From the NCBI GenBank assembly GCA_903913215.1, contig CAIWKE010000002.1, forward strand, positions 186,001 through 250,000: a stretch of DNA of 64,000 nt, written 5' to 3'. The notes beneath the pieces were generated by a model. The model did no database searches and was not told where the DNA came from. It was given only the letters and a program-made list of their open reading frames with translations. Positions 1 to 64,000 of the stretch are shown piece after piece (positions within the stretch are counted from its first letter, which is position 1; every line of letters begins with the position of its first letter). Position numbers and translations under genes: made by a program. The DNA is from an uncultured Holophagaceae bacterium. Its GTDB lineage: Bacteria > Acidobacteriota > Holophagae > Holophagales > Holophagaceae.

Positions 1-1475
1 CCCTCCACCACCATGAGCAGTTCGTCCATGCTGCGGTTGATCTGCTGAACGCTGGCGGCCATCTCCACGATGGTCGCGTTCGTGCTCTCGGAGGCCAGGC
101 TCAGCTCCATGGAACTGGCGCTGATGCCGATGGACGTGTCCGTCAGCTCGTTGATCTCCTGGTGGAAGGACTCGATCAGCTCGCGCTGGCCCCGGTTGGA
201 GTGCCGGACCCCGTCCCCGGATTCCCGGATCAGGGTAGAGGCCGAGGCCAGGTCGCGGCTGGCGGAGCGGATCTGCACCACCATGCCCCGCAAGCTGCCC
301 ACCATGGTGCCGAAGCCTTGGACCAGGGCCGCCACCTCGTCGTCGCTGTAGACCGGCTCCAGGCTGTCGATGCGCCCCTCGCCCACCCGCTGGGCGTTGC
401 GGCTCAGCAGCAGCAGGGGTTGCTGGACATCCTTGAGGATGAGCGGGATGAAGTAGGCCAGGAAGAGGGCCGCCAGCACGAAAATAGCCACACTAGGGCG
501 GAGTGCCTTCCAGATGGCGTCGGCATACTCGGCCTCGGGGATGACGGCGCGCAGCTCGGAGCCGTCTGGCAGCGGCTGGATAACCAGGATATCGCCGCCG
601 CCCGTGGGCTGGATCTGGGAGCCCAGGATGGCGCCCCCCTTCGCGGCGGGCAGTTTGAGGGACACGCCGCCGCCCGCACCCAGCTTGAGGGTACGGAGGA
701 AGGCGCTGAGGTCCTCAGGTTTGGCGTTCATTTCGGTGACGTAGGCCACTGAATCAGCCAGATTCGCCAGCTCATTGCTGGCATAGGTGGACACCTTGCC
801 CCGGATGGAGGTCTGCAAGATGAGGCCTGAGACCAGGGTCGAGAGGATCAGCACAGCCCCGGTAATGCCCATGATCCCAAAGCCGAATTTATCGCGCAGG
901 CTCGTGGAGAAGCGGGCCATGGACTCATTGAACCCAGGACTGGCCGCCAGGATTTTGTAGACCTTCATCAGGTTCTGCTTGGCGTGGAAGTACTGGACGA
1001 TGCCCCCCATCGCCGACAACACGATGAAGAGGGAGGTGTACATGAAGCTGATCCAGAGGCTCTGGCCCAGGTAGATCTTGATCCATAGGTAACCCAGGGC
1101 GCTGAGACAGAGGCCCAGGTAGAAGAACAGGATGGAGACTGTCTGTGGGAAGCGCGTCAGGGGCCGATAGAGGTCTGGGCCCAGGACCTGGGTGGACAGA
1201 ATCCGCCCCAGCTTGTCCACCTGGAGGAGGGAGATCCAGGTGCTCAGCCCCACCAAGCCGAGGCCCGCCAAGGCCATCAGGAAGGTGGGATGGAAATCGG
1301 GGGGCGCCCCCAGAACGAAGAGGACCGCCGCCACCAGGAAGCCGAAGCCCCAGGTGAGGATGGTTACCTGCCGGTGGCGCAGCAGGAGCACCCCCAGGTC
1401 GCCAGAGGCGATGAATGGGGAATTCCCTGCCCTGGAATCAGGCAGGTGTCCAGAAGTGGAATCGGGCCGCACCAT
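1..1475 (-). CDS. Membrane sensor with HAMP domain, chemoreceptor-like (3' end cut by window)
   Basis: I translated this frame directly: it is open from an ATG at 1475 to the window edge (491 residues seen). Four hydrophobic segments lie at about residues 37-57, 64-83, 111-131 and 138-160, a fifth at 197-221, then an approximately 105-residue loop and a sixth at 327-347. A HAMP-like linker (about 347-400) follows, then a long polar helix ending in a MAASVQQINRSMDEL stretch typical of methyl-accepting proteins and related sensors. The output domain is lost at the edge, so receptor, histidine kinase or phosphatase cannot be distinguished. The start overlaps the end of rsmD by 38 bases, and cheA/cheW lie upstream on the same strand, which favours a chemoreceptor-type role. 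A GTG at about residue 29 is a possible later start. Confidence 0.75.
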   Translation of the reverse strand, partial: MVRPDSTSGHLPDSRAGNSPFIASGDLGVLLLRHRQVTILTWGFGFLVAAVLFVLGAPPDFHPTFLMALAGLGLVGLSTWISLLQVDKLGRILSTQVLGPDLYRPLTRFPQTVSILFFYLGLCLSALGYLWIKIYLGQSLWISFMYTSLFIVLSAMGGIVQYFHAKQNLMKVYKILAASPGFNESMARFSTSLRDKFGFGIMGITGAVLILSTLVSGLILQTSIRGKVSTYASNELANLADSVAYVTEMNAKPEDLSAFLRTLKLGAGGGVSLKLPAAKGGAILGSQIQPTGGGDILVIQPLPDGSELRAVIPEAEYADAIWKALRPSVAIFVLAALFLAYFIPLILKDVQQPLLLLSRNAQRVGEGRIDSLEPVYSDDEVAALVQGFGTMVGSLRGMVVQIRSASRDLASASTLIRESGDGVRHSNRGQRELIESFHQEINELTDTSIGISASSMELSLASESTNATIVEMAASVQQINRSMDELLMVVE

Positions 1476-1968
1476 ACTCGCGTGTTTCGGCCAATGCCCA
1501 CCCCGGCTGTAATTCCAGCGTGGTTTGGCGATCCGTCTCGAAGACCAGGATGCCCTCAGGGGCCAGCCAGAGCCTCAGGCGCTTCGCCATGGAGGCCCAT
1601 AGGGACTGGGCCAAATCGTAGGGCGGATCCAGGAAGATCACGGCCTGGGCGGGGAAGTCCCCCTCCCCCAGGCGCCGTAGGTCCGCCCGCTGGGGCCGGA
1701 CCGGCAGGCCGGCCACGTTTTTCAGGAGGCAGGACCAGCCAGGCTCACCGGTCTCCACGCAGACCACGGGGGCGTAGCCGCGGGAGTGGGCCTCCACGCC
1801 AATGGCCCCGGTGCCGGCGCAGAGGTCCAGAAAGGGACCCGAGGGCCAGCGTTGGAGGATGGAGAATAGGGCCTCCCGGGCCCGGTCCGCCGTCGGCCGC
1901 ACCCGCTGGTCCCCGGGCGGAGGAGCCACGAGCTTGCGGCCCTTGAGGGAACCTGCCACAACCCGCAT
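1438..1968 (-). CDS. rsmD: 16S rRNA (guanine-N2)-methyltransferase, RsmD family
   Basis: 176 residues, normal for the family. RsmD methylates G966 (E. coli numbering) of 16S rRNA in the small subunit using S-adenosylmethionine. Visible marks are the N-terminal MRVVAGSLKGRKL element, RPTADRAREALFSIL, the SAM-binding FLDLCAGTGAIGVEA loop and the catalytic DPPY motif (LDPPYDLA). The ATG at 1968 lies 6 bases after the fabH stop, so the two are probably cotranscribed. The 3' end overlaps the next gene by 38 bases, suggesting translational coupling. Confidence 0.93.
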   Translation of the reverse strand: MRVVAGSLKGRKLVAPPPGDQRVRPTADRAREALFSILQRWPSGPFLDLCAGTGAIGVEAHSRGYAPVVCVETGEPGWSCLLKNVAGLPVRPQRADLRRLGEGDFPAQAVIFLDPPYDLAQSLWASMAKRLRLWLAPEGILVFETDRQTTLELQPGWALAETREYGAARFHFWTPA

Positions 1969-1974
1969 GCGAGC

Positions 1975-2976
1975 TTAGTAGGCCCAGCGCATGAGGGTGG
2001 CACCCCAGGTGAAGCCGGCGCCGAAGGCCGCCAGGGCCACCAGGTCGCCCTTGGCCATGCGCTTCTCCTCCCAGGCCTGGTGCAGGGCCGTCGGGATGGT
2101 GGCGGTGGTGGTATTGGCGTAGCGGTCGATGTTCACCATCATGCGGGCGGGATCCAGTTCCAGTCGCCTGGCGGCGGCGTCCATGATGCGGATATTGGCC
2201 TGGTGCGGCACGAAGAGCTTGAGCTGATCCCCAGTGAAGCCGTTGCGATCCATGAGCAGCTTGCTGTTGTCAGCCATCTCGCGCACAGCGTTCTTGAAGA
2301 CCTCACTGCCCGCCTGGTGGATGTAGTGCTCCTTGGCCGCCACGGTCTCCGCCGTGGCGGGCTTCAGGGAGCCCCCGGCAGGCATGTAGAGGAAGCAGCC
2401 GCCCGTGCCGTCCACCTTGTGTTCGAAGTCAAGGATGCCCAGGCCATCTTCCACCTGCTCCACGATGACGGCGCCGGCGCCATCGCCGAAGAGCACCGAG
2501 GTGGCCCGGTCCTCCAGGTTGATGATGGTGGACATGATGTCCACGCCCACCACCGCGACCTTCTTGACGCCTCCGGCAGCCACCATGCTGGCGGCGGTGG
2601 TGAGCGCGTAGAGGAAGCCCGAGCAGGCGGCGTTGAGGTCAAACCCGAAGGCCTTGTCGGCCCCCACCATGGTCTGGATGCGGCAGGCCGTAGCCGGAAA
2701 GAGCGTGTCGGGCGTGACCGTCGTGACCAGGATCAGGTCCAGTTCCGAGGCCTTCATGCCCCGATTGTCCAAGGCCATCTGCAGGGCTGGCGCCCCCAAT
2801 TGGGAGGCTCCGGTGCCGGGCTCGACCCAGCGGCGTTCCCGGATCCCGGTCCGGGTGCGGATCCACTCGTCGTTGGTTTCCATGAACTTCGACAGGTCAT
2901 CGTTGGTGACCACCCGGGGCGGAAAACACTGCCCAGTGGCGGTGATTCCGACGGGGGCGACTAGGCGACGGTTCAA
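1975..2976 (-). CDS. fabH: Beta-ketoacyl-ACP synthase III (FabH)
   Basis: 333 residues. FabH condenses acetyl-CoA (or another short acyl-CoA) with malonyl-ACP to start fatty acid synthesis in the cytoplasm. The catalytic triad is visible: Cys118 in NAACSG, His258 in PHQAN and Asn288 in ANTTTATI. The glycine-rich C-terminal FGAGFTWGA is also present. The start is a TTG at 2976, supported by a GGAGG at 2981-2985 four bases upstream. It lies 49 bases downstream of cheW and 6 bases upstream of rsmD, so a lipid-synthesis gene sits inside a chemotaxis-headed operon. No other fatty-acid gene is nearby. Confidence 0.95.
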   Translation of the reverse strand: MNRRLVAPVGITATGQCFPPRVVTNDDLSKFMETNDEWIRTRTGIRERRWVEPGTGASQLGAPALQMALDNRGMKASELDLILVTTVTPDTLFPATACRIQTMVGADKAFGFDLNAACSGFLYALTTAASMVAAGGVKKVAVVGVDIMSTIINLEDRATSVLFGDGAGAVIVEQVEDGLGILDFEHKVDGTGGCFLYMPAGGSLKPATAETVAAKEHYIHQAGSEVFKNAVREMADNSKLLMDRNGFTGDQLKLFVPHQANIRIMDAAARRLELDPARMMVNIDRYANTTTATIPTALHQAWEEKRMAKGDLVALAAFGAGFTWGATLMRWAY

Positions 2977-3025
2977 GGGGCCTCCAAAAACGAAACCCCG
3001 ATTATCACATGAATGGGGGGGCGCG

Positions 3026-3451
3026 TCAGGCCTCGAGCCGGAATCGCCGCAGCAAGTTCACCAAACGTTCGGGATCCAGCAGAGCCGCCCGCAGGTCGTC
3101 CAACGCTCCCTCGGCGGAGGCCCAGGCATGGGTTTCATTCTCTGGTTCCACCCAGCCCTCAGGCAGAGTGTCCACAAGGCCCAGCATCCGCTCCACAGGC
3201 ACCGCCAGCCGGGGTCGGAGTACCGCCAGCACTGGATGGGGAGCCAGGGGCCCGGCACAGCCGGGAAGGTCGCCCCAGGCCAGCACCGGGAGGAACTCCC
3301 CCTGGTGCAGGACGACACCCTGGATGCCCTTGGAGGGCCCGGGCAGGGGCGTAATGGGCGAGGCCGCCACCACCTCCCGCAAGTCCTGGGTGGCCAGGAG
3401 CAGGTGTCGGCCCGCGGCCATGACATGCAAGAGGGTCCGAAGCTCAGACAC
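3026..3451 (-). CDS. cheW: CheW-like coupling protein
   Basis: About 141 residues, from a GTG at 3451 that overlaps the cheA stop (GTGTCTGA), indicating translational coupling. The sequence has the CheW/SH3-like pattern: an opening strand (LLHVMAAGRHLLLATQDLREVV), then PLPGPSKGIQGVVLHQG and FLPVLAWGDL. CheW proteins link receptors to CheA at the inner membrane. The C-terminal half is less typical and ends with a charged helix. A start at the internal ATG (about 3421) would remove the first beta strand, so GTG is preferred. Assignment rests on the fold pattern and on the neighbouring cheA; the exact receptor is unknown. Confidence 0.75.
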   Translation of the reverse strand: MSELRTLLHVMAAGRHLLLATQDLREVVAASPITPLPGPSKGIQGVVLHQGEFLPVLAWGDLPGCAGPLAPHPVLAVLRPRLAVPVERMLGLVDTLPEGWVEPENETHAWASAEGALDDLRAALLDPERLVNLLRRFRLEA

Positions 3452-5477
3452 GGGCCACCCGGCGCATGAGGGAATCCATGGCCAATCCCAGGATGGCTTC
3501 CGGGTCCAGAACCCAGAGGATGCCCTCCTCCTGGGGGCTGCCGCCCATGATGCCGGGGATCCGGGCCAGCTCGGGCAGACTGCGCAGCAGCACCTCGCCC
3601 CGGCCCAGCACCTCGTCCACCCCGATGGCCACTTCCACACTTTCGGCAGAGCCCCCCTGCTGAGTGAGCACCACGAAGGCCCGCTGGGCCTCGGGTTCCG
3701 GCAGCCCCAGGCAAGCCTGCAGGGATTCCAGGGGCAGGGACTTGCCCAGCACCTCAAGCTGATCACCCCCGCGCAGGATCTCCCGGCCCGCCTGGACCCG
3801 GTGGACGTTCCCCAGGGGGATGCCAAAGACCTGGCGGTCGCAGCGCACCCGTAGGCAGCTCAGCACCGCGCGGCTGAGGGGGATAGCCAGGCGCACCAGG
3901 CTCCCCCGCTTGGCTTCGGACGAGAGGTGGATCTCCCCACCCAGGCCCTCCACCTCGGCGCGCACCACGTCCATGCCCACACCACGGCCTGAGATCTGGT
4001 TGGCCTGATCCTGGGTTGAAAAACCCGGTTCCAGGGCCAGGCGATGGATGCGTTCCGGTGTGTAGTGCTGGCCTTCCTTGATGAGGCCCAACCCGATACC
4101 CCGGGCCTCCATGCGGGCCAGGTCGAAGCCCCGGCCGTCATCGCGAATATCGAAGCGGAGGTTCCGGCCCCGCTGGGAGGCGGAGATGCGCAGGGCCCCA
4201 GTCTCACTCTTGCCCTGGGCCACCCGCTCCGAAGGCGGCTCCAGGCCATGGTCCATGGCATTCCGCACCAGGTGGAGGAAGGGCTCGCCCAGACGGCCCA
4301 GGAGGCTGCGTTCCAGTTCCAGCTCCCCGCCTTGGAAGGTCAGCTTCACAGGCTTACCCAGCTCGCGGCTCAGGTTCTTCACCATGGGCTCAATGCGGGA
4401 AAAGAGGCTCTCAACCTTCACCATGCGCATCTGGAGCAGGGTCTTCTGGACTTCCAGCAGACCGTCCTGCATGCCCCCCAGGAGGCCCACAGGTTCGTCG
4501 TGGAGATTGCCGGGGGTCCGGCGCATCCAGCGGCTGGCCGCATCCCGCAACTGCCCCACGTCCATGAGCCGGGCTTCCAGGACTTCAACCTGCTGGGCGG
4601 GAATCCGCAGGATCTCCATCTCTGGGTAGTGCTGGGGAGGGGGCTGGGGCTCAGGCTCCAAACGGGGGGCCGGCTCAGGATCAGCCTTCGCCCGCAGGCT
4701 GTCGGGCACCCGGGCCGGATCCGCCACAAGGGCCATGCCGAGCACTTCCCCTTCCAGAGCCGGGAGTTCCTCGAAAGCCGGATGGGCACTGGCTACCAGG
4801 AGCAGAAAGCAGAGTCCCTCCCGATCCTCGGGCGGGTCAGCGGGCAGGGTGGAGATCAGCTCGCCATGCATCGCCACGGCCTCGCTGAGGGTCCGAAGGC
4901 GCTCATCAAAGGTGGCGTAGTCAAGGCAGACCGTGAGGCCATGGATGGGGGTGCTGTCCAGCAGAAGCGAGGTCACCCGGGTCCGCTCATAGTCCGACAG
5001 GGCCTTCAAAGTCTCTGGAGGCAGGTCCAGCATGGTGGTGAGGTCCCGGCTCCCGCCCTCCGTGGGCCGGGCCAGGGCCTCCAACTCACCCAACTGGCGC
5101 CGCAGGGGCAGCAGGTAGTCGTCGGGTTCGGGCCGTCCTCGGCGCAGCCCCTCCATGCCGGATTCCAGGGCCAGGATCCCCGCCTCGAGCACATCCGTCA
5201 GAGAGTCCGTGGAGCGCAGACGGCCCTGGCGCATGAGGTCGAAGATGTCCTCCATGCGATGGGCCGCCCGGCTGAAGCTGTGGAAGCCCAGCATGCCCGC
5301 CATGCCCTTCAGGGTGTGGGTGGTGCGGAACAGGGCGTTCACCGAGGCCTGCACCACGTGGGCCGGTTGGGGCGTCTTCAGCGTGCCAAGCGTCGCCCGA
5401 GCCTGCGTGAACAGGTCCTCGCACTCCGACCAGACATCGTTGAAGGGTTGATCCAAGGGAACTCCAGGTGGCTGCAT
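3444..5477 (-). CDS. cheA: Chemotaxis histidine kinase CheA
   Basis: 677 residues from the ATG at 5477. The HPt domain carries the phosphorylated His54 in RTTHTLKGMAGMLGF. A probable P2 region spans about 170-255, then a proline-rich linker (265-285). The dimerisation helices cover about 286-370. The ATPase has Asn406 (VRNAMDHG), the DDGRG box at 446-450 and GRGVGMDVV at 497-505. The CheW-like P5 domain runs from about 540 to the end. CheA autophosphorylates in receptor arrays and passes phosphate to a response regulator. No receiver, CheR or CheB gene is seen nearby. The frame stays open upstream to 5978 but that stretch overlaps kdsB and lacks CheA similarity. kdsB diverges 61 bases away. 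Confidence 0.93.
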   Translation of the reverse strand: MQPPGVPLDQPFNDVWSECEDLFTQARATLGTLKTPQPAHVVQASVNALFRTTHTLKGMAGMLGFHSFSRAAHRMEDIFDLMRQGRLRSTDSLTDVLEAGILALESGMEGLRRGRPEPDDYLLPLRRQLGELEALARPTEGGSRDLTTMLDLPPETLKALSDYERTRVTSLLLDSTPIHGLTVCLDYATFDERLRTLSEAVAMHGELISTLPADPPEDREGLCFLLLVASAHPAFEELPALEGEVLGMALVADPARVPDSLRAKADPEPAPRLEPEPQPPPQHYPEMEILRIPAQQVEVLEARLMDVGQLRDAASRWMRRTPGNLHDEPVGLLGGMQDGLLEVQKTLLQMRMVKVESLFSRIEPMVKNLSRELGKPVKLTFQGGELELERSLLGRLGEPFLHLVRNAMDHGLEPPSERVAQGKSETGALRISASQRGRNLRFDIRDDGRGFDLARMEARGIGLGLIKEGQHYTPERIHRLALEPGFSTQDQANQISGRGVGMDVVRAEVEGLGGEIHLSSEAKRGSLVRLAIPLSRAVLSCLRVRCDRQVFGIPLGNVHRVQAGREILRGGDQLEVLGKSLPLESLQACLGLPEPEAQRAFVVLTQQGGSAESVEVAIGVDEVLGRGEVLLRSLPELARIPGIMGGSPQEEGILWVLDPEAILGLAMDSLMRRVARV

Positions 5478-5538
5478 CGGCAGGGGATCAAGGAGTCTGG
5501 AGTCTGGAGCTGGCCCCGGTTCCCCTACACTGGATGGT

Positions 5539-6333
5539 ATGCGCACCCTCGCCGTCCTGCCCTCCCGCTTTTCGGCCTCCCGGTTCCCAGGGAAGCCGCT
5601 GGCCCTCATTTTGGGACGGCCCATGATCCAATGGGTCTTCGAAGCGGCCCGGCGCGCCCAGGGGGTGGACCGCGTGGTGGTGGCCACGGACGATGAGCGA
5701 ATCGCCTCGACGGTGCGGGGCTTTGGCGGCGAGGCTGTGTTGACGGATCCGGCCCTGCCCTCCGGCACGGACCGCACGGCTGCGGCCCTGGCGGCCCTTG
5801 AGGCCCAGGGCGAGGCCTTCGAGTGCGTGCTGAACATCCAGGGAGATGAACCCGCCATGCATCCAGACACGGTGGCTGCCCTGGTGGCCCTCATGAAGGC
5901 CCAGCCGGACCTGCCCATGGGCACCGCCGCCTGCCCCTTCTCCCACCAGGACGAGCTCTTCAACCCCAACGCCGTCAAGGTGGTGGTCGATGATCGGCAG
6001 CGGGCCCTCTACTTCAGCCGCAGCCCCATCCCCTACCTGCGGAACTCCACCCGCTTCGAGCCGGACTTCCGCCCCTGGCTCCAGCCCGAACAACTGGCCC
6101 ACTTCCGGCGCCACCTGGGCCTCTACGCCTATCGCCCCGAAACCCTGCGGGCCTTCACCCAGCTGCCGCCCCATCCCCTGGAGCAACTGGAGATGCTGGA
6201 GCAGCTCCGGGCCCTGGCCGCAGGCATCGCCATCGGGGTGGCGGACACCCCCTACCTGAGCCTGGGCGTGGATGTGCCCGGCGATGTGCCCGCGGCCGAG
6301 GCCCTGCTGCGGGAACGCGGGTTGGCAGGCTAG
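5539..6333 (+). CDS. kdsB: 3-deoxy-manno-octulosonate cytidylyltransferase (CMP-Kdo synthetase)
   Basis: 264 residues. KdsB activates Kdo with CTP to CMP-Kdo, needed for the inner core of lipopolysaccharide. Visible motifs are the N-terminal nucleotide-binding PSRFSASRFPGKPL, VVVATDDERI, PSGTDRTA and the metal-site NIQGDEP, followed by NPNAVKVVVDD and FSRSPIPY. Its presence marks the host as an LPS-bearing diderm, in keeping with lptD at 9.9-12.2 kb. It diverges from cheA and is followed 46 bases later by trxB. Confidence 0.95.
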   Translation: MRTLAVLPSRFSASRFPGKPLALILGRPMIQWVFEAARRAQGVDRVVVATDDERIASTVRGFGGEAVLTDPALPSGTDRTAAALAALEAQGEAFECVLNIQGDEPAMHPDTVAALVALMKAQPDLPMGTAACPFSHQDELFNPNAVKVVVDDRQRALYFSRSPIPYLRNSTRFEPDFRPWLQPEQLAHFRRHLGLYAYRPETLRAFTQLPPHPLEQLEMLEQLRALAAGIAIGVADTPYLSLGVDVPGDVPAAEALLRERGLAG

Positions 6334-6379
6334 ACTGGGAGGCGGGCTGGTTCGCCCGAAATCATTGTCAGGAGCTGTC

Positions 6380-7348
6380 GTGAGCCACCACAAAGTGATC
6401 GTGATCGGAACAGGTCCCGCCGGCTACACCGCGGCCCTCTACACCTCCCGCGCCAACCTAGCTCCCCTGGTCTTCGAAGGCACCCAGCCCGGCGGCCAGC
6501 TCACCATCACCACCGAGGTGGAGAACTTCCCGGGCTTCCGCAGCGGCGTGGCCGGCCCCGCGCTCATGGAGGAGATGCGGGAGCAGGTGCTCCGCTTCGG
6601 CACCACCATCAAGGCCGAGACCGTGCTGAAGGCCGAGCTCCAGGCCCGCCCCTTCAAGCTCACCACAGACCAGGGTGAGTACACCGCGGACGCCGTGATC
6701 ATCGCCACGGGCGCCTCCGCCAAGTGGCTGGGCATCGGCAAGGACGAGCAACTCTCCCGGTCTGGCGGCGGCGTGAGCGCCTGCGCCACCTGTGACGGCT
6801 TCTTCTTCCGCGGCAAGGAGATCGCCGTGGTGGGCGGCGGCGACACAGCCATCGAGGAGGCGGTCTTCCTCACCAAGTTCGCCACCAAGGTCCACCTCAT
6901 CCACCGCCGGGACAAGCTCCGGGCCTCCAAGGCCATGCAGGACCGGGCCCTCAGTAACGAGAAGATCCACATGGTCTGGAACAAGGGCGTGCAAGACGTG
7001 CTCACCAACACCATCGAGACCCCCATGGGCGAGAAGGTCGAGAAGATCCGCGCCCTCCAGCTCAAGGACACTGTGGATGGGAGCCTGTCCGAACTCCCCG
7101 TGGAGGGCCTCTTCGTAGCCATCGGCCACCAGCCCAACACGGACCTCTTCAAGGGCCAGCTGGCCATGGACGAGACCGGCTACCTCCAGGTGGACAAGGG
7201 CTCCAGCCGCACGGCCATCGCGGGCGTCTTCGCCTGCGGGGACGTGCAGGACCACACCTACCGCCAGGCCATCACGGCCGCGGGCAGCGGCTGCATGGCG
7301 GCGATCGACGCCGAGCGCTGGCTCGCGGAACAGGGCCTCGCAGAGTGA
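6380..7348 (+). CDS. trxB: Thioredoxin reductase
   Basis: 322 residues from a GTG at 6380 with CAGGAG five bases upstream; upstream in-frame ATGs lie inside kdsB. TrxB passes electrons from NADPH through FAD to thioredoxin. The FAD-binding VIGTGPAGYTAALY (about 8-21), the redox pair Cys135/Cys138 in SACATCDGFFF, the NADPH motif VVGGGDTAIEEA and the C-terminal GVFACGDVQD with TAAGSGCMAA are all present. It overlaps alr by four bases (GTGA), so the two are coupled. Confidence 0.95.
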   Translation: MSHHKVIVIGTGPAGYTAALYTSRANLAPLVFEGTQPGGQLTITTEVENFPGFRSGVAGPALMEEMREQVLRFGTTIKAETVLKAELQARPFKLTTDQGEYTADAVIIATGASAKWLGIGKDEQLSRSGGGVSACATCDGFFFRGKEIAVVGGGDTAIEEAVFLTKFATKVHLIHRRDKLRASKAMQDRALSNEKIHMVWNKGVQDVLTNTIETPMGEKVEKIRALQLKDTVDGSLSELPVEGLFVAIGHQPNTDLFKGQLAMDETGYLQVDKGSSRTAIAGVFACGDVQDHTYRQAITAAGSGCMAAIDAERWLAEQGLAE

Positions 7349-8484
7349 ATGATCAGCACCTGGAACCCCTGAGGCACCACCCCGAGGGCCGCGCGCTCCG
7401 AGCCGAGGTGGACCTCGCCCGGGTGGCCCGCAACCTGGACCGGATCCAGGCCGCCTCCGGGGGCCGGGCTGTCTGGGGCGTGGTGAAAGCCAATGCCTAC
7501 GGGCACGGGGCGGTGCCCGTGGCGCGGGCCCTGGAAGGGGCCGGCGTGCATGGCCTGGCTGTGTCCAGCCTGGAAGAAGGCCTGGAGCTGCGCCAGGGCG
7601 GCGTCCGCTGTCCGATCCTGGTACTGGGCGGCCTCCGCCCAGAAGCCTTGCCCGCGGCCAGCGCCTCTGGCCTTACCGTGGCCCTGGTCGGGCCCGAACA
7701 CCTGGGAACCTATGCCCAGGTCCTGGCCAGCCACCCCCTGAAGCTCCATCTGAAGCTGGACACGGGCATGGGCCGCTTCGGCCTGCTTCCCTCGGAATTG
7801 GGTGAGTGCCTGCCGGAACTGCGCCAGCTGGCGCCCTGGATCGAGGGAGCCATGGGCCACTTCGCCACGGCAGACGATCCCGACCAGGGTTTCGCCCAGC
7901 GCCAACGACGGGTCTTCGAAGGCTGCCTGGCCCAGCTGGCCGAGGCCGGAATCCATCCTGCCCAGCGCCACCACGCCAACAGCGACGCCTGCCTGCGGCG
8001 GCTCCTGGACGAGGACACCCACGTGCGCCCCGGCCTGGCCCTCTACGGCCTCAGCAACGTGGCCGAGGGCCAGGCCCTGGGCCTGGAACCCGCCCTGGCC
8101 CTAGTGGCTGAGGTGGCCCGGGTGAAAACGGTCCCTGCGGGCACCACCGTGGGCTACGGTCGCACCTTCGTGGCGCCCCAGCCCATGCAGATCGCCACCC
8201 TGGCCTGCGGCTACGCAGACGGGTACCGGCGTGACCTGGGCAACCGGGCCGTGGTGGGCTTCCGGGGCCGCACCTTCCCCGTGGTGGGCCGGGTCTCCAT
8301 GGACTACCTCACGGTGGCCCTTCCCCAGGCCGAGCCCGTGGCCCCGGGCGATCCCATGACCCTCTTCAGCAGCGACGGGGGCTCACCTCACAGCATTGAG
8401 CGTCTGGCCCAGCTGTTGGGCACCATCCCCTACGAATTGACCTGCGCTCTGCACCGTCGGATCAGTCGTCGATTTTTCCCATAG
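7345..8484 (+). CDS. alr: Alanine racemase
   Basis: 379 residues. Alr is a PLP enzyme that makes D-alanine for peptidoglycan. PLP-binding Lys48 sits in WGVVKANAYGHG, and the second catalytic base Tyr lies in TTVGYGRTF. Other typical stretches are LKLDTGMGRFG, HHANSDA, RPGLALYG, ATLACGYADGYRR and GRVSMDYLTV. The GTG start at 7345 overlaps the trxB stop. The C-terminus (AQLLGTIPYELTCAL) is complete. Confidence 0.95.
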   Translation: MNDQHLEPLRHHPEGRALRAEVDLARVARNLDRIQAASGGRAVWGVVKANAYGHGAVPVARALEGAGVHGLAVSSLEEGLELRQGGVRCPILVLGGLRPEALPAASASGLTVALVGPEHLGTYAQVLASHPLKLHLKLDTGMGRFGLLPSELGECLPELRQLAPWIEGAMGHFATADDPDQGFAQRQRRVFEGCLAQLAEAGIHPAQRHHANSDACLRRLLDEDTHVRPGLALYGLSNVAEGQALGLEPALALVAEVARVKTVPAGTTVGYGRTFVAPQPMQIATLACGYADGYRRDLGNRAVVGFRGRTFPVVGRVSMDYLTVALPQAEPVAPGDPMTLFSSDGGSPHSIERLAQLLGTIPYELTCALHRRISRRFFP

Positions 8485-8529
8485 CGTGATGCCAACCGCT
8501 TAACATGGGGCACCTAGCACTGGCCCCCC

Positions 8530-9912
8530 ATGAACCTCCTGGCCATCTCCCGACACAGCGACCTCATTGAACGCCTTCGCACGGCTTTCGAGGGGGCGGG
8601 GCACCATATCCTCCAGGCCGAGGATCCCCTGGAGGCCCTGGCCCGGGATGCCTGGAACCAGGCCCAGGTGTTGCTCGTGGATGCCGCCGGAGAGCCCATG
8701 AATGGCTACCGGCTGACCCAGTTGCTGCGGGGAGAGGCCCGGGTGCTCTTTCAGCACATTCCCATCTATCTGATTCTCGACCACCCGCCCACGGATCTGG
8801 ACCTCCAGGCCCTCAAAGCTTCCGAGGCAGATGGCTTCATCCACACGGGCCAGACCCTCCAGCAACTCCTGTACCACCTCGGCCCAGTTATGAGCGGCGG
8901 CCTGCCCCGCCATGGGAGCCTGGTCCACATCCCCGTCCTAGCCCTGGGGCTCCACTCGGCCCTGGCCCGCCAGAGCCGCGCCATCCTCCAGCACTACGGC
9001 CTGGAGCTGCACAGCCCCCGGGCACGCAATGCGGTCCAGGCCCAGCGGGCCCTGGCCGCCCCCCTGCTGCTGCTGGGACTTTCCTCCGGCGGCGTGGAAG
9101 GGGCCCTGGACCAATTGAACCAATTGCGGGAACACAACCTGCTGCCCTTCACCATCTTGCTGGGCCAGGTCAGAGACGAGGCCCTGCAGCGTCGGCTCTT
9201 CCTGGGCGGCATCGCCGACTGGGTGCCCCTGCCCCTGTCGGCCCCCCGGCTCATCCATGCCTTCAAGCGGGCCATGGAGTGGCAGCATGTGCGACGCATC
9301 CAGAACGAGTACGAATCCGCCATCCACGACCTGCGGGAGCGCCGGGGCCGGCTGGAAATCGAGACCGCCGCCCTGCGCAACGAGGTGCTGACGGATCCCC
9401 TCACCGAGCTGCTGAACCGCCGGGCCTTCGACCAGAACCTGGAGCATGCCCTCCGCCAGTGGGAGCGCCACCGCCGGGCCTTCGTCCTGCTCCTGGGGGA
9501 CATCGACCACTTCAAGCTCATCAACGACCGCTTCGGCCATCCCGTGGGCGACGAGGTGCTGCGGCAGATCGCGGGGCGCATCCGTGCCTCCCTGCGCAAG
9601 TCCGATCTGGCCTTCCGCATCGGCGGTGAGGAGTTCGCCATCCTGCTGACGGAAACCAGCCTCAAAGCCGGTGCTGAGGTGGGGAACAAGCTGCGGCGCA
9701 GCATCGACGAGAATCCCATCCTGCTGCCCACGGGCCAGAGCATCTTTCCCACCATGAGCTTCGGTGTGGGCGGCCCCGGGGCTTCCACCCAGGAGGCCCT
9801 CATGGCCCAGGTGGACAGGGCCCTCTACCAGGCCAAGCGCATGGGGCGGAACCAGGTGGTGGTGGCGGCGGACGAGGAACGGCCACCGCAGAGCCTCAGC
9901 GCCGATAGGTGA
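8530..9912 (+). CDS. Diguanylate cyclase with two degenerate receiver-like N-terminal domains
   Basis: 460 residues. The C-terminal GGDEF domain (about 285-450) reads GGEEF at its active site, preceded by the RKSD I-site for product inhibition, with TDPLTELLNRRAF and DIDHFKLINDRFGH. It should make cyclic di-GMP. The N-terminus looks like two receiver folds. The first (about 1-115) keeps an Asp in LLVDAAGEPMNGY but lacks the acidic pair after strand 1 and the usual Lys. The second (about 135-250) has no phospho-acceptor Asp. A coiled segment (about 250-285) links them to the cyclase. The input is therefore probably not phosphorylation. Its last 17 bases overlap the end of convergent lptD. Confidence 0.9.
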   Translation: MNLLAISRHSDLIERLRTAFEGAGHHILQAEDPLEALARDAWNQAQVLLVDAAGEPMNGYRLTQLLRGEARVLFQHIPIYLILDHPPTDLDLQALKASEADGFIHTGQTLQQLLYHLGPVMSGGLPRHGSLVHIPVLALGLHSALARQSRAILQHYGLELHSPRARNAVQAQRALAAPLLLLGLSSGGVEGALDQLNQLREHNLLPFTILLGQVRDEALQRRLFLGGIADWVPLPLSAPRLIHAFKRAMEWQHVRRIQNEYESAIHDLRERRGRLEIETAALRNEVLTDPLTELLNRRAFDQNLEHALRQWERHRRAFVLLLGDIDHFKLINDRFGHPVGDEVLRQIAGRIRASLRKSDLAFRIGGEEFAILLTETSLKAGAEVGNKLRRSIDENPILLPTGQSIFPTMSFGVGGPGASTQEALMAQVDRALYQAKRMGRNQVVVAADEERPPQSLSADR

Positions 9913-12247
9913 AGAGGTCGCCCAGGCCGCGCAGGCTGAGGATGAGGTCCAGACGGTCCTCCTTGGTGCCCAGAGCGACGGTGGTGTTGAGGGCCACGTG
10001 GGTGAATTTCAGGATATAACCCACGCAGGGCTCCACCCAGGCCAGGGCCGCCTGGCTGGAGGCGAAGCCCCGGGTCTTCAAGTCGTAGTTGGCGCTGAAC
10101 TCCAGGCGGAGCCGGTCATCCAGGAACCGTTCCAGCCCCCCGACCTGCAGCCCGTTCTGGCGCACCAGGAAGCGGTTGATGCCCGTGGAGAAGTAAGCCA
10201 AGTTGAATTGCCCGCCGTCGTGGGCCTTGATATCAACGCTGAGGGAATTGTCCGAACCCCCGGAGCCGAGGTCCGAGGAGCGCCGAAAGGCGATGCGCCA
10301 GCGATTATCAGGTTCCACGTCCAGGTCCGTGTCCACGGAGGACCAGCCCTTGGCGTAGCGTCCGTCACTGAGGATCACCGGCGTAGCGTGGTAGCGGGTG
10401 GCGATGGTCAGGCGGGCCAAGTCGGCGAAGCCGCCCCCGGCTGTTGTACGACCGAGGAGGTGCTGCTTGAAGCCCAACTCGAAGCTGCGCTCGCCGGACG
10501 CACTCTCGTTCACACCGGGCGTGGAGTCTACGGCATCAAAACGGGGGATGACACCCGCCTGACTGTACCGGCTGGTTTCGGTGATGCCGAAGAAGGGTTC
10601 CACCACATGCTTGAGCTCGCCCGAGTACCCGAAGAGCGCCACATCCTTGAAGCCCCGGCCCACCTGAGGGCCCGAGAGGCGCAGGTGGCTGGACATGAGG
10701 AACCGCGTGGCTGCGGTCCCATCCACCTGGAAGGGGCTCGTGGCTGGATTCACCACCTCGCCATTCACCCCGTTGGTCGGATCGAAAATGGGCGAGGACA
10801 GCGTTGAGCTGTAGTGAGTGGCCCGCCCCATCATCTCGAAATCCGCCCGGAAAGGGCCCCACTGCCCCAGGCGCCCGTGCAGGCGGGTGCTGGCATCCTG
10901 GCGGTCCCAGGTGTAACCAGAGTTGAGGCTGGAGCCCGCGGCTCCCATGGAACTCTCTGTGGCCCCCTCGATGCGGTAGCCGAAGCGGCCCAAACGCACT
11001 CCCCCATCCAAGTAAAGGGGCCCCAGCACGGGCACCGGGTAGAAACGGAATTCCGCTTGGGGCAGGGTCTGGCGCCGCAGGGAGGCGGGAAAGCCCGAGT
11101 TGTAGAAAGGATCGCTGGGATCCGTGAAGAAGGTGCGCTGCTCCGCCGCCGCCAGGCTCAGGCTGCCGAACGTGAAGTTGCGGCCCAGGTAGAGGGCCGA
11201 GTCGAAGCTGGTGGCGCCTAACTGGCCGATGCCCTTTCCGAAGTCTGCATCCACAAGATTGTCCGAGGCCTGGTTCACGTTGGCTGTGAGCTGCCAGCCG
11301 TCTTCCCGCTGCCAGACCTCCTTGAAGTTCAACCGGTAGCGCTGGGTATTGAGGCTCCGCTGATGGATGCTCTCGCCCGAGATGCTGCCCTCGTGGGTGA
11401 GGTCCGGGTGCCAGCGCGCCTCGCCGCCCCAGAGCACCCCCTCCTTGCTGAAATACTCTGGCGAGAAGGTGAAGTCCGCCGTGGGTCCAAGCACTTGGTA
11501 AACGGGGATGCCGATGGTGGTGCCTAAGCTGCTGGAGAAGCCAAACTGCGGCGGCAGGAGGCCCGAAGCGCGGTCAGCCTGGGCCGGGTAGATGGCCCAG
11601 GGCAGGTAGTAGTAGGTGGGGATGGGGCCCAGGTAGATCAAGGCGTTGCTCAGGGTGGCGAAGCCGTCCAGGTCCACCTTCAGGCTGGAGAGCTTGGCCT
11701 TCCATCCCGGTTTCTCCTCGGGACAGGGACTCAGCTCCACCTGATCGAATGACCAGGTGCGCAGGGTGGCAAAGGCCACATGGCCCGAGCGCAGAGTCCA
11801 GGTGGGCGGCAGGTCCATCTGCAGTGCCCAGGCCTCGCCGGAGCGGGTTCCCCAGGTCATCTGCAAGCGCTCGCAGCGGAGCCGCACTTCAGGCCCCTCC
11901 AGGCGGATGTGCCCAGTGGCGGTCAGCCGCCCATCCGAGATTCGATATTCGATGCGGTCCGCGAGCAGCAGCAGCCCCTCGGTCTGGATGGCGCCTTGCT
12001 CCAGGATCCAGAGATCCCCTTCCTCGCGCACACCGCGCTCGGAACGGTACTCGAAGGGCACCCGGGCCACATCCAGACCCCGCTCCAGCCGATAGGGACG
12101 CAGGGGCAGCAACTCCGTGAGCGTGGGCGCGTCCAGGGGACTCTGGGAGGGACCTGGCGAGGGCAGTGGTCGCAGGCCCTGGGCCGTCAGCAATGCGGAC
12201 ACTGTGCCCAGCATCAGCACCCTGCTCCTCATTCGGACCTGGTTCAT
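9896..12247 (-). CDS. lptD: LPS-assembly outer membrane protein LptD
   Basis: About 783 residues from the ATG at 12247, 7 bases after the ZIP-gene stop; a second ATG five codons on is possible. An N-terminal export signal (RSRVLMLGTVSALLTAQG) is followed by an OstA/LptA-like jellyroll (about 60-190: FEYRSERGVREEGDLWILEQG and DRIEYRISDGRLTATGHIRLEG), then a long beta-barrel region rich in alternating aromatic strands. LptD inserts LPS in the outer leaflet with LptE. LptD typically has disulfide cysteines; few cysteines are visible here, as in some non-enteric forms. It ends by overlapping the diguanylate cyclase gene by 17 bases. Confidence 0.88.
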   Translation of the reverse strand: MNQVRMRSRVLMLGTVSALLTAQGLRPLPSPGPSQSPLDAPTLTELLPLRPYRLERGLDVARVPFEYRSERGVREEGDLWILEQGAIQTEGLLLLADRIEYRISDGRLTATGHIRLEGPEVRLRCERLQMTWGTRSGEAWALQMDLPPTWTLRSGHVAFATLRTWSFDQVELSPCPEEKPGWKAKLSSLKVDLDGFATLSNALIYLGPIPTYYYLPWAIYPAQADRASGLLPPQFGFSSSLGTTIGIPVYQVLGPTADFTFSPEYFSKEGVLWGGEARWHPDLTHEGSISGESIHQRSLNTQRYRLNFKEVWQREDGWQLTANVNQASDNLVDADFGKGIGQLGATSFDSALYLGRNFTFGSLSLAAAEQRTFFTDPSDPFYNSGFPASLRRQTLPQAEFRFYPVPVLGPLYLDGGVRLGRFGYRIEGATESSMGAAGSSLNSGYTWDRQDASTRLHGRLGQWGPFRADFEMMGRATHYSSTLSSPIFDPTNGVNGEVVNPATSPFQVDGTAATRFLMSSHLRLSGPQVGRGFKDVALFGYSGELKHVVEPFFGITETSRYSQAGVIPRFDAVDSTPGVNESASGERSFELGFKQHLLGRTTAGGGFADLARLTIATRYHATPVILSDGRYAKGWSSVDTDLDVEPDNRWRIAFRRSSDLGSGGSDNSLSVDIKAHDGGQFNLAYFSTGINRFLVRQNGLQVGGLERFLDDRLRLEFSANYDLKTRGFASSQAALAWVEPCVGYILKFTHVALNTTVALGTKEDRLDLILSLRGLGDLFTYRR

Positions 12248-12254
12248 GCGGGAC

Positions 12255-12977
12255 TCAGTGGTGGTGCGGCAGCAGCCGCGCACTGACGAGGAAGATGCCC
12301 ACTCCAGACAGGAGGGCGAGGGTGCTGCGGAAGCCAGAAACCTTCTGCACCTCGGGCAGCAGATCAGAACTGGCCACATAGAGGGCCAGGCCTGCCGTCA
12401 ATCCCAGGGTGGGACCGATGGGTAGGTGCAGGATGGACTGCCCCGCCGAACCCAGGAGGGCCATGAGGGCTAGCACGCCAGCGGCCATGAGAGCACCGCG
12501 GTTGCCGAACCCCCGCACCAGGAAGATGGAGGCAATGGTGCCGCCTTCGGGGATGCGGTGGAAGAGGATGCCCAGCACCACCAGGGCCCCCAGGTTGCTG
12601 TGGGTGGCCAGGGCCGCAGAAATGGCCACGCCGTCCATGAGGCTATGCAGGGAGAGGCCCACCAGGGCCAGCACGCCGCTGAGTGGCGAGCCATCCTTGT
12701 GGGTCTCCTCACCGTAGTGGAAGTGGAGGGTGATGCCGTGCTCCATGACATGGACCAGCAGGTAGCCAGCCAGCACCCAGAAGGCATTGGACTCGCCACC
12801 CGGGGCTTCAAAGCACTCGGGGATGATCCGGACGAGGGTGACGGAGAGCAGATAACCCGCCGCCACGCCCGAGAGCAGGCGCATGAACTGGGCCCGTCCC
12901 TGGAGGAACCGCACCACGCCCCAGCCACCCAGAAGGGTGGCCAGGGAGGCGAGCGGTGCCAGCCAGTAGATGGACAC
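12255..12977 (-). CDS. ZIP-family metal transporter
   Basis: 240 residues, almost wholly hydrophobic with about seven to eight membrane segments. ZIP hallmarks are the histidine motifs in segments 4 and 5: LSLHSLMDGVAIS and GILFHRIPEGGTIAS. A HFHYGEETH loop between segments could hold metal. Family members carry zinc, iron or manganese into the cytoplasm; which one is not shown. The start is a GTG at 12977, six bases after the rne/rng stop, and lptD follows 7 bases on. The three genes form one probable transcript with no obvious shared task. Confidence 0.88.
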   Translation of the reverse strand: MSIYWLAPLASLATLLGGWGVVRFLQGRAQFMRLLSGVAAGYLLSVTLVRIIPECFEAPGGESNAFWVLAGYLLVHVMEHGITLHFHYGEETHKDGSPLSGVLALVGLSLHSLMDGVAISAALATHSNLGALVVLGILFHRIPEGGTIASIFLVRGFGNRGALMAAGVLALMALLGSAGQSILHLPIGPTLGLTAGLALYVASSDLLPEVQKVSGFRSTLALLSGVGIFLVSARLLPHHH

Positions 12978-12983
12978 GGACTG

Positions 12984-15314
12984 TTACTCGGCCTTGGCTT
13001 TCTTGGCCGCGGGCGCCTTGACAGCCTTGGCGGCCTTGGCCTTGGGCGACACGACAGCGGGTTCGGCCTTGGCGGCCTTGGGCGCAGCCTTGGGGGCCTT
13101 TTCAGCCTTTTCAGGCTTCACAGCCTTCTCAGCTTTGGCGGCCTTCTCAGGCTTTGCAGCCTTCTCGGCCTTGGGCGCCTTTTCCGCCTTGGCGGCGGCC
13201 TTCTTGGGGGCGGCCTCCACAGCAGGAGCAGGTGCAGCCAGGCGGGCCGGGGCGGGTGAAGGCGTGGTATCAGGCGCCAGGCTGACCTTGGGCCGGGGCG
13301 TCCGCTTCTGCTTCGTTTCGGCGGGAGCCAGAGCGGGGGGCACTGCGGCGGGGGCGCCGATGCGGGGCCGGGGGCTGGGGATCAGCAGGCTGGCCAGCAT
13401 GTCCGCAGTGGCCTTGGGCGGTTCGGTCAGGGCCTCGGCGGGATGGGGCGTGCGTGGACGGGGCTCGCGACGGCCCTCGCTGGGCTCAGCCGCCACGGGG
13501 CTGGAACCTTCGGCCCGCTCAGCACCACCCTTCCGACGCCGACGCCGACGCTTGCGCTTGGTGCCATCGCCCTTGGGCTCGTCGGCGGATTCCTCAGCGC
13601 CTTCCTCGGCCTCCTCATCCTCGGGCTTAGCACTCTCGAAGAGGGCGCGCAAGCGCTCCCGCTCGTCCAGGGCGGCCCGCTGGAGATCTCGGCGGTCGTA
13701 TTTGAAGGCTTCCTTCTTGGGCTCCTTGGCACTTTCACCCAGGGCCTTCTCGAAGGAGATGGGGCTGTCGCCGCCCAGGACCACGGTCTCGTCCTCGGGC
13801 ATGCCCTTCTCGCGGGGAGGCTTGGGTGCGGCCTTCTCGACCGGGGCCTCCTCGGCGCGTTCCACCTCGGCGGTCATCTCGCCGTAGCTGAGGGACCAAT
13901 CGGCCTGGATGAGGATCTTGGCGTCGCTCTCCTCCTCCATGGTCATGAGGTCGCGGCGCTTCTCATTGAGCACGGCGGCGGCGATGGCTGGGGCCAGCTT
14001 CACGCGGATCTCACCAATGCCGCCCTTGGCCAGGATCCCATGCAGGCGGCGCACCACGGAGAGCGCCATGGCCTCGATGGTCTTCACCTTGCCGGTGCCA
14101 GCGCAGCTGGGGCAGGTCTCGTGGTTCACGTGCTGCAGGCTGGGGCGGATGCGCTGACGGGTCATGACCAGCACGCCGAAGCGATTGATCTTGCCCACCT
14201 CCATGCGGGCCTTGTCAGCCTTGAGACAGTCCACCAGGCGGTCCTGGACGGCGCGGATGTGCGTCTCGCGCTTCATGTCGATGAAGTCGATAGCGATGAG
14301 ACCGGCCAGGTCGCGCAGGCGAAGCTGGCGGGCCACCTCCTCGGCGGCCTCCATGTTGGTCTTGAAGGCCATGTCTTCGACGCCGTCACCTGAGGTCTTG
14401 CCACTGTTGACGTCGATGGCCACCAGGGCCTCGGTCTGATCCAGCACCAGGGCGCCACCGCTGGGCAGGCTCACCTTGCGGCCATAGATGCGGTCGATCT
14501 GCTCTTCCAGCTGGTTCCGGGTGAAGAGGGGCTTCTTCCCCGTGTAGTGCTTCAGCACGTCGAGGTGCTGGGGCATGGTGCGCTTGAAGAAGGACTGGGC
14601 GGCGTGGAAGGTGTCCTCGTCGTCGATCTGGACCTCCTCCACGTCGGCGCTGAAGGTGTCGCGCAGGGTGCGGGTGACGACGTCATCCTCCTGCCAGACC
14701 AGGCCCACGCCGTGGCGGTGCTTGTAGCGGTTCAGGACTTCCTTGTAGGTGTCGAGCAGGTATTCCAGGTCGCGCTGGAAGTCTTCCTTGGTGACGCCCA
14801 GGCTGGCGGTGCGGACGATGACGCCGATGTCCTCGGGGATCTCCAGGGTGTCAATGAGCTGCTTGAAGTGCCGACGCTCGTCGGTGCCTTCGATCTTCCG
14901 GCTGATGCCGTTGACGGGGTTGCCCGGGGTGATCACCAGGTAGCGGCCGGCCAGGCTGACCTGCCCGGTCATCATGGCGCCCTTGGAGCCCAGCTCCTCG
15001 CGCACGGCCTGGACCAGGATTTCCTGGTCCCTGGATAGGACGTCCTGGATGCGGGCCCGGCGACCATCGCCCGTCAGGTCGCGGGGCAGTTCGCCCAGGG
15101 GCAGGAAGCCGTTCTTCTGACCACCGAAGTGGACGAAGGCAGCCTGAAGGCTGGTGTCCACGCGGATGACCCGGGCCTTGTAGAGGTTGCCCTTGATCTT
15201 CTCGTTGTGGATGAACTCGACGTCGTAATCAAACAGCGTCCCGTCGATCAAAGTAGCCACGCGGATCTCTTCGGGATCCGTGGCGTTGATCATCATGGTT
15301 TTCTTGGGGCTCAA
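12984..15314 (-). CDS. rne: Ribonuclease E/G with lysine/alanine-rich tail
   Basis: 776 residues if started at the TTG at 15314, which has GAGGAG (15320-15325) five bases upstream; ATGs at 15296 and 15293 are alternatives in frame but poorly spaced. The catalytic half holds an S1 domain (KARVIRVDTSLQAAFVHFG), the metal-binding aspartates in LVAIDVNSGKT and IAIDFIDMKRE, and the zinc-link CPSCAGTGK. It cleaves single-stranded RNA in mRNA decay and rRNA maturation. After about residue 500 it becomes low-complexity: an acidic patch, a KRKRRRRRRKGG basic patch, proline-rich linkers and a final 70-odd residues of KAEKAPK-like repeats. The tail may bind RNA or partner enzymes. Whether it is nearer RNase E or G in function is open. 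Confidence 0.88.
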   Translation of the reverse strand: MSPKKTMMINATDPEEIRVATLIDGTLFDYDVEFIHNEKIKGNLYKARVIRVDTSLQAAFVHFGGQKNGFLPLGELPRDLTGDGRRARIQDVLSRDQEILVQAVREELGSKGAMMTGQVSLAGRYLVITPGNPVNGISRKIEGTDERRHFKQLIDTLEIPEDIGVIVRTASLGVTKEDFQRDLEYLLDTYKEVLNRYKHRHGVGLVWQEDDVVTRTLRDTFSADVEEVQIDDEDTFHAAQSFFKRTMPQHLDVLKHYTGKKPLFTRNQLEEQIDRIYGRKVSLPSGGALVLDQTEALVAIDVNSGKTSGDGVEDMAFKTNMEAAEEVARQLRLRDLAGLIAIDFIDMKRETHIRAVQDRLVDCLKADKARMEVGKINRFGVLVMTRQRIRPSLQHVNHETCPSCAGTGKVKTIEAMALSVVRRLHGILAKGGIGEIRVKLAPAIAAAVLNEKRRDLMTMEEESDAKILIQADWSLSYGEMTAEVERAEEAPVEKAAPKPPREKGMPEDETVVLGGDSPISFEKALGESAKEPKKEAFKYDRRDLQRAALDERERLRALFESAKPEDEEAEEGAEESADEPKGDGTKRKRRRRRRKGGAERAEGSSPVAAEPSEGRREPRPRTPHPAEALTEPPKATADMLASLLIPSPRPRIGAPAAVPPALAPAETKQKRTPRPKVSLAPDTTPSPAPARLAAPAPAVEAAPKKAAAKAEKAPKAEKAAKPEKAAKAEKAVKPEKAEKAPKAAPKAAKAEPAVVSPKAKAAKAVKAPAAKKAKAE

Positions 15315-15641
15315 GTAGGCTCCTCTTGGGGGCCCAGGGGCTTGGCTGTGGCTTACGCCCAGCAGGCTCAGCGGCCCTGGGTGGATGGTCGTGAAGATAG
15401 GTGGATCGGGAAACCGAAGGGGGCCCTGCCCTGACTTCGGCCACCCGGGAGAGAAAACAGGGATGGTCGCGATCCTCGGGAAGGGGCGGAGCCTCGAACT
15501 ACCCGCAGGATCTTCAAGCATTAAACCCACTTATTTCCTCCAATGCAAGCTGGATCGAGGGGGAAGTTACAAGGATGTAACAGCCCGTCACAGGGCCCTT
15601 CACCACGGGAACGCAGGCTGAAGGCCATGAAGGAGGCATCC
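15315..15641. promoter_or_regulatory. Divergent control region between rne and pstS
   Basis: This 327-base stretch has no gene. It holds the 5' leader of rne on the minus strand and the promoter of the pst operon on the plus strand. The pstS side carries three GTNACA direct repeats (listed separately) and an AAGGAGG ribosome site at 15630-15636, five bases before the pstS ATG. A promoter for rne could not be placed; the leader may be long. Confidence 0.6.
15566..15592 (+). promoter_or_regulatory. Probable Pho box upstream of pstS
   Basis: Three near-identical hexamers GTTACA (15566-15571), GTAACA (15577-15582) and GTCACA (15587-15592) recur at 11 and 10 bp. PhoB-type response regulators bind direct repeats on one face of the helix with about 11 bp spacing; the known E. 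coli half-site ends TGTCA. The site lies 50 bases before the pstS start and its neighbours are a full pst-pho set. A second copy of the pattern occurs before the pit operon. Confidence 0.7.
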
Positions 15642-16487
15642 ATGAAGATCCGATTCCTGGCCCAGACCCTGGTGGCTGGCCTGATCGCCCTGAGCGCCAG
15701 CGCCCAGACCGTAACCGTGATGGGCTCGACGGCCCTGGGTCCCATCGTCAAGAAGGCTGCTGACGACTACATGAAACTGCACCCCGGTGTCCAGATCGCC
15801 GTGAGCGGTGGCGGTTCCATGACCGGCCTCAACCAGGTCACCAGCGGGGGCTGCAACATCGGCATCTCCGATGTCTTCGCCACTCCCGAGCAGGACAAAA
15901 CGGGCATCAAGAACTTCAACATCGTGGTGCAGCCCTTCACCCTCATCGCCCACCCCGGCGTGGGCGTGAAGAGCCTCAACGCCCAGCAGGCCGAGCAGGT
16001 CTTCACGGGCAAGGTCACAAACTGGAAGGAAGTGGGCGGCAAGGACCAGAAAATCGTCCGGGTCATCCGGCCCGAGTCCTCCGGCACCCGGGCTGTCCAG
16101 AAGAAGGAGATCCTGCACGGGCAGGAATTCTCCAAGGACGTGCTGATCCAGGATTCCACCGGCGCCGTGGTCACGGCCGTGGCCACCACCCCCGGCGCCG
16201 TCTCCTTCGTGGAACTGGAGCACCTGGAGAAGAACAAGGCCCGCGTGGCTGGCATCGCCTACAACGGCGTCGAGTGCAGCAATGAAGGTGTGAAGTCCGG
16301 CAAGTATCCGATCTTCTCCTTCGGCCACGCCTACACCAACCCCGCGAAGCTCACGGACCCCAAGGTCAAGCAGGCCGTGGATGGCTTCCTGGCCTTCATC
16401 CTGACTCCCGCCTTCCAGCAGGACGTGGTCCTCAAGGCCGGCTACCTGCCCGTGGCCTACGTCAAGTCGCTGAAGACCCAGCTCTGA
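15642..16487 (+). CDS. pstS: Phosphate ABC transporter, periplasmic phosphate-binding protein
   Basis: 281 residues from the ATG at 15642 with AAGGAGG five bases upstream; earlier in-frame starts lack this site. A signal peptide (MKIRFLAQTLVAGLIALSASA) ends at about residue 22. PstS binds inorganic phosphate and hands it to PstCA. Phosphate-contact stretches are visible as TVTVMGSTALGPI near the N-terminus, SGGGSMTGLNQV, and RPESSGTRAVQKK. It is at the head of pstSCAB-phoU-phoB and follows a Pho box. A hairpin after the stop probably limits read-through into pstC. Confidence 0.93.
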   Translation: MKIRFLAQTLVAGLIALSASAQTVTVMGSTALGPIVKKAADDYMKLHPGVQIAVSGGGSMTGLNQVTSGGCNIGISDVFATPEQDKTGIKNFNIVVQPFTLIAHPGVGVKSLNAQQAEQVFTGKVTNWKEVGGKDQKIVRVIRPESSGTRAVQKKEILHGQEFSKDVLIQDSTGAVVTAVATTPGAVSFVELEHLEKNKARVAGIAYNGVECSNEGVKSGKYPIFSFGHAYTNPAKLTDPKVKQAVDGFLAFILTPAFQQDVVLKAGYLPVAYVKSLKTQL

Positions 16488-16511
16488 GATCCCCATCGAC
16501 CCTGTGCGAAC

Positions 16512-16540
16512 CCCCGGCGGCGAAGCTGCCGGGGCTTTTG
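16512..16540 (+). terminator. Hairpin between pstS and pstC (probable attenuator)
   Basis: Ten-base arms at 16512-16521 (CCCCGGCGGC) and 16525-16534 (GCTGCCGGGG) pair with one G-T wobble across a 3-base loop, followed by CTTTTG. The short T-run suggests partial termination, which would give more PstS than the membrane subunits, as is common in pst operons. Confidence 0.55.
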
Positions 16541-16555
16541 CGAAAGCCGGGAGCC

Positions 16556-17587
16556 ATGAACGACTCGCCTGAAAGCAGCCTTGTTGCTCCAGCCCTGTTG
16601 CTGGAACTTCCCGCCGCCGACCGGTTGGCGCCGGCACCGCCCGAGTTCCGCCAGAGCCGCTTCCATCGCCTGGCGGACCGCTGGAGCCACCTGGTCTTCC
16701 TGGCCTGCAGCCTCCTGGTCGTGGCCCTCATCGGCGGCATCCTGTTCTTCCTGGCTGCGCGGGGCCTGGCGGCCTTCCTGCCGCTGACCGGCAACACCGG
16801 GCGGACCCTGAGCTTCGCCGAAGTATTCCTTTCCACCGATTGGGCGCCCTCTTCGGACCACTTTGGCATCCTCCCCTTCTTGGGCGGCTCCCTCGCGGTC
16901 ACTGGTCTGGCCCTCCTGCTGGCGGCGCCCACGGGCATCCTCACGGGCGTATTCATCGCCAAGCTCGCCCCCTCCTGGATGCGCAGCCTCATGCGGCAGG
17001 TCATGGACCTTCTGGTGGGCATCCCCTCCGTGGTCTACGGCATCTTCGGCCTCACCATCATCCTGCCCCTCGTGAGCCACTCCTTCCTGAAGGACGCTCC
17101 CGCCTCAGGTTTCGCCATCTCCGCCATGATCCTGTCGGTGATGATCGTGCCCACCATCGTGAGCCTGGCCACGGACGCATTCGAGGGCCTGCCCCTGAGC
17201 CTTGATGAAGGCTCCCAGGCCCTGGGCTCCAGCCGCTGGCAGGCCATCTGGCACGTGCTCATTCCCGCCGCGCGCCCACGCCTGCTCACCGCCTGCGTCC
17301 TGGGCCTGGGCCGTGCAATCGGCGAGGCCATGGCCGTCCAGATGGTCATCGGCAACAACCCCCAGTGGATCGCCCTCATGCGGGAATTCACGGACCGGGC
17401 ACCCTTCCTGCGGGCCCTGTTCACCCCCGCCGCCACCCTCACCACTGAGCTGGTGCAGGAGCTGCCCAACACCCCCACCGGAAGTCCCTGGAACAATGTG
17501 CTCTTCGCAATGGGCCTCCTGCTCTACCTGCTCACCATGGTCCTGATCCTGGCCACTCGCCGCTTTGGCCGGAACGAGGTGGCCTGA
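16556..17587 (+). CDS. pstC: Phosphate ABC transporter permease PstC
   Basis: 343 residues from the ATG at 16556 with GGGAG just upstream. About 70 N-terminal residues precede the first membrane segment ([20 protein letters not shown]). Five more segments follow, with the ABC-permease coupling loop at [29 protein letters not shown] and [19 protein letters not shown], typical of PstC. It forms the inner-membrane channel with PstA. The stop shares one base with the pstA start (TGATG). Confidence 0.93.
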
Positions 17588-18465
17588 TGCGCGCCATCGC
17601 CACCCTCCGCTCCCCTTCCCGCGCCAAGCACGTGGACAAGTTCATGCGCGGGGTCCTGTGGGTCATCGCGCTGGGCTTCATCCTGGTGCTGGCGGTCTTC
17701 GTGGGCGCCATCCTCCACCAGGGCTGGCCCGTCCTGCGCCTGGACTTCCTCACCCGGATGCCCGAGACCTTGGAGGCTGGGGGCGGCATCAAACCCCAGA
17801 TCTTCAACTCCATCTACTTGGTCCTCCTTTCCTTGGGGCTCTCGCTGCCCATCGGTCTCGGAGCGGGCGTATACATGGCCGAATACGCTGGCAAGGGCCG
17901 GACCCTGAACTTCTTCCGGCTCTGCATCGAGACCCTGGCGGCCACCCCCTCCATCGTCTTGGCCCTCTTCGGCATGATCGTCTTCGTGCAGACCCTGGGC
18001 TGGAGCTTCTCCATCCGCTCTGGTGCCCTCACCCTGGCGCTGCTGAACATCCCCGTCATCACCCGCGTGACGGAGGTCAGCCTCATGAGCGTGCCCCGGG
18101 AACTGAAGGAAGCCAGCTACGGCCTGGGCGCCACCAAGCTCCAGACCATCCTGAAGGTAGCCCTGCCCTACGCAGCCACGGGCATCCTCACGGGCCTGGT
18201 GCTTACAGCCGGCCGGGCCTTCGGCGAGAGCGCCATCCTGGTCTTCACTGCGGGCACCAACACCAGCGCCATCTTCCCGGACTTCCGCCTCACGGTGCCG
18301 GGCGAGACCCTTTCCGTGCACCTTTGGTACGTCACCTCGGACGGCACCCTGCCAGACGCCCGGGAGATCGCCGCAGGCACTGCCGCGGTGATGATCCTGG
18401 TCCTGTTGATCCTGAACCTCTCGGTCCGCTTCCTGGACCGCGCCATTCGCCGACGGACCCGCTGA
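17587..18465 (+). CDS. pstA: Phosphate ABC transporter permease PstA
   Basis: 292 residues, six membrane segments. The coupling loop is [27 protein letters not shown] and the downstream [21 protein letters not shown] is characteristic of PstA. It pairs with PstC in the inner membrane. The start overlaps pstC by one base and the stop overlaps pstB by one base, so the three are tightly coupled. Confidence 0.93.
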
Positions 18466-19247
18466 TGCTCAGTCCCAAGACTCCTGAAACCAAGCCGGTC
18501 AAGCTCTCCGTGAAGGATGTGGCCTTCAGCTACGGCGAGAAGAAAATCCTCGACGCGCTCACGCTCGACATCCATGCCGAGCGGGTCACGGCCATCATCG
18601 GCCCCAGCGGTTGCGGCAAGAGCACCTTCCTGAAGTGCTTCAACCGCATCCACGAGGTCACCACCGCCGTGAAGGTGAGCGGCGACATGCTCATCGATGG
18701 CGTGGACATCTACAAGGGCGGCATCGACGAGATCGACCTGCGCCGCCGGGTGGGCATGGTCTTCCAGAAGCCCAACCCATTCCCCAAGTCCATCTACGAG
18801 AACGTGGCCTTCGGCCCACGGCTCTTCGGCGTAAACGACAAGGTCACCCTGGACGTGCTGGTGGAAGACGCACTGCGCAAAGCCGCCCTCTGGGATGAGG
18901 TGAAGGACCGCCTCAAAGAAAGCGCTTCGGGCATGAGCGGTGGTCAGCAGCAGCGCCTCTGCATCGCCCGGGCACTGGCCGTGGGGCCCGAGGTGCTGCT
19001 CATGGACGAGCCCTGCTCGGCCCTGGACCCCATTGCCACCTCCAAGATCGAAGAACTGATCATGGAGCTGAAAGAGTCGCTCACCATCGTCATCGTCACC
19101 CACAACATGCAGCAGGCAGCCCGCGTGAGCGACTACACGGCCTTCTTTTGGCTGGGCAGACTGGTGGAGATGGATCTCACGGAGCGGATCTTCACCACGC
19201 CCCGGGAACGCATGACGGAAGACTACATCACGGGGAGGTTCGGCTGA
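18465..19247 (+). CDS. pstB: Phosphate ABC transporter ATP-binding protein PstB
   Basis: 260 residues from the ATG at 18465. Walker A is GPSGCGKST, the Q-loop is [12 protein letters not shown], the signature is [15 protein letters not shown], Walker B is [13 protein letters not shown] and the H-loop is [23 protein letters not shown] is specific to PstB. It powers phosphate import. One-base overlaps with pstA and phoU show coupling. The same frame is open upstream but only as a shadow of pstA. Confidence 0.95.
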
Positions 19248-19912
19248 TGCGCGTATTCGATTCGGAACTGAAGGAGCTGAGGGACGGGATCATGGCCATG
19301 GCGGGCATCGCCGAGGAGATGATCGACCTGACCATCCAGGCTCTCTCGGAACGCTCCCGGACCAAGGCCGAACGCGTTGTTCAGCTGGACCGGCAGATGG
19401 ATGAGTGGGAGCTGAAGCTGGACCAGGTGTGCGTGGACCTCCTGGCCCTCCGCTCCCCGGCGGCCACGGACCTGCGTCTGGTGGCCTCCAGCCTCAAGAT
19501 CGTGCCTGAGCTGGAGCGCATCGGCGACCACTGCTGCAACATCGCGCGGCGGGCCACCTATGTGCATCCGCCCATCCTCTCCGGGGACGTGCTGAACTCC
19601 ATGGGCAACGAGACCCGCAAGATGGTGCGCCAGGCCGTGGACGCCTTCGTGAGCAGCGACGCGGGTCTGGCCCGCACGGTCATCAGTGCCGACGATGTGG
19701 TGGATGACCTCTACGGCACCATCTACCGGGAGCTGCTGCGCCTGATGATGTCTGACCCCCTCTGCATCGAGCGGGCCAGCCACCTCATCCTCGTGATCAA
19801 GAACTGGGAGCGCATCGCGGACCAGGCCACCAACATCGCCGAGGAAGTCCTCTTCATCCTGGAGGGTCGCAGCGCCAAACACACGTACCTCCAGGACAAT
19901 CCCGTAGACTAG
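19247..19912 (+). CDS. phoU: Phosphate signalling protein PhoU
   Basis: 221 residues, made of two three-helix PhoU repeats. Metal-binding-type motifs ELERIGDHCCNIARR and NWERIADQATNIAEE mark the two halves. PhoU links the state of PstSCAB to the PhoR kinase and damps the response when phosphate is ample. The ATG overlaps the pstB stop by one base. A second PhoU-like (DUF47) gene lies at 22.3 kb next to pit. Confidence 0.93.
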   Translation: MRVFDSELKELRDGIMAMAGIAEEMIDLTIQALSERSRTKAERVVQLDRQMDEWELKLDQVCVDLLALRSPAATDLRLVASSLKIVPELERIGDHCCNIARRATYVHPPILSGDVLNSMGNETRKMVRQAVDAFVSSDAGLARTVISADDVVDDLYGTIYRELLRLMMSDPLCIERASHLILVIKNWERIADQATNIAEEVLFILEGRSAKHTYLQDNPVD

Positions 19913-19929
19913 GTCCAACCAAGGTGCCC

Positions 19930-20634
19930 ATGCCCCGCATCCTCCTACTCGAAGACGACACCGAAATCCGCCTCGGGCTGGAGCAGCATCTCCGCCGCGA
20001 GGGCTTCAGCCTGCTGCCCGTGGGCACGGGCCGGGATGCCCTCCTGGCCCTCAACGCCAGTGGGCCGCGCCTCGATGCGGCCCTGCTGGACCTCAGCCTG
20101 CCGGACATGGACGGCCTCGACGTCCTGCGCGCCATTCGCACTCACCCCACCCTGCGGGCCATGCCCGTGCTGCTGGTCACCGCCCGCAGCGAGGAGATCG
20201 ACCGGGTCCTGGGCCTGGAGCTGGGCGCTGACGACTACATTTCCAAGCCCTTCTCAGCGCGGGAACTCGCGGCCCGGCTTCGGGCCATCCTCCGGCGTTC
20301 CTCGCCTTTCGAGGCCGAGGAACGGAAGCCCCAGCTCACCTACGGCCCCATCGCTCTGGACCTGGACATGCACACGGCCCGGGTGGACGGTCAGCTGGTG
20401 GAACTCACCCGCCGCGAATTCGAGCTGCTGGCCTACTTCCTGGCCAACCCCCGCCGCGTGCTCACCCGCGAGAAGATCCTCCAGCAGGTCTGGGGCCTCG
20501 AATACCTGGGCGAGAGCCGCACCATCGACGCCCACGTGCGCCGCGTGCGGGCCAAGCTGGGCGAAGTGGCCGCCGAGGCCATCGAGACCGTGGTGGGCGT
20601 GGGGTATCGGCTCGGCGGCCCGTCCGATTCCTGA
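19930..20634 (+). CDS. phoB: Phosphate response regulator PhoB
   Basis: 234 residues from the ATG at 19930 (AAGG five bases upstream); a GTG at 19924 is the alternative. The receiver has acidic LLLEDD near residue 6-10, phospho-acceptor Asp54 in LLDLSLPDMDG and Lys in ISKPFSARE. An OmpR-type winged helix follows (LTRREFELLAYFLANP, RTIDAHVRRVRAKLG, VVGVGYRLGG). It should bind the GTNACA repeats before pstS and the pit operon. The partner phoR is convergent, not in the same operon. Confidence 0.92.
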   Translation: MPRILLLEDDTEIRLGLEQHLRREGFSLLPVGTGRDALLALNASGPRLDAALLDLSLPDMDGLDVLRAIRTHPTLRAMPVLLVTARSEEIDRVLGLELGADDYISKPFSARELAARLRAILRRSSPFEAEERKPQLTYGPIALDLDMHTARVDGQLVELTRREFELLAYFLANPRRVLTREKILQQVWGLEYLGESRTIDAHVRRVRAKLGEVAAEAIETVVGVGYRLGGPSDS

Positions 20635-20668
20635 GTTCCCCTCCGCTGTGGCAGTAACCATCGGTTAT

Positions 20669-20741
20669 TTAACCGCAGAGGACTCAGAGAGCGCAGAGTG
20701 AACCTCTATTTCTCTGCGCCCTTTGCGTCCTCTGCGGTTGA
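20669..20741. repeat. Long imperfect palindrome between phoB and phoR
   Basis: Arms of 30 bases at 20669-20698 and 20712-20741 pair with about four mismatches over a 13-base loop. The arm contains AACCGCAGAGGAC and GCGCAGAG. It lies between the converging ends of phoB and phoR and could end transcription from both sides. It is AT-richer at its edges than the coding sequence and looks like a dispersed intergenic palindrome rather than a plain terminator, since it has no clear T-run. Confidence 0.65.
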
Positions 20742-20827
20742 ATGGTTTCCTTCCGTATCTATCCCTATTTTTAGTATTTGCTGCGCCGATAAGCACGACA
20801 AAAAAGTGTTTTGTAATCAAGTGTGCT

Positions 20828-22210
20828 TCACGCTGAAATCGTAGGCCCTGTCTCGGGATCGGTCTCGGCCTGGGGCGGTAGCAGCACGCGGAAGGTGGCG
20901 CCGCCACCGGGGCGGTTTTCCACGCTGACCTCGCCGCCCATGAGTCGACAGAGGTGCTTCACGATGGCTAGGCCCAAGCCGGTGCCTGGTTTGGCCCGGG
21001 TGGCCTGGGAGCGGTAGAAGCGCTCGAAGATGCGCCCCTGCTCACCCTCGGGGATGCCCGGCCCCTGGTCGCGGACCTCCCAGGTGTGGCCCTGGGCCGA
21101 GGCCTGCACGGAGAGCACCACTTCACTGCCCTCAGGGCTGAACTTCATGGCATTGGAAACCAGGTTCTCCAGGATCTGGTGCAGCCGCAGCGGGTCAGCC
21201 TGGATGTAGGTACCGGGCGCTGCCCGGTACTCCTGCATCAATCTCACGCCATTGGTGCTGTGCTGGCGCCGCAATTCCTCGACCAGGCCTGTAAGGAAGC
21301 GTTCCAGATCCACGGCTTCCGGAGCGAGTTTGAGGGCTCCGCTCTCGATGCGGCTCAGCTCCGACAGGTCGCCAAGCAGCAGGGTGAGGCGGTCCACAGA
21401 GCGCAGGATGGACTGGGTGCTGCCCCTGGCAGGCTCCGGGAGGTCTTCTTCCAGCAGGTTCTCGGCGGCAATGCGGATAGCCGTGACCGGAGTCTTCAGC
21501 TCATGGCTCACATTGGAGATGAATTTCTGCCGGGTCGTCTCCAGGGCCTCCTGGTTGCTGATGTCGTCCAGGGTGAGGAGCACCCCGGTGATGGCCCCCA
21601 GGGGAGCGAAGGGGATGGCACGCACCCGCAGGGTCCGACCCGACCGGACCAGTCGCCATTCAGCCCCCAGGCCCTGGTAGGCACGTTCCACCGCCGTGGG
21701 ACTATCCACGTCACGAAACACCGCGCTCACGCCCATGCCCTTGGCCAAGGGGGCGCCCAGGCCCAGGTGGCGCTGGGCTGCGGGGTTGAATTGTTCCAGG
21801 CCGCCTCCGGGACCAAAGAGGAGCACGCCTTCTTCCAGCCTGGCCATGATCCCGGGGAGGAGCCGATCTTCTCGGGCGGCTTTCTCGCGCAGCTCAAAAT
21901 TCTCCTGCTCCAGAGCACTCCAGGCCAGGGGCAGATCCTTGATCGCCCGGGGCCGGGTGCCGCCCAACAACTGGCCCAGGGGTTCCGTGACGGGGCGCAC
22001 CTGCCACCGAGCCAACAGGATATAAACCAGTGCCACGGTTGCCATGAGGCCAATAGACCAGGCTGGGGAAGCGCCTTTGTGGATGCTGACGCCGAGGCCC
22101 AAGCCCAAGAACAGCATCGAGCCCATGGCCGTCAGGGCCCGGCCCAGGAAGGCCGGCAGGCCTGATTCCTCTCCCTCTTGGTTGTTCCTTGGCTCCATAG
22201 GATTCGACAT
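20828..22210 (-). CDS. phoR: Phosphate-sensing histidine kinase PhoR
   Basis: About 460 residues from the ATG at 22210; a second ATG four codons on (22198) is also possible. Two membrane segments lie near residues 20-60 with almost no periplasmic loop, as in PhoR. A PAS-like region (about 110-215) precedes the H box FISNVSHELKTPVTAI. The ATPase has LENLVSNAMKFS, DQGPGIP and GTGLGLAIVKHL. It phosphorylates PhoB on phosphate starvation. It faces phoB and diverges from the DUF47-pit operon, with a Pho box in between, so it may be self-induced. Confidence 0.9.
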   Translation of the reverse strand: MSNPMEPRNNQEGEESGLPAFLGRALTAMGSMLFLGLGLGVSIHKGASPAWSIGLMATVALVYILLARWQVRPVTEPLGQLLGGTRPRAIKDLPLAWSALEQENFELREKAAREDRLLPGIMARLEEGVLLFGPGGGLEQFNPAAQRHLGLGAPLAKGMGVSAVFRDVDSPTAVERAYQGLGAEWRLVRSGRTLRVRAIPFAPLGAITGVLLTLDDISNQEALETTRQKFISNVSHELKTPVTAIRIAAENLLEEDLPEPARGSTQSILRSVDRLTLLLGDLSELSRIESGALKLAPEAVDLERFLTGLVEELRRQHSTNGVRLMQEYRAAPGTYIQADPLRLHQILENLVSNAMKFSPEGSEVVLSVQASAQGHTWEVRDQGPGIPEGEQGRIFERFYRSQATRAKPGTGLGLAIVKHLCRLMGGEVSVENRPGGGATFRVLLPPQAETDPETGPTISA

Positions 22211-22250
22211 TACACCGCCAGCAGCCTCAAGCCCACGGGACCCGGCGGAA

Positions 22251-22267
22251 TTTACACGCCAGTTACA
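22251..22267 (+). promoter_or_regulatory. Probable Pho box between phoR and the DUF47-pit operon
   Basis: TTTACA (22251-22256) and GTTACA (22262-22267) repeat at exactly 11 bp, matching the hexamers before pstS. The site is 44 bases before the DUF47 start and 41 bases from the phoR start, so it could serve either strand. Confidence 0.6.
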
Positions 22268-22310
22268 GCTCCGAACCCAGTACAGTTGAAGGTTGAATGC
22301 AGGAGATCCG

Positions 22311-22958
22311 ATGTCATTGAATGCTCTGATGCGCTGGCTCAAACCCCGGGAAATGGTCTTTTTCGACCTCCTGGAGGCAGCTACGGCCAACGCCTACCAG
22401 GCCGCCCAGCTCTTCGACCGGGAGATCCGCAGCAACGACCCAGCCCGTTTCGCGGAGCTGCGTCGGCAGATGAAGGACCTGGAGCACATCGGCGACGACT
22501 TCACCCACGAAATCATCGACCGCCTCAACCAGACCTTCGTGACGCCCCTGGAGCGTGAGGACATCATGGCCCTGGCCCATGCCATCGACGACGTGGTGGA
22601 CAAGATCCACGCAGTCTGCGAGCGCCTGATCCTCTACCGCATCGGTTCCGTGATGCCCGCCTTCACGGAGATCAGCTCCATCATCGTCGAGAGCGCCGGG
22701 GAGATGCTCTTCCTCATCCGCTCCCTGCGCACCATGTCCAACCAGAAGGAGATCCGGGACCGGATCCGCCGCGTGCACACCTTGGAGACCAAGGCCGACT
22801 CTATCTACCACGCGGGCCTAGCCCAGATCTTCGAGAACCCCACGGACCCCATCGCCCTCATCAAGTGGAAGGAACTCCTGGAGCAGATCGAGGAGGCCAC
22901 CGACAAGATCGAGCTGGTGGCCAAGGTCGTGGGCTCCACCGTCATGCGCAACGCCTAA
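22311..22958 (+). CDS. DUF47/PhoU-like protein, partner of Pit
   Basis: 215 residues from the ATG at 22311 with AGGAG (22301-22305) five bases upstream. All-helical DUF47 family, distantly like PhoU: KDLEHIGDDFTHEI and LAHAIDDVVDKIHAVCERL give the metal-binding helix pattern. Such genes usually sit before low-affinity phosphate carriers and are thought to regulate them. Here pit follows after 15 bases. It is distinct in sequence from the PhoU at 19.2 kb, so the island holds two PhoU-type regulators. Confidence 0.88.
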   Translation: MSLNALMRWLKPREMVFFDLLEAATANAYQAAQLFDREIRSNDPARFAELRRQMKDLEHIGDDFTHEIIDRLNQTFVTPLEREDIMALAHAIDDVVDKIHAVCERLILYRIGSVMPAFTEISSIIVESAGEMLFLIRSLRTMSNQKEIRDRIRRVHTLETKADSIYHAGLAQIFENPTDPIALIKWKELLEQIEEATDKIELVAKVVGSTVMRNA

Positions 22959-22973
22959 GACTGAGCCGCAGCC

Positions 22974-23969
22974 ATGATCATCTCGCTGGTCTTTATCGTC
23001 CTGCTCGCCCTTGTCTTTGACTACATCAACGGCTTCCACGACACGGCCAATGCCATCGCCACCGTCGTCTCCACCGGGGTGCTTTCCGCCCGCAACGCCA
23101 TCATGATGGCCGGCATCCTGAACTTCGGCGGCGCCCTCATGGGCACCCAGGTGGCCACCACCATCGCCAAAGGTATCGCCGACAGCCAGTTTGTCGTGCC
23201 CGCTGTCATCGTGGCAGCCCTCCTCGCGGCCATCGTCTGGAACCTCATCACCTGGTGGCTGGGCATCCCCTCCAGCTCCAGCCACGCCCTGGTGGGCGGC
23301 CTGGCAGGCGCTGTGGTGGCCCAGGCTGGCCGCGGCGCCCTGCACACCACCAAACTCAAGGAAGTGGCCACCTTCCTGGTGGTCTCCCCGGTGGTGGGCT
23401 TCTTCATCGCCATGGTGCTCATCATCGCCATCCTTTGGATCGTGCGGCGCATGGCCGGGCACCGTGTGAACGTCGCCTTCCGCAAGCTGCAGCTGCTCTC
23501 CGCCGCCGCCATGGCCTTCACCCACGGCACCAACGACGCGCAAAAAGCCATGGGCATCATCGCCCTGGCGCTCATCACCTATGGCAAGCTCAGCGCCCAC
23601 GGCGCCGTGGTCGCGGTGCCCATCTGGGTGAAACTGGCCTGCGCCACGGCCATGGGCCTGGGCACCATGTCGGGTGGGTGGAAGATCATCCGCACCATGG
23701 GTACCAAGATCGTGAAGCTGCGGCCCATCCACGGCTTCGCCGCCGAGACCGCCGCTGCCATCGTGCTCTTCACCACAGCCCACCTGGGCGTCCCCGTGAG
23801 CACCACCCACGTCATCTCCGGCGCCATAATGGGTGTGGGCGCCAGCATGAACGTCTCCGCCGTCCGCTGGGGCGTGGCCGGGAACATCCTCGTGGCATGG
23901 ATCCTCACCATTCCTGTGAGTGCCCTGTTGGCGGCGGGATTCCTGAAGATCGTTGCGCCCTTTTTCTAG
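22974..23969 (+). CDS. pit: Inorganic phosphate transporter, PiT family
   Basis: 331 residues, about ten membrane segments. The family signature GFHDTANA stands at residues 20-27 and its inverted partner as FTHGTNDAQKAMG; SSSSHALVGGLAGA and VSTTHVISGAIMGVG are also typical. It takes up phosphate with a cation. It sits behind the DUF47 gene in one operon. A 27-base palindrome follows the stop by six bases and may end transcription. Confidence 0.93.
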   Translation: MIISLVFIVLLALVFDYINGFHDTANAIATVVSTGVLSARNAIMMAGILNFGGALMGTQVATTIAKGIADSQFVVPAVIVAALLAAIVWNLITWWLGIPSSSSHALVGGLAGAVVAQAGRGALHTTKLKEVATFLVVSPVVGFFIAMVLIIAILWIVRRMAGHRVNVAFRKLQLLSAAAMAFTHGTNDAQKAMGIIALALITYGKLSAHGAVVAVPIWVKLACATAMGLGTMSGGWKIIRTMGTKIVKLRPIHGFAAETAAAIVLFTTAHLGVPVSTTHVISGAIMGVGASMNVSAVRWGVAGNILVAWILTIPVSALLAAGFLKIVAPFF

Positions 23970-23975
23970 GGGCTG

Positions 23976-24002
23976 CTCAGAATCCGCTGCGCGGATTCTG
24001 AG
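23976..24002. repeat. 27-nt palindrome, copy 1 (after pit)
   Basis: A perfect 12-base stem with loop TGC: the left arm is CTCAGAATCCGC. It lies six bases after the pit stop. A sister copy stands at 40908-40934 after another gene, with the stem changed from A-T to G-C at one pair so that pairing is kept. It may serve as a terminator-like RNA hairpin or be a small dispersed repeat. Confidence 0.75.
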
Positions 24003-24111
24003 TTAGAAAACAGTAGGGTACTCTGTGCGAAAAATTCGCTGGAGCGACATCGTTTCGTCACTTGAGGTGGTGAAACTTAGCGTCCCTGCTTCGCGGATGC
24101 GCGTCACCGTT

Positions 24112-24137
24112 AAGTCTCCGTCTTTTCGCTGAGACTT
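24112..24137. other. Short inverted repeat in the pit-acetyltransferase gap
   Basis: Seven-base arms AAGTCTC (24112-24118) and GAGACTT (24131-24137) with a 12-base loop lie in the 236-base gap between pit and the next gene. No gene or clear promoter was seen in the gap; the purpose is unknown. Confidence 0.3.
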
Positions 24138-24205
24138 TCCCGCGAGACCATGCGGTTGTCATACCGGAGTCCGACCCTGGATCCAGACCCAAGGGAGGCA
24201 CGACC

Positions 24206-24742
24206 ATGACGATCGAGACCCTCACCCAACACCCCGAAGGCGCCCGCTACACGGTGCGCTCCCTCGGCAGCTCGGACTTCGCGCACCTGCGGCGCCTGGA
24301 GGCGGAGATCTGGTCCGGCGATGGCGCTGGGGAACTCTGCCCGCACTACCTGCGGCTCTGCACGGAGCTCTACCGCGACTGGTGCTTCCTGGCCATGGAC
24401 GGCGACCGCCCCGTGGGCTACGTGCTCAACTTCGTGGCGGGCAAGACGGTCTACTGCGCCACCCTGGCGGTGCACCCGGAATACCAGAAGGGCCGCGTCA
24501 ACTACTTGCTCATCCGCGCCATGGTCTCCAAGCTGCTCAACGAGGATGTGGACGAGTGCCGCTTCCTGGTCGAGCCGGACAACCAGGACGCCCGCAACGT
24601 GCACAATGCCCTGGGCGCCCGGGTCGTGGAAGAGGTCAAGGATTTCTACGCCCCCGGCGATACCCGCCTCTGGTCCGCCATTACCCGGGACGACCTGGAG
24701 CGAGTTCGCGCCCGCTACACGCGTCTGAAGTTGGTGAGCTGA
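24206..24742 (+). CDS. GNAT-family N-acetyltransferase
   Basis: 178 residues, ATG at 24206 with GGGAGG seven bases upstream. The GNAT core is visible in RPVGYVLNF, the acetyl-CoA strand CATLAVHPEYQKGRVNYLLIRAM (with Q/R-x-x-G-type loop QKGRVN) and the C-terminal FLVEPDNQDARNVHNALGARVV. The acceptor substrate cannot be told. The stop shares one base with the next gene, an acyltransferase, and a ureohydrolase follows, so it may act in a small modification pathway. Confidence 0.82.
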   Translation: MTIETLTQHPEGARYTVRSLGSSDFAHLRRLEAEIWSGDGAGELCPHYLRLCTELYRDWCFLAMDGDRPVGYVLNFVAGKTVYCATLAVHPEYQKGRVNYLLIRAMVSKLLNEDVDECRFLVEPDNQDARNVHNALGARVVEEVKDFYAPGDTRLWSAITRDDLERVRARYTRLKLVS

Positions 24743-25422
24743 TGTCCTGGCCAGGCGTGCTCTGGCCCACCTTCGCCCTCCTGCCTGAATTGGCCGCGGG
24801 GGTGGCACCCCAGCCCGGCTTGCACCGTTGGGCCAAGCGCCTGCTGCCGGCCCTGGGGGTCCAAGTGGAGCTCGAGGGGATCCTGCGCCGCGACATTCCT
24901 CTCTGGGTGGCCAACCACCTGAGCTGGGTGGATCCAGTCTTGCTCATGAGCCTCCGCCCCATGGGCACCATCGCCAAGGGCGAAGTCCAGAGCTACCCCC
25001 TGCTGGGCCGGTGGGCCCGGAAGTCCGGCATCCACTTCGTGGACCGGCAGGACCCCACCAGCCGCGCCGCCGCCCTGGCCACCTTCAGCGCCTCGCTCAA
25101 GGGCGGTCGGGACATGCTCCTCTTCCCCGAAGGCACCACCACCCGGGGCGAACGCCTGGCTCCCTTCTACGACGGCGGCCTCCGCGTTGCCTTCGAGCTG
25201 GGCCTGCCCGCCCAACCCATGCGCCTCTCCAGTCCCGCGCCGCACTATCCCTGGACCGGCGACGAGACACTGCTGCCCCACCTGCGTACCCTCTTCGCCA
25301 CGCGAACCCTGGTGGCGCTAGAGGCCCAGGAGCCCTTGCATCCCCGCGACTATCCTGATGCCGCCACATGGGTCCAGGCCTTCCGCAGCGCCCTCGAACC
25401 CCGGAGCCCCCATGTCCTCTGA
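24742..25422 (+). CDS. 1-acyl-sn-glycerol-3-phosphate acyltransferase-like protein (PlsC family)
   Basis: 226 residues from the ATG at 24742. The HX4D catalytic motif is NHLSWVD (His59, Asp64) and the substrate-binding motif is FPEGTTTRG. IPLWVANHLSWVDP and VQSYPLLGRWARKSGIHFVDR are typical. These enzymes move an acyl chain from a carrier to lysophospholipid or an aminolipid at the membrane. It is a little short and lacks a strong N-terminal membrane anchor. It overlaps the GNAT gene by one base and the ureohydrolase by 11, so the three are coupled. An ornithine-lipid-type pathway is possible but not shown. Confidence 0.82.
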   Translation: MSWPGVLWPTFALLPELAAGVAPQPGLHRWAKRLLPALGVQVELEGILRRDIPLWVANHLSWVDPVLLMSLRPMGTIAKGEVQSYPLLGRWARKSGIHFVDRQDPTSRAAALATFSASLKGGRDMLLFPEGTTTRGERLAPFYDGGLRVAFELGLPAQPMRLSSPAPHYPWTGDETLLPHLRTLFATRTLVALEAQEPLHPRDYPDAATWVQAFRSALEPRSPHVL

Positions 25423-26362
25423 TGCCCTGATGCAGGGCCTGCGCACGGGCCTCACCCCCTTCCTGGGCTTGCCACTGCGCGTGGATCCCTGCCCCGCCAC
25501 GGGGGTGGTGCTGGGCGTGCCCTGCGATGCGGGCGTCATCAACCGGCCCGGCGCCCGTCTGGGCCCCTGGGCCATGCGGGCCGCCTCCATGGGCCTGGGC
25601 TCCCACCCCATGCCCGAGCGTCTGCGCGAAGGTCGGCTGAACCTGGGGCCCGGCGCGGCTTCAGGTTGGGTGGACGGTGGCAACGTCCCCACCCTGCCCT
25701 TCTCGCTCAAGGAAGCCCTGGCCACGGTGCAAGACACGGTGGGTGCCTGGGCCATCACTGGCAGCCGGACCCTGCTCCTGGGTGGCGACCACTCGCTGAC
25801 CTTGGGTGCCCTGCGGGCCCTGTATCTGCAGCACGGCCCTCTGGGCCTCCTCCACATCGATGCCCATCCGGACGCCGCTCAGGGCGCCGCCTGGGGCACG
25901 GACATCCACCACGGCACTTGGCTGCGCCAGGCTCTGGAAGAGGGACTGTTGGACCCGGAGCGCACGGTGCAGGCAGGCCTGCGGGCCCCCCGCTTCGATG
26001 ACGAGGAGCTCTCCTTCCTGCAGGCCGCCGGCGTGCGCATGTGGAGCCCGGCGGATCTGCGGGATCCCTTCCTGGCGCCGCAGCTGGCCGAGGACCTGGC
26101 CAGCATCGGCCAAGGTCCCGCCTACCTGAGCCTCGACCTGGACGCGCTGGATCCCGTGCTGGTACCCGCCGTGGCGGAGCCTGTGCCCGGCGGCCTCAGC
26201 CTAACCGAGACCCTGGCCCTCATCCACGCCGCCCGGGAGTGGCCGCAGCCCTGGGTGGGCGCGGACCTCATGGAGCTGGCCCCCACCCTAGAAGGCGCCG
26301 AAACCAGCGCCCGCCTTGCGGTCCACCTCGCCCTCCACCTACTTTCGGGTCGTTCGGAATGA
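25412..26362 (+). CDS. Ureohydrolase (arginase/agmatinase/formiminoglutamase superfamily)
   Basis: 316 residues from the ATG at 25412 with GGAG five bases upstream. Dinuclear manganese ligands are all visible: His127 in LLGGDHSLT, Asp150, His152 and Asp154 in HIDAHPDAA, and Asp242/Asp244 in SLDLDALDP with the following EPVPGG. The family cuts guanidino groups from arginine, agmatine or related compounds. DAHPD in place of DAHxDxN or DAHxDTY leaves the substrate open. The start lies inside the end of the acyltransferase gene. Confidence 0.87.
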   Translation: MSSDALMQGLRTGLTPFLGLPLRVDPCPATGVVLGVPCDAGVINRPGARLGPWAMRAASMGLGSHPMPERLREGRLNLGPGAASGWVDGGNVPTLPFSLKEALATVQDTVGAWAITGSRTLLLGGDHSLTLGALRALYLQHGPLGLLHIDAHPDAAQGAAWGTDIHHGTWLRQALEEGLLDPERTVQAGLRAPRFDDEELSFLQAAGVRMWSPADLRDPFLAPQLAEDLASIGQGPAYLSLDLDALDPVLVPAVAEPVPGGLSLTETLALIHAAREWPQPWVGADLMELAPTLEGAETSARLAVHLALHLLSGRSE

Positions 26363-26386
26363 TCTCTTCGTTGCATGGTCATTCCG
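26355..26386 (+). terminator. Possible weak terminator after the ureohydrolase gene
   Basis: Eight-base arms CGGAATGA (26355-26362, including the stop codon) and TCATTCCG (26379-26386) enclose a 16-base loop. There is no T-run, so function is doubtful. Confidence 0.3.
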
Positions 26387-26460
26387 TTACGGCCCCTTAT
26401 GTCGCCTGCCCTCCAAAATGAAATGTCCATCACCTAACCAGCGACTCAGCTGAGGTTGCC

Positions 26461-26952
26461 ATGACCCCCATCGAAGCTTTCCTCCTTCATCTTGGCCTGC
26501 CCACCTGGGACGACCTGGTCGCCGGCTACGACTTCGGCTTCCTCAGTTCCCTGGAGATCCAGCAGGAGGCTCGTGGCGAGGGCCCCGCCGTGGCGCGCTT
26601 GCGGGCCCTGGAGGGTTCGGCCCTGAGAACCTTCGAGGCCCACCTCTGGGCCGCCTGCGCCGAGGCCCAGGGCAAGACGCCCAGGCCTGGCAGCACCGCC
26701 TGGTCCAGGGCCCAGGATCGCTGGAGGGAGGCCCTGCTGCGGGAGGCCCTCCTCACCGACAGCACCGCCGCCCAGCTGGCCCGCACCGTGGAGCGCCTCT
26801 ACGAACAGATCGGCTGCCCCGAGGACATGCTCGTCATGCTGCGGCCCTCCCAGGTCTGGTCCAACACCCCGGCCACCGTGGATCCGGCCGCCGTGCAGCG
26901 CTTCCTGGACCGGAGCCAGGAGCGCTCGCGCCGATACGGGGCAGCTTCCTGA
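26461..26952 (+). CDS. Conserved-looking cytoplasmic protein of unknown function
   Basis: 163 residues, ATG at 26461 with GAGG six bases before. It is soluble and mostly helical, with no signal peptide or membrane segment. Stretches such as PTWDDLVAGYDFGFLSS near the start and LARTVERLYEQIGCPEDM in the middle look like folded protein, and codon use agrees with the neighbours. I do not recognise the family. It stands alone, 98 bases after the ureohydrolase and 124 before the Gcr-type gene. Confidence 0.6.
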   Translation: MTPIEAFLLHLGLPTWDDLVAGYDFGFLSSLEIQQEARGEGPAVARLRALEGSALRTFEAHLWAACAEAQGKTPRPGSTAWSRAQDRWREALLREALLTDSTAAQLARTVERLYEQIGCPEDMLVMLRPSQVWSNTPATVDPAAVQRFLDRSQERSRRYGAAS

Positions 26953-27076
26953 GGCCCAAGGCCTGAGTCGCCTGCACGGGTTGCGGATCCGTACGACCTA
27001 GTGGTTGTGGTCCTTTCGGTGGAGGTCCCTGGCGGCGCCCTGTGAGACTCTGGGAGTCCTCGCACCCGGAGTTTGA

Positions 27077-29005
27077 ATGCCCCTGCCCGACCCCAGGCTG
27101 GATGAACTGCTCGCAGGGGGCGCGCCCCGGTTGGAACCTCTCCTGCGCTGGCTCGGGGAGGCCTCGCCGTTGCCCTCACCAGACGGAGAGGCCCGCCGCA
27201 CCAGTCGGCTACGCCGCCTGCATACGGCCCTGGCCGACCGGGGCCTGCTGGACTCGCTGGCTGAGGAGTGGCGCCATGCCTCAGCCATCCGGCTGCTGGC
27301 GGAAACGGGCCTGCCGGATCGCACGTCCTTCCTGGGCGAAGGGCTCCTGCGTGTGGTGGACCGTGTCATCCCCCGCCTCGATCCCGAAGGGGACCTCTAC
27401 GCCCTCTTGGACCGCCTGGATCTGGACGAAGCCGATGCCGCCTGGATCGAGAGCTTGCCCGAGGACCTCAAGACCGCCTGGGGCAGCCTGCTGGACCCGC
27501 CCCCGGACATTTGGACCCATGCGGCCCGCCTGCTCGCCCACCGGGCAGCGGCCGTGGGCCTGTCCCGGGATCTCCTGTCCTTGGATCCTGAGGGAAGCGA
27601 TGCCGATTCCCCCTTTTTCAATCTGACCCGGGCCGTGCGGGAACGGGGCGAACGACCGCTGGACCCCGAGACTGGCCTAGCCTGGGAGCACTGCCGGACT
27701 GAGTGTGCCCGGGCCCTGGGCCAGGCCCATGACCGCCTCGACGCGCGGGGGGTGTCCACGGACCTGGTGTTCCGCCTGGACTTGCTGGAGGCCCAGCTCG
27801 AGCGCATCGCCCAGCTGTTGCGCTTCGTGTCAGGGAACGGCGATGGGGCCGCCTTTGCGGCCCAGTTGGTGCGCGGCAGCGCCTCGCAACACGGGCTCAT
27901 GCAGCTGCTGAGCACCACCGTCAAACGCCTGGCCCGGAAGGTGGTGGAGCATACGGGTGACACCGGCGAGCACTACATCGCCCGGGACCGCGCCGAGTGG
28001 TGGACCATGGCCTGGTCGGCGGCCGGAGGCGGCGCCCTCACCGCGGTCACGGCCCTGTTCAAATACGGCCTGCTGGCCTTGCCCCTGGCGCCGTTGCTGC
28101 TTGGACTTTCCCAGACCCTCAACTACACCCTGAGTTTCTGCCTCATGCAACTGCTGGGTTTCAGCCTGGCCTCCAAGCAACCCGCCATGACCGCGTCGGC
28201 CCTGGCCAAGGCCCTTGAATCCGAGGACGGCCAGGCTCGCGAGATTGAGCTGGTGGCGGCCATCACGCGCACACAGGTCATCGCCACCTTGGGCAACGTC
28301 TGCGCCGCCCTGCCCGCCGCCCTGCTCATCTCCGGGCTGTGGATCTGGGCCACGGGGCGCGGTCCCTTCGGCCCTGAGACCGCCCTGCACAACCTCCATG
28401 GCTGCGATCCCTTCCACGGCTGGACGCTGGTCTTTGCGGCCGTCACGGGCGTGCTGTTGTGGCTCTCCAGTCTGGTCTCCGGCTGGGCCACCAACTGGAG
28501 CGCCTACCGTCGCCTGCCCGAGGCCCTGGCGCAGAGCCACCGGATCCAAGGCCTGCTCGGGAAGCGCCGGGCCATGGCCCTGGGCCGCTTCGTCCATCGG
28601 CACGTCGCGGGCTTCGTCGGCTACCTGGCCCTGGGCTTCCTGCTGGTCTTCGTGCCCATAGCCTTCGCCTTCGCGGGCATCCACCTCGAGGTCCGCCATG
28701 TGACCCTCCAGGCTGCCTCCCTGGCCCTGGCCGCAGGCAGCCTCTGGACCCAGGGGCCCATGCCCTGGGGGGAGCTGCTCTGGGGCCTGGTCGGCATCGC
28801 CCTCATCGGCGCCCTGAACTTCGCCGTGTCCTTCACCTTGGCCCTCTGGACCGCCCTCCGGGCCCGGGACCTCAGCGGGCTCAATCGGCGACGGCTCTGG
28901 TGGGGCATCCTCAAGGCGTTCAACCGGCAGCCCGGACGATTCCTGCTGCCTCCCAAGGCTTCTGATACCCTCGATGTCCCATCCCCCGGAGTCCCCTATG
29001 CGTAA
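27077..29005 (+). CDS. Gcr-type 'site-specific recombinase' membrane protein (PF10136 family)
   Basis: 642 residues. The N-terminal 300 residues are soluble and helical; the rest holds about seven membrane segments. TRDAEWWTM-like boundary, LLGFSLASKQPAMTASALA and the YRRLPEALAQSHRIQGLLGKRRA loop match the family named after gonococcal Gcr. That family was labelled recombinase, but no tyrosine- or serine-recombinase active site is visible and the protein is an integral membrane protein; the name is likely historic. It overlaps the next gene by eight bases. Confidence 0.75.
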   Translation: MPLPDPRLDELLAGGAPRLEPLLRWLGEASPLPSPDGEARRTSRLRRLHTALADRGLLDSLAEEWRHASAIRLLAETGLPDRTSFLGEGLLRVVDRVIPRLDPEGDLYALLDRLDLDEADAAWIESLPEDLKTAWGSLLDPPPDIWTHAARLLAHRAAAVGLSRDLLSLDPEGSDADSPFFNLTRAVRERGERPLDPETGLAWEHCRTECARALGQAHDRLDARGVSTDLVFRLDLLEAQLERIAQLLRFVSGNGDGAAFAAQLVRGSASQHGLMQLLSTTVKRLARKVVEHTGDTGEHYIARDRAEWWTMAWSAAGGGALTAVTALFKYGLLALPLAPLLLGLSQTLNYTLSFCLMQLLGFSLASKQPAMTASALAKALESEDGQAREIELVAAITRTQVIATLGNVCAALPAALLISGLWIWATGRGPFGPETALHNLHGCDPFHGWTLVFAAVTGVLLWLSSLVSGWATNWSAYRRLPEALAQSHRIQGLLGKRRAMALGRFVHRHVAGFVGYLALGFLLVFVPIAFAFAGIHLEVRHVTLQAASLALAAGSLWTQGPMPWGELLWGLVGIALIGALNFAVSFTLALWTALRARDLSGLNRRRLWWGILKAFNRQPGRFLLPPKASDTLDVPSPGVPYA

Positions 29006-29858
29006 AGCCCTGTTCGTCGCCTCGGCCTTTGTCCTCCTTGCCGCCCAGGACAAACCGGCCCCCGTCCGCCTGGCCCAGCTGCGCGTCAGCCCCGCATGCA
29101 CTGTGGCCCAGGACATTGGCATCAGCAAGATTGAGCTCAGCTTCGCCCGGCCCGCCGTGAAGGGCCGCAAGATCTGGGGCGACCTGGTGCCCTTCGGTCA
29201 GGTCTGGCGGGCCGGGGCCAACAGCGCCACGATGCTCACCCTCAGCCACGCCGCCAAGGTGGCCGGCAAGGACCTGCCCGCAGGCAGCTACGGCTTTTTC
29301 GTCCTCCCCAGCGAGAATACCTGGACCCTGATCCTCAACAAGCAGGCCAAGCAGTGGGGCGCCTACGAATACAAAGCCACAGAGGACGTCTTGCGCTGGG
29401 AGGCCACGCCCCAGGCCGGAGCCTTCCTCGAATACTTGGACTACCGCATCACCCCCAAGGACACCAGCGAGGCCACGGTCGAATTGGCCTGGGAGAAGCT
29501 GCGGGTGAGCTTCCCCGTGGTCTTCGATACCAAGGGCATCTACTGGGCCCAGATCGAGGCCAAGCTCAAGGTGGCACCGGACACGGACTGGGTGCCTTGG
29601 TACCAGGCCGCCAAATACTGCCAGGAGCAGGGCATCGAGCCCCTCAAAGCCCAGGCCTGGATCGAGAAGAGCCTGAAGGCTGGGGACAGCTTCTGGAACC
29701 ACGAGACCGCCGCCCGCATCCACAAGGACGCCAAGCGGATGCCTGAGGCCCTGGCCCAGCTGCAGAAGGCCATCGACCTCTCCAAGCCCGGTGGCGCCCC
29801 CAAGGAATACACGGACAACCTGGAGAAGGAGCTGGCCGCCTGGAAGGCCCTGAAGTAG
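28998..29858 (+). CDS. Exported DUF2911 protein with helical repeat tail
   Basis: 286 residues from the ATG at 28998, with GGAG (28988-28991) six bases upstream; an earlier ATG in the same frame lacks a site. A signal peptide (MRKALFVASAFVLLAAQ) is clear. The DUF2911 core includes VKGRKIWGDLVPFGQVWRAG and GANSATMLTLSHA, then LPAGSYGFFVLPS. The last 90 residues are helical and TPR-like (DSFWNHETAARIHKDAKRM). Function unknown; family members are exported in Bacteroidetes and Acidobacteria. It overlaps the membrane-protein gene by eight bases. Confidence 0.82.
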   Translation: MRKALFVASAFVLLAAQDKPAPVRLAQLRVSPACTVAQDIGISKIELSFARPAVKGRKIWGDLVPFGQVWRAGANSATMLTLSHAAKVAGKDLPAGSYGFFVLPSENTWTLILNKQAKQWGAYEYKATEDVLRWEATPQAGAFLEYLDYRITPKDTSEATVELAWEKLRVSFPVVFDTKGIYWAQIEAKLKVAPDTDWVPWYQAAKYCQEQGIEPLKAQAWIEKSLKAGDSFWNHETAARIHKDAKRMPEALAQLQKAIDLSKPGGAPKEYTDNLEKELAAWKALK

Positions 29859-29861
29859 TCC

Positions 29862-30530
29862 TCAGACGCCCTTCCGCGCCACCCCCCAAATGACCTTGTG
29901 CAGCTGCACCTGCAGCCGCACGGGGAGGCCGTCGGCCACGATGCGCTCCGCCAGCCAGGCGGGGTCAAGCTTCCCCCAGACCGGGCTGAAGAGCACCTCC
30001 AGGCGCTCCCAGATGCCACGCTCGGCGCACCAGGCCTTGGCCCAGGCGTAGTCCGCCTCGTCGCAAAGCACGAACTTCAGCTCATCCTGGCCGCTCACCA
30101 TGTGGTCGAGGTTCGACTCCAACCAGCGGTGCTCCTCGCCGCTGCCGGGAGTCTTGCGGTCCACGATCTTGATGACCTCACGTGGCACGGGACGCAGGTC
30201 ATGGCTGCCCGCCGTCTCCAGGGCCACTTCGTAGCCCAGGTCCAGCTGGGCCCGCAACAGAGCCGGGGCCGAGGGGTGGGCCAGGGGCTCGCCACCGGTC
30301 AGCTCCACAAAGGGGGCGTTGGGGCCCTTCCGGGGTGGGCCAAGGCGGCGGCACACCTCGTCAAGGAGGTCCGGCAGCTCCCGCGGCGTGCCCTCGGTGA
30401 AGGCATAGGCGGTGTCGCAGTAGGTGCAGCGCAGGGGACAGCCCGTGAGGCGGATGAAGAGGCAGGGGCGCCCGATGCGGGCCCCCTCACCCTGGATGGA
30501 GTGGAACACTTCGTTGACCTTGAGCTGCAT
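29862..30530 (-). CDS. queE: 7-carboxy-7-deazaguanine synthase (QueE)
   Basis: 222 residues from the ATG at 30530. QueE is a radical-SAM enzyme that turns carboxytetrahydropterin into CDG in queuosine synthesis. The cluster motif is CPLRCTYC (Cys31, 35, 38; CX3CX2C). VNEVFHSIQGEGARIGRPCLFIRLTGC and FVELTGGEPL are characteristic. The frame stays open upstream to 31160, over cocE, and was trimmed. No other que gene is seen here. The start is 87 bases from the divergent S15 hydrolase; no preQ1 riboswitch was recognised. Confidence 0.92.
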   Translation of the reverse strand: MQLKVNEVFHSIQGEGARIGRPCLFIRLTGCPLRCTYCDTAYAFTEGTPRELPDLLDEVCRRLGPPRKGPNAPFVELTGGEPLAHPSAPALLRAQLDLGYEVALETAGSHDLRPVPREVIKIVDRKTPGSGEEHRWLESNLDHMVSGQDELKFVLCDEADYAWAKAWCAERGIWERLEVLFSPVWGKLDPAWLAERIVADGLPVRLQVQLHKVIWGVARKGV

Positions 30531-30617
30531 GCGCGGACGACCTCGGCCTCGATTGTCCCATGAGGCTTTGCCCAGCTCCCGATCTCGTGGGAGCATCGAT
30601 GCTTTTCCGGTGGTCTC

Positions 30618-32516
30618 ATGCTCCCTTGCCGTGCCCTGCTCCTCCCCTATGCCTGCCTGCTGCTCAGCGCTCAGCAGCCAGCCCCGACTCTGACTCCGGT
30701 CCAGGCTGCCACCGTGGCGGCAGCGCCCGAGCCCCCCCAGGTCCGCTACACCAAACAGGAATCCATGGTGCCCATGCGAGACGGCATCAGCCTCTACACA
30801 GCCATCTTCCTCCCCAAGGACACCAGCCACCCCCACCCGATCCTGCTGAATCGCACGCCCTACGGGTGTAATCCCTACGGCCCGGACGCCTTCCGCCACG
30901 TGGTGGGGCCCTCCCCGGCCTTTGCCAAGGAAGACTACATCGTGGTCTACCAGGATGTGCGGGGCCGCAACCGGAGCGAGGGCAGCTTCGAGGATGTGCG
31001 CCCCGTGGATGTGGCCAAGAGCGCCCCGGACGAAGTAAGTGACACCACCGACACCATCGATTGGCTCCTGAAGAACCTGCCCCGGCACAACGGCCGAGTG
31101 GGCATGTGGGGGATCAGCTATCCGGCCCACTACGCAGTCCAAGGCCTGCTGAGCGGGCACCCGGCGCTCAAGGCCGTCTCACCACAGGCACCCATGATGG
31201 ACGTCTGGGAGGGTGACGACAGCTACCACCGCGGCGCCTTCCAGCTGGCCGCGAACTTCGGTTTCTTCCTCTTCTTCCACAGCCAGCGCACCGCGCCCTC
31301 CAGCGCCATGCCCACCTTCACCAACTCCGGCAGCACCGATGGCTACCAGTGGTATCTCGATGCCGGTCCCCTGAATCGCATCAGCGCCCTGGTGAAACAA
31401 CCGGCGGAACCCATCTGGGAGGCCTACCTCGCACATCCCACCTATGACGCCTACTGGCAGGCCCGGAACCTGCGCCCGCACCTGAAGTACATCCGCCCGG
31501 CTGTGCTGACCGTGGGGGGCTGGTTCGATGCAGAGGATCTCTTCGGGGCCCTGGCCTGCGCCAGCACCCTCACGCGGCAGAGTCCCACCACGGATAGCCA
31601 CCTGGTGATGGGCCCCTGGACGCACGGCCAGTGGTCCGGGCCCGATGGCAGCCGCATTGGCAATACCGAGTTCGGCGCGAAGACCGCCCCCTGGTTCCAG
31701 GAGCAGATCGAGCTGCGCTTCTTCAACCAGTATCTCAAGGAGGCCGGCGATGCCAAGGAGGCCCCCCTGGCCAAGGCCACGGTCTTCGAGACGGGGCGCA
31801 ACCAGTGGCGCAGCTTCGACGCCTGGCCGCCACGGGCCGCTCAGCCTTGCACGTTCTACTTCGAAGCCCAGGGGGGCCTCGGCACCACTCGACCTGAAAC
31901 CACCAGCGGCTTCGACGCCTACGTAAGCGATCCAGCCAAGCCCGTGCCCTACACCCAGGACATCAGCTTCGGCTACTCGGGCAGCTTCATGGCCGAGGAC
32001 CAGCGCTTCGCCGCCCGCCGCCCCGATGTGCTGCTGTATCAGACGCCCCCCCTGGAGGCGGACCTCACCTTGGCCGGCCCCCTCCGCCCCGTGCTTCAGG
32101 TCAGCACCAGCGGCACCGACGCGGACTGGATCGTGAAAGTCATCGATGTCTTTCCCAGCGATGCCCCGGACCCCAAGGACTCGCCCAAGGGCTGGCACCA
32201 GGCTGGCGGCCAGATGCTGGTGCGCGGCGATGTGCTGCGGGGCAAGTACCGAAACAGCTACACGACGCCGGAGCCTTTCACTCCCGGCGCACCCACGGAG
32301 GTGGCCTTCACCCTGCCGGATGTCATGCACACCTTCCGCAAGGGCCACCGGCTCATGGTGCAGATCCAGAGTTCCTGGTTCCCCCTGGTGGACCGGAACC
32401 CCCAAATCTTCTGCGACATCCCCAAGGCCCGCCCCGAGGACTTCCAGAAAGCCGAACAGCGCGTCTACCACACCAAGGCCCTGCCCTCCCGGCTCGAAGT
32501 CCTGCAGCTGGACTGA
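30618..32516 (+). CDS. Exported S15/CocE hydrolase, alpha-amino-acid ester hydrolase-like
   Basis: 632 residues with a signal peptide (about 1-19). The alpha/beta-hydrolase triad is Ser167 (WGISYPAH), Asp304 (GGWFDAED) and His336 (GPWTHGQW). Glu306, Asp307 and Asp195 (MMDVWEGDD) match the carboxylate cluster that alpha-amino-acid ester hydrolases use to hold the free amino group. A C-terminal jelly-roll domain covers about 380-630. Such enzymes cut or make amino-acid esters and beta-lactam side chains; the natural substrate is unknown. Cocaine esterase and glutaryl-7-ACA acylase are sister types. Confidence 0.85.
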   Translation: MLPCRALLLPYACLLLSAQQPAPTLTPVQAATVAAAPEPPQVRYTKQESMVPMRDGISLYTAIFLPKDTSHPHPILLNRTPYGCNPYGPDAFRHVVGPSPAFAKEDYIVVYQDVRGRNRSEGSFEDVRPVDVAKSAPDEVSDTTDTIDWLLKNLPRHNGRVGMWGISYPAHYAVQGLLSGHPALKAVSPQAPMMDVWEGDDSYHRGAFQLAANFGFFLFFHSQRTAPSSAMPTFTNSGSTDGYQWYLDAGPLNRISALVKQPAEPIWEAYLAHPTYDAYWQARNLRPHLKYIRPAVLTVGGWFDAEDLFGALACASTLTRQSPTTDSHLVMGPWTHGQWSGPDGSRIGNTEFGAKTAPWFQEQIELRFFNQYLKEAGDAKEAPLAKATVFETGRNQWRSFDAWPPRAAQPCTFYFEAQGGLGTTRPETTSGFDAYVSDPAKPVPYTQDISFGYSGSFMAEDQRFAARRPDVLLYQTPPLEADLTLAGPLRPVLQVSTSGTDADWIVKVIDVFPSDAPDPKDSPKGWHQAGGQMLVRGDVLRGKYRNSYTTPEPFTPGAPTEVAFTLPDVMHTFRKGHRLMVQIQSSWFPLVDRNPQIFCDIPKARPEDFQKAEQRVYHTKALPSRLEVLQLD

Positions 32517-32541
32517 TCCCAATTCCAAATAAACTAAGAGA

Positions 32542-32589
32542 GATCACCACCAAGAAAAACAATCAGTTCTTGGTGCCTTGGTGGTGATC
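32542..32589. terminator. Two-sided hairpin between S15 hydrolase and SDR genes
   Basis: Perfect 13-base arms GATCACCACCAAG (32542-32554) and its complement (32577-32589), with an inner CACCAAGAA/TTCTTGGTG match, lie between two converging genes. T-rich sequence follows on the plus strand (CGTTTTCTTTG). It probably stops transcription from both sides. Confidence 0.6.
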
Positions 32590-32614
32590 CGTTTTCTTTG
32601 CGAAAAGGCTCAGG

Positions 32615-33343
32615 CTAGAGCCAGCGGCGTCCGCCATCCAAGGTCAGGATCTCGCCGGTGAGGAAGGGGCTGTCGGCGGCGTACCGGACGGCGCGGCAGA
32701 GGTCAGCGGGGTTGCCCAGACGCTTCAGGAGGGTCCGCTCTGCCAGGAAGGCGGGGTCGCTGTCCTTGGCCGGAAGCAGCGTCCCGAGGGCGTGGCCCAC
32801 CACGCGAACGCTCGGGGCCAGCAGCTGGGCCAGGCCAGGCACCAGGCTGGCCTGACCCGCCTTGGCGGCGCCGTAGGGCAGGCGCTTCAGCCAGGGCCGG
32901 TGGACGGAGGTGTCCAGCAGGATCTGCAGGCAGGAGCCGCTCAGCAGGCGCGGGGCCAGGGCCTGAGCGCAGAGGAAGGGAAACCCCAAGTTCAGGCGCC
33001 AGGTGGCTTCCAGGTTGGCGGCGGTCCAGGTGCCCAGCGGGGCCTCGGGGAAGGTGCCGGCCGCGAGAATGGCCCCGGAAAGGGCCCAGCCCGCGGCCTC
33101 CAGCCGGTCCAGATCTGCCATCATTCGGGAAACCAGCTGCGGGTTCTCCGCATCCCACTGAAGCGTTTCGATCCGTCCCATCCTGCCCAGTTTTTCCACC
33201 CAGGCTTCCCCAGTCCAGGCTTCCGAGCTGGTCAGCACCAGGTCATGATCCCGAGCCAGATCTTCTGCCAGCGCACGCCCCAGGCGTCGCCGCCCCCCCA
33301 CGACAAGCCAGCTGCTCCGTTCTGCTCCAGGATTCTGCTTCAT
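32615..33343 (-). CDS. Short-chain dehydrogenase/reductase family protein
   Basis: 242 residues from the ATG at 33343 with GGAAG upstream; a TTG at 33361 is possible. The nucleotide-binding loop reads VVGGRRRLGRALAE (variant of TGxxxGIG). The catalytic Ser145, Tyr156 and Lys160 (YGAAKAG) are present. The C-terminal LTGEILTLDGGRRWL is typical of classical SDRs. Substrate unknown. It diverges from the PDZ-phosphatase gene with only 26 bases between starts. Confidence 0.82.
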   Translation of the reverse strand: MKQNPGAERSSWLVVGGRRRLGRALAEDLARDHDLVLTSSEAWTGEAWVEKLGRMGRIETLQWDAENPQLVSRMMADLDRLEAAGWALSGAILAAGTFPEAPLGTWTAANLEATWRLNLGFPFLCAQALAPRLLSGSCLQILLDTSVHRPWLKRLPYGAAKAGQASLVPGLAQLLAPSVRVVGHALGTLLPAKDSDPAFLAERTLLKRLGNPADLCRAVRYAADSPFLTGEILTLDGGRRWL

Positions 33344-33369
33344 CCGGGCATTCTTCCACAAAAGGCGCC

Positions 33370-35925
33370 ATGAACCCCTACCTCAAACGCATCCGGTGGC
33401 GCCTGCTGTGGATCAGCTTCGCCTGCCTGAGCCTCGCCGTGGGTTCCTTCGCCCTCAACCAGTGGGTCTACGCGGGCTCCGACGACCAATGCTCCTGGCA
33501 GGTGGAAAAAGGCAAAATCGTCATCCGGGAAATTCTGCCCGACGGGGTGGCCGAGGAAGCCGGCCTCCTGGAGGGCGACGAGCTGGTGAAGATCCAGGGC
33601 CACTCCTACGAGCCAACCCAGGCGGGAACCCTCAAGGCCCAGGCCTTCATCAATGGCAAGTCCGAGGGCACGATCCTGATCTACTCGGTGCGGCGTCAAG
33701 GCCGCCTGATCCTCGTCCCCGTGCGGCTGGTGAAAAGTCTCGACCTGGCCCAGCTGGCCCTGCTCCTGAACGGCCTCATCGCCTGGGCTGTCAGCCTCCT
33801 GGTGGTGATCTCGGCCCCTGAGCGCAAGTCCTCCCGCCACTTCTTCTATCTGGCCGCCACCACCCTGCTGATGTCCGGGGCCATCCTGTCGGGCACCGCC
33901 CCTTTGGGCATACAGGTGGTGGTCTTCCTCATGGGCGCCCTGGCCGGAGCCCTGCTCCCGCCCCTCTGGATCCACTTCTTCCTGCGCTTCCCGCACCCGC
34001 TCGAACTGCGGAAGAACAGGCGTTTCCTGCGGATCCTCTACACCAGCTTCGCCGTTATGGCCCTGCTGCAACTGGTCCCCCGGCTCCTCGGAGTGGCCAA
34101 TGGCGGCATGATCAGCCCTCCTCCGGGCCTGATGAAGTCGGGCCTGGGCCGGGCCCTGGGCCTGCTCCTCGCCCTGCTGCCGACCGTACTCTTCGTGGGC
34201 GCGGCCATCACGGGCCTGGTTTTCTTCGTCAAGGGGGCCTTCCATGCCCCGGAGCGCCTGCGCCGGGCCCTCCGCCCCTCCCTCTTCGTGGCCGCAGCCC
34301 TCTGCCTGGACCTACTGGCCTGGGTGCTGCTCCGGGGTCGCTTTGGCCAAAGCCTGCTCTTCCAGCGCCAGCTCTACGTCTTCATGCTGCCCCTGCCCCT
34401 GCTGCCCCTCAGCTTCGCCCACGCCATCTTCCGCCACGGGCTCTTCGACGTGCGCAAGGTGCTGCTGCGTTGGCTCAGCTACGTGGCCCTGCTGGCCCTC
34501 ACGGTGGCGGCCTACCTGGGCGGCCTGGCCTGGGCCTTCTCTCACCTGGCTTCCATTCCCTCGGGCTGGGCCGGCGCCCTGGTGGGCCTCCTGGCCCTGC
34601 CTCTGGGCTGGGCCCTGCGGCGCCTGGTGAAGGGCATCCGACGACGCTTCCGCATGGATTTCTCCAGCACCCGGGAGATCGCTCTCAGCGCAGTGCGCGA
34701 ACCCCGAAAAAAATTCAGCGAGGAGTCCCTGCTGAAATCCCTGCGTCGGGCCTTGGGCGAGGCCTTCCAGCCCCAGTTGCTGGAGATCCTGCCCCTGGTG
34801 GAGCGCCAGATCCTGCTGCCCAGCGCCGAAGGTTCGGACCGCGAGGGGCGCCGCACCCACTTCCCGCCTCAGCCCCTGCGCATTCCCCCGGGCCTGCTGC
34901 GCCTGGCTCGGGAGAACCAGGAATTGGTGCTGGGTCTCGGCAGTGAAGAGGCCGACTGGATCCGCGAGCAGGGAGGCACCTTGCGGGCCCATGTGGACGC
35001 CCTGGAGGCCCAGCTCATGCTCCTCCTCCTCGCCGGGGACGATCCACACAGCGTGGTGGTCCTGGGCGGCAAATATGCAGAGCTGAACTACGGCCGCGAG
35101 GACCGGGAGCTGCTGCGAGAGGTGGCCCAGGCCGCGGGCCAGGCCCTGGAAACCACCCTCATGCACCAGCGCCTGGTGGCCCAGGAGCGCCTCAGCCAGG
35201 AGCTGGAGACCGCCCGTCGCATCCAGGAGAGCCTGGTCACCTCCCACCTGCCGCCCATTCCCGGCTTCCAGGTGGCCCTGCGCCTGGAGCCGGCCCTCGA
35301 GACCGGTGGCGACCTGCTCTTCGTCAAACGGCGGCCCAGTGGCCGCTGGCTGGCGGCCGTGGGCGATGTGTGCGGCAAGGGGCTCGCCGCGGCCCTCTAC
35401 ATGGCTCAGGCCACGGCCCTGCTGGAGCAGGCCGCCCAACGGGAGGATCAGAGCCTGGAGGCGATTCTCTGCTCTCTGGACCAGACCCTGCGCCAGCTGC
35501 TGGGCCAGCGCGGCTTCCTCACCCTCATCCTGCTGGAGTGGGACGATGATGGCTGCTACCGTCTGGCTCGGGCCGGGCACCCCGGGGCCCTGGTGCTCCA
35601 GGGGCTCCACGCGGACAGCACCACGGAACTGACCCCCCACGGCCGCGGCCTGGGTCTGCGCCCCGCAGGGCCCGGCGACTGGCAGGTCCAGGAGGGCGTG
35701 TTGCCCCCCAAGGGCTGGCTGGTGCTCTATAGCGACGGTCTTTCCGAGGCCATGAATCGGGAGGGCGAGCTCTATGGCCTGGACCGTTTCAGTGCGCAGC
35801 TACGCCGTCTCTGGGGTACCGGCAGCCCCCGGGCCGCCTGCGAGGCCGTCTTCCAGGATGTGTCGGGCTTCGATACCCAGAACCGGGATGACCGGACCCT
35901 GTTTATCCTAGGAAGGGAGGCCTGA
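33370..35925 (+). CDS. Membrane PP2C-type phosphatase with PDZ and multi-spanning sensor region
   Basis: 851 residues. Order: membrane segment (about 10-30), PDZ-like domain (about 40-120: IREILPDGVAEEAGLLEGDELVKIQG), about seven to eight membrane segments (about 125-420), a GAF-like region (about 440-590) and a SpoIIE/RsbU PP2C domain (about 600-850). Phosphatase metal sites are ETGGDLLFV, GDVCGKGLAAALYM, YSDGLSEAMN and RDDRTLFIL. RsbU/SpoIIE enzymes act on anti-sigma antagonists; none is nearby. The stop overlaps the next gene by one base. The build suggests a stress or envelope sensor whose signal reaches a partner-switching module elsewhere. Confidence 0.85.
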   Translation: MNPYLKRIRWRLLWISFACLSLAVGSFALNQWVYAGSDDQCSWQVEKGKIVIREILPDGVAEEAGLLEGDELVKIQGHSYEPTQAGTLKAQAFINGKSEGTILIYSVRRQGRLILVPVRLVKSLDLAQLALLLNGLIAWAVSLLVVISAPERKSSRHFFYLAATTLLMSGAILSGTAPLGIQVVVFLMGALAGALLPPLWIHFFLRFPHPLELRKNRRFLRILYTSFAVMALLQLVPRLLGVANGGMISPPPGLMKSGLGRALGLLLALLPTVLFVGAAITGLVFFVKGAFHAPERLRRALRPSLFVAAALCLDLLAWVLLRGRFGQSLLFQRQLYVFMLPLPLLPLSFAHAIFRHGLFDVRKVLLRWLSYVALLALTVAAYLGGLAWAFSHLASIPSGWAGALVGLLALPLGWALRRLVKGIRRRFRMDFSSTREIALSAVREPRKKFSEESLLKSLRRALGEAFQPQLLEILPLVERQILLPSAEGSDREGRRTHFPPQPLRIPPGLLRLARENQELVLGLGSEEADWIREQGGTLRAHVDALEAQLMLLLLAGDDPHSVVVLGGKYAELNYGREDRELLREVAQAAGQALETTLMHQRLVAQERLSQELETARRIQESLVTSHLPPIPGFQVALRLEPALETGGDLLFVKRRPSGRWLAAVGDVCGKGLAAALYMAQATALLEQAAQREDQSLEAILCSLDQTLRQLLGQRGFLTLILLEWDDDGCYRLARAGHPGALVLQGLHADSTTELTPHGRGLGLRPAGPGDWQVQEGVLPPKGWLVLYSDGLSEAMNREGELYGLDRFSAQLRRLWGTGSPRAACEAVFQDVSGFDTQNRDDRTLFILGREA

Positions 35926-36437
35926 TGCCCGACCCCGAAGATAGATCTCCGCGCCGCCCCTCTGTTCACTGGACCATCCCGACCTTCCTCGCCCTCCAGG
36001 TGGGCCTGCTGTGGCTCCTGGGGGCCCAACTCCACCAGCAGAACCAGGTCCTCATGGAACTGCGGGAGGAGGTCCACAACCTGGCCGAAGCCATCGATAC
36101 GGAGCCCTCCGCCGACACCACCACCGAGGACAATGGCGCCGTGCCGGCGGCTTTCCTGCGGGAAGAGCCCCCCCAGAAGGCCGCCGTGCTGGGCGCCGAT
36201 GAGGAGGAGCAGGCCCCGGTGCGGGAGCTGAAGGCTTCCCGCGAATCCGCACAAAAGGCCATCAAGGAAGCCCAGGAGGCCCGGTCCAAGTTGTCCATCA
36301 CGGAGAACATCCGCAAGGCCGAGGAGGCCAAGAAGCTCGACGCCGCCCACCAAACCTGGCAAAAGTGGTCCCTGGGCGCGGCGGCCCTGGTGTTCGTGGC
36401 CCTGATCTTTCGCGCCGTGCTGCGTCGGCGGGCCTGA
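35925..36437 (+). CDS. Two-membrane-segment coiled-coil protein, unknown
   Basis: 170 residues. A membrane segment near residues 17-36 (IPTFLALQVGLLWLLGAQL) is followed by a coiled region (HQQNQVLMELREEVHNLAEAI), an acidic linker, a second long charged helix (about 95-140) and a second membrane segment (about 148-165) with a RRR tail. Both ends overlap neighbours by one base (TGATG), so it is made together with the PDZ-phosphatase and the SirB1-like protein. I do not recognise a family. It may scaffold or hold the phosphatase at the membrane; that is inference. Confidence 0.7.
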   Translation: MPDPEDRSPRRPSVHWTIPTFLALQVGLLWLLGAQLHQQNQVLMELREEVHNLAEAIDTEPSADTTTEDNGAVPAAFLREEPPQKAAVLGADEEEQAPVRELKASRESAQKAIKEAQEARSKLSITENIRKAEEAKKLDAAHQTWQKWSLGAAALVFVALIFRAVLRRRA

Positions 36438-37231
36438 TGTCCCTGTTTGAATACCTCCAGGCGGATCCTGAGTGCCGGAGCCTGGCCGAGGGGGCCGTCC
36501 ACGCCGTGGCCCCAGCCCTGGACGATCCCGACCCGGACCATGTGGCCATGCAATTGAACGAGTGGGCCTTCCAGCTGGCCGGACGCATGCCCCTGCCCTG
36601 GAACACCCACAAGGCCATCGACGCCCTGAATGAGCTGCTCTTTGTGGACATGGGCTTCCAGGGCGATCGAGAGACCTACGATGATCCCCTCAACGCCCTC
36701 CTTCCGGCTGTCATCGCCCGGCGCAAGGGCATTCCCATCACCCTCTCCATCCTCTGGGTGGACCTGGCCCGGCGCTTGGGCTTCGATGCCGTGGGCGTGA
36801 ACCTGCCTGGCCACTTCATCGCCGCCCTGCGCACGGACTTCGGCCTGCTCTGCTTTGACCCCTTCAATGGCGGTCGGGCCGTGGGCGAAGAGGACAGCGC
36901 GGGTCTGGTGAAGGCCACCACGGCGGGCCGGGTCACCTTCCAGCGGGACATGCTGAAGGCCGCCACGGGGCGGGAGACGCTCATCCGCTTGGTGCGCAAC
37001 CTGCACCTGCGCTTCCTGCACGCCGAAGATTGGGAGGAGGCCCTCTGGACCGCCACCCACCTCATCCTGCTGGACCCCGCCAATCCCCGCACGCACAAGG
37101 AGCGGGCCTACATCCACCTGCAGCGCAGCGAGGCCGGGCCGGCCCTCGTGGACCTCTGTGAAGCCCTGCGCCTGAGCCCTGATCCCGATCCCGAGATCCA
37201 GGCCTGGATGGCGCAACTGAAGACCACCTGA
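36437..37231 (+). CDS. SirB1/transglutaminase-like protein
   Basis: 264 residues from the ATG at 36437. The family core is seen in YDDPLNALLPAVIARRKGIPITLSILWVDLARRLG and VNLPGHFIAAL, with CFDPFNGG following. The last 80 residues form TPR-like helices (LHAEDWEEALWTATHLILLDPANPRTHKERAYIHLQ in two helical pairs). The catalytic Cys of true transglutaminases is not apparent, though a His in PGHF is kept. SirB1-type proteins are widespread and poorly understood. One-base overlap with the coiled-coil gene. Confidence 0.83.
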   Translation: MSLFEYLQADPECRSLAEGAVHAVAPALDDPDPDHVAMQLNEWAFQLAGRMPLPWNTHKAIDALNELLFVDMGFQGDRETYDDPLNALLPAVIARRKGIPITLSILWVDLARRLGFDAVGVNLPGHFIAALRTDFGLLCFDPFNGGRAVGEEDSAGLVKATTAGRVTFQRDMLKAATGRETLIRLVRNLHLRFLHAEDWEEALWTATHLILLDPANPRTHKERAYIHLQRSEAGPALVDLCEALRLSPDPDPEIQAWMAQLKTT

Positions 37232-37263
37232 GCTGTCGAACCAGTCCTGCAATAGAGGCACCC

Positions 37264-37848
37264 ATGGGTATGCGAATCATAGCCCTGCCCCTCGTCCTCC
37301 TGCTGCTTGCCTCAGCCTGTTCCAAGCCCAAGGTGGTCTACGAGGTGGACCCGGATTTCCCCAAGGCCAGCTTCCACACCCTGGCCCTGGATCCCCGGAA
37401 GGACTTGGTGATCATCCGCGAAGGGCTGCGTCCTCTGGACCCAGCGGGTTCGCGCCAGCTGGTGCTGGCCGAGCTGCGCAACCGGAACTACCAGGCAGTG
37501 CCCGCCCCGGAGGCGGATCTCTGGGTGACGGTGTTTCTGCTGGGGCGGTCAGCCGAACCTAGGGCCGAGGGCGCCAAACCGGGGGGTGGTGAGGGCGGTG
37601 GCCATCACGGTGGGAAGGGTGGCAAGGGTGGCAAGAGCGGCATGGAAGGCAGTCCCCAGGGTGGAGGCGGTTCCCTCGGTCTGACCCTCATCGTTCAGCT
37701 TCAGGACCGCCGGGGCGGCCATACGGTCTGGCAGGGCGAGCGCATCCTGGATGGCCGGGAGCAGGCCGCCGATGGCCGCCCCCTCAGCCTTGAAGCAGCC
37801 CTCCACGAACTTCTGCAGCCCTTGCCCGAGGCGGGCGGACGGCCCTGA
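37264..37848 (+). CDS. Putative lipoprotein, DUF4136-like, with glycine/histidine-rich insert
   Basis: 194 residues from the ATG at 37264 (GAGG five bases upstream). A lipoprotein-type signal ends at LLASACSK. DFPKASFHTLALDP and LVLAELRNRNYQAVPAPEADLWVTVFL resemble the DUF4136 fold. A low-complexity loop GGGEGGGHHGGKGGKGGKSG interrupts it near residues 107-125 and could bind metal. It ends before a perfect two-sided terminator. It may belong to the upstream operon, 32 bases away. Confidence 0.72.
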   Translation: MGMRIIALPLVLLLLASACSKPKVVYEVDPDFPKASFHTLALDPRKDLVIIREGLRPLDPAGSRQLVLAELRNRNYQAVPAPEADLWVTVFLLGRSAEPRAEGAKPGGGEGGGHHGGKGGKGGKSGMEGSPQGGGGSLGLTLIVQLQDRRGGHTVWQGERILDGREQAADGRPLSLEAALHELLQPLPEAGGRP

Positions 37849-37865
37849 CAAACAGGAATCCGACC

Positions 37866-37899
37866 AAGAAATCGGGGGCCCAAAGGCCCCCGATTTCTT
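37866..37899. terminator. Perfect two-sided terminator between the lipoprotein gene and maeB
   Basis: Fifteen-base perfect arms (37866-37880 and 37885-37899) enclose the loop CAAA. The arm contains ATCGGGGGCC. It carries A-rich and T-rich flanks so it works for both converging genes. Confidence 0.85.
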
Positions 37900-37919
37900 T
37901 TGCAGACAACTTCTGGTGA

Positions 37920-40175
37920 CTACTTCTTCTGCTGCGCCTCGACGACGGTGAGGGCCGTGAGGTGGATGATGTCGTTCAGGTCACTGTGCCGCTGCAGGAC
38001 GTGGACGGGAGCCGCCATGCCGCAGGTGATGGGGCCGATGACCTCGGCGTTCGCCAACCGCTGCACCAGCTTGTAGCCGATGTTGCCGCTGGTGAGGTCG
38101 GGGAAGATCAGCACATTCGGGCCGCCGGGCAGGTCCACCCAGGGGTAGTTCTCGGCCAGGATGCCTTCGCCCAGGGCGGTGTCGGCCTGCATTTCGCCGT
38201 CGCACTTGAGCTCGGGACGGGCCGCCTTGACCAGCTGGGTGGCCTTCTGGACCTTGCGGACCAGGGGATGCTCGACACTGCCGAAGGTGGAGAAGGAGAG
38301 CATCGCCACCTTGGGTTCCATGCCGAAGGTGTTCTTCACCAGGTCCGCGGTGAGGAGGGCGATTTCCGCCAGTTCCTCACTATTGGGCTCGATGTTCATG
38401 GTGGTGTCGGCGAAGAACAGGACGCGGTTCTTCAGGACCATGGTGTAGACACCGCAGACGCGCTTGACACCCTTCCTGGTGCCGATCACTTCCAGGCAGG
38501 GCCGGATGGTGTCGGGGTAGTACATCGTCAGGCCGGCGATGAGGCCATCGGCCTTGCCCATGCTGCACATCAGGGCGCCGAAGTAGATGCGCTCCTGGAC
38601 CTTGCGGCTGGCCTCGAAGCGGGTGACGCCGCGGCGGTTGCGCAGCTTCCAGAAGGCGTCCTCAGCCTCCTTGCGCCACGAGACCGTGCTGGGATCCAAG
38701 ATCTCGATGCCCGTAAGATCGATGCCGTGCTCAGAGGCGATGCCGCTGATCTCACCGGCATGGCCCAGGAGGATGGGCTTGCAGATGCCCTCGTCAGCCA
38801 TGTGGGCGGCGGCCTGGAGGATCAGGGGATGGTCGCCTTCGGGGAAGACCACGCGCTTGGGGTCATCCTTGGCGCGGTTGACCACGCTGCGGATCACGTC
38901 CTTGCTGCGGCCCTGGAGGCCTTCCAGGTGCTCGACGTAGGCCTGCATGTTGGCGATGGGCTTCTTGGCCACACCGGAATCCATGGCGGCCTGGGCCACA
39001 GCCGGAGCCACCCACAGGAGCACGCGGGGATCGAAGGGCTTGGGGATGATGTACTCGGCGCCGAAGGTGAACATCTGGCCCTGGTAGGCCTTCACGACGG
39101 AATCGGGCACTTCCTCCTTGGCCAGGGCCGCCAGGGCCTTGGCGGCCGCCAGCTTCATGGGCTCATTGATCTCGGAGGCGCGGACATCCAGCGCGCCGCG
39201 GAAGATGAACGGGAAGCCCAGGACGTTGTTCACCTGGTTGGGATAGTCACTGCGCCCGGTGGCCATGATGATGTCATCGCGGGTGGCCTTGGCGGTGGGG
39301 TAGTCGATCTCGGGATCGGGGTTGGCCATGGCGAAGACAATGGGGTTCTTGGCCATGGACAGGATCATCTCAGGCGTCAGGACGCCCTTGCTGGAGCAGC
39401 CCACGAACACATCGGCCCCGGCAATGATGTCGCCCAGGCTGCGGCAGGCAGACGGCTTGAGGAACTTCTCCTTGTAGACGTTCATGCCCTCGGTGCGGCC
39501 CTCGTAGACCAGGCCCTTGGTGTCGCAGAGCCACATGTTCTCGAGCTTGACGCCCGCCACGATCATCATGTTCGCGCAGGCGATGGCCGCGGCGCCAGCG
39601 CCGCTGAACACCACCTTCATGCTCTCCAGGGGCTTGCCGATCAGCTCGGAGGCGTTCATGAGCGCCGCAGTGCTGATGATGGCCGTGCCGTGCTGGTCAT
39701 CGTGGAAGACAGGAATGTTCATTTCCTTCTTGAGGCGGGTCTCGATCTCGAAGCACTCGGGGGCCTTGATGTCCTCAAGGTTGATGCCGCCAAAGGTGGG
39801 CTCCAGGGCCTTGACCACCTGACAGAACCGATCGATGTCCAGCTCATTCACTTCGATGTCGAACACGTCGATGTCGGCGAAGCGCTTGAAGAGCACGCCC
39901 TTGCCTTCCATGACGGGCTTGCCTGCCAGGGCACCGATGTTGCCCAGACCCAGCACGGCGGTGCCATTGGAGATCACAGCCACCAGGTTGCCCTTGGCGG
40001 TGTATTCGTAGGCCAGCTCAGGATCCTTCTCGATGGCCAGACAGGGCTCAGCCACTCCAGGAGTGTAGGCATTGGAGAGATCTCGAGCCGTGGAGCACGG
40101 CTTCGAGGGCACAACTTCAATCTTTCCTTTTCGCCCCTGCGAATGGTAATCGAGGGCTTCCTGCTTACGTTTCAT
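37920..40175 (-). CDS. maeB: NADP-dependent malic enzyme with phosphotransacetylase-like domain
   Basis: 751 residues from the ATG at 40175, with AGGAG seven bases upstream; a GTG six bases earlier abuts that site. The N-terminal 430 residues are malic enzyme ([46 protein letters not shown]). The C-terminal 320 residues resemble phosphotransacetylase ([28 protein letters not shown]) but are usually regulatory in MaeB. It turns malate to pyruvate and CO2, making NADPH. The length is that of E. coli MaeB. It faces the lipoprotein gene and diverges from the gene at 40355. Confidence 0.93.
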
Positions 40176-40354
40176 GGCCACACTCCTCGGTTTGAGTGCC
40201 CTGATTTTGGGCTGAATGACCTCAGCTTACACCTCGTCATTTGATTTCTTGCCTGGAAGGTCATCAAAGCCCACCTTTGTTGCAGCCGTCACACCGTTCC
40301 CTTTCCGAAGTGGCAAGCGGAGAGTAGGCTCCATCCAACGAACCTGGAGGTTTC

Positions 40355-40903
40355 ATGCGCCTGTTGCCGCTCCTGCTGCCCTGCCTGCTGGTCCTTCCAC
40401 TGACCGCCCAAAAGGCCAAGACCCCCCCCAAGGCTGCCGCGCCCACCAAGGAGACCAAGGTGGACTGGGACGGGGAGTGGAGCCTCCATGCTGCCCAGAG
40501 CGATAAGATCGACGAGCAGATCGACGCCCACCTCAAGGACATGAACTTCGCCCTGAAGCTGTTCTGGAAGAAGAAGCTGCAGGCCGCCTGCAAGAGTTTC
40601 AGCAAACTGGACATCCTGGCCGGGGACAGCTTCTCCGTGACCATGGGCAGGGAGCGCCCCGTGGACACCCCGACGGATGGCACAGAAGCCGACTGGAAGC
40701 GCAGCGACGATGTGATGTTCAAGGCCACCCTCACCAAGGAGGGCCCGACCATGATCCAGACCCTGAGCGGCGACGGCTACACGCTGAAGCACCTGTTCTC
40801 CATGCGCAAGGACGGCAACTCCCTGGCCCTCCAGGTCACTTACAGCCATCCCAAGCTGGACAATCCGTTCAGTTATAAGCTTGTTTTCAAACGGAATGAC
40901 TAG
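40355..40903 (+). CDS. Small secreted protein of unknown function
   Basis: 182 residues, ATG at 40355 with GGAGG four bases upstream. A signal peptide ends near LPLTAQ, then a lysine/proline linker. The remaining 145 residues look like one folded domain: DWDGEWSLHAAQSDKID at the start and LQVTYSHPKLDNPFSYKLVFKR at the end give a beta-barrel or lipocalin-like feel. No family recognised. A 27-nt palindrome follows the stop by four bases. Confidence 0.7.
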   Translation: MRLLPLLLPCLLVLPLTAQKAKTPPKAAAPTKETKVDWDGEWSLHAAQSDKIDEQIDAHLKDMNFALKLFWKKKLQAACKSFSKLDILAGDSFSVTMGRERPVDTPTDGTEADWKRSDDVMFKATLTKEGPTMIQTLSGDGYTLKHLFSMRKDGNSLALQVTYSHPKLDNPFSYKLVFKRND

Positions 40904-40907
40904 CAGG

Positions 40908-40934
40908 CTCGGAATCCGCTGCGCGGATTCCGAG
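40908..40934. repeat. 27-nt palindrome, copy 2
   Basis: A perfect 12-base stem (left arm CTCGGAATCCGC) with loop TGC, four bases after the stop of the secreted-protein gene. It is the same element as at 23976-24002, with one stem pair changed on both arms so that pairing is kept. Confidence 0.75.
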
Positions 40935-40971
40935 ATAGGAAAAGAAGCAGGTGGGTGGGCAGACTGGAGGG

Positions 40972-41943
40972 ATGCTTCAACTGGCCCAACCCCCTCTGCC
41001 CTGCCGCCCGCCCTGGTGGGCCCGGGGCGGACATCTGCAGACCATCCTGGGCAACTACCTGCCCGGGGAGGAGCCTGCCTTTCCTTCGGAACCGTTCAGG
41101 ATCTCCCTGCCGGATGGGGATCAGCTCGCGGGGCACCACTACCCGGGCGAAACCAAGGTGCTGGTGCTGGTCTTCCATGGCCTGGGGGGCGATGACCAGG
41201 CCCACTATGTGCGCCGCACGGTGAGCCTGGCGCGGGCACAGGGCCACCATGTCTGGACCCTGAACCACCGGGGTTGCGGCACAGGCCGGGGTCTGGCCAC
41301 GAAGCCCTACCACAGTGGCTCTGGGGACGATCTGGGGACCGCCTTCGCCGCGGCCCGGGAGCAACACCCGGACCTGCGCCAACTGGCCGTGGGCTATTCC
41401 CTCTCAGCCAATGCCCTCCTGCTCAACCTGGGCCAAGGCCTGCCGTCGCCCACAGCCCAGCCCGATGCGGCCATCGCCGTGAACCCGCCCGCAGACCTGG
41501 GCGCTTGCTCCGCGGCCATCCACCACGGGATCAACCGCCTCTATGAGCTGCGCTTCATCCGCCGCTGCCGGGCCGCCATTCGGCAGCGGGTGGAGGACGG
41601 CCTCATCGAGGATGTATTCCCCACCTGGCCGACCATGAGCCTGCGCCAGTTCGACGAGGCCTACACCGCCAGGGCCGGGGGCTTCAGGGATGCGGACGAC
41701 TACTACGCCCGCTGCTCCGCCCGCCACCACCTGGCAAAGATCACCGTCCCCACGGTGCTGCTCATGGCCCAGGACGACCCCTTCATCCCCTGGCATCATG
41801 CGGTAGAGGCCAAGCCTTCCGCTGCGGTCCACCTGCACCTGGAGCCCTGCGGCGGCCACATGGGCTATCTCAGCCGTGACCTGCCCGGCCACCGTTGGCT
41901 TCCTTACGCGGTGGCCCACTACGCGCAGGAACTATTGAAGTAG
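40972..41943 (+). CDS. Alpha/beta hydrolase, YheT family
   Basis: About 323 residues from the ATG at 40972; a GTG at 40951 is a fair alternative because GGAGG stands too close to the ATG. The family mark GGHLQTI is near residue 20. The nucleophile is Ser143 in VGYSLSANALLLNLG, the acid is in AQDDPFIP, and the His is in CGGHMGYLS. The oxyanion strand is VFHGLGGDD. Members are presumed esterases of unknown substrate. It converges on the repeat-protein gene with 8 bases between. Confidence 0.85.
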   Translation: MLQLAQPPLPCRPPWWARGGHLQTILGNYLPGEEPAFPSEPFRISLPDGDQLAGHHYPGETKVLVLVFHGLGGDDQAHYVRRTVSLARAQGHHVWTLNHRGCGTGRGLATKPYHSGSGDDLGTAFAAAREQHPDLRQLAVGYSLSANALLLNLGQGLPSPTAQPDAAIAVNPPADLGACSAAIHHGINRLYELRFIRRCRAAIRQRVEDGLIEDVFPTWPTMSLRQFDEAYTARAGGFRDADDYYARCSARHHLAKITVPTVLLMAQDDPFIPWHHAVEAKPSAAVHLHLEPCGGHMGYLSRDLPGHRWLPYAVAHYAQELLK

Positions 41944-41951
41944 GCGTCAAA

Positions 41952-43208
41952 TCACCGGGTCTCGACCAACACCAAGGCACGGTCCCGGCCCACTCCCTGG
42001 GTCCAGAGGGCCGAGGCCCCATTGGGGCAAAGTTTGAGGAGCGGCGCGGAGCAGACCCGAGCCGAGGGGGGTACCAGCCGCTCCGAGGGCGACCAGCCCT
42101 GGCGGCGGAGGCGGGCCGACACCCAGTCCCCTTCGGCACTCCGATGCACAGTCAGCAACCCCGCCTGGCCGTCTGCACCGAGGTCCAGGGCGAACTCCCG
42201 CACCGGCTCGTGGCCCAGGTCCAGGCACTCGACCCCTGGCGCCCAGTGGCCGCCCTCGAAGCCCTTGCTGAGCAACCGGGTGGCCCCGCGCTCCTCCGCC
42301 TGGCACCAGGCCGCCAGGGCCTGGCCCGAGCCTGACATCACAAGGCGCGTCTGGGTGATGGCGTGGGCCGTGCAAAGGATTTCCGGCTCGGTCCATTCGC
42401 AGCGGCCCCCATCGTAATGGCTGGCCTGAACGGAACTGCGCTGACCATAGGGGGAGTGGACCCAGATCGCCAGGGCATTCCCCGCGTCATCCATGGCCAC
42501 GCGGTGGGCATGGGTCGACTGGTTCACCACGGGCACCGGTCGATCCGACCAGATGCCTTCCGAAGGCCAGTAGTGGCAGGCCACGAGCCCTGCTTCGGCG
42601 TCGCTGTCCGTCTCCCAGAGCACCATGGCGTGCTCCCGGTGGTTCACGGCGATGCGCGGTTCCACCGTGGGCGTCGAAGGCAGGCCCACGCGCGTGGGCT
42701 TCCCACCCCAGGCCGCAGTCCGGGTGTCGTAATTGAGCGCCATCACTTCCAGCAACCCCTCCCTTGCCTGCAGCCAGACCACCAGGGCATTCCCCCGCCG
42801 GTCGACGGCCGCCTGGAGGTATTGGATGCTTCCCTCCGTGCTGAACAACAGATGCGCTGGGCCCCGGCCCGCCCCCACCACCTGCCCGTACAGACACAGG
42901 GCCCCCGGTGCCCCGGTCCGCCATAGGGCCAGGCCATGCCCCTCGGCGTTCATGAGGATTTGAGGTGTGCTGCCCTCTCCCAGAGGCAGTCGGACCGAGG
43001 CCCTGGCGAAGTGTGGACCGACAGACTTGGTCCAAAGGCTCCCGCCATTTTCCCAGAGGGCGGTCCCGTGGCCACGGCCATCCAACGCGACGCAGGCTTC
43101 GCCCAGGGGGCCCCGATCCAGCATCACGGGATCGCGCCAAAGCGGCTCAGAGTCTCGCGAATGCGGCAGGAGTCGCTCGGCGAAGCGCCGGAGGTTGTCC
43201 ATAGCCAT
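41952..43208 (-). CDS. Repeat protein, probable beta-propeller, unknown function
   Basis: 418 residues from the ATG at 43208 (a second ATG is two codons on). At least seven repeats end in a shared pattern of small residue, Ala-Leu/Val and Trp: GHGTALWENG, GHGLALWRTG, GNALVVWLQA, EHAMVLWETD, GNALAIWVHS, GQALAAWCQA and GASALWTQG. They occur about every 50-55 residues. This suggests a six- to eight-bladed propeller. No signal peptide or membrane segment is seen, so it may be cytoplasmic, which is unusual for such a protein. GGAGGTGGGG lies upstream of the start. I do not recognise a named family. Confidence 0.7.
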   Translation of the reverse strand: MAMDNLRRFAERLLPHSRDSEPLWRDPVMLDRGPLGEACVALDGRGHGTALWENGGSLWTKSVGPHFARASVRLPLGEGSTPQILMNAEGHGLALWRTGAPGALCLYGQVVGAGRGPAHLLFSTEGSIQYLQAAVDRRGNALVVWLQAREGLLEVMALNYDTRTAAWGGKPTRVGLPSTPTVEPRIAVNHREHAMVLWETDSDAEAGLVACHYWPSEGIWSDRPVPVVNQSTHAHRVAMDDAGNALAIWVHSPYGQRSSVQASHYDGGRCEWTEPEILCTAHAITQTRLVMSGSGQALAAWCQAEERGATRLLSKGFEGGHWAPGVECLDLGHEPVREFALDLGADGQAGLLTVHRSAEGDWVSARLRRQGWSPSERLVPPSARVCSAPLLKLCPNGASALWTQGVGRDRALVLVETR

Positions 43209-43343
43209 GAGACCCCCCACCTCCCAGGGTCGCAAAGAATGAGAGCCCCCGGGTTGCATTTGAAAATGAAACCAGCCGAGCCGCCAGATCACCGCATCGG
43301 AAGCAAGCAGAATAATAGGTAATAATCGTTATTGAAACACTAT

Positions 43344-44483
43344 TTATTTATTTTTTCGAAGAGCTGGAACCAACGCCGAAACCGCCTCCACCACCCGATC
43401 GATCTGCGCGCCCGTGGTCCCCTGCCCCAGACTGAAGCGCACGGTGCCCTGGGCGTAGGCGGGGGCAGCGCCCATGGCGCGCAGCACGTGGCTGGGCTCC
43501 CGCATGCCGGTGCTGCAGGCGCTGCCCGTGGAGACGCAGATGCCAAGGTCGGCCAGCTTGAGCTGCAGAGCCTCGCCTTCGAGGCCCGCAAAGCCCACGA
43601 GGGCGGTATTGGGCAGGCGCTCCGCGCCGCCGCCGTGAATGTGGAGGTCCGGCACCTGGGCCTGGAGGCGGGCTTCAAAGACATCGCGCAAGTCGCGCAC
43701 ACGCGCCATCTCGGGCAGCCGGGCCAGGGCCAGCTCCGCGGCCTTGCCCAGGCCCACCAGGCCCGGCACGTTCTCCGTGCCGCCCCGCCGTCCCCGCTCC
43801 TGGGAGCCGCCCAGCATCAGCGGCTTGAGGCGCACGCCGCGCCGGATCATGAGCAGACCCGTGCCCTTGGGGCCGTGGAATTTGTGTCCGCTGAGGCAAA
43901 GCAGGTCAGCGCCCCAGGCAGCAGCATCGACAGGAACCTTGCCCATGGCCTGGGTGGCGTCCACCAGGAAGAGGGCGCCTTTAGCCTTGGCGATTTTGGC
44001 GGCCTCAGCCACAGGGAAGAGAACGCCCGTCTCGTTGTTGGCGGCCATGACGCAGACCAGGGCTGTGTCGGCGCGGACTGCCGCCTCCAGAGCCTGGAGA
44101 TCCAGGCGCCCTTCGGCGTCCACACCCACATCCGTGACCTCACCACCCTGGGCCCGCCACCAGAGCAGCAGGGCCCGTACGGCTGGATGCTCCACGGTTG
44201 TCGTGACCAGATGGCGCTTTGTGGGGAAGGCTTCCCAGACACCCCGGAAAACGTGGTTGAGGCTCTCCGTGCCGCCGGAACTGAAGACGATCTCGGCCGG
44301 GGTGCAGCCCACCAGGGCCGCCACCTGCTCCCGCGCCACCACCACGGCGCCATCGGACAGATGCCCCAGCGCATAGGCCGAGCTGGCATTGCCGAAGCGC
44401 TCCGCGAACCAGGGCAGCATGGCCTCCAGAGCCTCCGGAGCCAGGGGGGTCGTGGCGTTGTGGTCGAGGTAGATGAGGTCCAT
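43344..44483 (-). CDS. Cysteine desulfurase, NifS/IscS family
   Basis: 379 residues. PLP-binding Lys201 is in LSGHKFHGPKG, with His99 (VEHP) and the NATTPL opening. The catalytic loop Cys322 is in STGSACSTG. It takes sulfur from cysteine for Fe-S clusters or thiolated tRNA. The short loop spacing resembles the IscS/NifS group rather than SufS. No iscU, iscR or mnmA is beside it, so the user of the sulfur is unknown. Confidence 0.92.
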   Translation of the reverse strand: MDLIYLDHNATTPLAPEALEAMLPWFAERFGNASSAYALGHLSDGAVVVAREQVAALVGCTPAEIVFSSGGTESLNHVFRGVWEAFPTKRHLVTTTVEHPAVRALLLWWRAQGGEVTDVGVDAEGRLDLQALEAAVRADTALVCVMAANNETGVLFPVAEAAKIAKAKGALFLVDATQAMGKVPVDAAAWGADLLCLSGHKFHGPKGTGLLMIRRGVRLKPLMLGGSQERGRRGGTENVPGLVGLGKAAELALARLPEMARVRDLRDVFEARLQAQVPDLHIHGGGAERLPNTALVGFAGLEGEALQLKLADLGICVSTGSACSTGMREPSHVLRAMGAAPAYAQGTVRFSLGQGTTGAQIDRVVEAVSALVPALRKNK

Positions 44484-44619
44484 GCCCTATCTTGGCCGAG
44501 CTGCGGTGGTTCAGATGGGGGATTTCGAGGGACGGGAGCTCAGCGCTTTGGGGGATGGCGCAGGATCAGGGGCTTGGAGGTTAGGAACTTGTAGGTGGGC
44601 TGATCCGCCCAGGTTGCGC

Positions 44620-44787
44620 CTAGGCCTTCTTCGGCCTGGCCTTGGACTTGGAACTCAGCTCGGACACCACCGTTTTGGGATCGATCTCCGGCAGCTCGGC
44701 CCCCAGCTTCAAGATGGTCTTCTCCGTCTTCTTCCGCTTTTCGGCTTCGCGCTTCTGCTTGTCGACTTGTGCCCTGGTCTTGACCAC
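44620..44787 (-). CDS. Small lysine-rich protein, unknown
   Basis: 55 residues from a GTG at 44787 with AAGGA five bases upstream. It is highly basic at both ends (KQKREAEKRKKTEK and SKSKARPKKA) around a short conserved-looking core, ILKLGAELPEIDPKTVVSEL. It follows the 139-residue gene by 25 bases on the same strand. It is short, so its reality rests on the ribosome site, on codon use and on its place. It may bind nucleic acid. Confidence 0.5.
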   Translation of the reverse strand: MVKTRAQVDKQKREAEKRKKTEKTILKLGAELPEIDPKTVVSELSSKSKARPKKA

Positions 44788-44812
44788 TGGATTCCTTTCG
44801 ATGATGAGTTGC

Positions 44813-45232
44813 CTAGCCAGCAGCCTGGTCCTGCTTGAGCCCAGGGGCGGGTGGTCCGAGCCGGTCCAGCATGGCCTCGGCTGACTCGACGGTGAAGGGG
44901 CCGTTGATGTCCGGGTCGGACATCTCGAAGACCATGTCGAACAGATCCTCCCGAAGCCAGATGAAGGATTCCGACACCTGCAACGTGTCAGAGACGTAAG
45001 CCAGCTCCTTGGCATCCAGGTCTCCTTCGATGAAGGCCATGCAGAGGCAGCGGACTTCGTTGGGACCGATGGCATAGGTCTCCCCGAATACCTCCTCGAC
45101 CCTGCCCGCGACCGGCGTCCCTCCCCTGCCCCCAGCCTGGCCAGAATTCTGGACCTCCACGGCGATCTCCCGCTTCAGCTTGCGGAGGTCGTAGGTCCCC
45201 TGCAGGTAGGCCGCGAGATGCTCCAGGTTCAT
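44813..45232 (-). CDS. Small acidic protein of unknown function behind alaX
   Basis: 139 residues from the ATG at 45232, which overlaps the alaX stop (ATGA). The middle is helical: LCMAFIEGDLDAKELAYVSDTLQVSESF, then LFDMVFEMSDPDINGPFTVESAEAML. This SDPDINGP pattern looks like a small family seen beside unrelated genes in other bacteria, perhaps an immunity or antitoxin-like protein; I cannot name it. The same frame runs upstream in antiphase to alaX and was trimmed. Confidence 0.6.
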   Translation of the reverse strand: MNLEHLAAYLQGTYDLRKLKREIAVEVQNSGQAGGRGGTPVAGRVEEVFGETYAIGPNEVRCLCMAFIEGDLDAKELAYVSDTLQVSESFIWLREDLFDMVFEMSDPDINGPFTVESAEAMLDRLGPPAPGLKQDQAAG

Positions 45233-46416
45233 GACTGGACCCCCTGGATCCGGGCCACGGCTTCGCCTCTGGCCTTCAGGTTCGAAGCCTTGCCCTGGAA
45301 GCTCTTTCCGGAGCCGCCGCCCTTGGCGTCGAGGATGGCGGCCACGGCCTTGCCGAGGGTGGGCACGTCCAGGCTGCTGACGTCGCCGGCGCTGAGGAGA
45401 AAGAGGGCCTGACCGTTGGCTTCGGTGGTGAGGAACACAGCTTTGGCGGGCGCTGCTGCGAGGATGCCCCGGGCCAGCTTCTGCAGGAAGCCCACCTCTT
45501 TGGCCTCCAGGTGCAGCTCCACAAGGGCGCCGGGCTGGGCGGCCAGGCCCAGGGCCATGTGTTCGGCCAGTTCCTCGTCCAGCTTGCGCACACGGCGGTC
45601 CTGGGCCGCCAGTTGGTCCAGCTTGATCGTCAGCGCCGAGACCAGGTCCTCGTCCGGCGCGCCCAGCAGGGAGCGCATGGCCGCGTTGCGCTGCTCGTGG
45701 GCGCCCAGGCGGCGGCGCAGGCGACCCCCGGCCACGTAGCTGAGGCGGATGCCGCCCCGAATGGCCTCGGTGCCCAGGAGCTTCAGGGCCTCCAGCTCGC
45801 CGGTGTGGCGCAGGTGGGTGCCGCCACAGGTGTTCAGGTCCAGGCCCTCGATCTGCACCAGGCGGATCTCGCCCTGGTGCCCCTCGGGCAGGCCCCGGGA
45901 GCGCACGGCCTCCTGGCCGTAATCCTCCGCAGTCACCCAGCGGGCCGAGACTTCGCGGCGGGCGCGGATCTCTGAGGCCACGGCCTCTTCCAGGTCCAAC
46001 ATCTGGGCGAGGCTGATGCCCGGGGTCTTCAGCTCGATGTCGCAAACAGTCGGCCCCAAGTGGAAGGCCGTGGTCTCCCACTGGAAGCGGTCCTGGGCCA
46101 GGGCCGTGAGCAGGTGCTGGCCCGTGTGCTGCTGCATGTGATCGAAGCGGCGGGCCCAGTCCAGTTCCAGGGTCGCGGTGCCCTCAGTCAGGGGCGAGGC
46201 CAGGTAGTGCCGGATCTCCCCCTCCCGCTTCTGGACGTCCACCACAGCCACGCCGTTGAGGGTGCCCAGGTCGCAGGGCTGACCGCCCCCTTCCGGGTAG
46301 AAGATCGTGTCCACCAGCACCGCGAAGGGCCGACCCCGCTCTTCACCACAGTGGAGGATCAGGCTCTCCAGGGTGGCGGCAAAGGGGTCGCGTTCGTAGG
46401 CGGGCAGACTGGTCAT
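45229..46416 (-). CDS. Alanyl-tRNA editing protein, AlaX-L type
   Basis: 395 residues. It holds the AlaRS editing domain and a C-terminal DHHA1-like domain without the synthetase core. Zinc ligands are His97 and His101 (QQHTGQHLL) and Cys197 and His201 (NTCGGTHLRHTGELE). FYPEGGGQPCDLG is also typical. It clears Ser- or Gly-tRNA(Ala) in trans. The C-terminal GGGSGKSFQGKA is the DHHA1 end. The start is 37 bases from divergent rarA. Its stop overlaps the next small gene. Confidence 0.9.
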   Translation of the reverse strand: MTSLPAYERDPFAATLESLILHCGEERGRPFAVLVDTIFYPEGGGQPCDLGTLNGVAVVDVQKREGEIRHYLASPLTEGTATLELDWARRFDHMQQHTGQHLLTALAQDRFQWETTAFHLGPTVCDIELKTPGISLAQMLDLEEAVASEIRARREVSARWVTAEDYGQEAVRSRGLPEGHQGEIRLVQIEGLDLNTCGGTHLRHTGELEALKLLGTEAIRGGIRLSYVAGGRLRRRLGAHEQRNAAMRSLLGAPDEDLVSALTIKLDQLAAQDRRVRKLDEELAEHMALGLAAQPGALVELHLEAKEVGFLQKLARGILAAAPAKAVFLTTEANGQALFLLSAGDVSSLDVPTLGKAVAAILDAKGGGSGKSFQGKASNLKARGEAVARIQGVQS

Positions 46417-46453
46417 TCGGGGAGCCTAGCACAGGCGCTGATAGGCTAGGAGG

Positions 46454-47842
46454 GTGTCCCAGATCCCGCTTCCCGAACGCCTGCGCCCCAAGTCCCTGGA
46501 CGAGGTGGTGGGTCAGGCCCACCTGCTGGGCCCCAAGGGCGCCCTGAGACGGCTCACGGCCGGGGGCCGCCTGCCCTCCATGGTCATGTGGGGCCCCCCC
46601 GGCACCGGCAAGACCACCCTGGCCCGCATCCTGGCCGAAGCCACGGGCCATGGCTTCATGGAGTTCTCGGGGGTCAGCGGCAGCGCCGCAGAGCTGAAGA
46701 AGTTCCTGGCGGACAGCCGGGAGATGCCCCTGTTCCGCGCCGTGCCGCCCGTGGTGTTCCTGGACGAGATCCACCGCTTCAACCGGGCCCAGCAGGACAT
46801 CCTCCTGCCCTACCTGGAGCGGGGTGAGGCCATTCTTGTGGGCGCCACCACGGAGAACCCCGCCTTCTACCTGAACCCGGCGCTGCGCAGCCGCTGCCAA
46901 CTCATCGCCCTCAAGGCCCTGGAGCCCGCCCACATCCTGACGGTCCTGAAGCGGGCCTGGGCGGCGGAGCGCGGGGCGGAGGCCGAACCCGCAGACGTCT
47001 TCGACTGGCTCTCCCATTGGGCCGGTGGCGACCTGCGCTCGGCCCTCTCGGGCCTGGAGACCTGGCTGGAGATGCCGGACCCGGACCTGGAGTCACTGCA
47101 GGGGGCCTTGGGCGGGCGCATGATGTTCGACCGCGCGGACGGCCACTACGACCTGGCCAGCGCCTTCCAGAAGAGCCTCCGGGGCTCGGATGCCAACGCC
47201 GCCCTCTACTACCTGAGCCGCATGATCCGGGGCGGCGAGGATCCCCGCTTCATCGCCCGGCGCCTCCTGGTCTGCGCCGCCGAGGATGTGGGCAACGCCG
47301 ATCCCCAGGCCTTCATCCTGTGCGAGGCCGCCAGCCGCGCCGCGGAGCAGATCGGCTGGCCCGAGGCCCGCATCCCCCTGGCCCAGGCCATCATCTACGT
47401 GGCCAACGCCCCCAAGAGCAATGCCACCGTGCTGGCCGTGGACGCGGCCATGGCCGCCGACGACGCGCCCATTCCCGAGGCCATCCGCGACGCCCACACC
47501 AGCACCGCCCGCAAGATCGGCCGGGGAGAGGGCTACCACTACTCCCACGCGGACTACGACCGGCCCCAGACCTTCCTGCCAGACAAGCTGCGGGGGGAGA
47601 CCTTCTACGAGGCCCAGCGCCCCCAGGAGCGCGGCTGGCGCGACCAGCAGGAGCCAAATACCGCCGCCCTGGCCCCGCTTTGGGAAGCCTGGGTGGAGGC
47701 CCACCCCGAGGGCGGCGACTTGCCCCTGGAGGCCTGGAGCACGGAACTGGCCTGCAGCCGCGAGGGCTTGGGCCGGGCCCTCACCAAGCTGGCCAGTGGC
47801 CGCTTCCGGCTGAAGCGCAAACTTGAGGCTGAGCTGTTGTAG
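46454..47842 (+). CDS. rarA: Replication-associated recombination ATPase RarA (MgsA)
   Basis: 462 residues. An AAA+ ATPase acting at stalled forks. Walker A is GPPGTGKTT, Walker B is VVFLDEIHRF, and sensor residues are in GATTENPAFYLNPALRSRC. The C-terminal tetramer domain has DARFIARRLLVCAAEDVGNADP-type sequence and GYHYSHADY. The only in-frame start is the GTG at 46454, because a stop lies four codons before it; AGGAGG abuts it directly, an odd spacing. Divergent from alaX. Confidence 0.92.
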   Translation: MSQIPLPERLRPKSLDEVVGQAHLLGPKGALRRLTAGGRLPSMVMWGPPGTGKTTLARILAEATGHGFMEFSGVSGSAAELKKFLADSREMPLFRAVPPVVFLDEIHRFNRAQQDILLPYLERGEAILVGATTENPAFYLNPALRSRCQLIALKALEPAHILTVLKRAWAAERGAEAEPADVFDWLSHWAGGDLRSALSGLETWLEMPDPDLESLQGALGGRMMFDRADGHYDLASAFQKSLRGSDANAALYYLSRMIRGGEDPRFIARRLLVCAAEDVGNADPQAFILCEAASRAAEQIGWPEARIPLAQAIIYVANAPKSNATVLAVDAAMAADDAPIPEAIRDAHTSTARKIGRGEGYHYSHADYDRPQTFLPDKLRGETFYEAQRPQERGWRDQQEPNTAALAPLWEAWVEAHPEGGDLPLEAWSTELACSREGLGRALTKLASGRFRLKRKLEAELL

Positions 47843-48252
47843 GTCGTTTGCAATTTGATCGCCGGTAGCCAGGAGCGCCTTAATCCTGGGCAATCCATCC
47901 GCCAGTCCGAATTGATCCAATCGGGCTTCCTGGCGCTCCTGGCCTGGGCCTCATGCCCAAACGGGCCTAGTTTCCCGTCCCGGCCCCCGCCTCGTCGGTG
48001 GCCTTCGAAACCCAGGGCTGCGCGGGCACCCCCTACGGTGGCTGCTCACCTCGCCAGCTTGTAGTTGGCTGAGCTCCGGTCGCCTCCGGCTCCCTCCGCC
48101 CAGCCCAGCGACACCACCCCAATCAATTTATATTCCACACAAAGACCAGGCTAATCATGTGGGGAACGTCACAACGATCTCCGCGTTCTCTGCCATCTCC
48201 TCTTTTCTCAGCGAGTGTCTTTGGCAGTTCTCGTGCGCTTGGTGGAGCGCCC
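47843..48252. other. 410-base gap between rarA and the chemoreceptor gene
   Basis: No coding frame with supported start or family was found on either strand. It contains a 12-base inverted repeat: GCCAGGAGCGCC at 47868-47879 and its exact complement at 47932-47943, 52 bases apart. The last 130 bases are AT-richer than the rest (AATCAATTTATATTCC near 48121). The two ends belong to converging genes, so it is probably a terminator region or a decayed element. Confidence 0.5.
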
Positions 48253-49830
48253 CTATTCTGCCTCGCCGCTCCAGCCCAGCAGCCCCACGCCATAGCGCTG
48301 GCCGCAGGCATGGAGGGGCACGGTCAGGACCGTGATGATGGCACCGGTATCCCGGGCATAGGTCTGCACCAGGAAGTCCCCGGCAGCGGCAGCCTTCTGA
48401 TCCAGCTGGGCGACCCTCTGGAAGCCCTCACGGCGGGTCTGGTCCGGCAGGTTCTCGGCGGCTTCGCCCAGACCATGCCGGGCGCCCCGCACCAGGATGC
48501 GGTTGTCGGTGAAGAAGCGCTTGACCCGGTTGCCCGCCAGGTCCGCCTCGGGCCGCCCGGTCCAGTCCTGGGTGTAGCGGCTGTTGTGGGAGGGCGCGTA
48601 GCTGTTGAGGTCCAGGATGAGGGCGAAGGTGAGCCTCGGCTCCAGGTCCAGGATGCGGTCGAAGGCCAGCTGCAGGGGTTTCTCCACCAGGGCATCGTAG
48701 GCAGTGCGGAACTTGGGCGGGCTGAAACCCTCTGGGGGCACATGGAGTACGCTGAAGAAGCGGGACAGGCCATGGATCTCAGGCCCCCGGATCTCCCGGT
48801 AGTCCAGGGCGAGCAGGTCGGCTTCCCGGAGCTTGCCCTCCTTCACCGGGGCCTCCAGGATGCCCGCGCTGGTGCTGACCAGCTCCCGGGCCAGCCCCAG
48901 GGCCCGGTGGAAGAGGCTGCCGGTGTCATAGGCGGCCAGGTGCCGGTGCCCTTCTTCAGTGAGGTTTGACAGGCTGAAGGCATCCTGGGCCACGGCCTCG
49001 GCCCCGGCCTTCAGGGTGCCCGTGGCCTCCAGCAGCCGCCCGGAGGCCTCCAGCAGGGTCTGGGCGGCCTCGCGCTCCTCCAGGCTGCTCTGGGCGATGC
49101 TGGCGACGTGGCCGGCCGTGGACTCGGCCAACTCAGCGATGCCAGAGAAGCGCTGCTCGACGGCCTCCACCTGGGTCCGGGTGGCGGAGGCCAGTTCCAG
49201 ACTCTGGTCCATGGCCACCCGGGCGGGCTCCAGATCCTGGCGAATGGCCTCCAGCAGGTCCGCGATCTCCTGGGTCTGGCGGGAGGTCCGGTCCGCCAGC
49301 TTGCGCACCTCCTCGGCCACCACGGCAAAACCCCGGCCCGCGGCCCCCGCATGGGCGGCCTCGATGGCGGCGTTGAGGCTCAGCAGGCCGGTGCGATCGG
49401 CGATCTCCCCGATCACCTGGGAGACCTCATTCACCTTGAGGATGTGGCCCATGAGGGATTCCAGGCGCTGGGAGGTGGTTTCAGTCTGGCCCTGGAGCTG
49501 CCGCACCGTGGCCACGGCGCGGTCGCTTTCCCGGCGGCCCTGGCGGGTCAGGTCCGCCATGAGGCGGGTGGACTCGGCCCCTTCCTTGGCGGCGGAGGCC
49601 GAATTGGAAATGTTCTCCCCCAGGCCCGTGAGGGTCTCCTGGATGGACCGAGTACTGGTGAGGATCTGATCGATGTCCGTGGCCAGGGACTGCACCCGCA
49701 CGGAGGTGCGCGCCGCCCCAGCCGCGGAGCGGTTGATCACCTTCTCCAGAACCGCCAGATCCTGGGTGAGCTGGCCGGAAAGGGCCTGGGCGGGGCCATC
49801 CGAGGAAGTGCCGGGTGCGGGGTGGGACAT
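48253..49830 (-). CDS. Soluble methyl-accepting chemotaxis protein with C-terminal sensing domain
   Basis: 525 residues from the ATG at 49830. There is no membrane segment. The signalling hairpin tip is visible as [19 protein letters not shown] then [18 protein letters not shown]. After about residue 320 comes a separate domain with [14 protein letters not shown] and [16 protein letters not shown], a pattern of C-terminal sensory domains in some cytoplasmic chemoreceptors. The signal is unknown. An ATG at 49857 is in frame but lacks a ribosome site. It is far from cheA, which is in the same window at 3.4 kb. Confidence 0.87.
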
Positions 49831-49882
49831 GGGGCCGTCCTGGTATAGGTTACCCATCGGCCATCTGACCCCAAGCTGAAGT

Positions 49883-50749
49883 TCAGACCAGCTGCCCCAT
49901 GAGCCCCTGCTGGTACTCCTGGAAGGCCTGCTCCAGCTCCTCTCGGGTGTTCATGACGAAGGGGCCGTAGTGGGCGATGGGCTCCCGCAGGGGCTCCCCA
50001 GCCAGCAGCATGAGGCTGGCACCCTCGGGGCTCTCCAGGGCCAGGGAATCGCCCTCCCCCAGCAGGGCCACGGTGTCCGCCGGCACCTGGGTTCCCTCCA
50101 CCAGGACGCTCCCCTGCAAGGGCACCACGGCGGCCACCCAGCCCCCGGGAAGGAATTGCTGGAAGCGCCCGCCGGGCTCCAGCTCCAGGTGGGCATAGGC
50201 GATGCGCGCGGGGGTCTGGGCCGGGCCGGTCACACCCGCCCAGGTGCCCGCCAGCACGCGGATCCGGCCCCCAGGCAACGGCTGCCAGGGCATGGTCTCG
50301 GGCTGCAGGTCGGTGTAGCCGGGCGTGGAGCCCTTCGCGGCCTTGGGCAGGTTGATCCAGAGCTGCACGCCTTCGATGGCGCCGCCGGTCTCCAGGTGCT
50401 CGGGCACGGGCATCTCCTCGTGGACGATGCCCGAACCCGCGTTCATGAGCTGGGCGCCGCCGGGGCGCAGGAGCCCTGAGCCGCCGGTGCTGTCACGGTG
50501 GCGGAAGGCGCCCTGGATGAGGTAGGTGAGGGTCTGAAAGCCCTTGTGGGGATGGGGCGGGAAGCCCGCATCCGTGCCGGGCTTCAGCACCATGGGGCCG
50601 AAGTGATCCATGAGCAGGAAGGGATCCATGTCCCGGAAGGCCTCCGTGCCGTGCTGGCCGCGGCCGGGCACCAGGCGCGTGAGGGGCACCCGGTTGCCGT
50701 CCTGGGTGGGCTGGCCGGGGATGAGTCGAAGCACAGGTTTGAAAGACAT
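49883..50749 (-). CDS. Pirin-family cupin protein
   Basis: 288 residues, GAGGAG five to six bases upstream. Two cupin domains; the metal site is [15 protein letters not shown], with [12 protein letters not shown] following, as in pirin and YhaK. The C-terminal ENREE-type [17 protein letters not shown] is typical. Pirins bind iron and some oxidise quercetin; the role here is unknown. It is nine bases behind another pirin-like gene, so they are one operon. Confidence 0.88.
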
Positions 50750-50758
50750 GAAGGCTCC

Positions 50759-51457
50759 TCAGGCGAGATCAAAAAAGAGGAATTCAGTGGGGGAGTCCGC
50801 CAGCACACTCAGGTCAGCCTCCCTTTCGATGCGCGCCGAGTCCCCGGCGTTCATAAGCTGCCCATTCAGCCACAGGGAGCCCGTGGCCACCTGCAGGAAG
50901 CCGAAGCGGCCCGGCGCCAGGGCGGGTTGGACCTCCTGCCCTGCATCCAGGCGCGCCGCGAAAACCTGGAGATCCTGGAAGAGCTGGGCCCGGCCCGGGG
51001 CGGCCCCGGAACCGGCAATGAGGTGCAGGCGGTTCCGCAGGTCGGCGTCCGTGAACGCCACCTGGTCGTAGCGGGGAGCCAGTCCCTGCCGTTCAGGCAG
51101 GAGCCAGATCTGGAGGAAGTGCACGGGCACCGCAGAGGAACCGTTGAACTCACTGTGGCGGATGCCCGTGCCAGCGCTCATGACCTGGGCCTCCCCGGGT
51201 CGCAGGAGCCCCTTGGAGCCCAGGCTGTCCTCATGGGCCAGGGCGCCCGAGAGCACCCAGGTGAGGATCTCCATGTCCCGGTGGCCGTGAGTGCCGAAGC
51301 CTTGGCCCGGGGCCACCCGGTCCTCGTTGAGCACTCGGAGGCTGCGGAACTGCGTCTGCTCTGGATCGAAATAGTCGCCGAAGGAAAAAGTGTGGAATGT
51401 GTCCAGCCACCCGAAGTCGAAGTGGCCCCGCTCAACGCCTGGTCGAAAGGTGATCAT
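50759..51457 (-). CDS. Pirin-like protein, YhhW (quercetinase) type
   Basis: 232 residues. Cupin metal ligands lie in GTHGHRDMEILTWVLSGAL and the RPGEAQVMSAGTGIRHSEFN stretch, with HFDFGWLDTFHTFSFGDYFDP at the start. This matches the YhhW-type pirin subfamily. It is upstream of the longer pirin gene and diverges from the stress-protein gene with 117 bases between. Confidence 0.88.
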   Translation of the reverse strand: MITFRPGVERGHFDFGWLDTFHTFSFGDYFDPEQTQFRSLRVLNEDRVAPGQGFGTHGHRDMEILTWVLSGALAHEDSLGSKGLLRPGEAQVMSAGTGIRHSEFNGSSAVPVHFLQIWLLPERQGLAPRYDQVAFTDADLRNRLHLIAGSGAAPGRAQLFQDLQVFAARLDAGQEVQPALAPGRFGFLQVATGSLWLNGQLMNAGDSARIEREADLSVLADSPTEFLFFDLA

Positions 51458-51574
51458 GGTGCCTCCTGTTTCTATTTTAGGTGTTGCAACTCATATTACA
51501 AGCCTTTCTTGCAAACTTTTCAAGGCATTAGATGACCAGGGACGTATCTTTGGGGTGACCGAGCGGAGGCCATG

Positions 51575-52003
51575 ATGATCACGCGGGTGCTGGTGGGTGT
51601 GGACTTTTCTGAAGCTTCCCGGCAAGCCATGGACCGGGCGGGCCAATGGGCCGTTCGCTGCGGGGTGCCCCTGGTGGCCATGCACGTGCTGCAACCGCCG
51701 GCCCCCATGCTGCCCGAAGCGCAGATCGCCCTGCCCGACCCCGCCTGGCTGCACACCATGGAGGACCATGCCAGGGAGCAGCTTGAGGGCTGGCTCAAGC
51801 CCTATGCCGGCGCCCAGGCCCTGGTGAAGTGGGGCAGCCCCGCCGAGGAGTTGATCGGCGAGGCGAATCCCGAGACCCTGCTGGTGGTGGCACAGGTGGG
51901 CCACTCCGCCCTGGAGCGCCTCCTCTTCGGCAGCACCGCCGCCCGCGTTGTGCGCCTCGCCCCCTGCGATGTGCTGGTGGTACGCACGGAGAAGGCCAAG
52001 TAG
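51575..52003 (+). CDS. Universal stress protein (UspA family)
   Basis: 142 residues from the second ATG (51575), five bases after GGAGG; the first ATG (51572) is too close. The USP fold is visible: VLVGVDFSEASRQAM at the start and SALERLLFGSTAARVVRLAPCDVLVV at the end. The usual G-2x-G of the ATP loop reads AQVGH, so the first glycine is lost and ATP binding is uncertain. It diverges from the pirin pair, which may share its control. Confidence 0.87.
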   Translation: MITRVLVGVDFSEASRQAMDRAGQWAVRCGVPLVAMHVLQPPAPMLPEAQIALPDPAWLHTMEDHAREQLEGWLKPYAGAQALVKWGSPAEELIGEANPETLLVVAQVGHSALERLLFGSTAARVVRLAPCDVLVVRTEKAK

Positions 52004-52012
52004 GCCCCTTCC

Positions 52013-54190
52013 CTAGTGATACACCTTGGCCTCCTTGGCGGCCTCAGTATCTGCGTAGTCCTTGTGCAGCTTGCGGAAGGCCTTGAGCAGAAGGGCCGCG
52101 CTGCGGCTGTCCCGGTTGGCGTTGCGGGAGGCCCGCACAGCCCGGGACAGGGCCTCGGGAGCCAGGGGATCCTTGGGGCGGGCCTCGGCCAAGGTCAGGG
52201 CCTGCTCGCAGAACCAGGTGAGTGGCGCAGGAATCCGGCCCGACTCTTCTTTGCCTTCACGGATCGCCACAGCATCCAGGAACCTGGGGGTCAGCACCAG
52301 CCCATAGCCACCTAGGCCCAGGGGCGCGGGCGCAGGTACTGGCGCGGTTGTCTGAGCCACGACCAACTCGCTGCTACCGGGCCCCGTCGTTGGGCCCCCA
52401 GCCCAGCGGGCGTAGAGGGTGCCGTATTGGAGGGCCTCCTCTCGGAAGGTGAGCACCTGGGGCCAGAGGCGCCCATCCCAGATAATCGCGGTGGACAGGG
52501 CCCGCTTGTGTACCGGGTCGCTTTCTGCCGCCCAGGCCTTCAGTCCTATCTCGAGGGCCGGCCGCAGTTTGGCCAGCTCGGGCAGGCGCCGGGCCTGGAT
52601 GTCCTCTCGACCCAGGATGGCGGCCCGGGTCCAGAGGGCCTCCAGCCACTCGGACCGCAACTCCCTGGGGAAATGCGGCGCATCCAGCAGGGCCTCCCAG
52701 TGGCGCAGCGGCACCTGGGTGTTCAGCAGCACCACCGCGCCGGGGTCCAGCGCCTTTAGCAGCCGGGGATCCTTGGGATCTTCTGGGGGGTGCTCGCTCC
52801 AGGTTCCCCACTCGCCATCATCCACCGAGGCTAGGCGCCGCCCCAAGTGGGCCGCGAAGCCGTCGAGGTCGGGAGCCTGGGCCAGCTTCACGCTGGACCA
52901 GAGGTTGAAGGCCGAGGGCCAGCGGCTTGCCTGGGGCTGAGCCAGGGCCTCGGTGGCCAGGGCTTCCGCGGCCTTCAGGCGCTTCTGGGCCAAGAGAATC
53001 CGCAGGCGGTGGCTCACGAGAGTGGCGTAGGCAGGACCAGGCTTGAGGCTGGCCTGCTGGGCCGCCTTGAGGAAGAACTCAACCCGTAGGTGGTCAGGTG
53101 GCAGCGAGAGCAACACGGCCACCAGGTTGGGCAGCTCCGGTTGGCCATGGTAGGCGGCCATGGCGGCGTTGGCATCTCCCTTCTGCACGAGGTTGATCCA
53201 GGCGTGGACGCCAGTAGGTTCGACCCCCTTCAAGCCCTCGGTCCAGGGCTCCAGGATCCGCAACCAGCGCAGGTCCTCCAGGTCCTGGGCCAGGCCCGGC
53301 CCACGCCCCTTTTCGGCAAGGTGCTCGATAAGTCGGTCGTAGAAGGCCTTGGGATCCACCTGGTAGCGGATGCGGTTCTCCAGGGCCGCTGCATCCCCCT
53401 GGATTTCGGGAAAAGCGGTATCCGCCTGAAGCCGCATGAGGCCGCTCAGCACCGAGTCGGCGTCCAGGTCACTCCCTTCGACCGCCTTGCCTCTGGCGAA
53501 GATACGAGCGACGGCGTACTGCGCCCAGCCCCGCCAGGGATTGGACGCATCGGCGGCCACGGCACGGAAAGCGTTGAGGGCGGCCTGGGTTTCCTGGCGG
53601 TAGAAATGCGCGGCGGCCACCTGATAGGACCGGTCCTGGCGGATCCGCAGAGGCAGGCTGGCCTCTGCGGTCTCCGGTAGTTCCCAGGCGAAGACCCGGT
53701 CCTGGGCCGCCAGCCAACGGCCTAGCGCAACGCTGCCCTTGCCGTAGGTCCTGAGGTGCCCCAGCAGGGTTTGGGCCGCCAGATCCAGAGCATGCTCGCC
53801 AATCACGGGGGTCTCGTTGTAGGTGTCTTGTGTCCGGTAGACCTTCGGTTCCAGGACAGGAACCCCGGCCGCCGCCCGCGCGGCTTTCCAGGCAGCCGCG
53901 CCCCGGAGGATGGGATTCGGAGTGCTGGGAGCCGAAGCATCCGGCCCCAGGACCGCCTTCTGTTCTGCAGCACTGAGGCCCACTCCCGCAAGCCAGCGCC
54001 AGGCCACCACCAGATCAGCCGTGCGCAGCATGGGCTGCAGCAGACCCAGGCGCCCGCCCACCCAGTCGGCCTGCGCCCCATCCGGCGTGTGCAGGGCCAC
54101 CTGGTTGAAGGTGGGCACGAAGGGGCCGCAGGGCCGGGCCGTGCTCAGCAGGAGCAGGAAGCAGAGGGTTGAACCGATGCGGCGGATCAT
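52013..54190 (-). CDS. Large exported helical-repeat protein, unknown
   Basis: 725 residues. A signal peptide precedes RPCGPFVPTF, so a cysteine lies right after the cleavage region. The rest is alpha-helical with TPR-like pairs (YQVAAAHFYRQETQAALNAF; NPWRGWAQYAVARIF) and no membrane segment. A similar CGPF start is seen in exported proteins of other environmental bacteria, but I cannot name the family. It overlaps the upstream DUF3142 lipoprotein gene by four bases (ATGA), so they work together. Confidence 0.75.
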   Translation of the reverse strand: MIRRIGSTLCFLLLLSTARPCGPFVPTFNQVALHTPDGAQADWVGGRLGLLQPMLRTADLVVAWRWLAGVGLSAAEQKAVLGPDASAPSTPNPILRGAAAWKAARAAAGVPVLEPKVYRTQDTYNETPVIGEHALDLAAQTLLGHLRTYGKGSVALGRWLAAQDRVFAWELPETAEASLPLRIRQDRSYQVAAAHFYRQETQAALNAFRAVAADASNPWRGWAQYAVARIFARGKAVEGSDLDADSVLSGLMRLQADTAFPEIQGDAAALENRIRYQVDPKAFYDRLIEHLAEKGRGPGLAQDLEDLRWLRILEPWTEGLKGVEPTGVHAWINLVQKGDANAAMAAYHGQPELPNLVAVLLSLPPDHLRVEFFLKAAQQASLKPGPAYATLVSHRLRILLAQKRLKAAEALATEALAQPQASRWPSAFNLWSSVKLAQAPDLDGFAAHLGRRLASVDDGEWGTWSEHPPEDPKDPRLLKALDPGAVVLLNTQVPLRHWEALLDAPHFPRELRSEWLEALWTRAAILGREDIQARRLPELAKLRPALEIGLKAWAAESDPVHKRALSTAIIWDGRLWPQVLTFREEALQYGTLYARWAGGPTTGPGSSELVVAQTTAPVPAPAPLGLGGYGLVLTPRFLDAVAIREGKEESGRIPAPLTWFCEQALTLAEARPKDPLAPEALSRAVRASRNANRDSRSAALLLKAFRKLHKDYADTEAAKEAKVYH

Positions 54191-54942
54191 GGCAGCTCCC
54201 GAGTCATGCGAGTCCAGGCGGCTTCTGTCCAGGGACCTGGGTGGAAGACATAAGTGCGCTGGCTGCCCCGGAGGCGCAGCAGCGGCTCATCGGTGGAGAG
54301 GCCGCTGCTCCAACGGGCCAGGGGCTCAGATAGGCGCTCCCCCCGGCCCAGCCGTAGGCGCACGGTGCGGTCCTCGGGCCCCATGCGAAAGAGCATGGGT
54401 ACGGCCTCGTCCACCACTCCGGAGAGACCGGCCTCCGAGAGCCAGTGGTCATCGAGACACCAGGAAGCCAGGGCTGTGATGGATAGGGGAATCAGCGCGG
54501 GCATCCGGGACCGCAAGACCTTCAGGGCTTCCGCGTAAAAGGCCCGCTCGGAGTCCTTGGCGTCGAAGTCGATCTGGAGGCCCGCCACCTGAGGCAGGCT
54601 CAAGGCATTCAGGGCCCGTTCTGCCAGGGCCAGTGCCTGAGCGGAGTTCAGTGCGGCCTGCCGGGTTTCGACGCGCAGCACCGCCATGAGGGTTGTATTC
54701 GGATTCACATGGAGCGGGTTCCGGCGGCCCACCCAGCGCACCTCGGCCCCTTCCAGGTGCAGCTCGCCCACGAGAAAGGCCACGCCTTCCCCATGTTTCA
54801 GAAAGCGCAGATCCTGGGGCGATTCCCAGGCCCAGAGCATCCGGGCCGGGAGGCCGCGCAGGCGGGGCGATTCACGGGTGCAGCCCAGACCGGGAAACAG
54901 CAGGACCAGCCCGAGCACCAGTGGCAGAATCCACCGTTTCAT
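54187..54942 (-). CDS. Lipoprotein with DUF3142 domain
   Basis: 251 residues. A lipoprotein-type signal ends at LFPGLGC, though the box is not perfect. DUF3142 is a TIM-barrel-like domain: LPARMLWAWESPQDLRFL, VAGLQIDFDAKDSERAFYAEALKVLR, and SITALASWCLDD show it. It resembles glycoside-hydrolase-like barrels and has an acidic residue in QIDFD. No activity is known. It precedes the large exported protein, with a four-base overlap. Confidence 0.8.
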   Translation of the reverse strand: MKRWILPLVLGLVLLFPGLGCTRESPRLRGLPARMLWAWESPQDLRFLKHGEGVAFLVGELHLEGAEVRWVGRRNPLHVNPNTTLMAVLRVETRQAALNSAQALALAERALNALSLPQVAGLQIDFDAKDSERAFYAEALKVLRSRMPALIPLSITALASWCLDDHWLSEAGLSGVVDEAVPMLFRMGPEDRTVRLRLGRGERLSEPLARWSSGLSTDEPLLRLRGSQRTYVFHPGPWTEAAWTRMTRELP

Positions 54943-55015
54943 TGCGCCTCCACAGGCACCATAGCAGGGGATTTCTTCGATTCCCCCGGCTCCAATCCTG
55001 ACTTTTTCTCACACA

Positions 55016-55040
55016 AAAAAACGGGCCGCACGGCCCGTTT
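55016..55040 (-). terminator. Terminator after the acyl-CoA dehydrogenase gene
   Basis: AAAAACGGGCCG and CGGCCCGTTTTT form a tight stem with GCAC/CA at the loop, 20 bases after the dehydrogenase stop. On the minus strand a T-run follows. It separates the dehydrogenase from the exported-protein pair. Confidence 0.8.
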
Positions 55041-55059
55041 TTCGGGGGCTGGAACGGAG

Positions 55060-56250
55060 CTACCGGTAGGCCGCCAACCCAGTGACTTCCTGGCCGATGA
55101 TGAGGGTGTGCATGTCGTGGGTGCCCTCGTAGGTGTAAACGCTCTCAAGGTTCGCCATGTGGCGCATGATCGGGTATTCATCCAGGATGCCGTTGGCGCC
55201 CAGGATGGTGCGGGCCTTGCGGCAGATCTCCAGGGACACGTTCACGTTGTTCATCTTGGCCATGGAGACCTGGGCGGGCGTGTAGGTCTTGGCGTCCTTG
55301 AGGCGACCCAGCTGGTGGACCAGGAGCTGCCCCTTGGTGAGCTCCGTGACCATCCAGGCCAGCTTCTCCTGCTGGAGCTGGTAGCCGGCGATGGGCCGGT
55401 CGAACTGGACGCGGGTCTTGGCGTAGTCTAGGGCGCACTGGTAGCAGGCGTCCGCGGCGCCCAGGGCGCCCCAGGCGATGCCGAAGCGGGCCTGGGTGAG
55501 GCAGCCCAGGGGCCCCTTGAGGCCCTTCACGTTGGGCAGCAGGCTGGCCTGCTCGTCCACGATGACATCTTCCAGCACCAACTCGGAGGTGGTGGAGGCG
55601 CGCAGGCTCCATTTACCCTTCATTTCGGGAGCGCTGAAGCCAGGGGTGCCCTTTTCCACGATGAAGCCGCGGATGCCGTCCTCGGTCTGGGCCCACACCA
55701 CGGCCACGTCCGCCACGGTGCCATTGGTGATCCACATCTTGGTGCCGTTGATGCGCCACTTGCCGCCGGGCTCGCGCACGGCCCGGGTGAGCATGCCGCC
55801 GGGGTTGGAGCCGAAGTCCGGCTCGGTGAGGCCGAAGCAGCCGACGGCCTCGCCGGTCGCCAGCAGGGGCAGCCAGCGCCGCTTCTGCGCCTCGCTGCCG
55901 TAGGCGTAGATGGGCCACATGACCAGACTGCCCTGCACCGAGGCGAAGGACCGCAGGCCCGAATCCCCGCGCTCCAGCTCGTACATCAGTAGGCCATAGG
56001 CCACGTTGGAGACGCCCATGCAGCCGTATTCCTCGGGCAGGGAGGGGCCGTAGAAGCCCAGCTCACCCATCTTCCGGATGAGGTGCTTGGGAAAAGTCTG
56101 ATCCTGGGCATGCTTCTCGATGATGGGCAGCACCTCGGCGTTCACGAACTTCCGCGCAGTCTCGCGGATCATCCGTTCTTCCTCGGTGAGCAGCCCTTCA
56201 AAGCCCATGTAGTCGGTGATGTGGGTGAAGGTGGCGTATGCGCCGGCCAT
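55060..56250 (-). CDS. Acyl-CoA dehydrogenase, glutaryl-CoA dehydrogenase-like
   Basis: 396 residues. FAD and substrate motifs are CFGLTEPDFGSNPGGM, KWRINGTKMWITNG and the catalytic Glu375 in VYTYEGTHDMHTLIIG. YEGTHD with HTL is characteristic of the glutaryl-CoA group, which oxidises and decarboxylates glutaryl-CoA to crotonyl-CoA in lysine or aromatic breakdown. Length fits. It stands alone with a terminator behind it, so the pathway is not shown by context. A non-decarboxylating variant is possible. Confidence 0.88.
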   Translation of the reverse strand: MAGAYATFTHITDYMGFEGLLTEEERMIRETARKFVNAEVLPIIEKHAQDQTFPKHLIRKMGELGFYGPSLPEEYGCMGVSNVAYGLLMYELERGDSGLRSFASVQGSLVMWPIYAYGSEAQKRRWLPLLATGEAVGCFGLTEPDFGSNPGGMLTRAVREPGGKWRINGTKMWITNGTVADVAVVWAQTEDGIRGFIVEKGTPGFSAPEMKGKWSLRASTTSELVLEDVIVDEQASLLPNVKGLKGPLGCLTQARFGIAWGALGAADACYQCALDYAKTRVQFDRPIAGYQLQQEKLAWMVTELTKGQLLVHQLGRLKDAKTYTPAQVSMAKMNNVNVSLEICRKARTILGANGILDEYPIMRHMANLESVYTYEGTHDMHTLIIGQEVTGLAAYR

Positions 56251-56438
56251 GAAAACCTCCTGGTTGCCCTGAAGCCTCGGGCGGTTATGTGCAAGGCGCT
56301 GCAGCAGCGCGCCGACCGCCAGTCTACCGCCCGCCCCCGGCCCGAGCCGCCCCCCAGCAAGGGTCCAGGCCCTGGAAGCCTGTCATGGCAGGCAATCGGT
56401 TTACAAAGTGGCAAATCCGGAAGGGATGGCGACCTGGC

Positions 56439-57029
56439 TCAGTCGCCCTCGATCAACCGCTTCTCGCCGCTGGCGTGGGGCACTTGGTGGCAGTGGCGAC
56501 AGCGGGCCTCGTAGGCCTCGGCGGCACCCACCAGCACCTGACCACCGGTGTGCACCATGCGCTGGGTGCGGCTGGCCAGGGCCCCGCAGACCATGCAGAT
56601 GGCCTGAAGCTTGGTGACGTAGTCCGCCTTGGCCAGCAGGATGGGCATGATGCCGAAGGGCTCGCCATTGGAATCCTGGTCCAAGCCCCCCGCGATGACA
56701 CGCACGCCGCGGTTGGCCAGGTCCTCGATGATGGGGATGAGGCCCTCTTCCATGAACTGCACCTCGTCCAGGGCCACCACCTGGGTCTGGACATCCAGGT
56801 TCCGGAGCAGTTCTTCGACATTCTTCACGGCGATGGCTTCGTGCTTGCGCTGGCTGTGGCTGGCCACGGCGGAGACATCATAACGGTCGTCCAGGGCCGG
56901 CTTGAAGACCTGCACCTTCTGCTTTGCGATGATGGCGCGCTTGATGCGCCGGATCAGCTCCTCGGACTTGCCCGAAAACATAGGGCCGCAAATCACCTCC
57001 AGGGAACCCTGGCGCTGGTGCACGAACAT
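56439..57029 (-). CDS. tdk: Thymidine kinase
   Basis: 196 residues. P-loop GPMFSGKS at 15-22, DEVQFM as Walker B, GGLDQDSNGEPFG as the lasso and zinc cysteines CMVC and CRHC. It phosphorylates thymidine for salvage. It ends the DUF1844-TPR-DUF4388 operon, with 12 bases before its start. Confidence 0.94.
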   Translation of the reverse strand: MFVHQRQGSLEVICGPMFSGKSEELIRRIKRAIIAKQKVQVFKPALDDRYDVSAVASHSQRKHEAIAVKNVEELLRNLDVQTQVVALDEVQFMEEGLIPIIEDLANRGVRVIAGGLDQDSNGEPFGIMPILLAKADYVTKLQAICMVCGALASRTQRMVHTGGQVLVGAAEAYEARCRHCHQVPHASGEKRLIEGD

Positions 57030-57041
57030 CGGAAATCCTTG

Positions 57042-58205
57042 CTACTTGGGAGTGGAGACGGGCGGGGGCGGAACTGACACTTCAGACAGCGGATCCGGCA
57101 ACCGGGTGAGGTCGGGAACGGGATTCTTCCCTTCCATGGGCCGCCCCAAGTCCTTGGCCAGCGCGACACCCCCATCCTTGGGCGACGCCATGCGCAGCGC
57201 CCAGGCCTGACGCAGCCGGGTCGGGCCTTCCGGAACCACCCGGACATCCACGGGCTGGAGGCTGGCCAGGCCCATGTTCACGGACCCGCGTTGGTGCGGC
57301 ACATAGAAGGTCAGGGGCAGCAGGAAGCCCAAGGCCACCAGGGGCCACAACAGGGCGCTGGGTTCTAGGGAGCTGGGATGGGGCGCGATGGCGGAATCCC
57401 CCACCCAGGGTCGGGGCACTCTGGGAGCCTCGCCGGAGGTGGCTTCCAGCAGGCCCGCCTCGAAGAGGTCCGCGATGGCCTTGCAGGTGTCCAGCTCCTC
57501 GTAGCGGCTGATCTGGATGGCGTCCATGACGCTCTGGGGATTCTCGAAATAGGAGAGGACGATCTCCTGCTCGTGGGAGAGCCCAGAGGGTGCGTTTTGG
57601 GCCATGCCCCGACCGTCCAGAAGCGAGGATACGTCCCGGTCGATGTCCAGTTGCAGGGCCTGGCCCTGGGCGGTCTTGGCCAGGGGCAGGTTCAGGTTGG
57701 GCAGGCGCCGCTCCACCTCGGGCCACTCGTCCTGAATGCGGGCCGCCTCCATCAGCACGGTATCCACGGGGATGGGCACGAAGTGGTCCCGATCCAGGTC
57801 CGGCGGCAGCATGGAGTCGAAGCGATAGTCCCCCTCCACCCAGCGGAAGGTGCGGTGCAGGATGGCTGTGGCCTGGTTGAAAAGGGCGTCCTGGAGGTCC
57901 GAGGACTGGACCTTGCCGCTTTCCAGCAGCAGCGTGCCCATGCGCTTGAGGGTCTGGCGCTGGACCTGGACCATGGCCAGCAGTTCCTCGCCCGTGAGGC
58001 GTCCCAGGCGGACCAGCATGGTGCCCAGGCGGTCCTCCATGCGGACCTGATTGGAGTCGCAGCCTACGATCTCGCCGTTCTCGAAGAAGACCTTGACGAA
58101 CTCCTGGCCCTGGGAGAGCACGAGGGTGCCGTTCTTCCCCTGGATCTTGATCATATTGAAGAGGGAGAAGAGGTCGAAGTCCCGGAGGGAGCCTTCCAGT
58201 GCCAT
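57042..58205 (-). CDS. DUF4388 (PATAN-like) protein with membrane anchor
   Basis: 387 residues. The N-terminal DUF4388 domain (about 1-130) is seen in MALEGSLRDFDLFSLFNMIKI and GTLVLSQG, then EDRLGTMLVRLGRL and QATAILHRTFRWVEGDYRF. A middle region (about 205-260) resembles a winged or helical segment, then a single membrane span (about 284-302) and a proline-rich tail. DUF4388 proteins are linked to signalling and gliding in other bacteria. It is one base after the TPR gene. Confidence 0.85.
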   Translation of the reverse strand: MALEGSLRDFDLFSLFNMIKIQGKNGTLVLSQGQEFVKVFFENGEIVGCDSNQVRMEDRLGTMLVRLGRLTGEELLAMVQVQRQTLKRMGTLLLESGKVQSSDLQDALFNQATAILHRTFRWVEGDYRFDSMLPPDLDRDHFVPIPVDTVLMEAARIQDEWPEVERRLPNLNLPLAKTAQGQALQLDIDRDVSSLLDGRGMAQNAPSGLSHEQEIVLSYFENPQSVMDAIQISRYEELDTCKAIADLFEAGLLEATSGEAPRVPRPWVGDSAIAPHPSSLEPSALLWPLVALGFLLPLTFYVPHQRGSVNMGLASLQPVDVRVVPEGPTRLRQAWALRMASPKDGGVALAKDLGRPMEGKNPVPDLTRLPDPLSEVSVPPPPVSTPK

Positions 58206-58206
58206 A

Positions 58207-60114
58207 TCAGGCCCTCCTCAGGATTAGCTTCAGCCAGGAGCGGGTGTAGAGCAGCACGATGAGGGCGGCTCCAATGGCCAGCCAGGTGGAGGTCGGATCC
58301 GCGAGGATCTCACCGGGGTACCGCACAGAACGGCCCGTGGCCAGGACCATGCCGACGGCAAGGCAGAAGGGCAGGAATTCCAGAAGTCCCGCGCGGGTCT
58401 CCCCCAGGAAGGCCAGATCGCAGCCGGGCAGCAGGACGATAAGGATCTGGTGGATCCAGCGGGTGGCCTGCTGGTGATCGGCCACTTCGTCCAGCTTCTT
58501 CTTGCGGTTCTCCGCATGGAGACCATCCCGGAGCACGAAGAGGTGGTGGCACTTGGGGCAGACCTCGCTATCGGGGCTGTCCGTGGTGTGGAAGGGCTCG
58601 CCGCAGCGGATGCATTGCGTGGGGTGGGCCATGCGGACACTCCTCTGCACCCGGACAAAGAAAGCGCCCAGGCCCAGCAGGGGCAGCAGCAGGGCCACCA
58701 GGAAGGCGGATTCGCCCAGGTGCTGCAAGGCATCACTCTGCTGGTTCCCACCCGCGGCGTCTGCAAGGTCCTGGATGCGCTTGGGTGTGTCAGGCAGGGG
58801 AATGGGATAGGTGCGGATATCTTTGCGGGCATCGTTCAAGGCGATGAGCAGGGCGTAGGCTTCCGGCGAGGCGGCCTGGGCCTCCTCCCGCTTGGTGGCA
58901 CCCAGGGTCGTGTCCAGGCGGTTGAAGGCGAGGATGCTCTGGTTGAGCAGGATCTCCATCTTCGGGGCCGCGGCCTGGGCTAGGTCGAAGGTCTGGAGGG
59001 CGCCGGCCAGGTTGCCGGACTGAAACTGGGCCACGCCCAGGTTGTTCAGCACCTCGGCCTGCTCCGGCAGGCGACCCACCAGGCCCAGGAAGGTCTTTTC
59101 CGCGGCCTTCCAGTCCTGGTTCTGGAGTTGGGTCCAGCCGGTGAGGAAGGCCTGGTCGGAGGGGGACAACAGGCGCAGCGCAGCAGGGGGAACGGGGTTC
59201 ACCTGGGGCATGCGCTGGAGCATCAGCAGGCTCGGCTGCGGTTCACGAGCCGCCCAGGGTTCCAGGGCCGCCAGGGCCGGGTGCACCAGCTGAAGGATCA
59301 GGATGAAGGACGTGACCCGCACCTCGGTGGGCGTGAGGAAGGGGGCCAGCAGGAAGAGCCAGACCATGGCCGCCACCATGGGATCCAGTCCCAGGATCAC
59401 GGGACCAGCCAGCACCAGGGCACCAATGAGGGCCGCCAGGAGGGGAGCGACCCGCTTGTGCCGGAGGGGTTCCTCCCAGATATTGCGTAGGACATTGCGG
59501 TAGCGCAGGCCCATGGTCAGGGCCCAGCCCCAGAGGAGGAGGGTGGCGCCCAGGCGGAGCATGCCCAGGTGCTGCACCACCCAGAGCCACCGGTGGGCCG
59601 AATGATCGAGGCGGAGGCGGGTGAGCCGGAGCAGGTCCGGGTAGCTCCAGAACCAGCCCTGGAGCCCCTGCTGGCGCAGGAGGCTGATTCGAGTTCCCAG
59701 AAGGGTCGGGTGCTCTGGGGACCAACGCTCCACGGCTTGGAGTCCTTCCAGACCCAAGCCAGGCTTGCCGTTCAGGCCCTGCTGCCGGGACCAGAGGCAG
59801 ATGGCCTCCACCAGGGGCGCGACATCCAGGGTCGAATAAGTACGCCGCAGGGCTTCCACTTCCAATTGGGCGGCCCGCAGGGCTTCAGCATCCCCCCGCA
59901 GCAGCGCCTCCATCAACTGCTTGGCCCGGTGGCTCAGGGCGATGGCTGGTGCGGTCTCAGTGGCTGAACTCAGGGACACGGCGGGTGGTGGCGTCACAGC
60001 TGCGGCTACCGGTCCGGCGGCCCAGGAGGAGGCCCCCAGGAGCAGTGGCAGGCACGCCATCCGAAGGCCCTGGCAGAACCTCATAGCCGATCTCCTGAGC
60101 CGTGACTCATTCAT
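58207..60114 (-). CDS. Membrane TPR protein with zinc ribbon
   Basis: 635 residues. An N-terminal signal (about 11-39), four or more membrane spans (about 186-205, 224-243, 247-262, 470-488, 553-620), a TPR block (about 320-385: WTQLQNQDWKAAEKTFLGL, LNNLGVAQFQSGNLAGALQTF) and a zinc ribbon with Cys501/504 (CIRC) and Cys519/522 (CPKC). The build is of a membrane scaffold with an inside zinc finger. No named family recognised. It overlaps the DUF1844 start by four bases and is one base from DUF4388. Confidence 0.8.
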   Translation of the reverse strand: MNESRLRRSAMRFCQGLRMACLPLLLGASSWAAGPVAAAVTPPPAVSLSSATETAPAIALSHRAKQLMEALLRGDAEALRAAQLEVEALRRTYSTLDVAPLVEAICLWSRQQGLNGKPGLGLEGLQAVERWSPEHPTLLGTRISLLRQQGLQGWFWSYPDLLRLTRLRLDHSAHRWLWVVQHLGMLRLGATLLLWGWALTMGLRYRNVLRNIWEEPLRHKRVAPLLAALIGALVLAGPVILGLDPMVAAMVWLFLLAPFLTPTEVRVTSFILILQLVHPALAALEPWAAREPQPSLLMLQRMPQVNPVPPAALRLLSPSDQAFLTGWTQLQNQDWKAAEKTFLGLVGRLPEQAEVLNNLGVAQFQSGNLAGALQTFDLAQAAAPKMEILLNQSILAFNRLDTTLGATKREEAQAASPEAYALLIALNDARKDIRTYPIPLPDTPKRIQDLADAAGGNQQSDALQHLGESAFLVALLLPLLGLGAFFVRVQRSVRMAHPTQCIRCGEPFHTTDSPDSEVCPKCHHLFVLRDGLHAENRKKKLDEVADHQQATRWIHQILIVLLPGCDLAFLGETRAGLLEFLPFCLAVGMVLATGRSVRYPGEILADPTSTWLAIGAALIVLLYTRSWLKLILRRA

Positions 60115-60398
60115 GGATGCAATCCTGGTTTGGTATCGGCGCTGGGCTTCAGGTCCATGACCCTCATGCGCAGCTGGTAGAGAATTTCATCAAGTTGGGC
60201 CGTTTCGGCCTCACTGCGGCTGCTCTCTGTTTTTTCCTTGAGCACCACGAGCAGATCCACGTAGAACCTTGCTACGGCAGGGTTTGCGGGCGGAGCCTCC
60301 TTCATCATGGGATGAGGCACCCCCATAGAAAGGAGGGCCTGTTCAGCCAGCAGGTGCATCAGGGCGGTTAGGGATGCTTCCGGCATCGCAGGGTTCAT
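60111..60398 (-). CDS. DUF1844 protein
   Basis: 95 residues, ATG at 60398 with GAGGT five bases upstream. The family pattern is ALMHLLAEQALLSMG and the C-terminal LDEILYQLRMRVMDL. All-helical, cytoplasmic, role unknown; found in Acidobacteria and Deltaproteobacteria. ATGA overlap with the TPR gene. Confidence 0.83.
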   Translation of the reverse strand: MNPAMPEASLTALMHLLAEQALLSMGVPHPMMKEAPPANPAVARFYVDLLVVLKEKTESSRSEAETAQLDEILYQLRMRVMDLKPSADTKPGLHP

Positions 60399-60584
60399 GG
60401 GTTACCTCAAATCGCTTTCATGACTTGTCTTGCGGGAAGCCTAACACAGCCCGGGGCTTCCTGCACCCGGGCGGAATTTAGGATAATTCAGTGTTCCAAC
60501 CCTAGGACGGCCCGGGCTTTTGACGAAAAGCACTCGGCGCCGGGCCGAGCCTGTGGAACGATGGATAGGTTTGGAGGAACATTC

Positions 60585-61610
60585 ATGCGACGCCTAGTTC
60601 TAGCTTTCATGCTCCCAGTAGCCTGCCTGTCCATTCACGCGGAGCAGACCGGTCGAATCTCGGGGAAGGTCACCACCAAGGATGGCAAGCCCGTGGCGGG
60701 GGCCAAGATCCACCTCAAACGGACTGACCGCAACTGGGTCAAAGACCTCATCAGCGACAAGAACGGCAACTACATGCAGGTCGGTCTCGAGCCCAAGGAA
60801 TTCGACCTGTCGGTGACCGCTGAGGGGTTTGTGGAATACAAGGAGAAGGATCCCATCAAGATACCCCTCGCCGACGTGCTCCTCAAGAACATCACCATGT
60901 ACACCCAGGCCGAGGCCCGGGCCCTGGCCCTGGCGGGCGGCGGCCAGACCATCGCCCCTGATCCTGGCGCTGCCCAGGACGCCGAGGGTCGGGAGGCCTT
61001 CAACCAGGCCATCCCCCTCTACAACGAGGGCAAGTTCGCGGACGCCCTGCCCCTGGTGGACAAGGCTTACAAGGTTCTGAACGAGGCCATGAACAACCTG
61101 AAGGATGCCCAGGCCAAGGCCGACCTGGCCCCCGAAGTCGGCAAGATCGAGCGCGTGCTGGGCATCTGCATCGCCCAGGCCGGCGCCAAGAAGGAGGATG
61201 GCGAGCCGTTCCTGCTCAAGGCCCTGGAGAAGAACCCCAAGGATGAGCGCGTCATCGCCTCCCTGGTGGAGACCAGCAAGGCCAAGGGCGACAAGGTGGC
61301 CGAGGCCAAGTACGCCGCCGCCCTGGAAGCCATCCACGGACCCAACCCCGATGTGGAGTACAACAAGGGCGTGGAGGCCTTCAACGCCGGCAATTCCAAG
61401 CAGGCTAAGGCCCACTGGCTGAAGACCCTCGAGATCGCCCCCACCTACGGAGAAGCCCACTTCATGCTGGCCATGGTGGAGTTCGGCGACAACAACCTGC
61501 GCGGGACCAAGATGCACCTGGAGAAGTACGTGGAGGTCTCCCCCACAGGCAAGAACGCCGCCACGGCCAAGGAAATGCTGAAGGATCCTTCACTGAAGAA
61601 GATCAAATAG
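60585..61610 (+). CDS. Exported protein with carboxypeptidase-like regulatory and TPR domains
   Basis: 341 residues from the ATG at 60585 with GGAGG eight bases upstream. Signal peptide (1-22) ends near CLSIHAE. A CarboxypepD_reg-like beta domain (about 23-100: GRISGKVTTKDGKPVAGAKIHL) is followed by TPRs (about 140-330: GREAFNQAIPLYNEGKFADALPL; EYNKGVEAFNAGNSKQAKAHW). Probably periplasmic, protein-protein contact. Diverges from the DUF1844 operon and ends at a perfect terminator. Confidence 0.85.
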   Translation: MRRLVLAFMLPVACLSIHAEQTGRISGKVTTKDGKPVAGAKIHLKRTDRNWVKDLISDKNGNYMQVGLEPKEFDLSVTAEGFVEYKEKDPIKIPLADVLLKNITMYTQAEARALALAGGGQTIAPDPGAAQDAEGREAFNQAIPLYNEGKFADALPLVDKAYKVLNEAMNNLKDAQAKADLAPEVGKIERVLGICIAQAGAKKEDGEPFLLKALEKNPKDERVIASLVETSKAKGDKVAEAKYAAALEAIHGPNPDVEYNKGVEAFNAGNSKQAKAHWLKTLEIAPTYGEAHFMLAMVEFGDNNLRGTKMHLEKYVEVSPTGKNAATAKEMLKDPSLKKIK

Positions 61611-61617
61611 GTTCATC

Positions 61618-61663
61618 CTCCCAAAAACAGAGGGCCCCGTGCGGGGCCCTCTGTTTTTGGGAG
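61618..61663. terminator. Perfect 21-bp terminator between the TPR protein and xth
   Basis: Arms at 61618-61638 and 61643-61663 pair without mismatch over the loop GTGC; the arm holds CAAAAACAGAGGGCCCC. T-runs on both strands let it serve both converging genes. Confidence 0.9.
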
Positions 61664-61675
61664 TGAGCGAAAAGC

Positions 61676-62452
61676 CTAGGATAATTCGAGACTGATCGGG
61701 CAGTGATCAGAGCCCAGGACATCGGCGTGGATGCGGGCTTCCGAAATCTTGGGGAGCAGATCCCGGCTGGCCAAGAAGAGGTCGATCCTCCAACCCACGT
61801 TCCGCTCCCGGGCGCCGCCTCGGGCGGTCCACCAGGTGTAGAGCCCGGGCACCTCGGGGTTCCGCTCCCGCAGCACATCCACCAGCCCCGCGCCCAGGTA
61901 GAGCTTGAAGTCTTCGCGCTCCTCGGGGGTGAAGCCGGGGTTCTTGGTGTTGTCCTTGGGGCGGGCCAGGTCGATCTCCTCCGGGGCCACGTTCATGTCT
62001 CCGGTGAGGATCACCTGGTCCCCGGCCGCATGGTGCCGCTGCACGATGGCCGCAAGGTCCTTGGCGAACTGCCGCTTGAAGGGGAGCCGTACCAATCCCT
62101 GGGAGGCGTTGGGAAAGTAGCCGCCGATGAAGACCAGCTTGTCCTTGCGGGACACGATCATGCGGCCCTCGGCGTCGAAGCCCTCGATGCCCAGGCCCCT
62201 TGTGTGGGTGAAGCCCAGCTCCTTCTTCGTGAGGGTGGCGGAGCCCGCATAGCCCTTCTTGCTGCTGGCCGGGAACCAGCACACATCGTAGGCGCTCTCC
62301 AATTGGCGCCGGACACCCAGGTCCACCTCCTCCCACTCGCTGCGGATCTCCTGGAGGGAGAGCACGTCGGGCTCAGCGGCCTCGAGCCAGTCCATGAACC
62401 CCTTCTTCAAGACGGAACGGAAACCGTTCACGTTCCAGCTGTAGAACTTCAT
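61676..62452 (-). CDS. xth: Exodeoxyribonuclease III
   Basis: 258 residues from the ATG at 62452. The AP-endonuclease/exonuclease fold is clear: MKFYSWNVNGFRSVLKKG, LSLQEIRSE, GDMNVAPEEIDL, RIDLFLAS and SDHCPISLEL. It repairs abasic sites and trims 3' ends. Same-strand ArsC-like gene lies 10 bases upstream. The usual Tyr and Asp/His set is intact. Confidence 0.93.
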   Translation of the reverse strand: MKFYSWNVNGFRSVLKKGFMDWLEAAEPDVLSLQEIRSEWEEVDLGVRRQLESAYDVCWFPASSKKGYAGSATLTKKELGFTHTRGLGIEGFDAEGRMIVSRKDKLVFIGGYFPNASQGLVRLPFKRQFAKDLAAIVQRHHAAGDQVILTGDMNVAPEEIDLARPKDNTKNPGFTPEEREDFKLYLGAGLVDVLRERNPEVPGLYTWWTARGGARERNVGWRIDLFLASRDLLPKISEARIHADVLGSDHCPISLELS

Positions 62453-62462
62453 GGAACCTCCT

Positions 62463-62804
62463 TCAGGCGAGCAGGCGGGCATAGGCCTCAGCATCGAAGC
62501 CGATGACTGTGCCCTTGGGATGGACCAGGATGGGGCGCTTGAGCAGGTTGTTGTCCTGCACCATGAGCTCCACGGCCTCGGCCTTGGAGAGCCTGCGGTC
62601 CTTGAGACCCAGCTCTTTGAACTTGGGGCTCTTGTTCCCCAGCATGGGCGTGGGATCCGTGGGCAGTAGCCCCACCAGCTCCGCGGCCTCCAGGGGCTGC
62701 TTGTAGTAGTCGCGGATCTGCACCTCGATGCCCAGTTCCGCCAGTCTCGCCTTGGCATTGCGGCAAGTGGTACAGCTCGACTTCATCCAGAGCACGGCCT
62801 TCAC
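62463..62804 (-). CDS. ArsC-family thioredoxin-like protein (Spx/YffB type)
   Basis: 113 residues. The CxxC is in SSCTTCRNAKARL near residue 10, with RDYYKQPLEAAEL and NLLKRPILVHPKGTVIGFD typical of ArsC/Spx relatives. It may be a redox regulator or a glutathione-using reductase; no arsenite genes are near. ATGA overlap with the unknown gene upstream. Confidence 0.85.
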   Translation of the reverse strand: MKAVLWMKSSCTTCRNAKARLAELGIEVQIRDYYKQPLEAAELVGLLPTDPTPMLGNKSPKFKELGLKDRRLSKAEAVELMVQDNNLLKRPILVHPKGTVIGFDAEAYARLLA

Positions 62805-63139
62805 AGTTCCTCCACGAAGCGGTCCAACAGACGATCAGTCTTCCAGCGCAGGAGCCCCACACAGAGGAAGGCGGACCACCCGCTCATGCGCCCCTCCAGG
62901 CGCAGATGGGTGCCCTTGGGATCCGTGGACACGATCAGCGCACCCGACTCATCAGCTCCCGCCAAGGTCCGGGCCCAGCCGAGCACCAGACGCCCCTGCC
63001 CTTCCTCAGGTGCGGCCCAGATGGAGAGGGGGCGCAGGCACTTGAAGGCGGCACTGCCCTCCCGGAGCCGGCCCGCGACATGGTCGAAGGGGGCATCCGT
63101 GAGGAGCTCGGCCTCGAAGCTGAAAACGGGGCGCTTCAC
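62801..63139 (-). CDS. Small unknown protein in the metG operon
   Basis: 112 residues with ATGA overlaps to both neighbours, so it is translated with metG and the ArsC-like gene. SFEAELLTDAPFDHVAGRL and a C-terminal helix (GLLRWKTDRLLDRFVEEL) suggest an SRPBCC/START-like fold. No family recognised. Confidence 0.65.
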   Translation of the reverse strand: MKRPVFSFEAELLTDAPFDHVAGRLREGSAAFKCLRPLSIWAAPEEGQGRLVLGWARTLAGADESGALIVSTDPKGTHLRLEGRMSGWSAFLCVGLLRWKTDRLLDRFVEEL

Positions 63140-64000
63140 TTCACCAGGAACCCGGGCTTGGCATCCTCGGGGGGCGCCACCAGGTAAGGCTTGCTGGCGT
63201 TGTCACTGGCGGCCAGCAGCATGCCGTGGCTCTCGATGCCCATGAGCTTGCGAGGGGCCAGGTTGGCCACCACCACCACCAGGCGGTTCAGCAGATCTGC
63301 AGGCTCGTAGGCCTTGCCGATGCCGCCCACGATGGTGCGCTGCTCCAGGCCGATGTCGACCTTCATCTTGATGAGCTTGTCGCTCTTGGGGACGCGCTCG
63401 GCTTCGAGCACGCGGCCCACGCGCAGGTCCACCTTGAAGAAGGTATCCGCGTCCACGGTCTCGCGCAGCTCGGGCACATCCAGGCTGGGCTTCACCTCGG
63501 CGGGGGCCTCCACGGGCAGCAGGTCATTCATTTCCTTCTCCTTGTCGATGCGCTGGAACAGGGCCTTGGACTCGCCGATGGGGCCGATGGCAGGGCCATC
63601 CAGTGCGAAGCCGTGGAAGGTGCGGTCCGCCACCTGATCCTGGTGCCCGAGGCCTTGCCATAGATTCTGGGCCAGCTCCGGCATCACGGGCGCCACCAGC
63701 AGGGCTGTGGCGCGCAGGGCGCGGTAGAGGTTGGCCAAGACTGCGTCCAGCTTGGGATCGTTGGCGGGATCCTTGGCGAGTTTCCAGGGCTCAGCCTTGA
63801 CGATGTAGCCGTCCAGGGTGCGCAGATAGACCCACAGGGCGTCCAGAGCTGCATGGAAGTCGCTGGCCCGGGCCTTTTCCAGGTAATCGGGGAAGACCTC
63901 CAGCAGCTGGTCCGACATGGCCTGATCCATCTCATCGAACACCGTGGGCATGGGCACCACGCCAGCCCGGTAGCGCTGGATCATGCTGAGGGTGCGGGAG
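63136..64000 (-). CDS. metG: Methionyl-tRNA synthetase, C-terminal part (5' end cut by window)
   Basis: The frame is open to the window edge; about 288 residues are seen, from the helical anticodon-binding domain to the dimerising tRNA-binding domain. WKLAKDP and PVMPELAQNLWQGLG belong to the anticodon part; FFKVDLRVGRVLEAERVPKSDKLIKMKVDIG is the Arc1p-like OB domain. The catalytic half lies outside. An internal ATG at 63984 is not the start. Confidence 0.92.
   Translation of the reverse strand, partial: SRTLSMIQRYRAGVVPMPTVFDEMDQAMSDQLLEVFPDYLEKARASDFHAALDALWVYLRTLDGYIVKAEPWKLAKDPANDPKLDAVLANLYRALRATALLVAPVMPELAQNLWQGLGHQDQVADRTFHGFALDGPAIGPIGESKALFQRIDKEKEMNDLLPVEAPAEVKPSLDVPELRETVDADTFFKVDLRVGRVLEAERVPKSDKLIKMKVDIGLEQRTIVGGIGKAYEPADLLNRLVVVVANLAPRKLMGIESHGMLLAASDNASKPYLVAPPEDAKPGFLVK

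Follow-up and report, generated by a model that had tools for sequence, protein, structure and literature searches.

Three consecutive genes from a Geothrix-like member of the Holophagaceae encode a membrane sensor phosphatase, a two-span membrane protein (CC) and a SirB1-like protein, and they form a strong but separable, non-obligate unit. Our main reading, to which we give a probability of about one half, is that this operon specifies an envelope-sensing receptor complex feeding a partner-switching pathway. The features of the locus, in coordinates of the window (the whole 64,000-nucleotide stretch of DNA that was analysed), are listed here with the evidence for each.

32615..33343, minus strand: SDR oxidoreductase gene, divergent neighbour of the phosphatase gene, probable start ATG 33343 (Pfam, comparison of loci)
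33370..35925, plus strand: membrane sensor phosphatase (PP2C), 851 aa, TM1-PDZ-9TM-GAF-helix-PP2C (ORF, Pfam, alignment, AlphaFold2, Foldseek, charges)
33490..33726, plus strand: predicted periplasmic PDZ domain (aa 41-119) between TM1 and TM2 (AlphaFold2 fold, Foldseek match to the DegS PDZ 4rqy, weak Pfam PDZ)
33754..34617, plus strand: nine predicted transmembrane spans (aa 129-416) (hydropathy, positive-inside charges, alignment)
34720..35067, plus strand: GAF-like domain (aa 451-566) (weak GAF_2, AlphaFold2 fold)
35095..35235, plus strand: long helix connecting GAF and PP2C, candidate regulatory alpha0 helix (AlphaFold2; role by analogy with RsbP, RssB and SpoIIE, PMC5468089)
35266..35916, plus strand: SpoIIE-type PP2C phosphatase domain (Pfam, alignment, Foldseek)
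35925..36437, plus strand: CC, 170-aa two-span helical protein with a predicted periplasmic loop, family-restricted (alignment, charges, phylum search)
36210..36365, plus strand: conserved, predicted periplasmic helix of CC, continuing into TM2 (alignment, structure)
36437..37231, plus strand: SirB1-like protein, 264 aa, Transglut_core2 (aa 35-186) and TPR (aa 191-250) (Pfam, NCBIfam, alignment)

The one-base overlaps between the three genes that a sequence-only reading of this DNA had described are borne out by the open reading frames and by the sequence TGATG at both the PP2C/CC and the CC/SirB1 junctions. The SirB1-like gene starts at ATG 36437, and the longer open reading frame beginning at 36365 is mechanical only.

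The phosphatase domain itself is strongly recognised, with a SpoIIE match (PF07228) of E=1.5e-35 and 123 bits against a cut-off of 25 that covers positions 1-190 of the 192 in the profile, while the PDZ and GAF_2 matches are weak by sequence. In an AlphaFold2 model with a mean pLDDT of 80.8, TM1 is followed by the PDZ domain (41-119), the multi-span region, the GAF domain (451-566), a 47-residue helix (576-622) and the PP2C domain (633-849), so that the folds agree with the PDZ, GAF-like and SpoIIE-type domains proposed earlier. By Foldseek, the PDZ domain matches DegS and CtpB, and RssB, Rv1364c, SpoIIE and SiaA are matches for the PP2C domain. Across 22 homologues, down to 46% identity, the motifs GGD, GDxxGKG, YSDG and DDRT are invariant, as are D648, D666, D789, D840 and D841, which we take to be the metal-binding Asp residues of the PP2C family. 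The PP2C domain is thus predicted to be a catalytically intact enzyme of the RsbU/SpoIIE type. Hydropathy and charges predict ten spans, TM1 ahead of the PDZ and nine more following, in place of the seven to eight previously counted, and this number fits the positive-inside rule. The loop charges alternate as expected if both termini of the phosphatase are cytoplasmic and the PDZ is periplasmic, in agreement with the proposed envelope orientation. Inside the nine-span region the alignment holds a conserved motif, PLPLLPLSFAxAIxRHGLFDV.

On the input side this anatomy resembles that of ComP, the Bacillus competence receptor kinase, for which published modelling places a PDZ domain between TM1 and TM2 and finds ten spans (PMC9620489). 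Both proteins have an inside N-terminus, TM1, an extracytoplasmic PDZ folding near DegS and CtpB, nine further spans and a cytoplasmic output. The window phosphatase thus shows the PDZ between TM1 and TM2 and the roughly ten spans with both termini inside that define ComP-type receptors, but its output is a PP2C domain and not the histidine kinase (HisKA/HATPase) of ComP, with an intervening GAF domain and long helix and with CC and the SirB1-like protein as partners. The likeness is drawn from published anatomy. A profile of the PDZ/ten-span module matched in 216 of 297 Acidobacteriota genomes. Among the 20 distant module loci taken, profile matches show a SpoIIE-type output in five; of nine distant module proteins checked with Pfam, five end in HisKA and HATPase, suggesting that in this phylum the module sits mostly on histidine kinases and sometimes on phosphatases. 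One ComP-type module is thus common to histidine kinases and serine phosphatases across a single phylum, so that one kind of input could feed two-component signalling in some proteins and partner switching in others. Elsewhere among the Acidobacteriota, PDZ-tenTM-GAF-SpoIIE proteins (for example at L190, L191, L192 and L204) have the full-length domain order of the window phosphatase, at about 850-950 aa and with low identity, and they lack CC or SirB1 neighbours; neither gene stands beside the module gene in any of the 20 distant loci. The receptor and the phosphatase are recognisable kinds joined in an architecture seen elsewhere in the phylum. At two of these loci (L191:3205-4614 and L192:5179-6687) a gene for a membrane-anchored TPR-like protein follows the PDZ-tenTM-GAF-SpoIIE gene, perhaps a parallel to the TPR-bearing SirB1-like protein.

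CC consists of two long helices with one span in each and a low-confidence linker between them, and by charge its loop is periplasmic. The second helix is the best conserved part of the alignment, and the consensus of the periplasmic helix is SRESAQKAxKxAxExxSKLSIxENxRKAEE. No Pfam or NCBIfam family matched CC above its cut-off (best matches E>=0.01), so the description of a two-span protein of no recognised kind holds. A search of the phylum found CC in 36 of 396 genomes, all of them Holophagaceae. CC thus appears to be new and confined to this family, a specific membrane partner whose removal is feasible in cultured Geothrix. The literature search found no paper joining PDZ, SpoIIE and partner switching. 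The earlier suggestion of a new envelope-signal system is partly supported but goes too far: CC and the three-part combination are, as far as these searches reach, new and specific to Holophagaceae, whereas the receptor module and the RsbU/SpoIIE output are of kinds already known.

The SirB1-like protein matches Transglut_core2 (E=6.6e-40, 136.6 bits against a cut-off of 23.5) and TPR_9 in Pfam. It has the same domain order as SirB1 (PRK10941), Transglut_core2 followed by TPR, but reaches only 46.3 bits against the cut-off of 391 for that NCBIfam equivalog and is placed in the same superfamily, outside the SirB1 equivalog. Among 16 homologues no conserved Cys was found in the Transglut_core2 domain, and the protein is therefore probably an adaptor and not an enzyme.

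The association of the three genes in relatives, which had been named as a check, is well supported, and the refuting condition set by the sequence-only reading, that relatives do not keep the genes together, does not hold. Relatives with phosphatase homologues at 70-81% identity include Geothrix fermentans, limicola, rubra, paludis, campi and terrae. Within the genus, 36 of the 37 genomes carry the trio side by side, as far as can be judged across contig ends, together with the divergent SDR gene, and the phosphatase is found in 72 of 77 genomes of the family. Eight further genera, not counting g25, supplied 19 loci, and CC directly follows the phosphatase gene in all 19 and the SirB1-like gene follows CC in 18; the sole exception (G084) has a Sel1-repeat-like membrane protein there instead (L123:10398-11714) and no SirB1 match anywhere in its genome. 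In 34 of 38 loci the PP2C and CC genes share 1 or 4 bases. The DUF4136-like lipoprotein gene at 37264-37848, noted earlier as following the trio, falls away as a fourth member: of 20 loci from the genus only 3 have it, and no locus from another genus does. A 189-aa membrane protein (M189; 59-83% identity across the family, no Pfam or NCBIfam match) lies directly downstream of the SirB1-like gene or of the phosphatase gene in several other genera (L215:8635-9204 on the minus strand, L122:10681-11247, L130:8581-9150) and elsewhere in Geothrix, at G000:C10:150204-150770 in the genome of the window. It was considered as a missing component and set aside, since it is near-universal (72 of 77 genomes), persists in reduced genomes that lack the operon and has a distant locus in the genome of the window; M189 is treated as a neighbour and not as part of the operon.

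The unit is separable because of exceptions in G073, g25 and g16. In G073 (L215:9240-11340) the phosphatase gene is gone and the SDR, CC and SirB1-like genes stand side by side with intact frames and a clean junction; CC carries its own GGAGG just before the ATG, and M189 also remains downstream. Compared with the sister genome G074, CC is 58% and the SirB1-like protein 77% identical, within the ranges found for pairs whose SDR proteins have diverged to a similar degree (51-87% and 70-94%), so both genes appear to evolve at normal rates. Either they function without the phosphatase or its loss is very recent. Genus g25, whose records are labelled Holophagales or Holophagaceae and whose isolate names suggest an origin in termite guts, keeps the phosphatase gene, and its genomes contain no SirB1 match. 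In g25 the C-terminal half of CC is found in one locus and the N-terminal half in another, with none elsewhere; that the two pieces complement each other points to decay of a CC that was once whole. None of the three genes remains in the reduced g16 genomes, where the SDR gene adjoins the malic-enzyme gene. The one genus genome without the trio (G028) also lacks the neighbouring SDR and malic-enzyme genes, which weakens it as evidence of loss of a unit. G073 and the g25 genomes are natural cases in which the dependence of one part on another can be compared.

STAS proteins are substrates of SpoIIE-family phosphatases (PMC11418112), and the genome of the window holds seven of them, along with ten SpoIIE matches and two strong RsbW-like proteins. 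The expected STAS proteins are thus present elsewhere in the genome, none of them near the operon. The neighbourhood contains no STAS or RsbW gene, as the sequence-only reading had noted in finding no anti-sigma or antagonist gene nearby, and the adjacent STAS and RsbW-like genes typical of partner switching are absent from the operon, with orphan copies elsewhere. The window phosphatase shares with RsbU, SpoIIE and Rv1364c the PP2C fold, the metal-site motifs and a helical element before the PP2C domain, but differs in its input module and in having no linked STAS or RsbW gene. One Rsb set at C10 is complete by itself. The RsbW-like gene C12:46950 and the STAS genes C12:93639, C19:15952 and C27:44292 have no phosphatase neighbour, and the C12 and C27 STAS genes adjoin chemotaxis-type genes. 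Of the family genomes tested, all 15 that have the phosphatase also encode the C12 RsbW-like protein, and three of the four that lack the phosphatase lack this protein too; the exception is G028, where the whole region of the operon is missing. In a sister-family genome (G037) homologues of the C12 kinase and the C19 STAS protein are adjacent, and in G038 the protein encoded beside the kinase homologue ranks no higher than second among the matches to the C19 protein. Other orphan phosphatases are also encoded in the genome of the window. We therefore infer that C19:15952 with C12:46950 is the best substrate candidate, only because of co-occurrence and neighbourhood and from few independent events.

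Under the main reading, the periplasmic PDZ and the ten-span domain, a ComP-type input, would detect an envelope or extracellular ligand, and CC, anchored in the membrane and extending its helices into the periplasm, would act as a receptor subunit or modulator. The signal would pass from the GAF domain through the long helix (576-622) to the PP2C switch helices and turn dephosphorylation on or off; docking of a helix on the PP2C switch is the published mode of control of these phosphatases (PMC5468089). The substrate would be a phosphorylated STAS anti-antagonist encoded elsewhere, with C19:15952 as the best candidate and C12:46950 as the RsbW-like kinase, and the SirB1-like protein would be a catalytically inactive cytoplasmic adaptor combining TPR and a transglutaminase fold. 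The analysis shows the gene order, the domains and their folds, the predicted topology, the intact PP2C motifs and the confinement of CC to the family; what the ligand and the substrate are, which way the signal runs, whether the three proteins touch and what the SirB1-like protein does are the parts of this scheme that we infer. The most specific version, a three-part receptor in which a ComP-type phosphatase is set by a Holophagaceae-only periplasmic two-helix partner and an inactive transglutaminase-TPR adaptor and connects the envelope to a distant STAS/RsbW switch, is offered tentatively. Distance-matrix correlations between CC and the transmembrane region and between the SirB1-like protein and the PP2C domain are weak; they were discarded as evidence of co-evolution since they are unspecific, the SirB1-like protein being linked with SDR as well.

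A different account, which we hold to be possible if doubtful, is that CC and the SirB1-like protein have an envelope function of their own, as a scaffold or proteostasis adaptor, and are merely co-transcribed with the phosphatase, which alone would be an ordinary ComP-input phosphatase. The clean loss of the phosphatase in G073 with its neighbours left in place, the ordinary identity of CC and the SirB1-like protein in that genome, the retention of the phosphatase without a SirB1-like protein in g25 and the phylum's other PDZ-tenTM-GAF-SpoIIE genes without adjacent CC or SirB1 all argue for it. However, adjacency is near-universal across nine genera, with overlapping start and stop codons and tighter than for the flanks, and the reduced g16 genomes have lost all three genes yet kept the neighbouring SDR and malic-enzyme genes. 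That the genes stay in order only because genomes of this family rearrange slowly, and not because the genes work together, is very improbable: some flanks, such as the malic-enzyme gene, do stay near within the genus, but outside it the flanks drop away (the malic-enzyme gene is seen in 7 of the other-genus loci, the hydrolase gene in 2 and the lipoprotein gene in none, some contigs being short) against 19 of 19 for PP2C-CC and 18 of 19 for CC-SirB1, and the overlapping reading frames are maintained.

The proposed output must also be weighed against a phosphatase target that is another phosphoprotein and not a STAS anti-antagonist, as for non-canonical SpoIIE-family enzymes. The neighbourhood free of STAS and RsbW genes would suit such a target, as would a weak SiaA match in the first part of the PP2C region and the SiaA PP2C domain among the fold matches. 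We consider it unlikely, since the best structural matches fall in the RsbU/SpoIIE/RssB/SiaA group and orphan STAS and RsbW genes are available in the genome.

Two flanking genes deserve mention in their own right. A malic enzyme fused to phosphate acetyltransferase (window 37920-40181, minus strand) is convergent to the operon, and this fusion gene stays nearby in much of the Holophagaceae. The divergent SDR gene (window 32615-33370 region), pteridine-reductase-like with a score below the cut-off, adjoins the phosphatase gene in all 24 loci, g25 included. The two start codons lie about 8-26 bases apart, a closeness kept in most relatives, and the promoters must therefore overlap or sit inside one gene.
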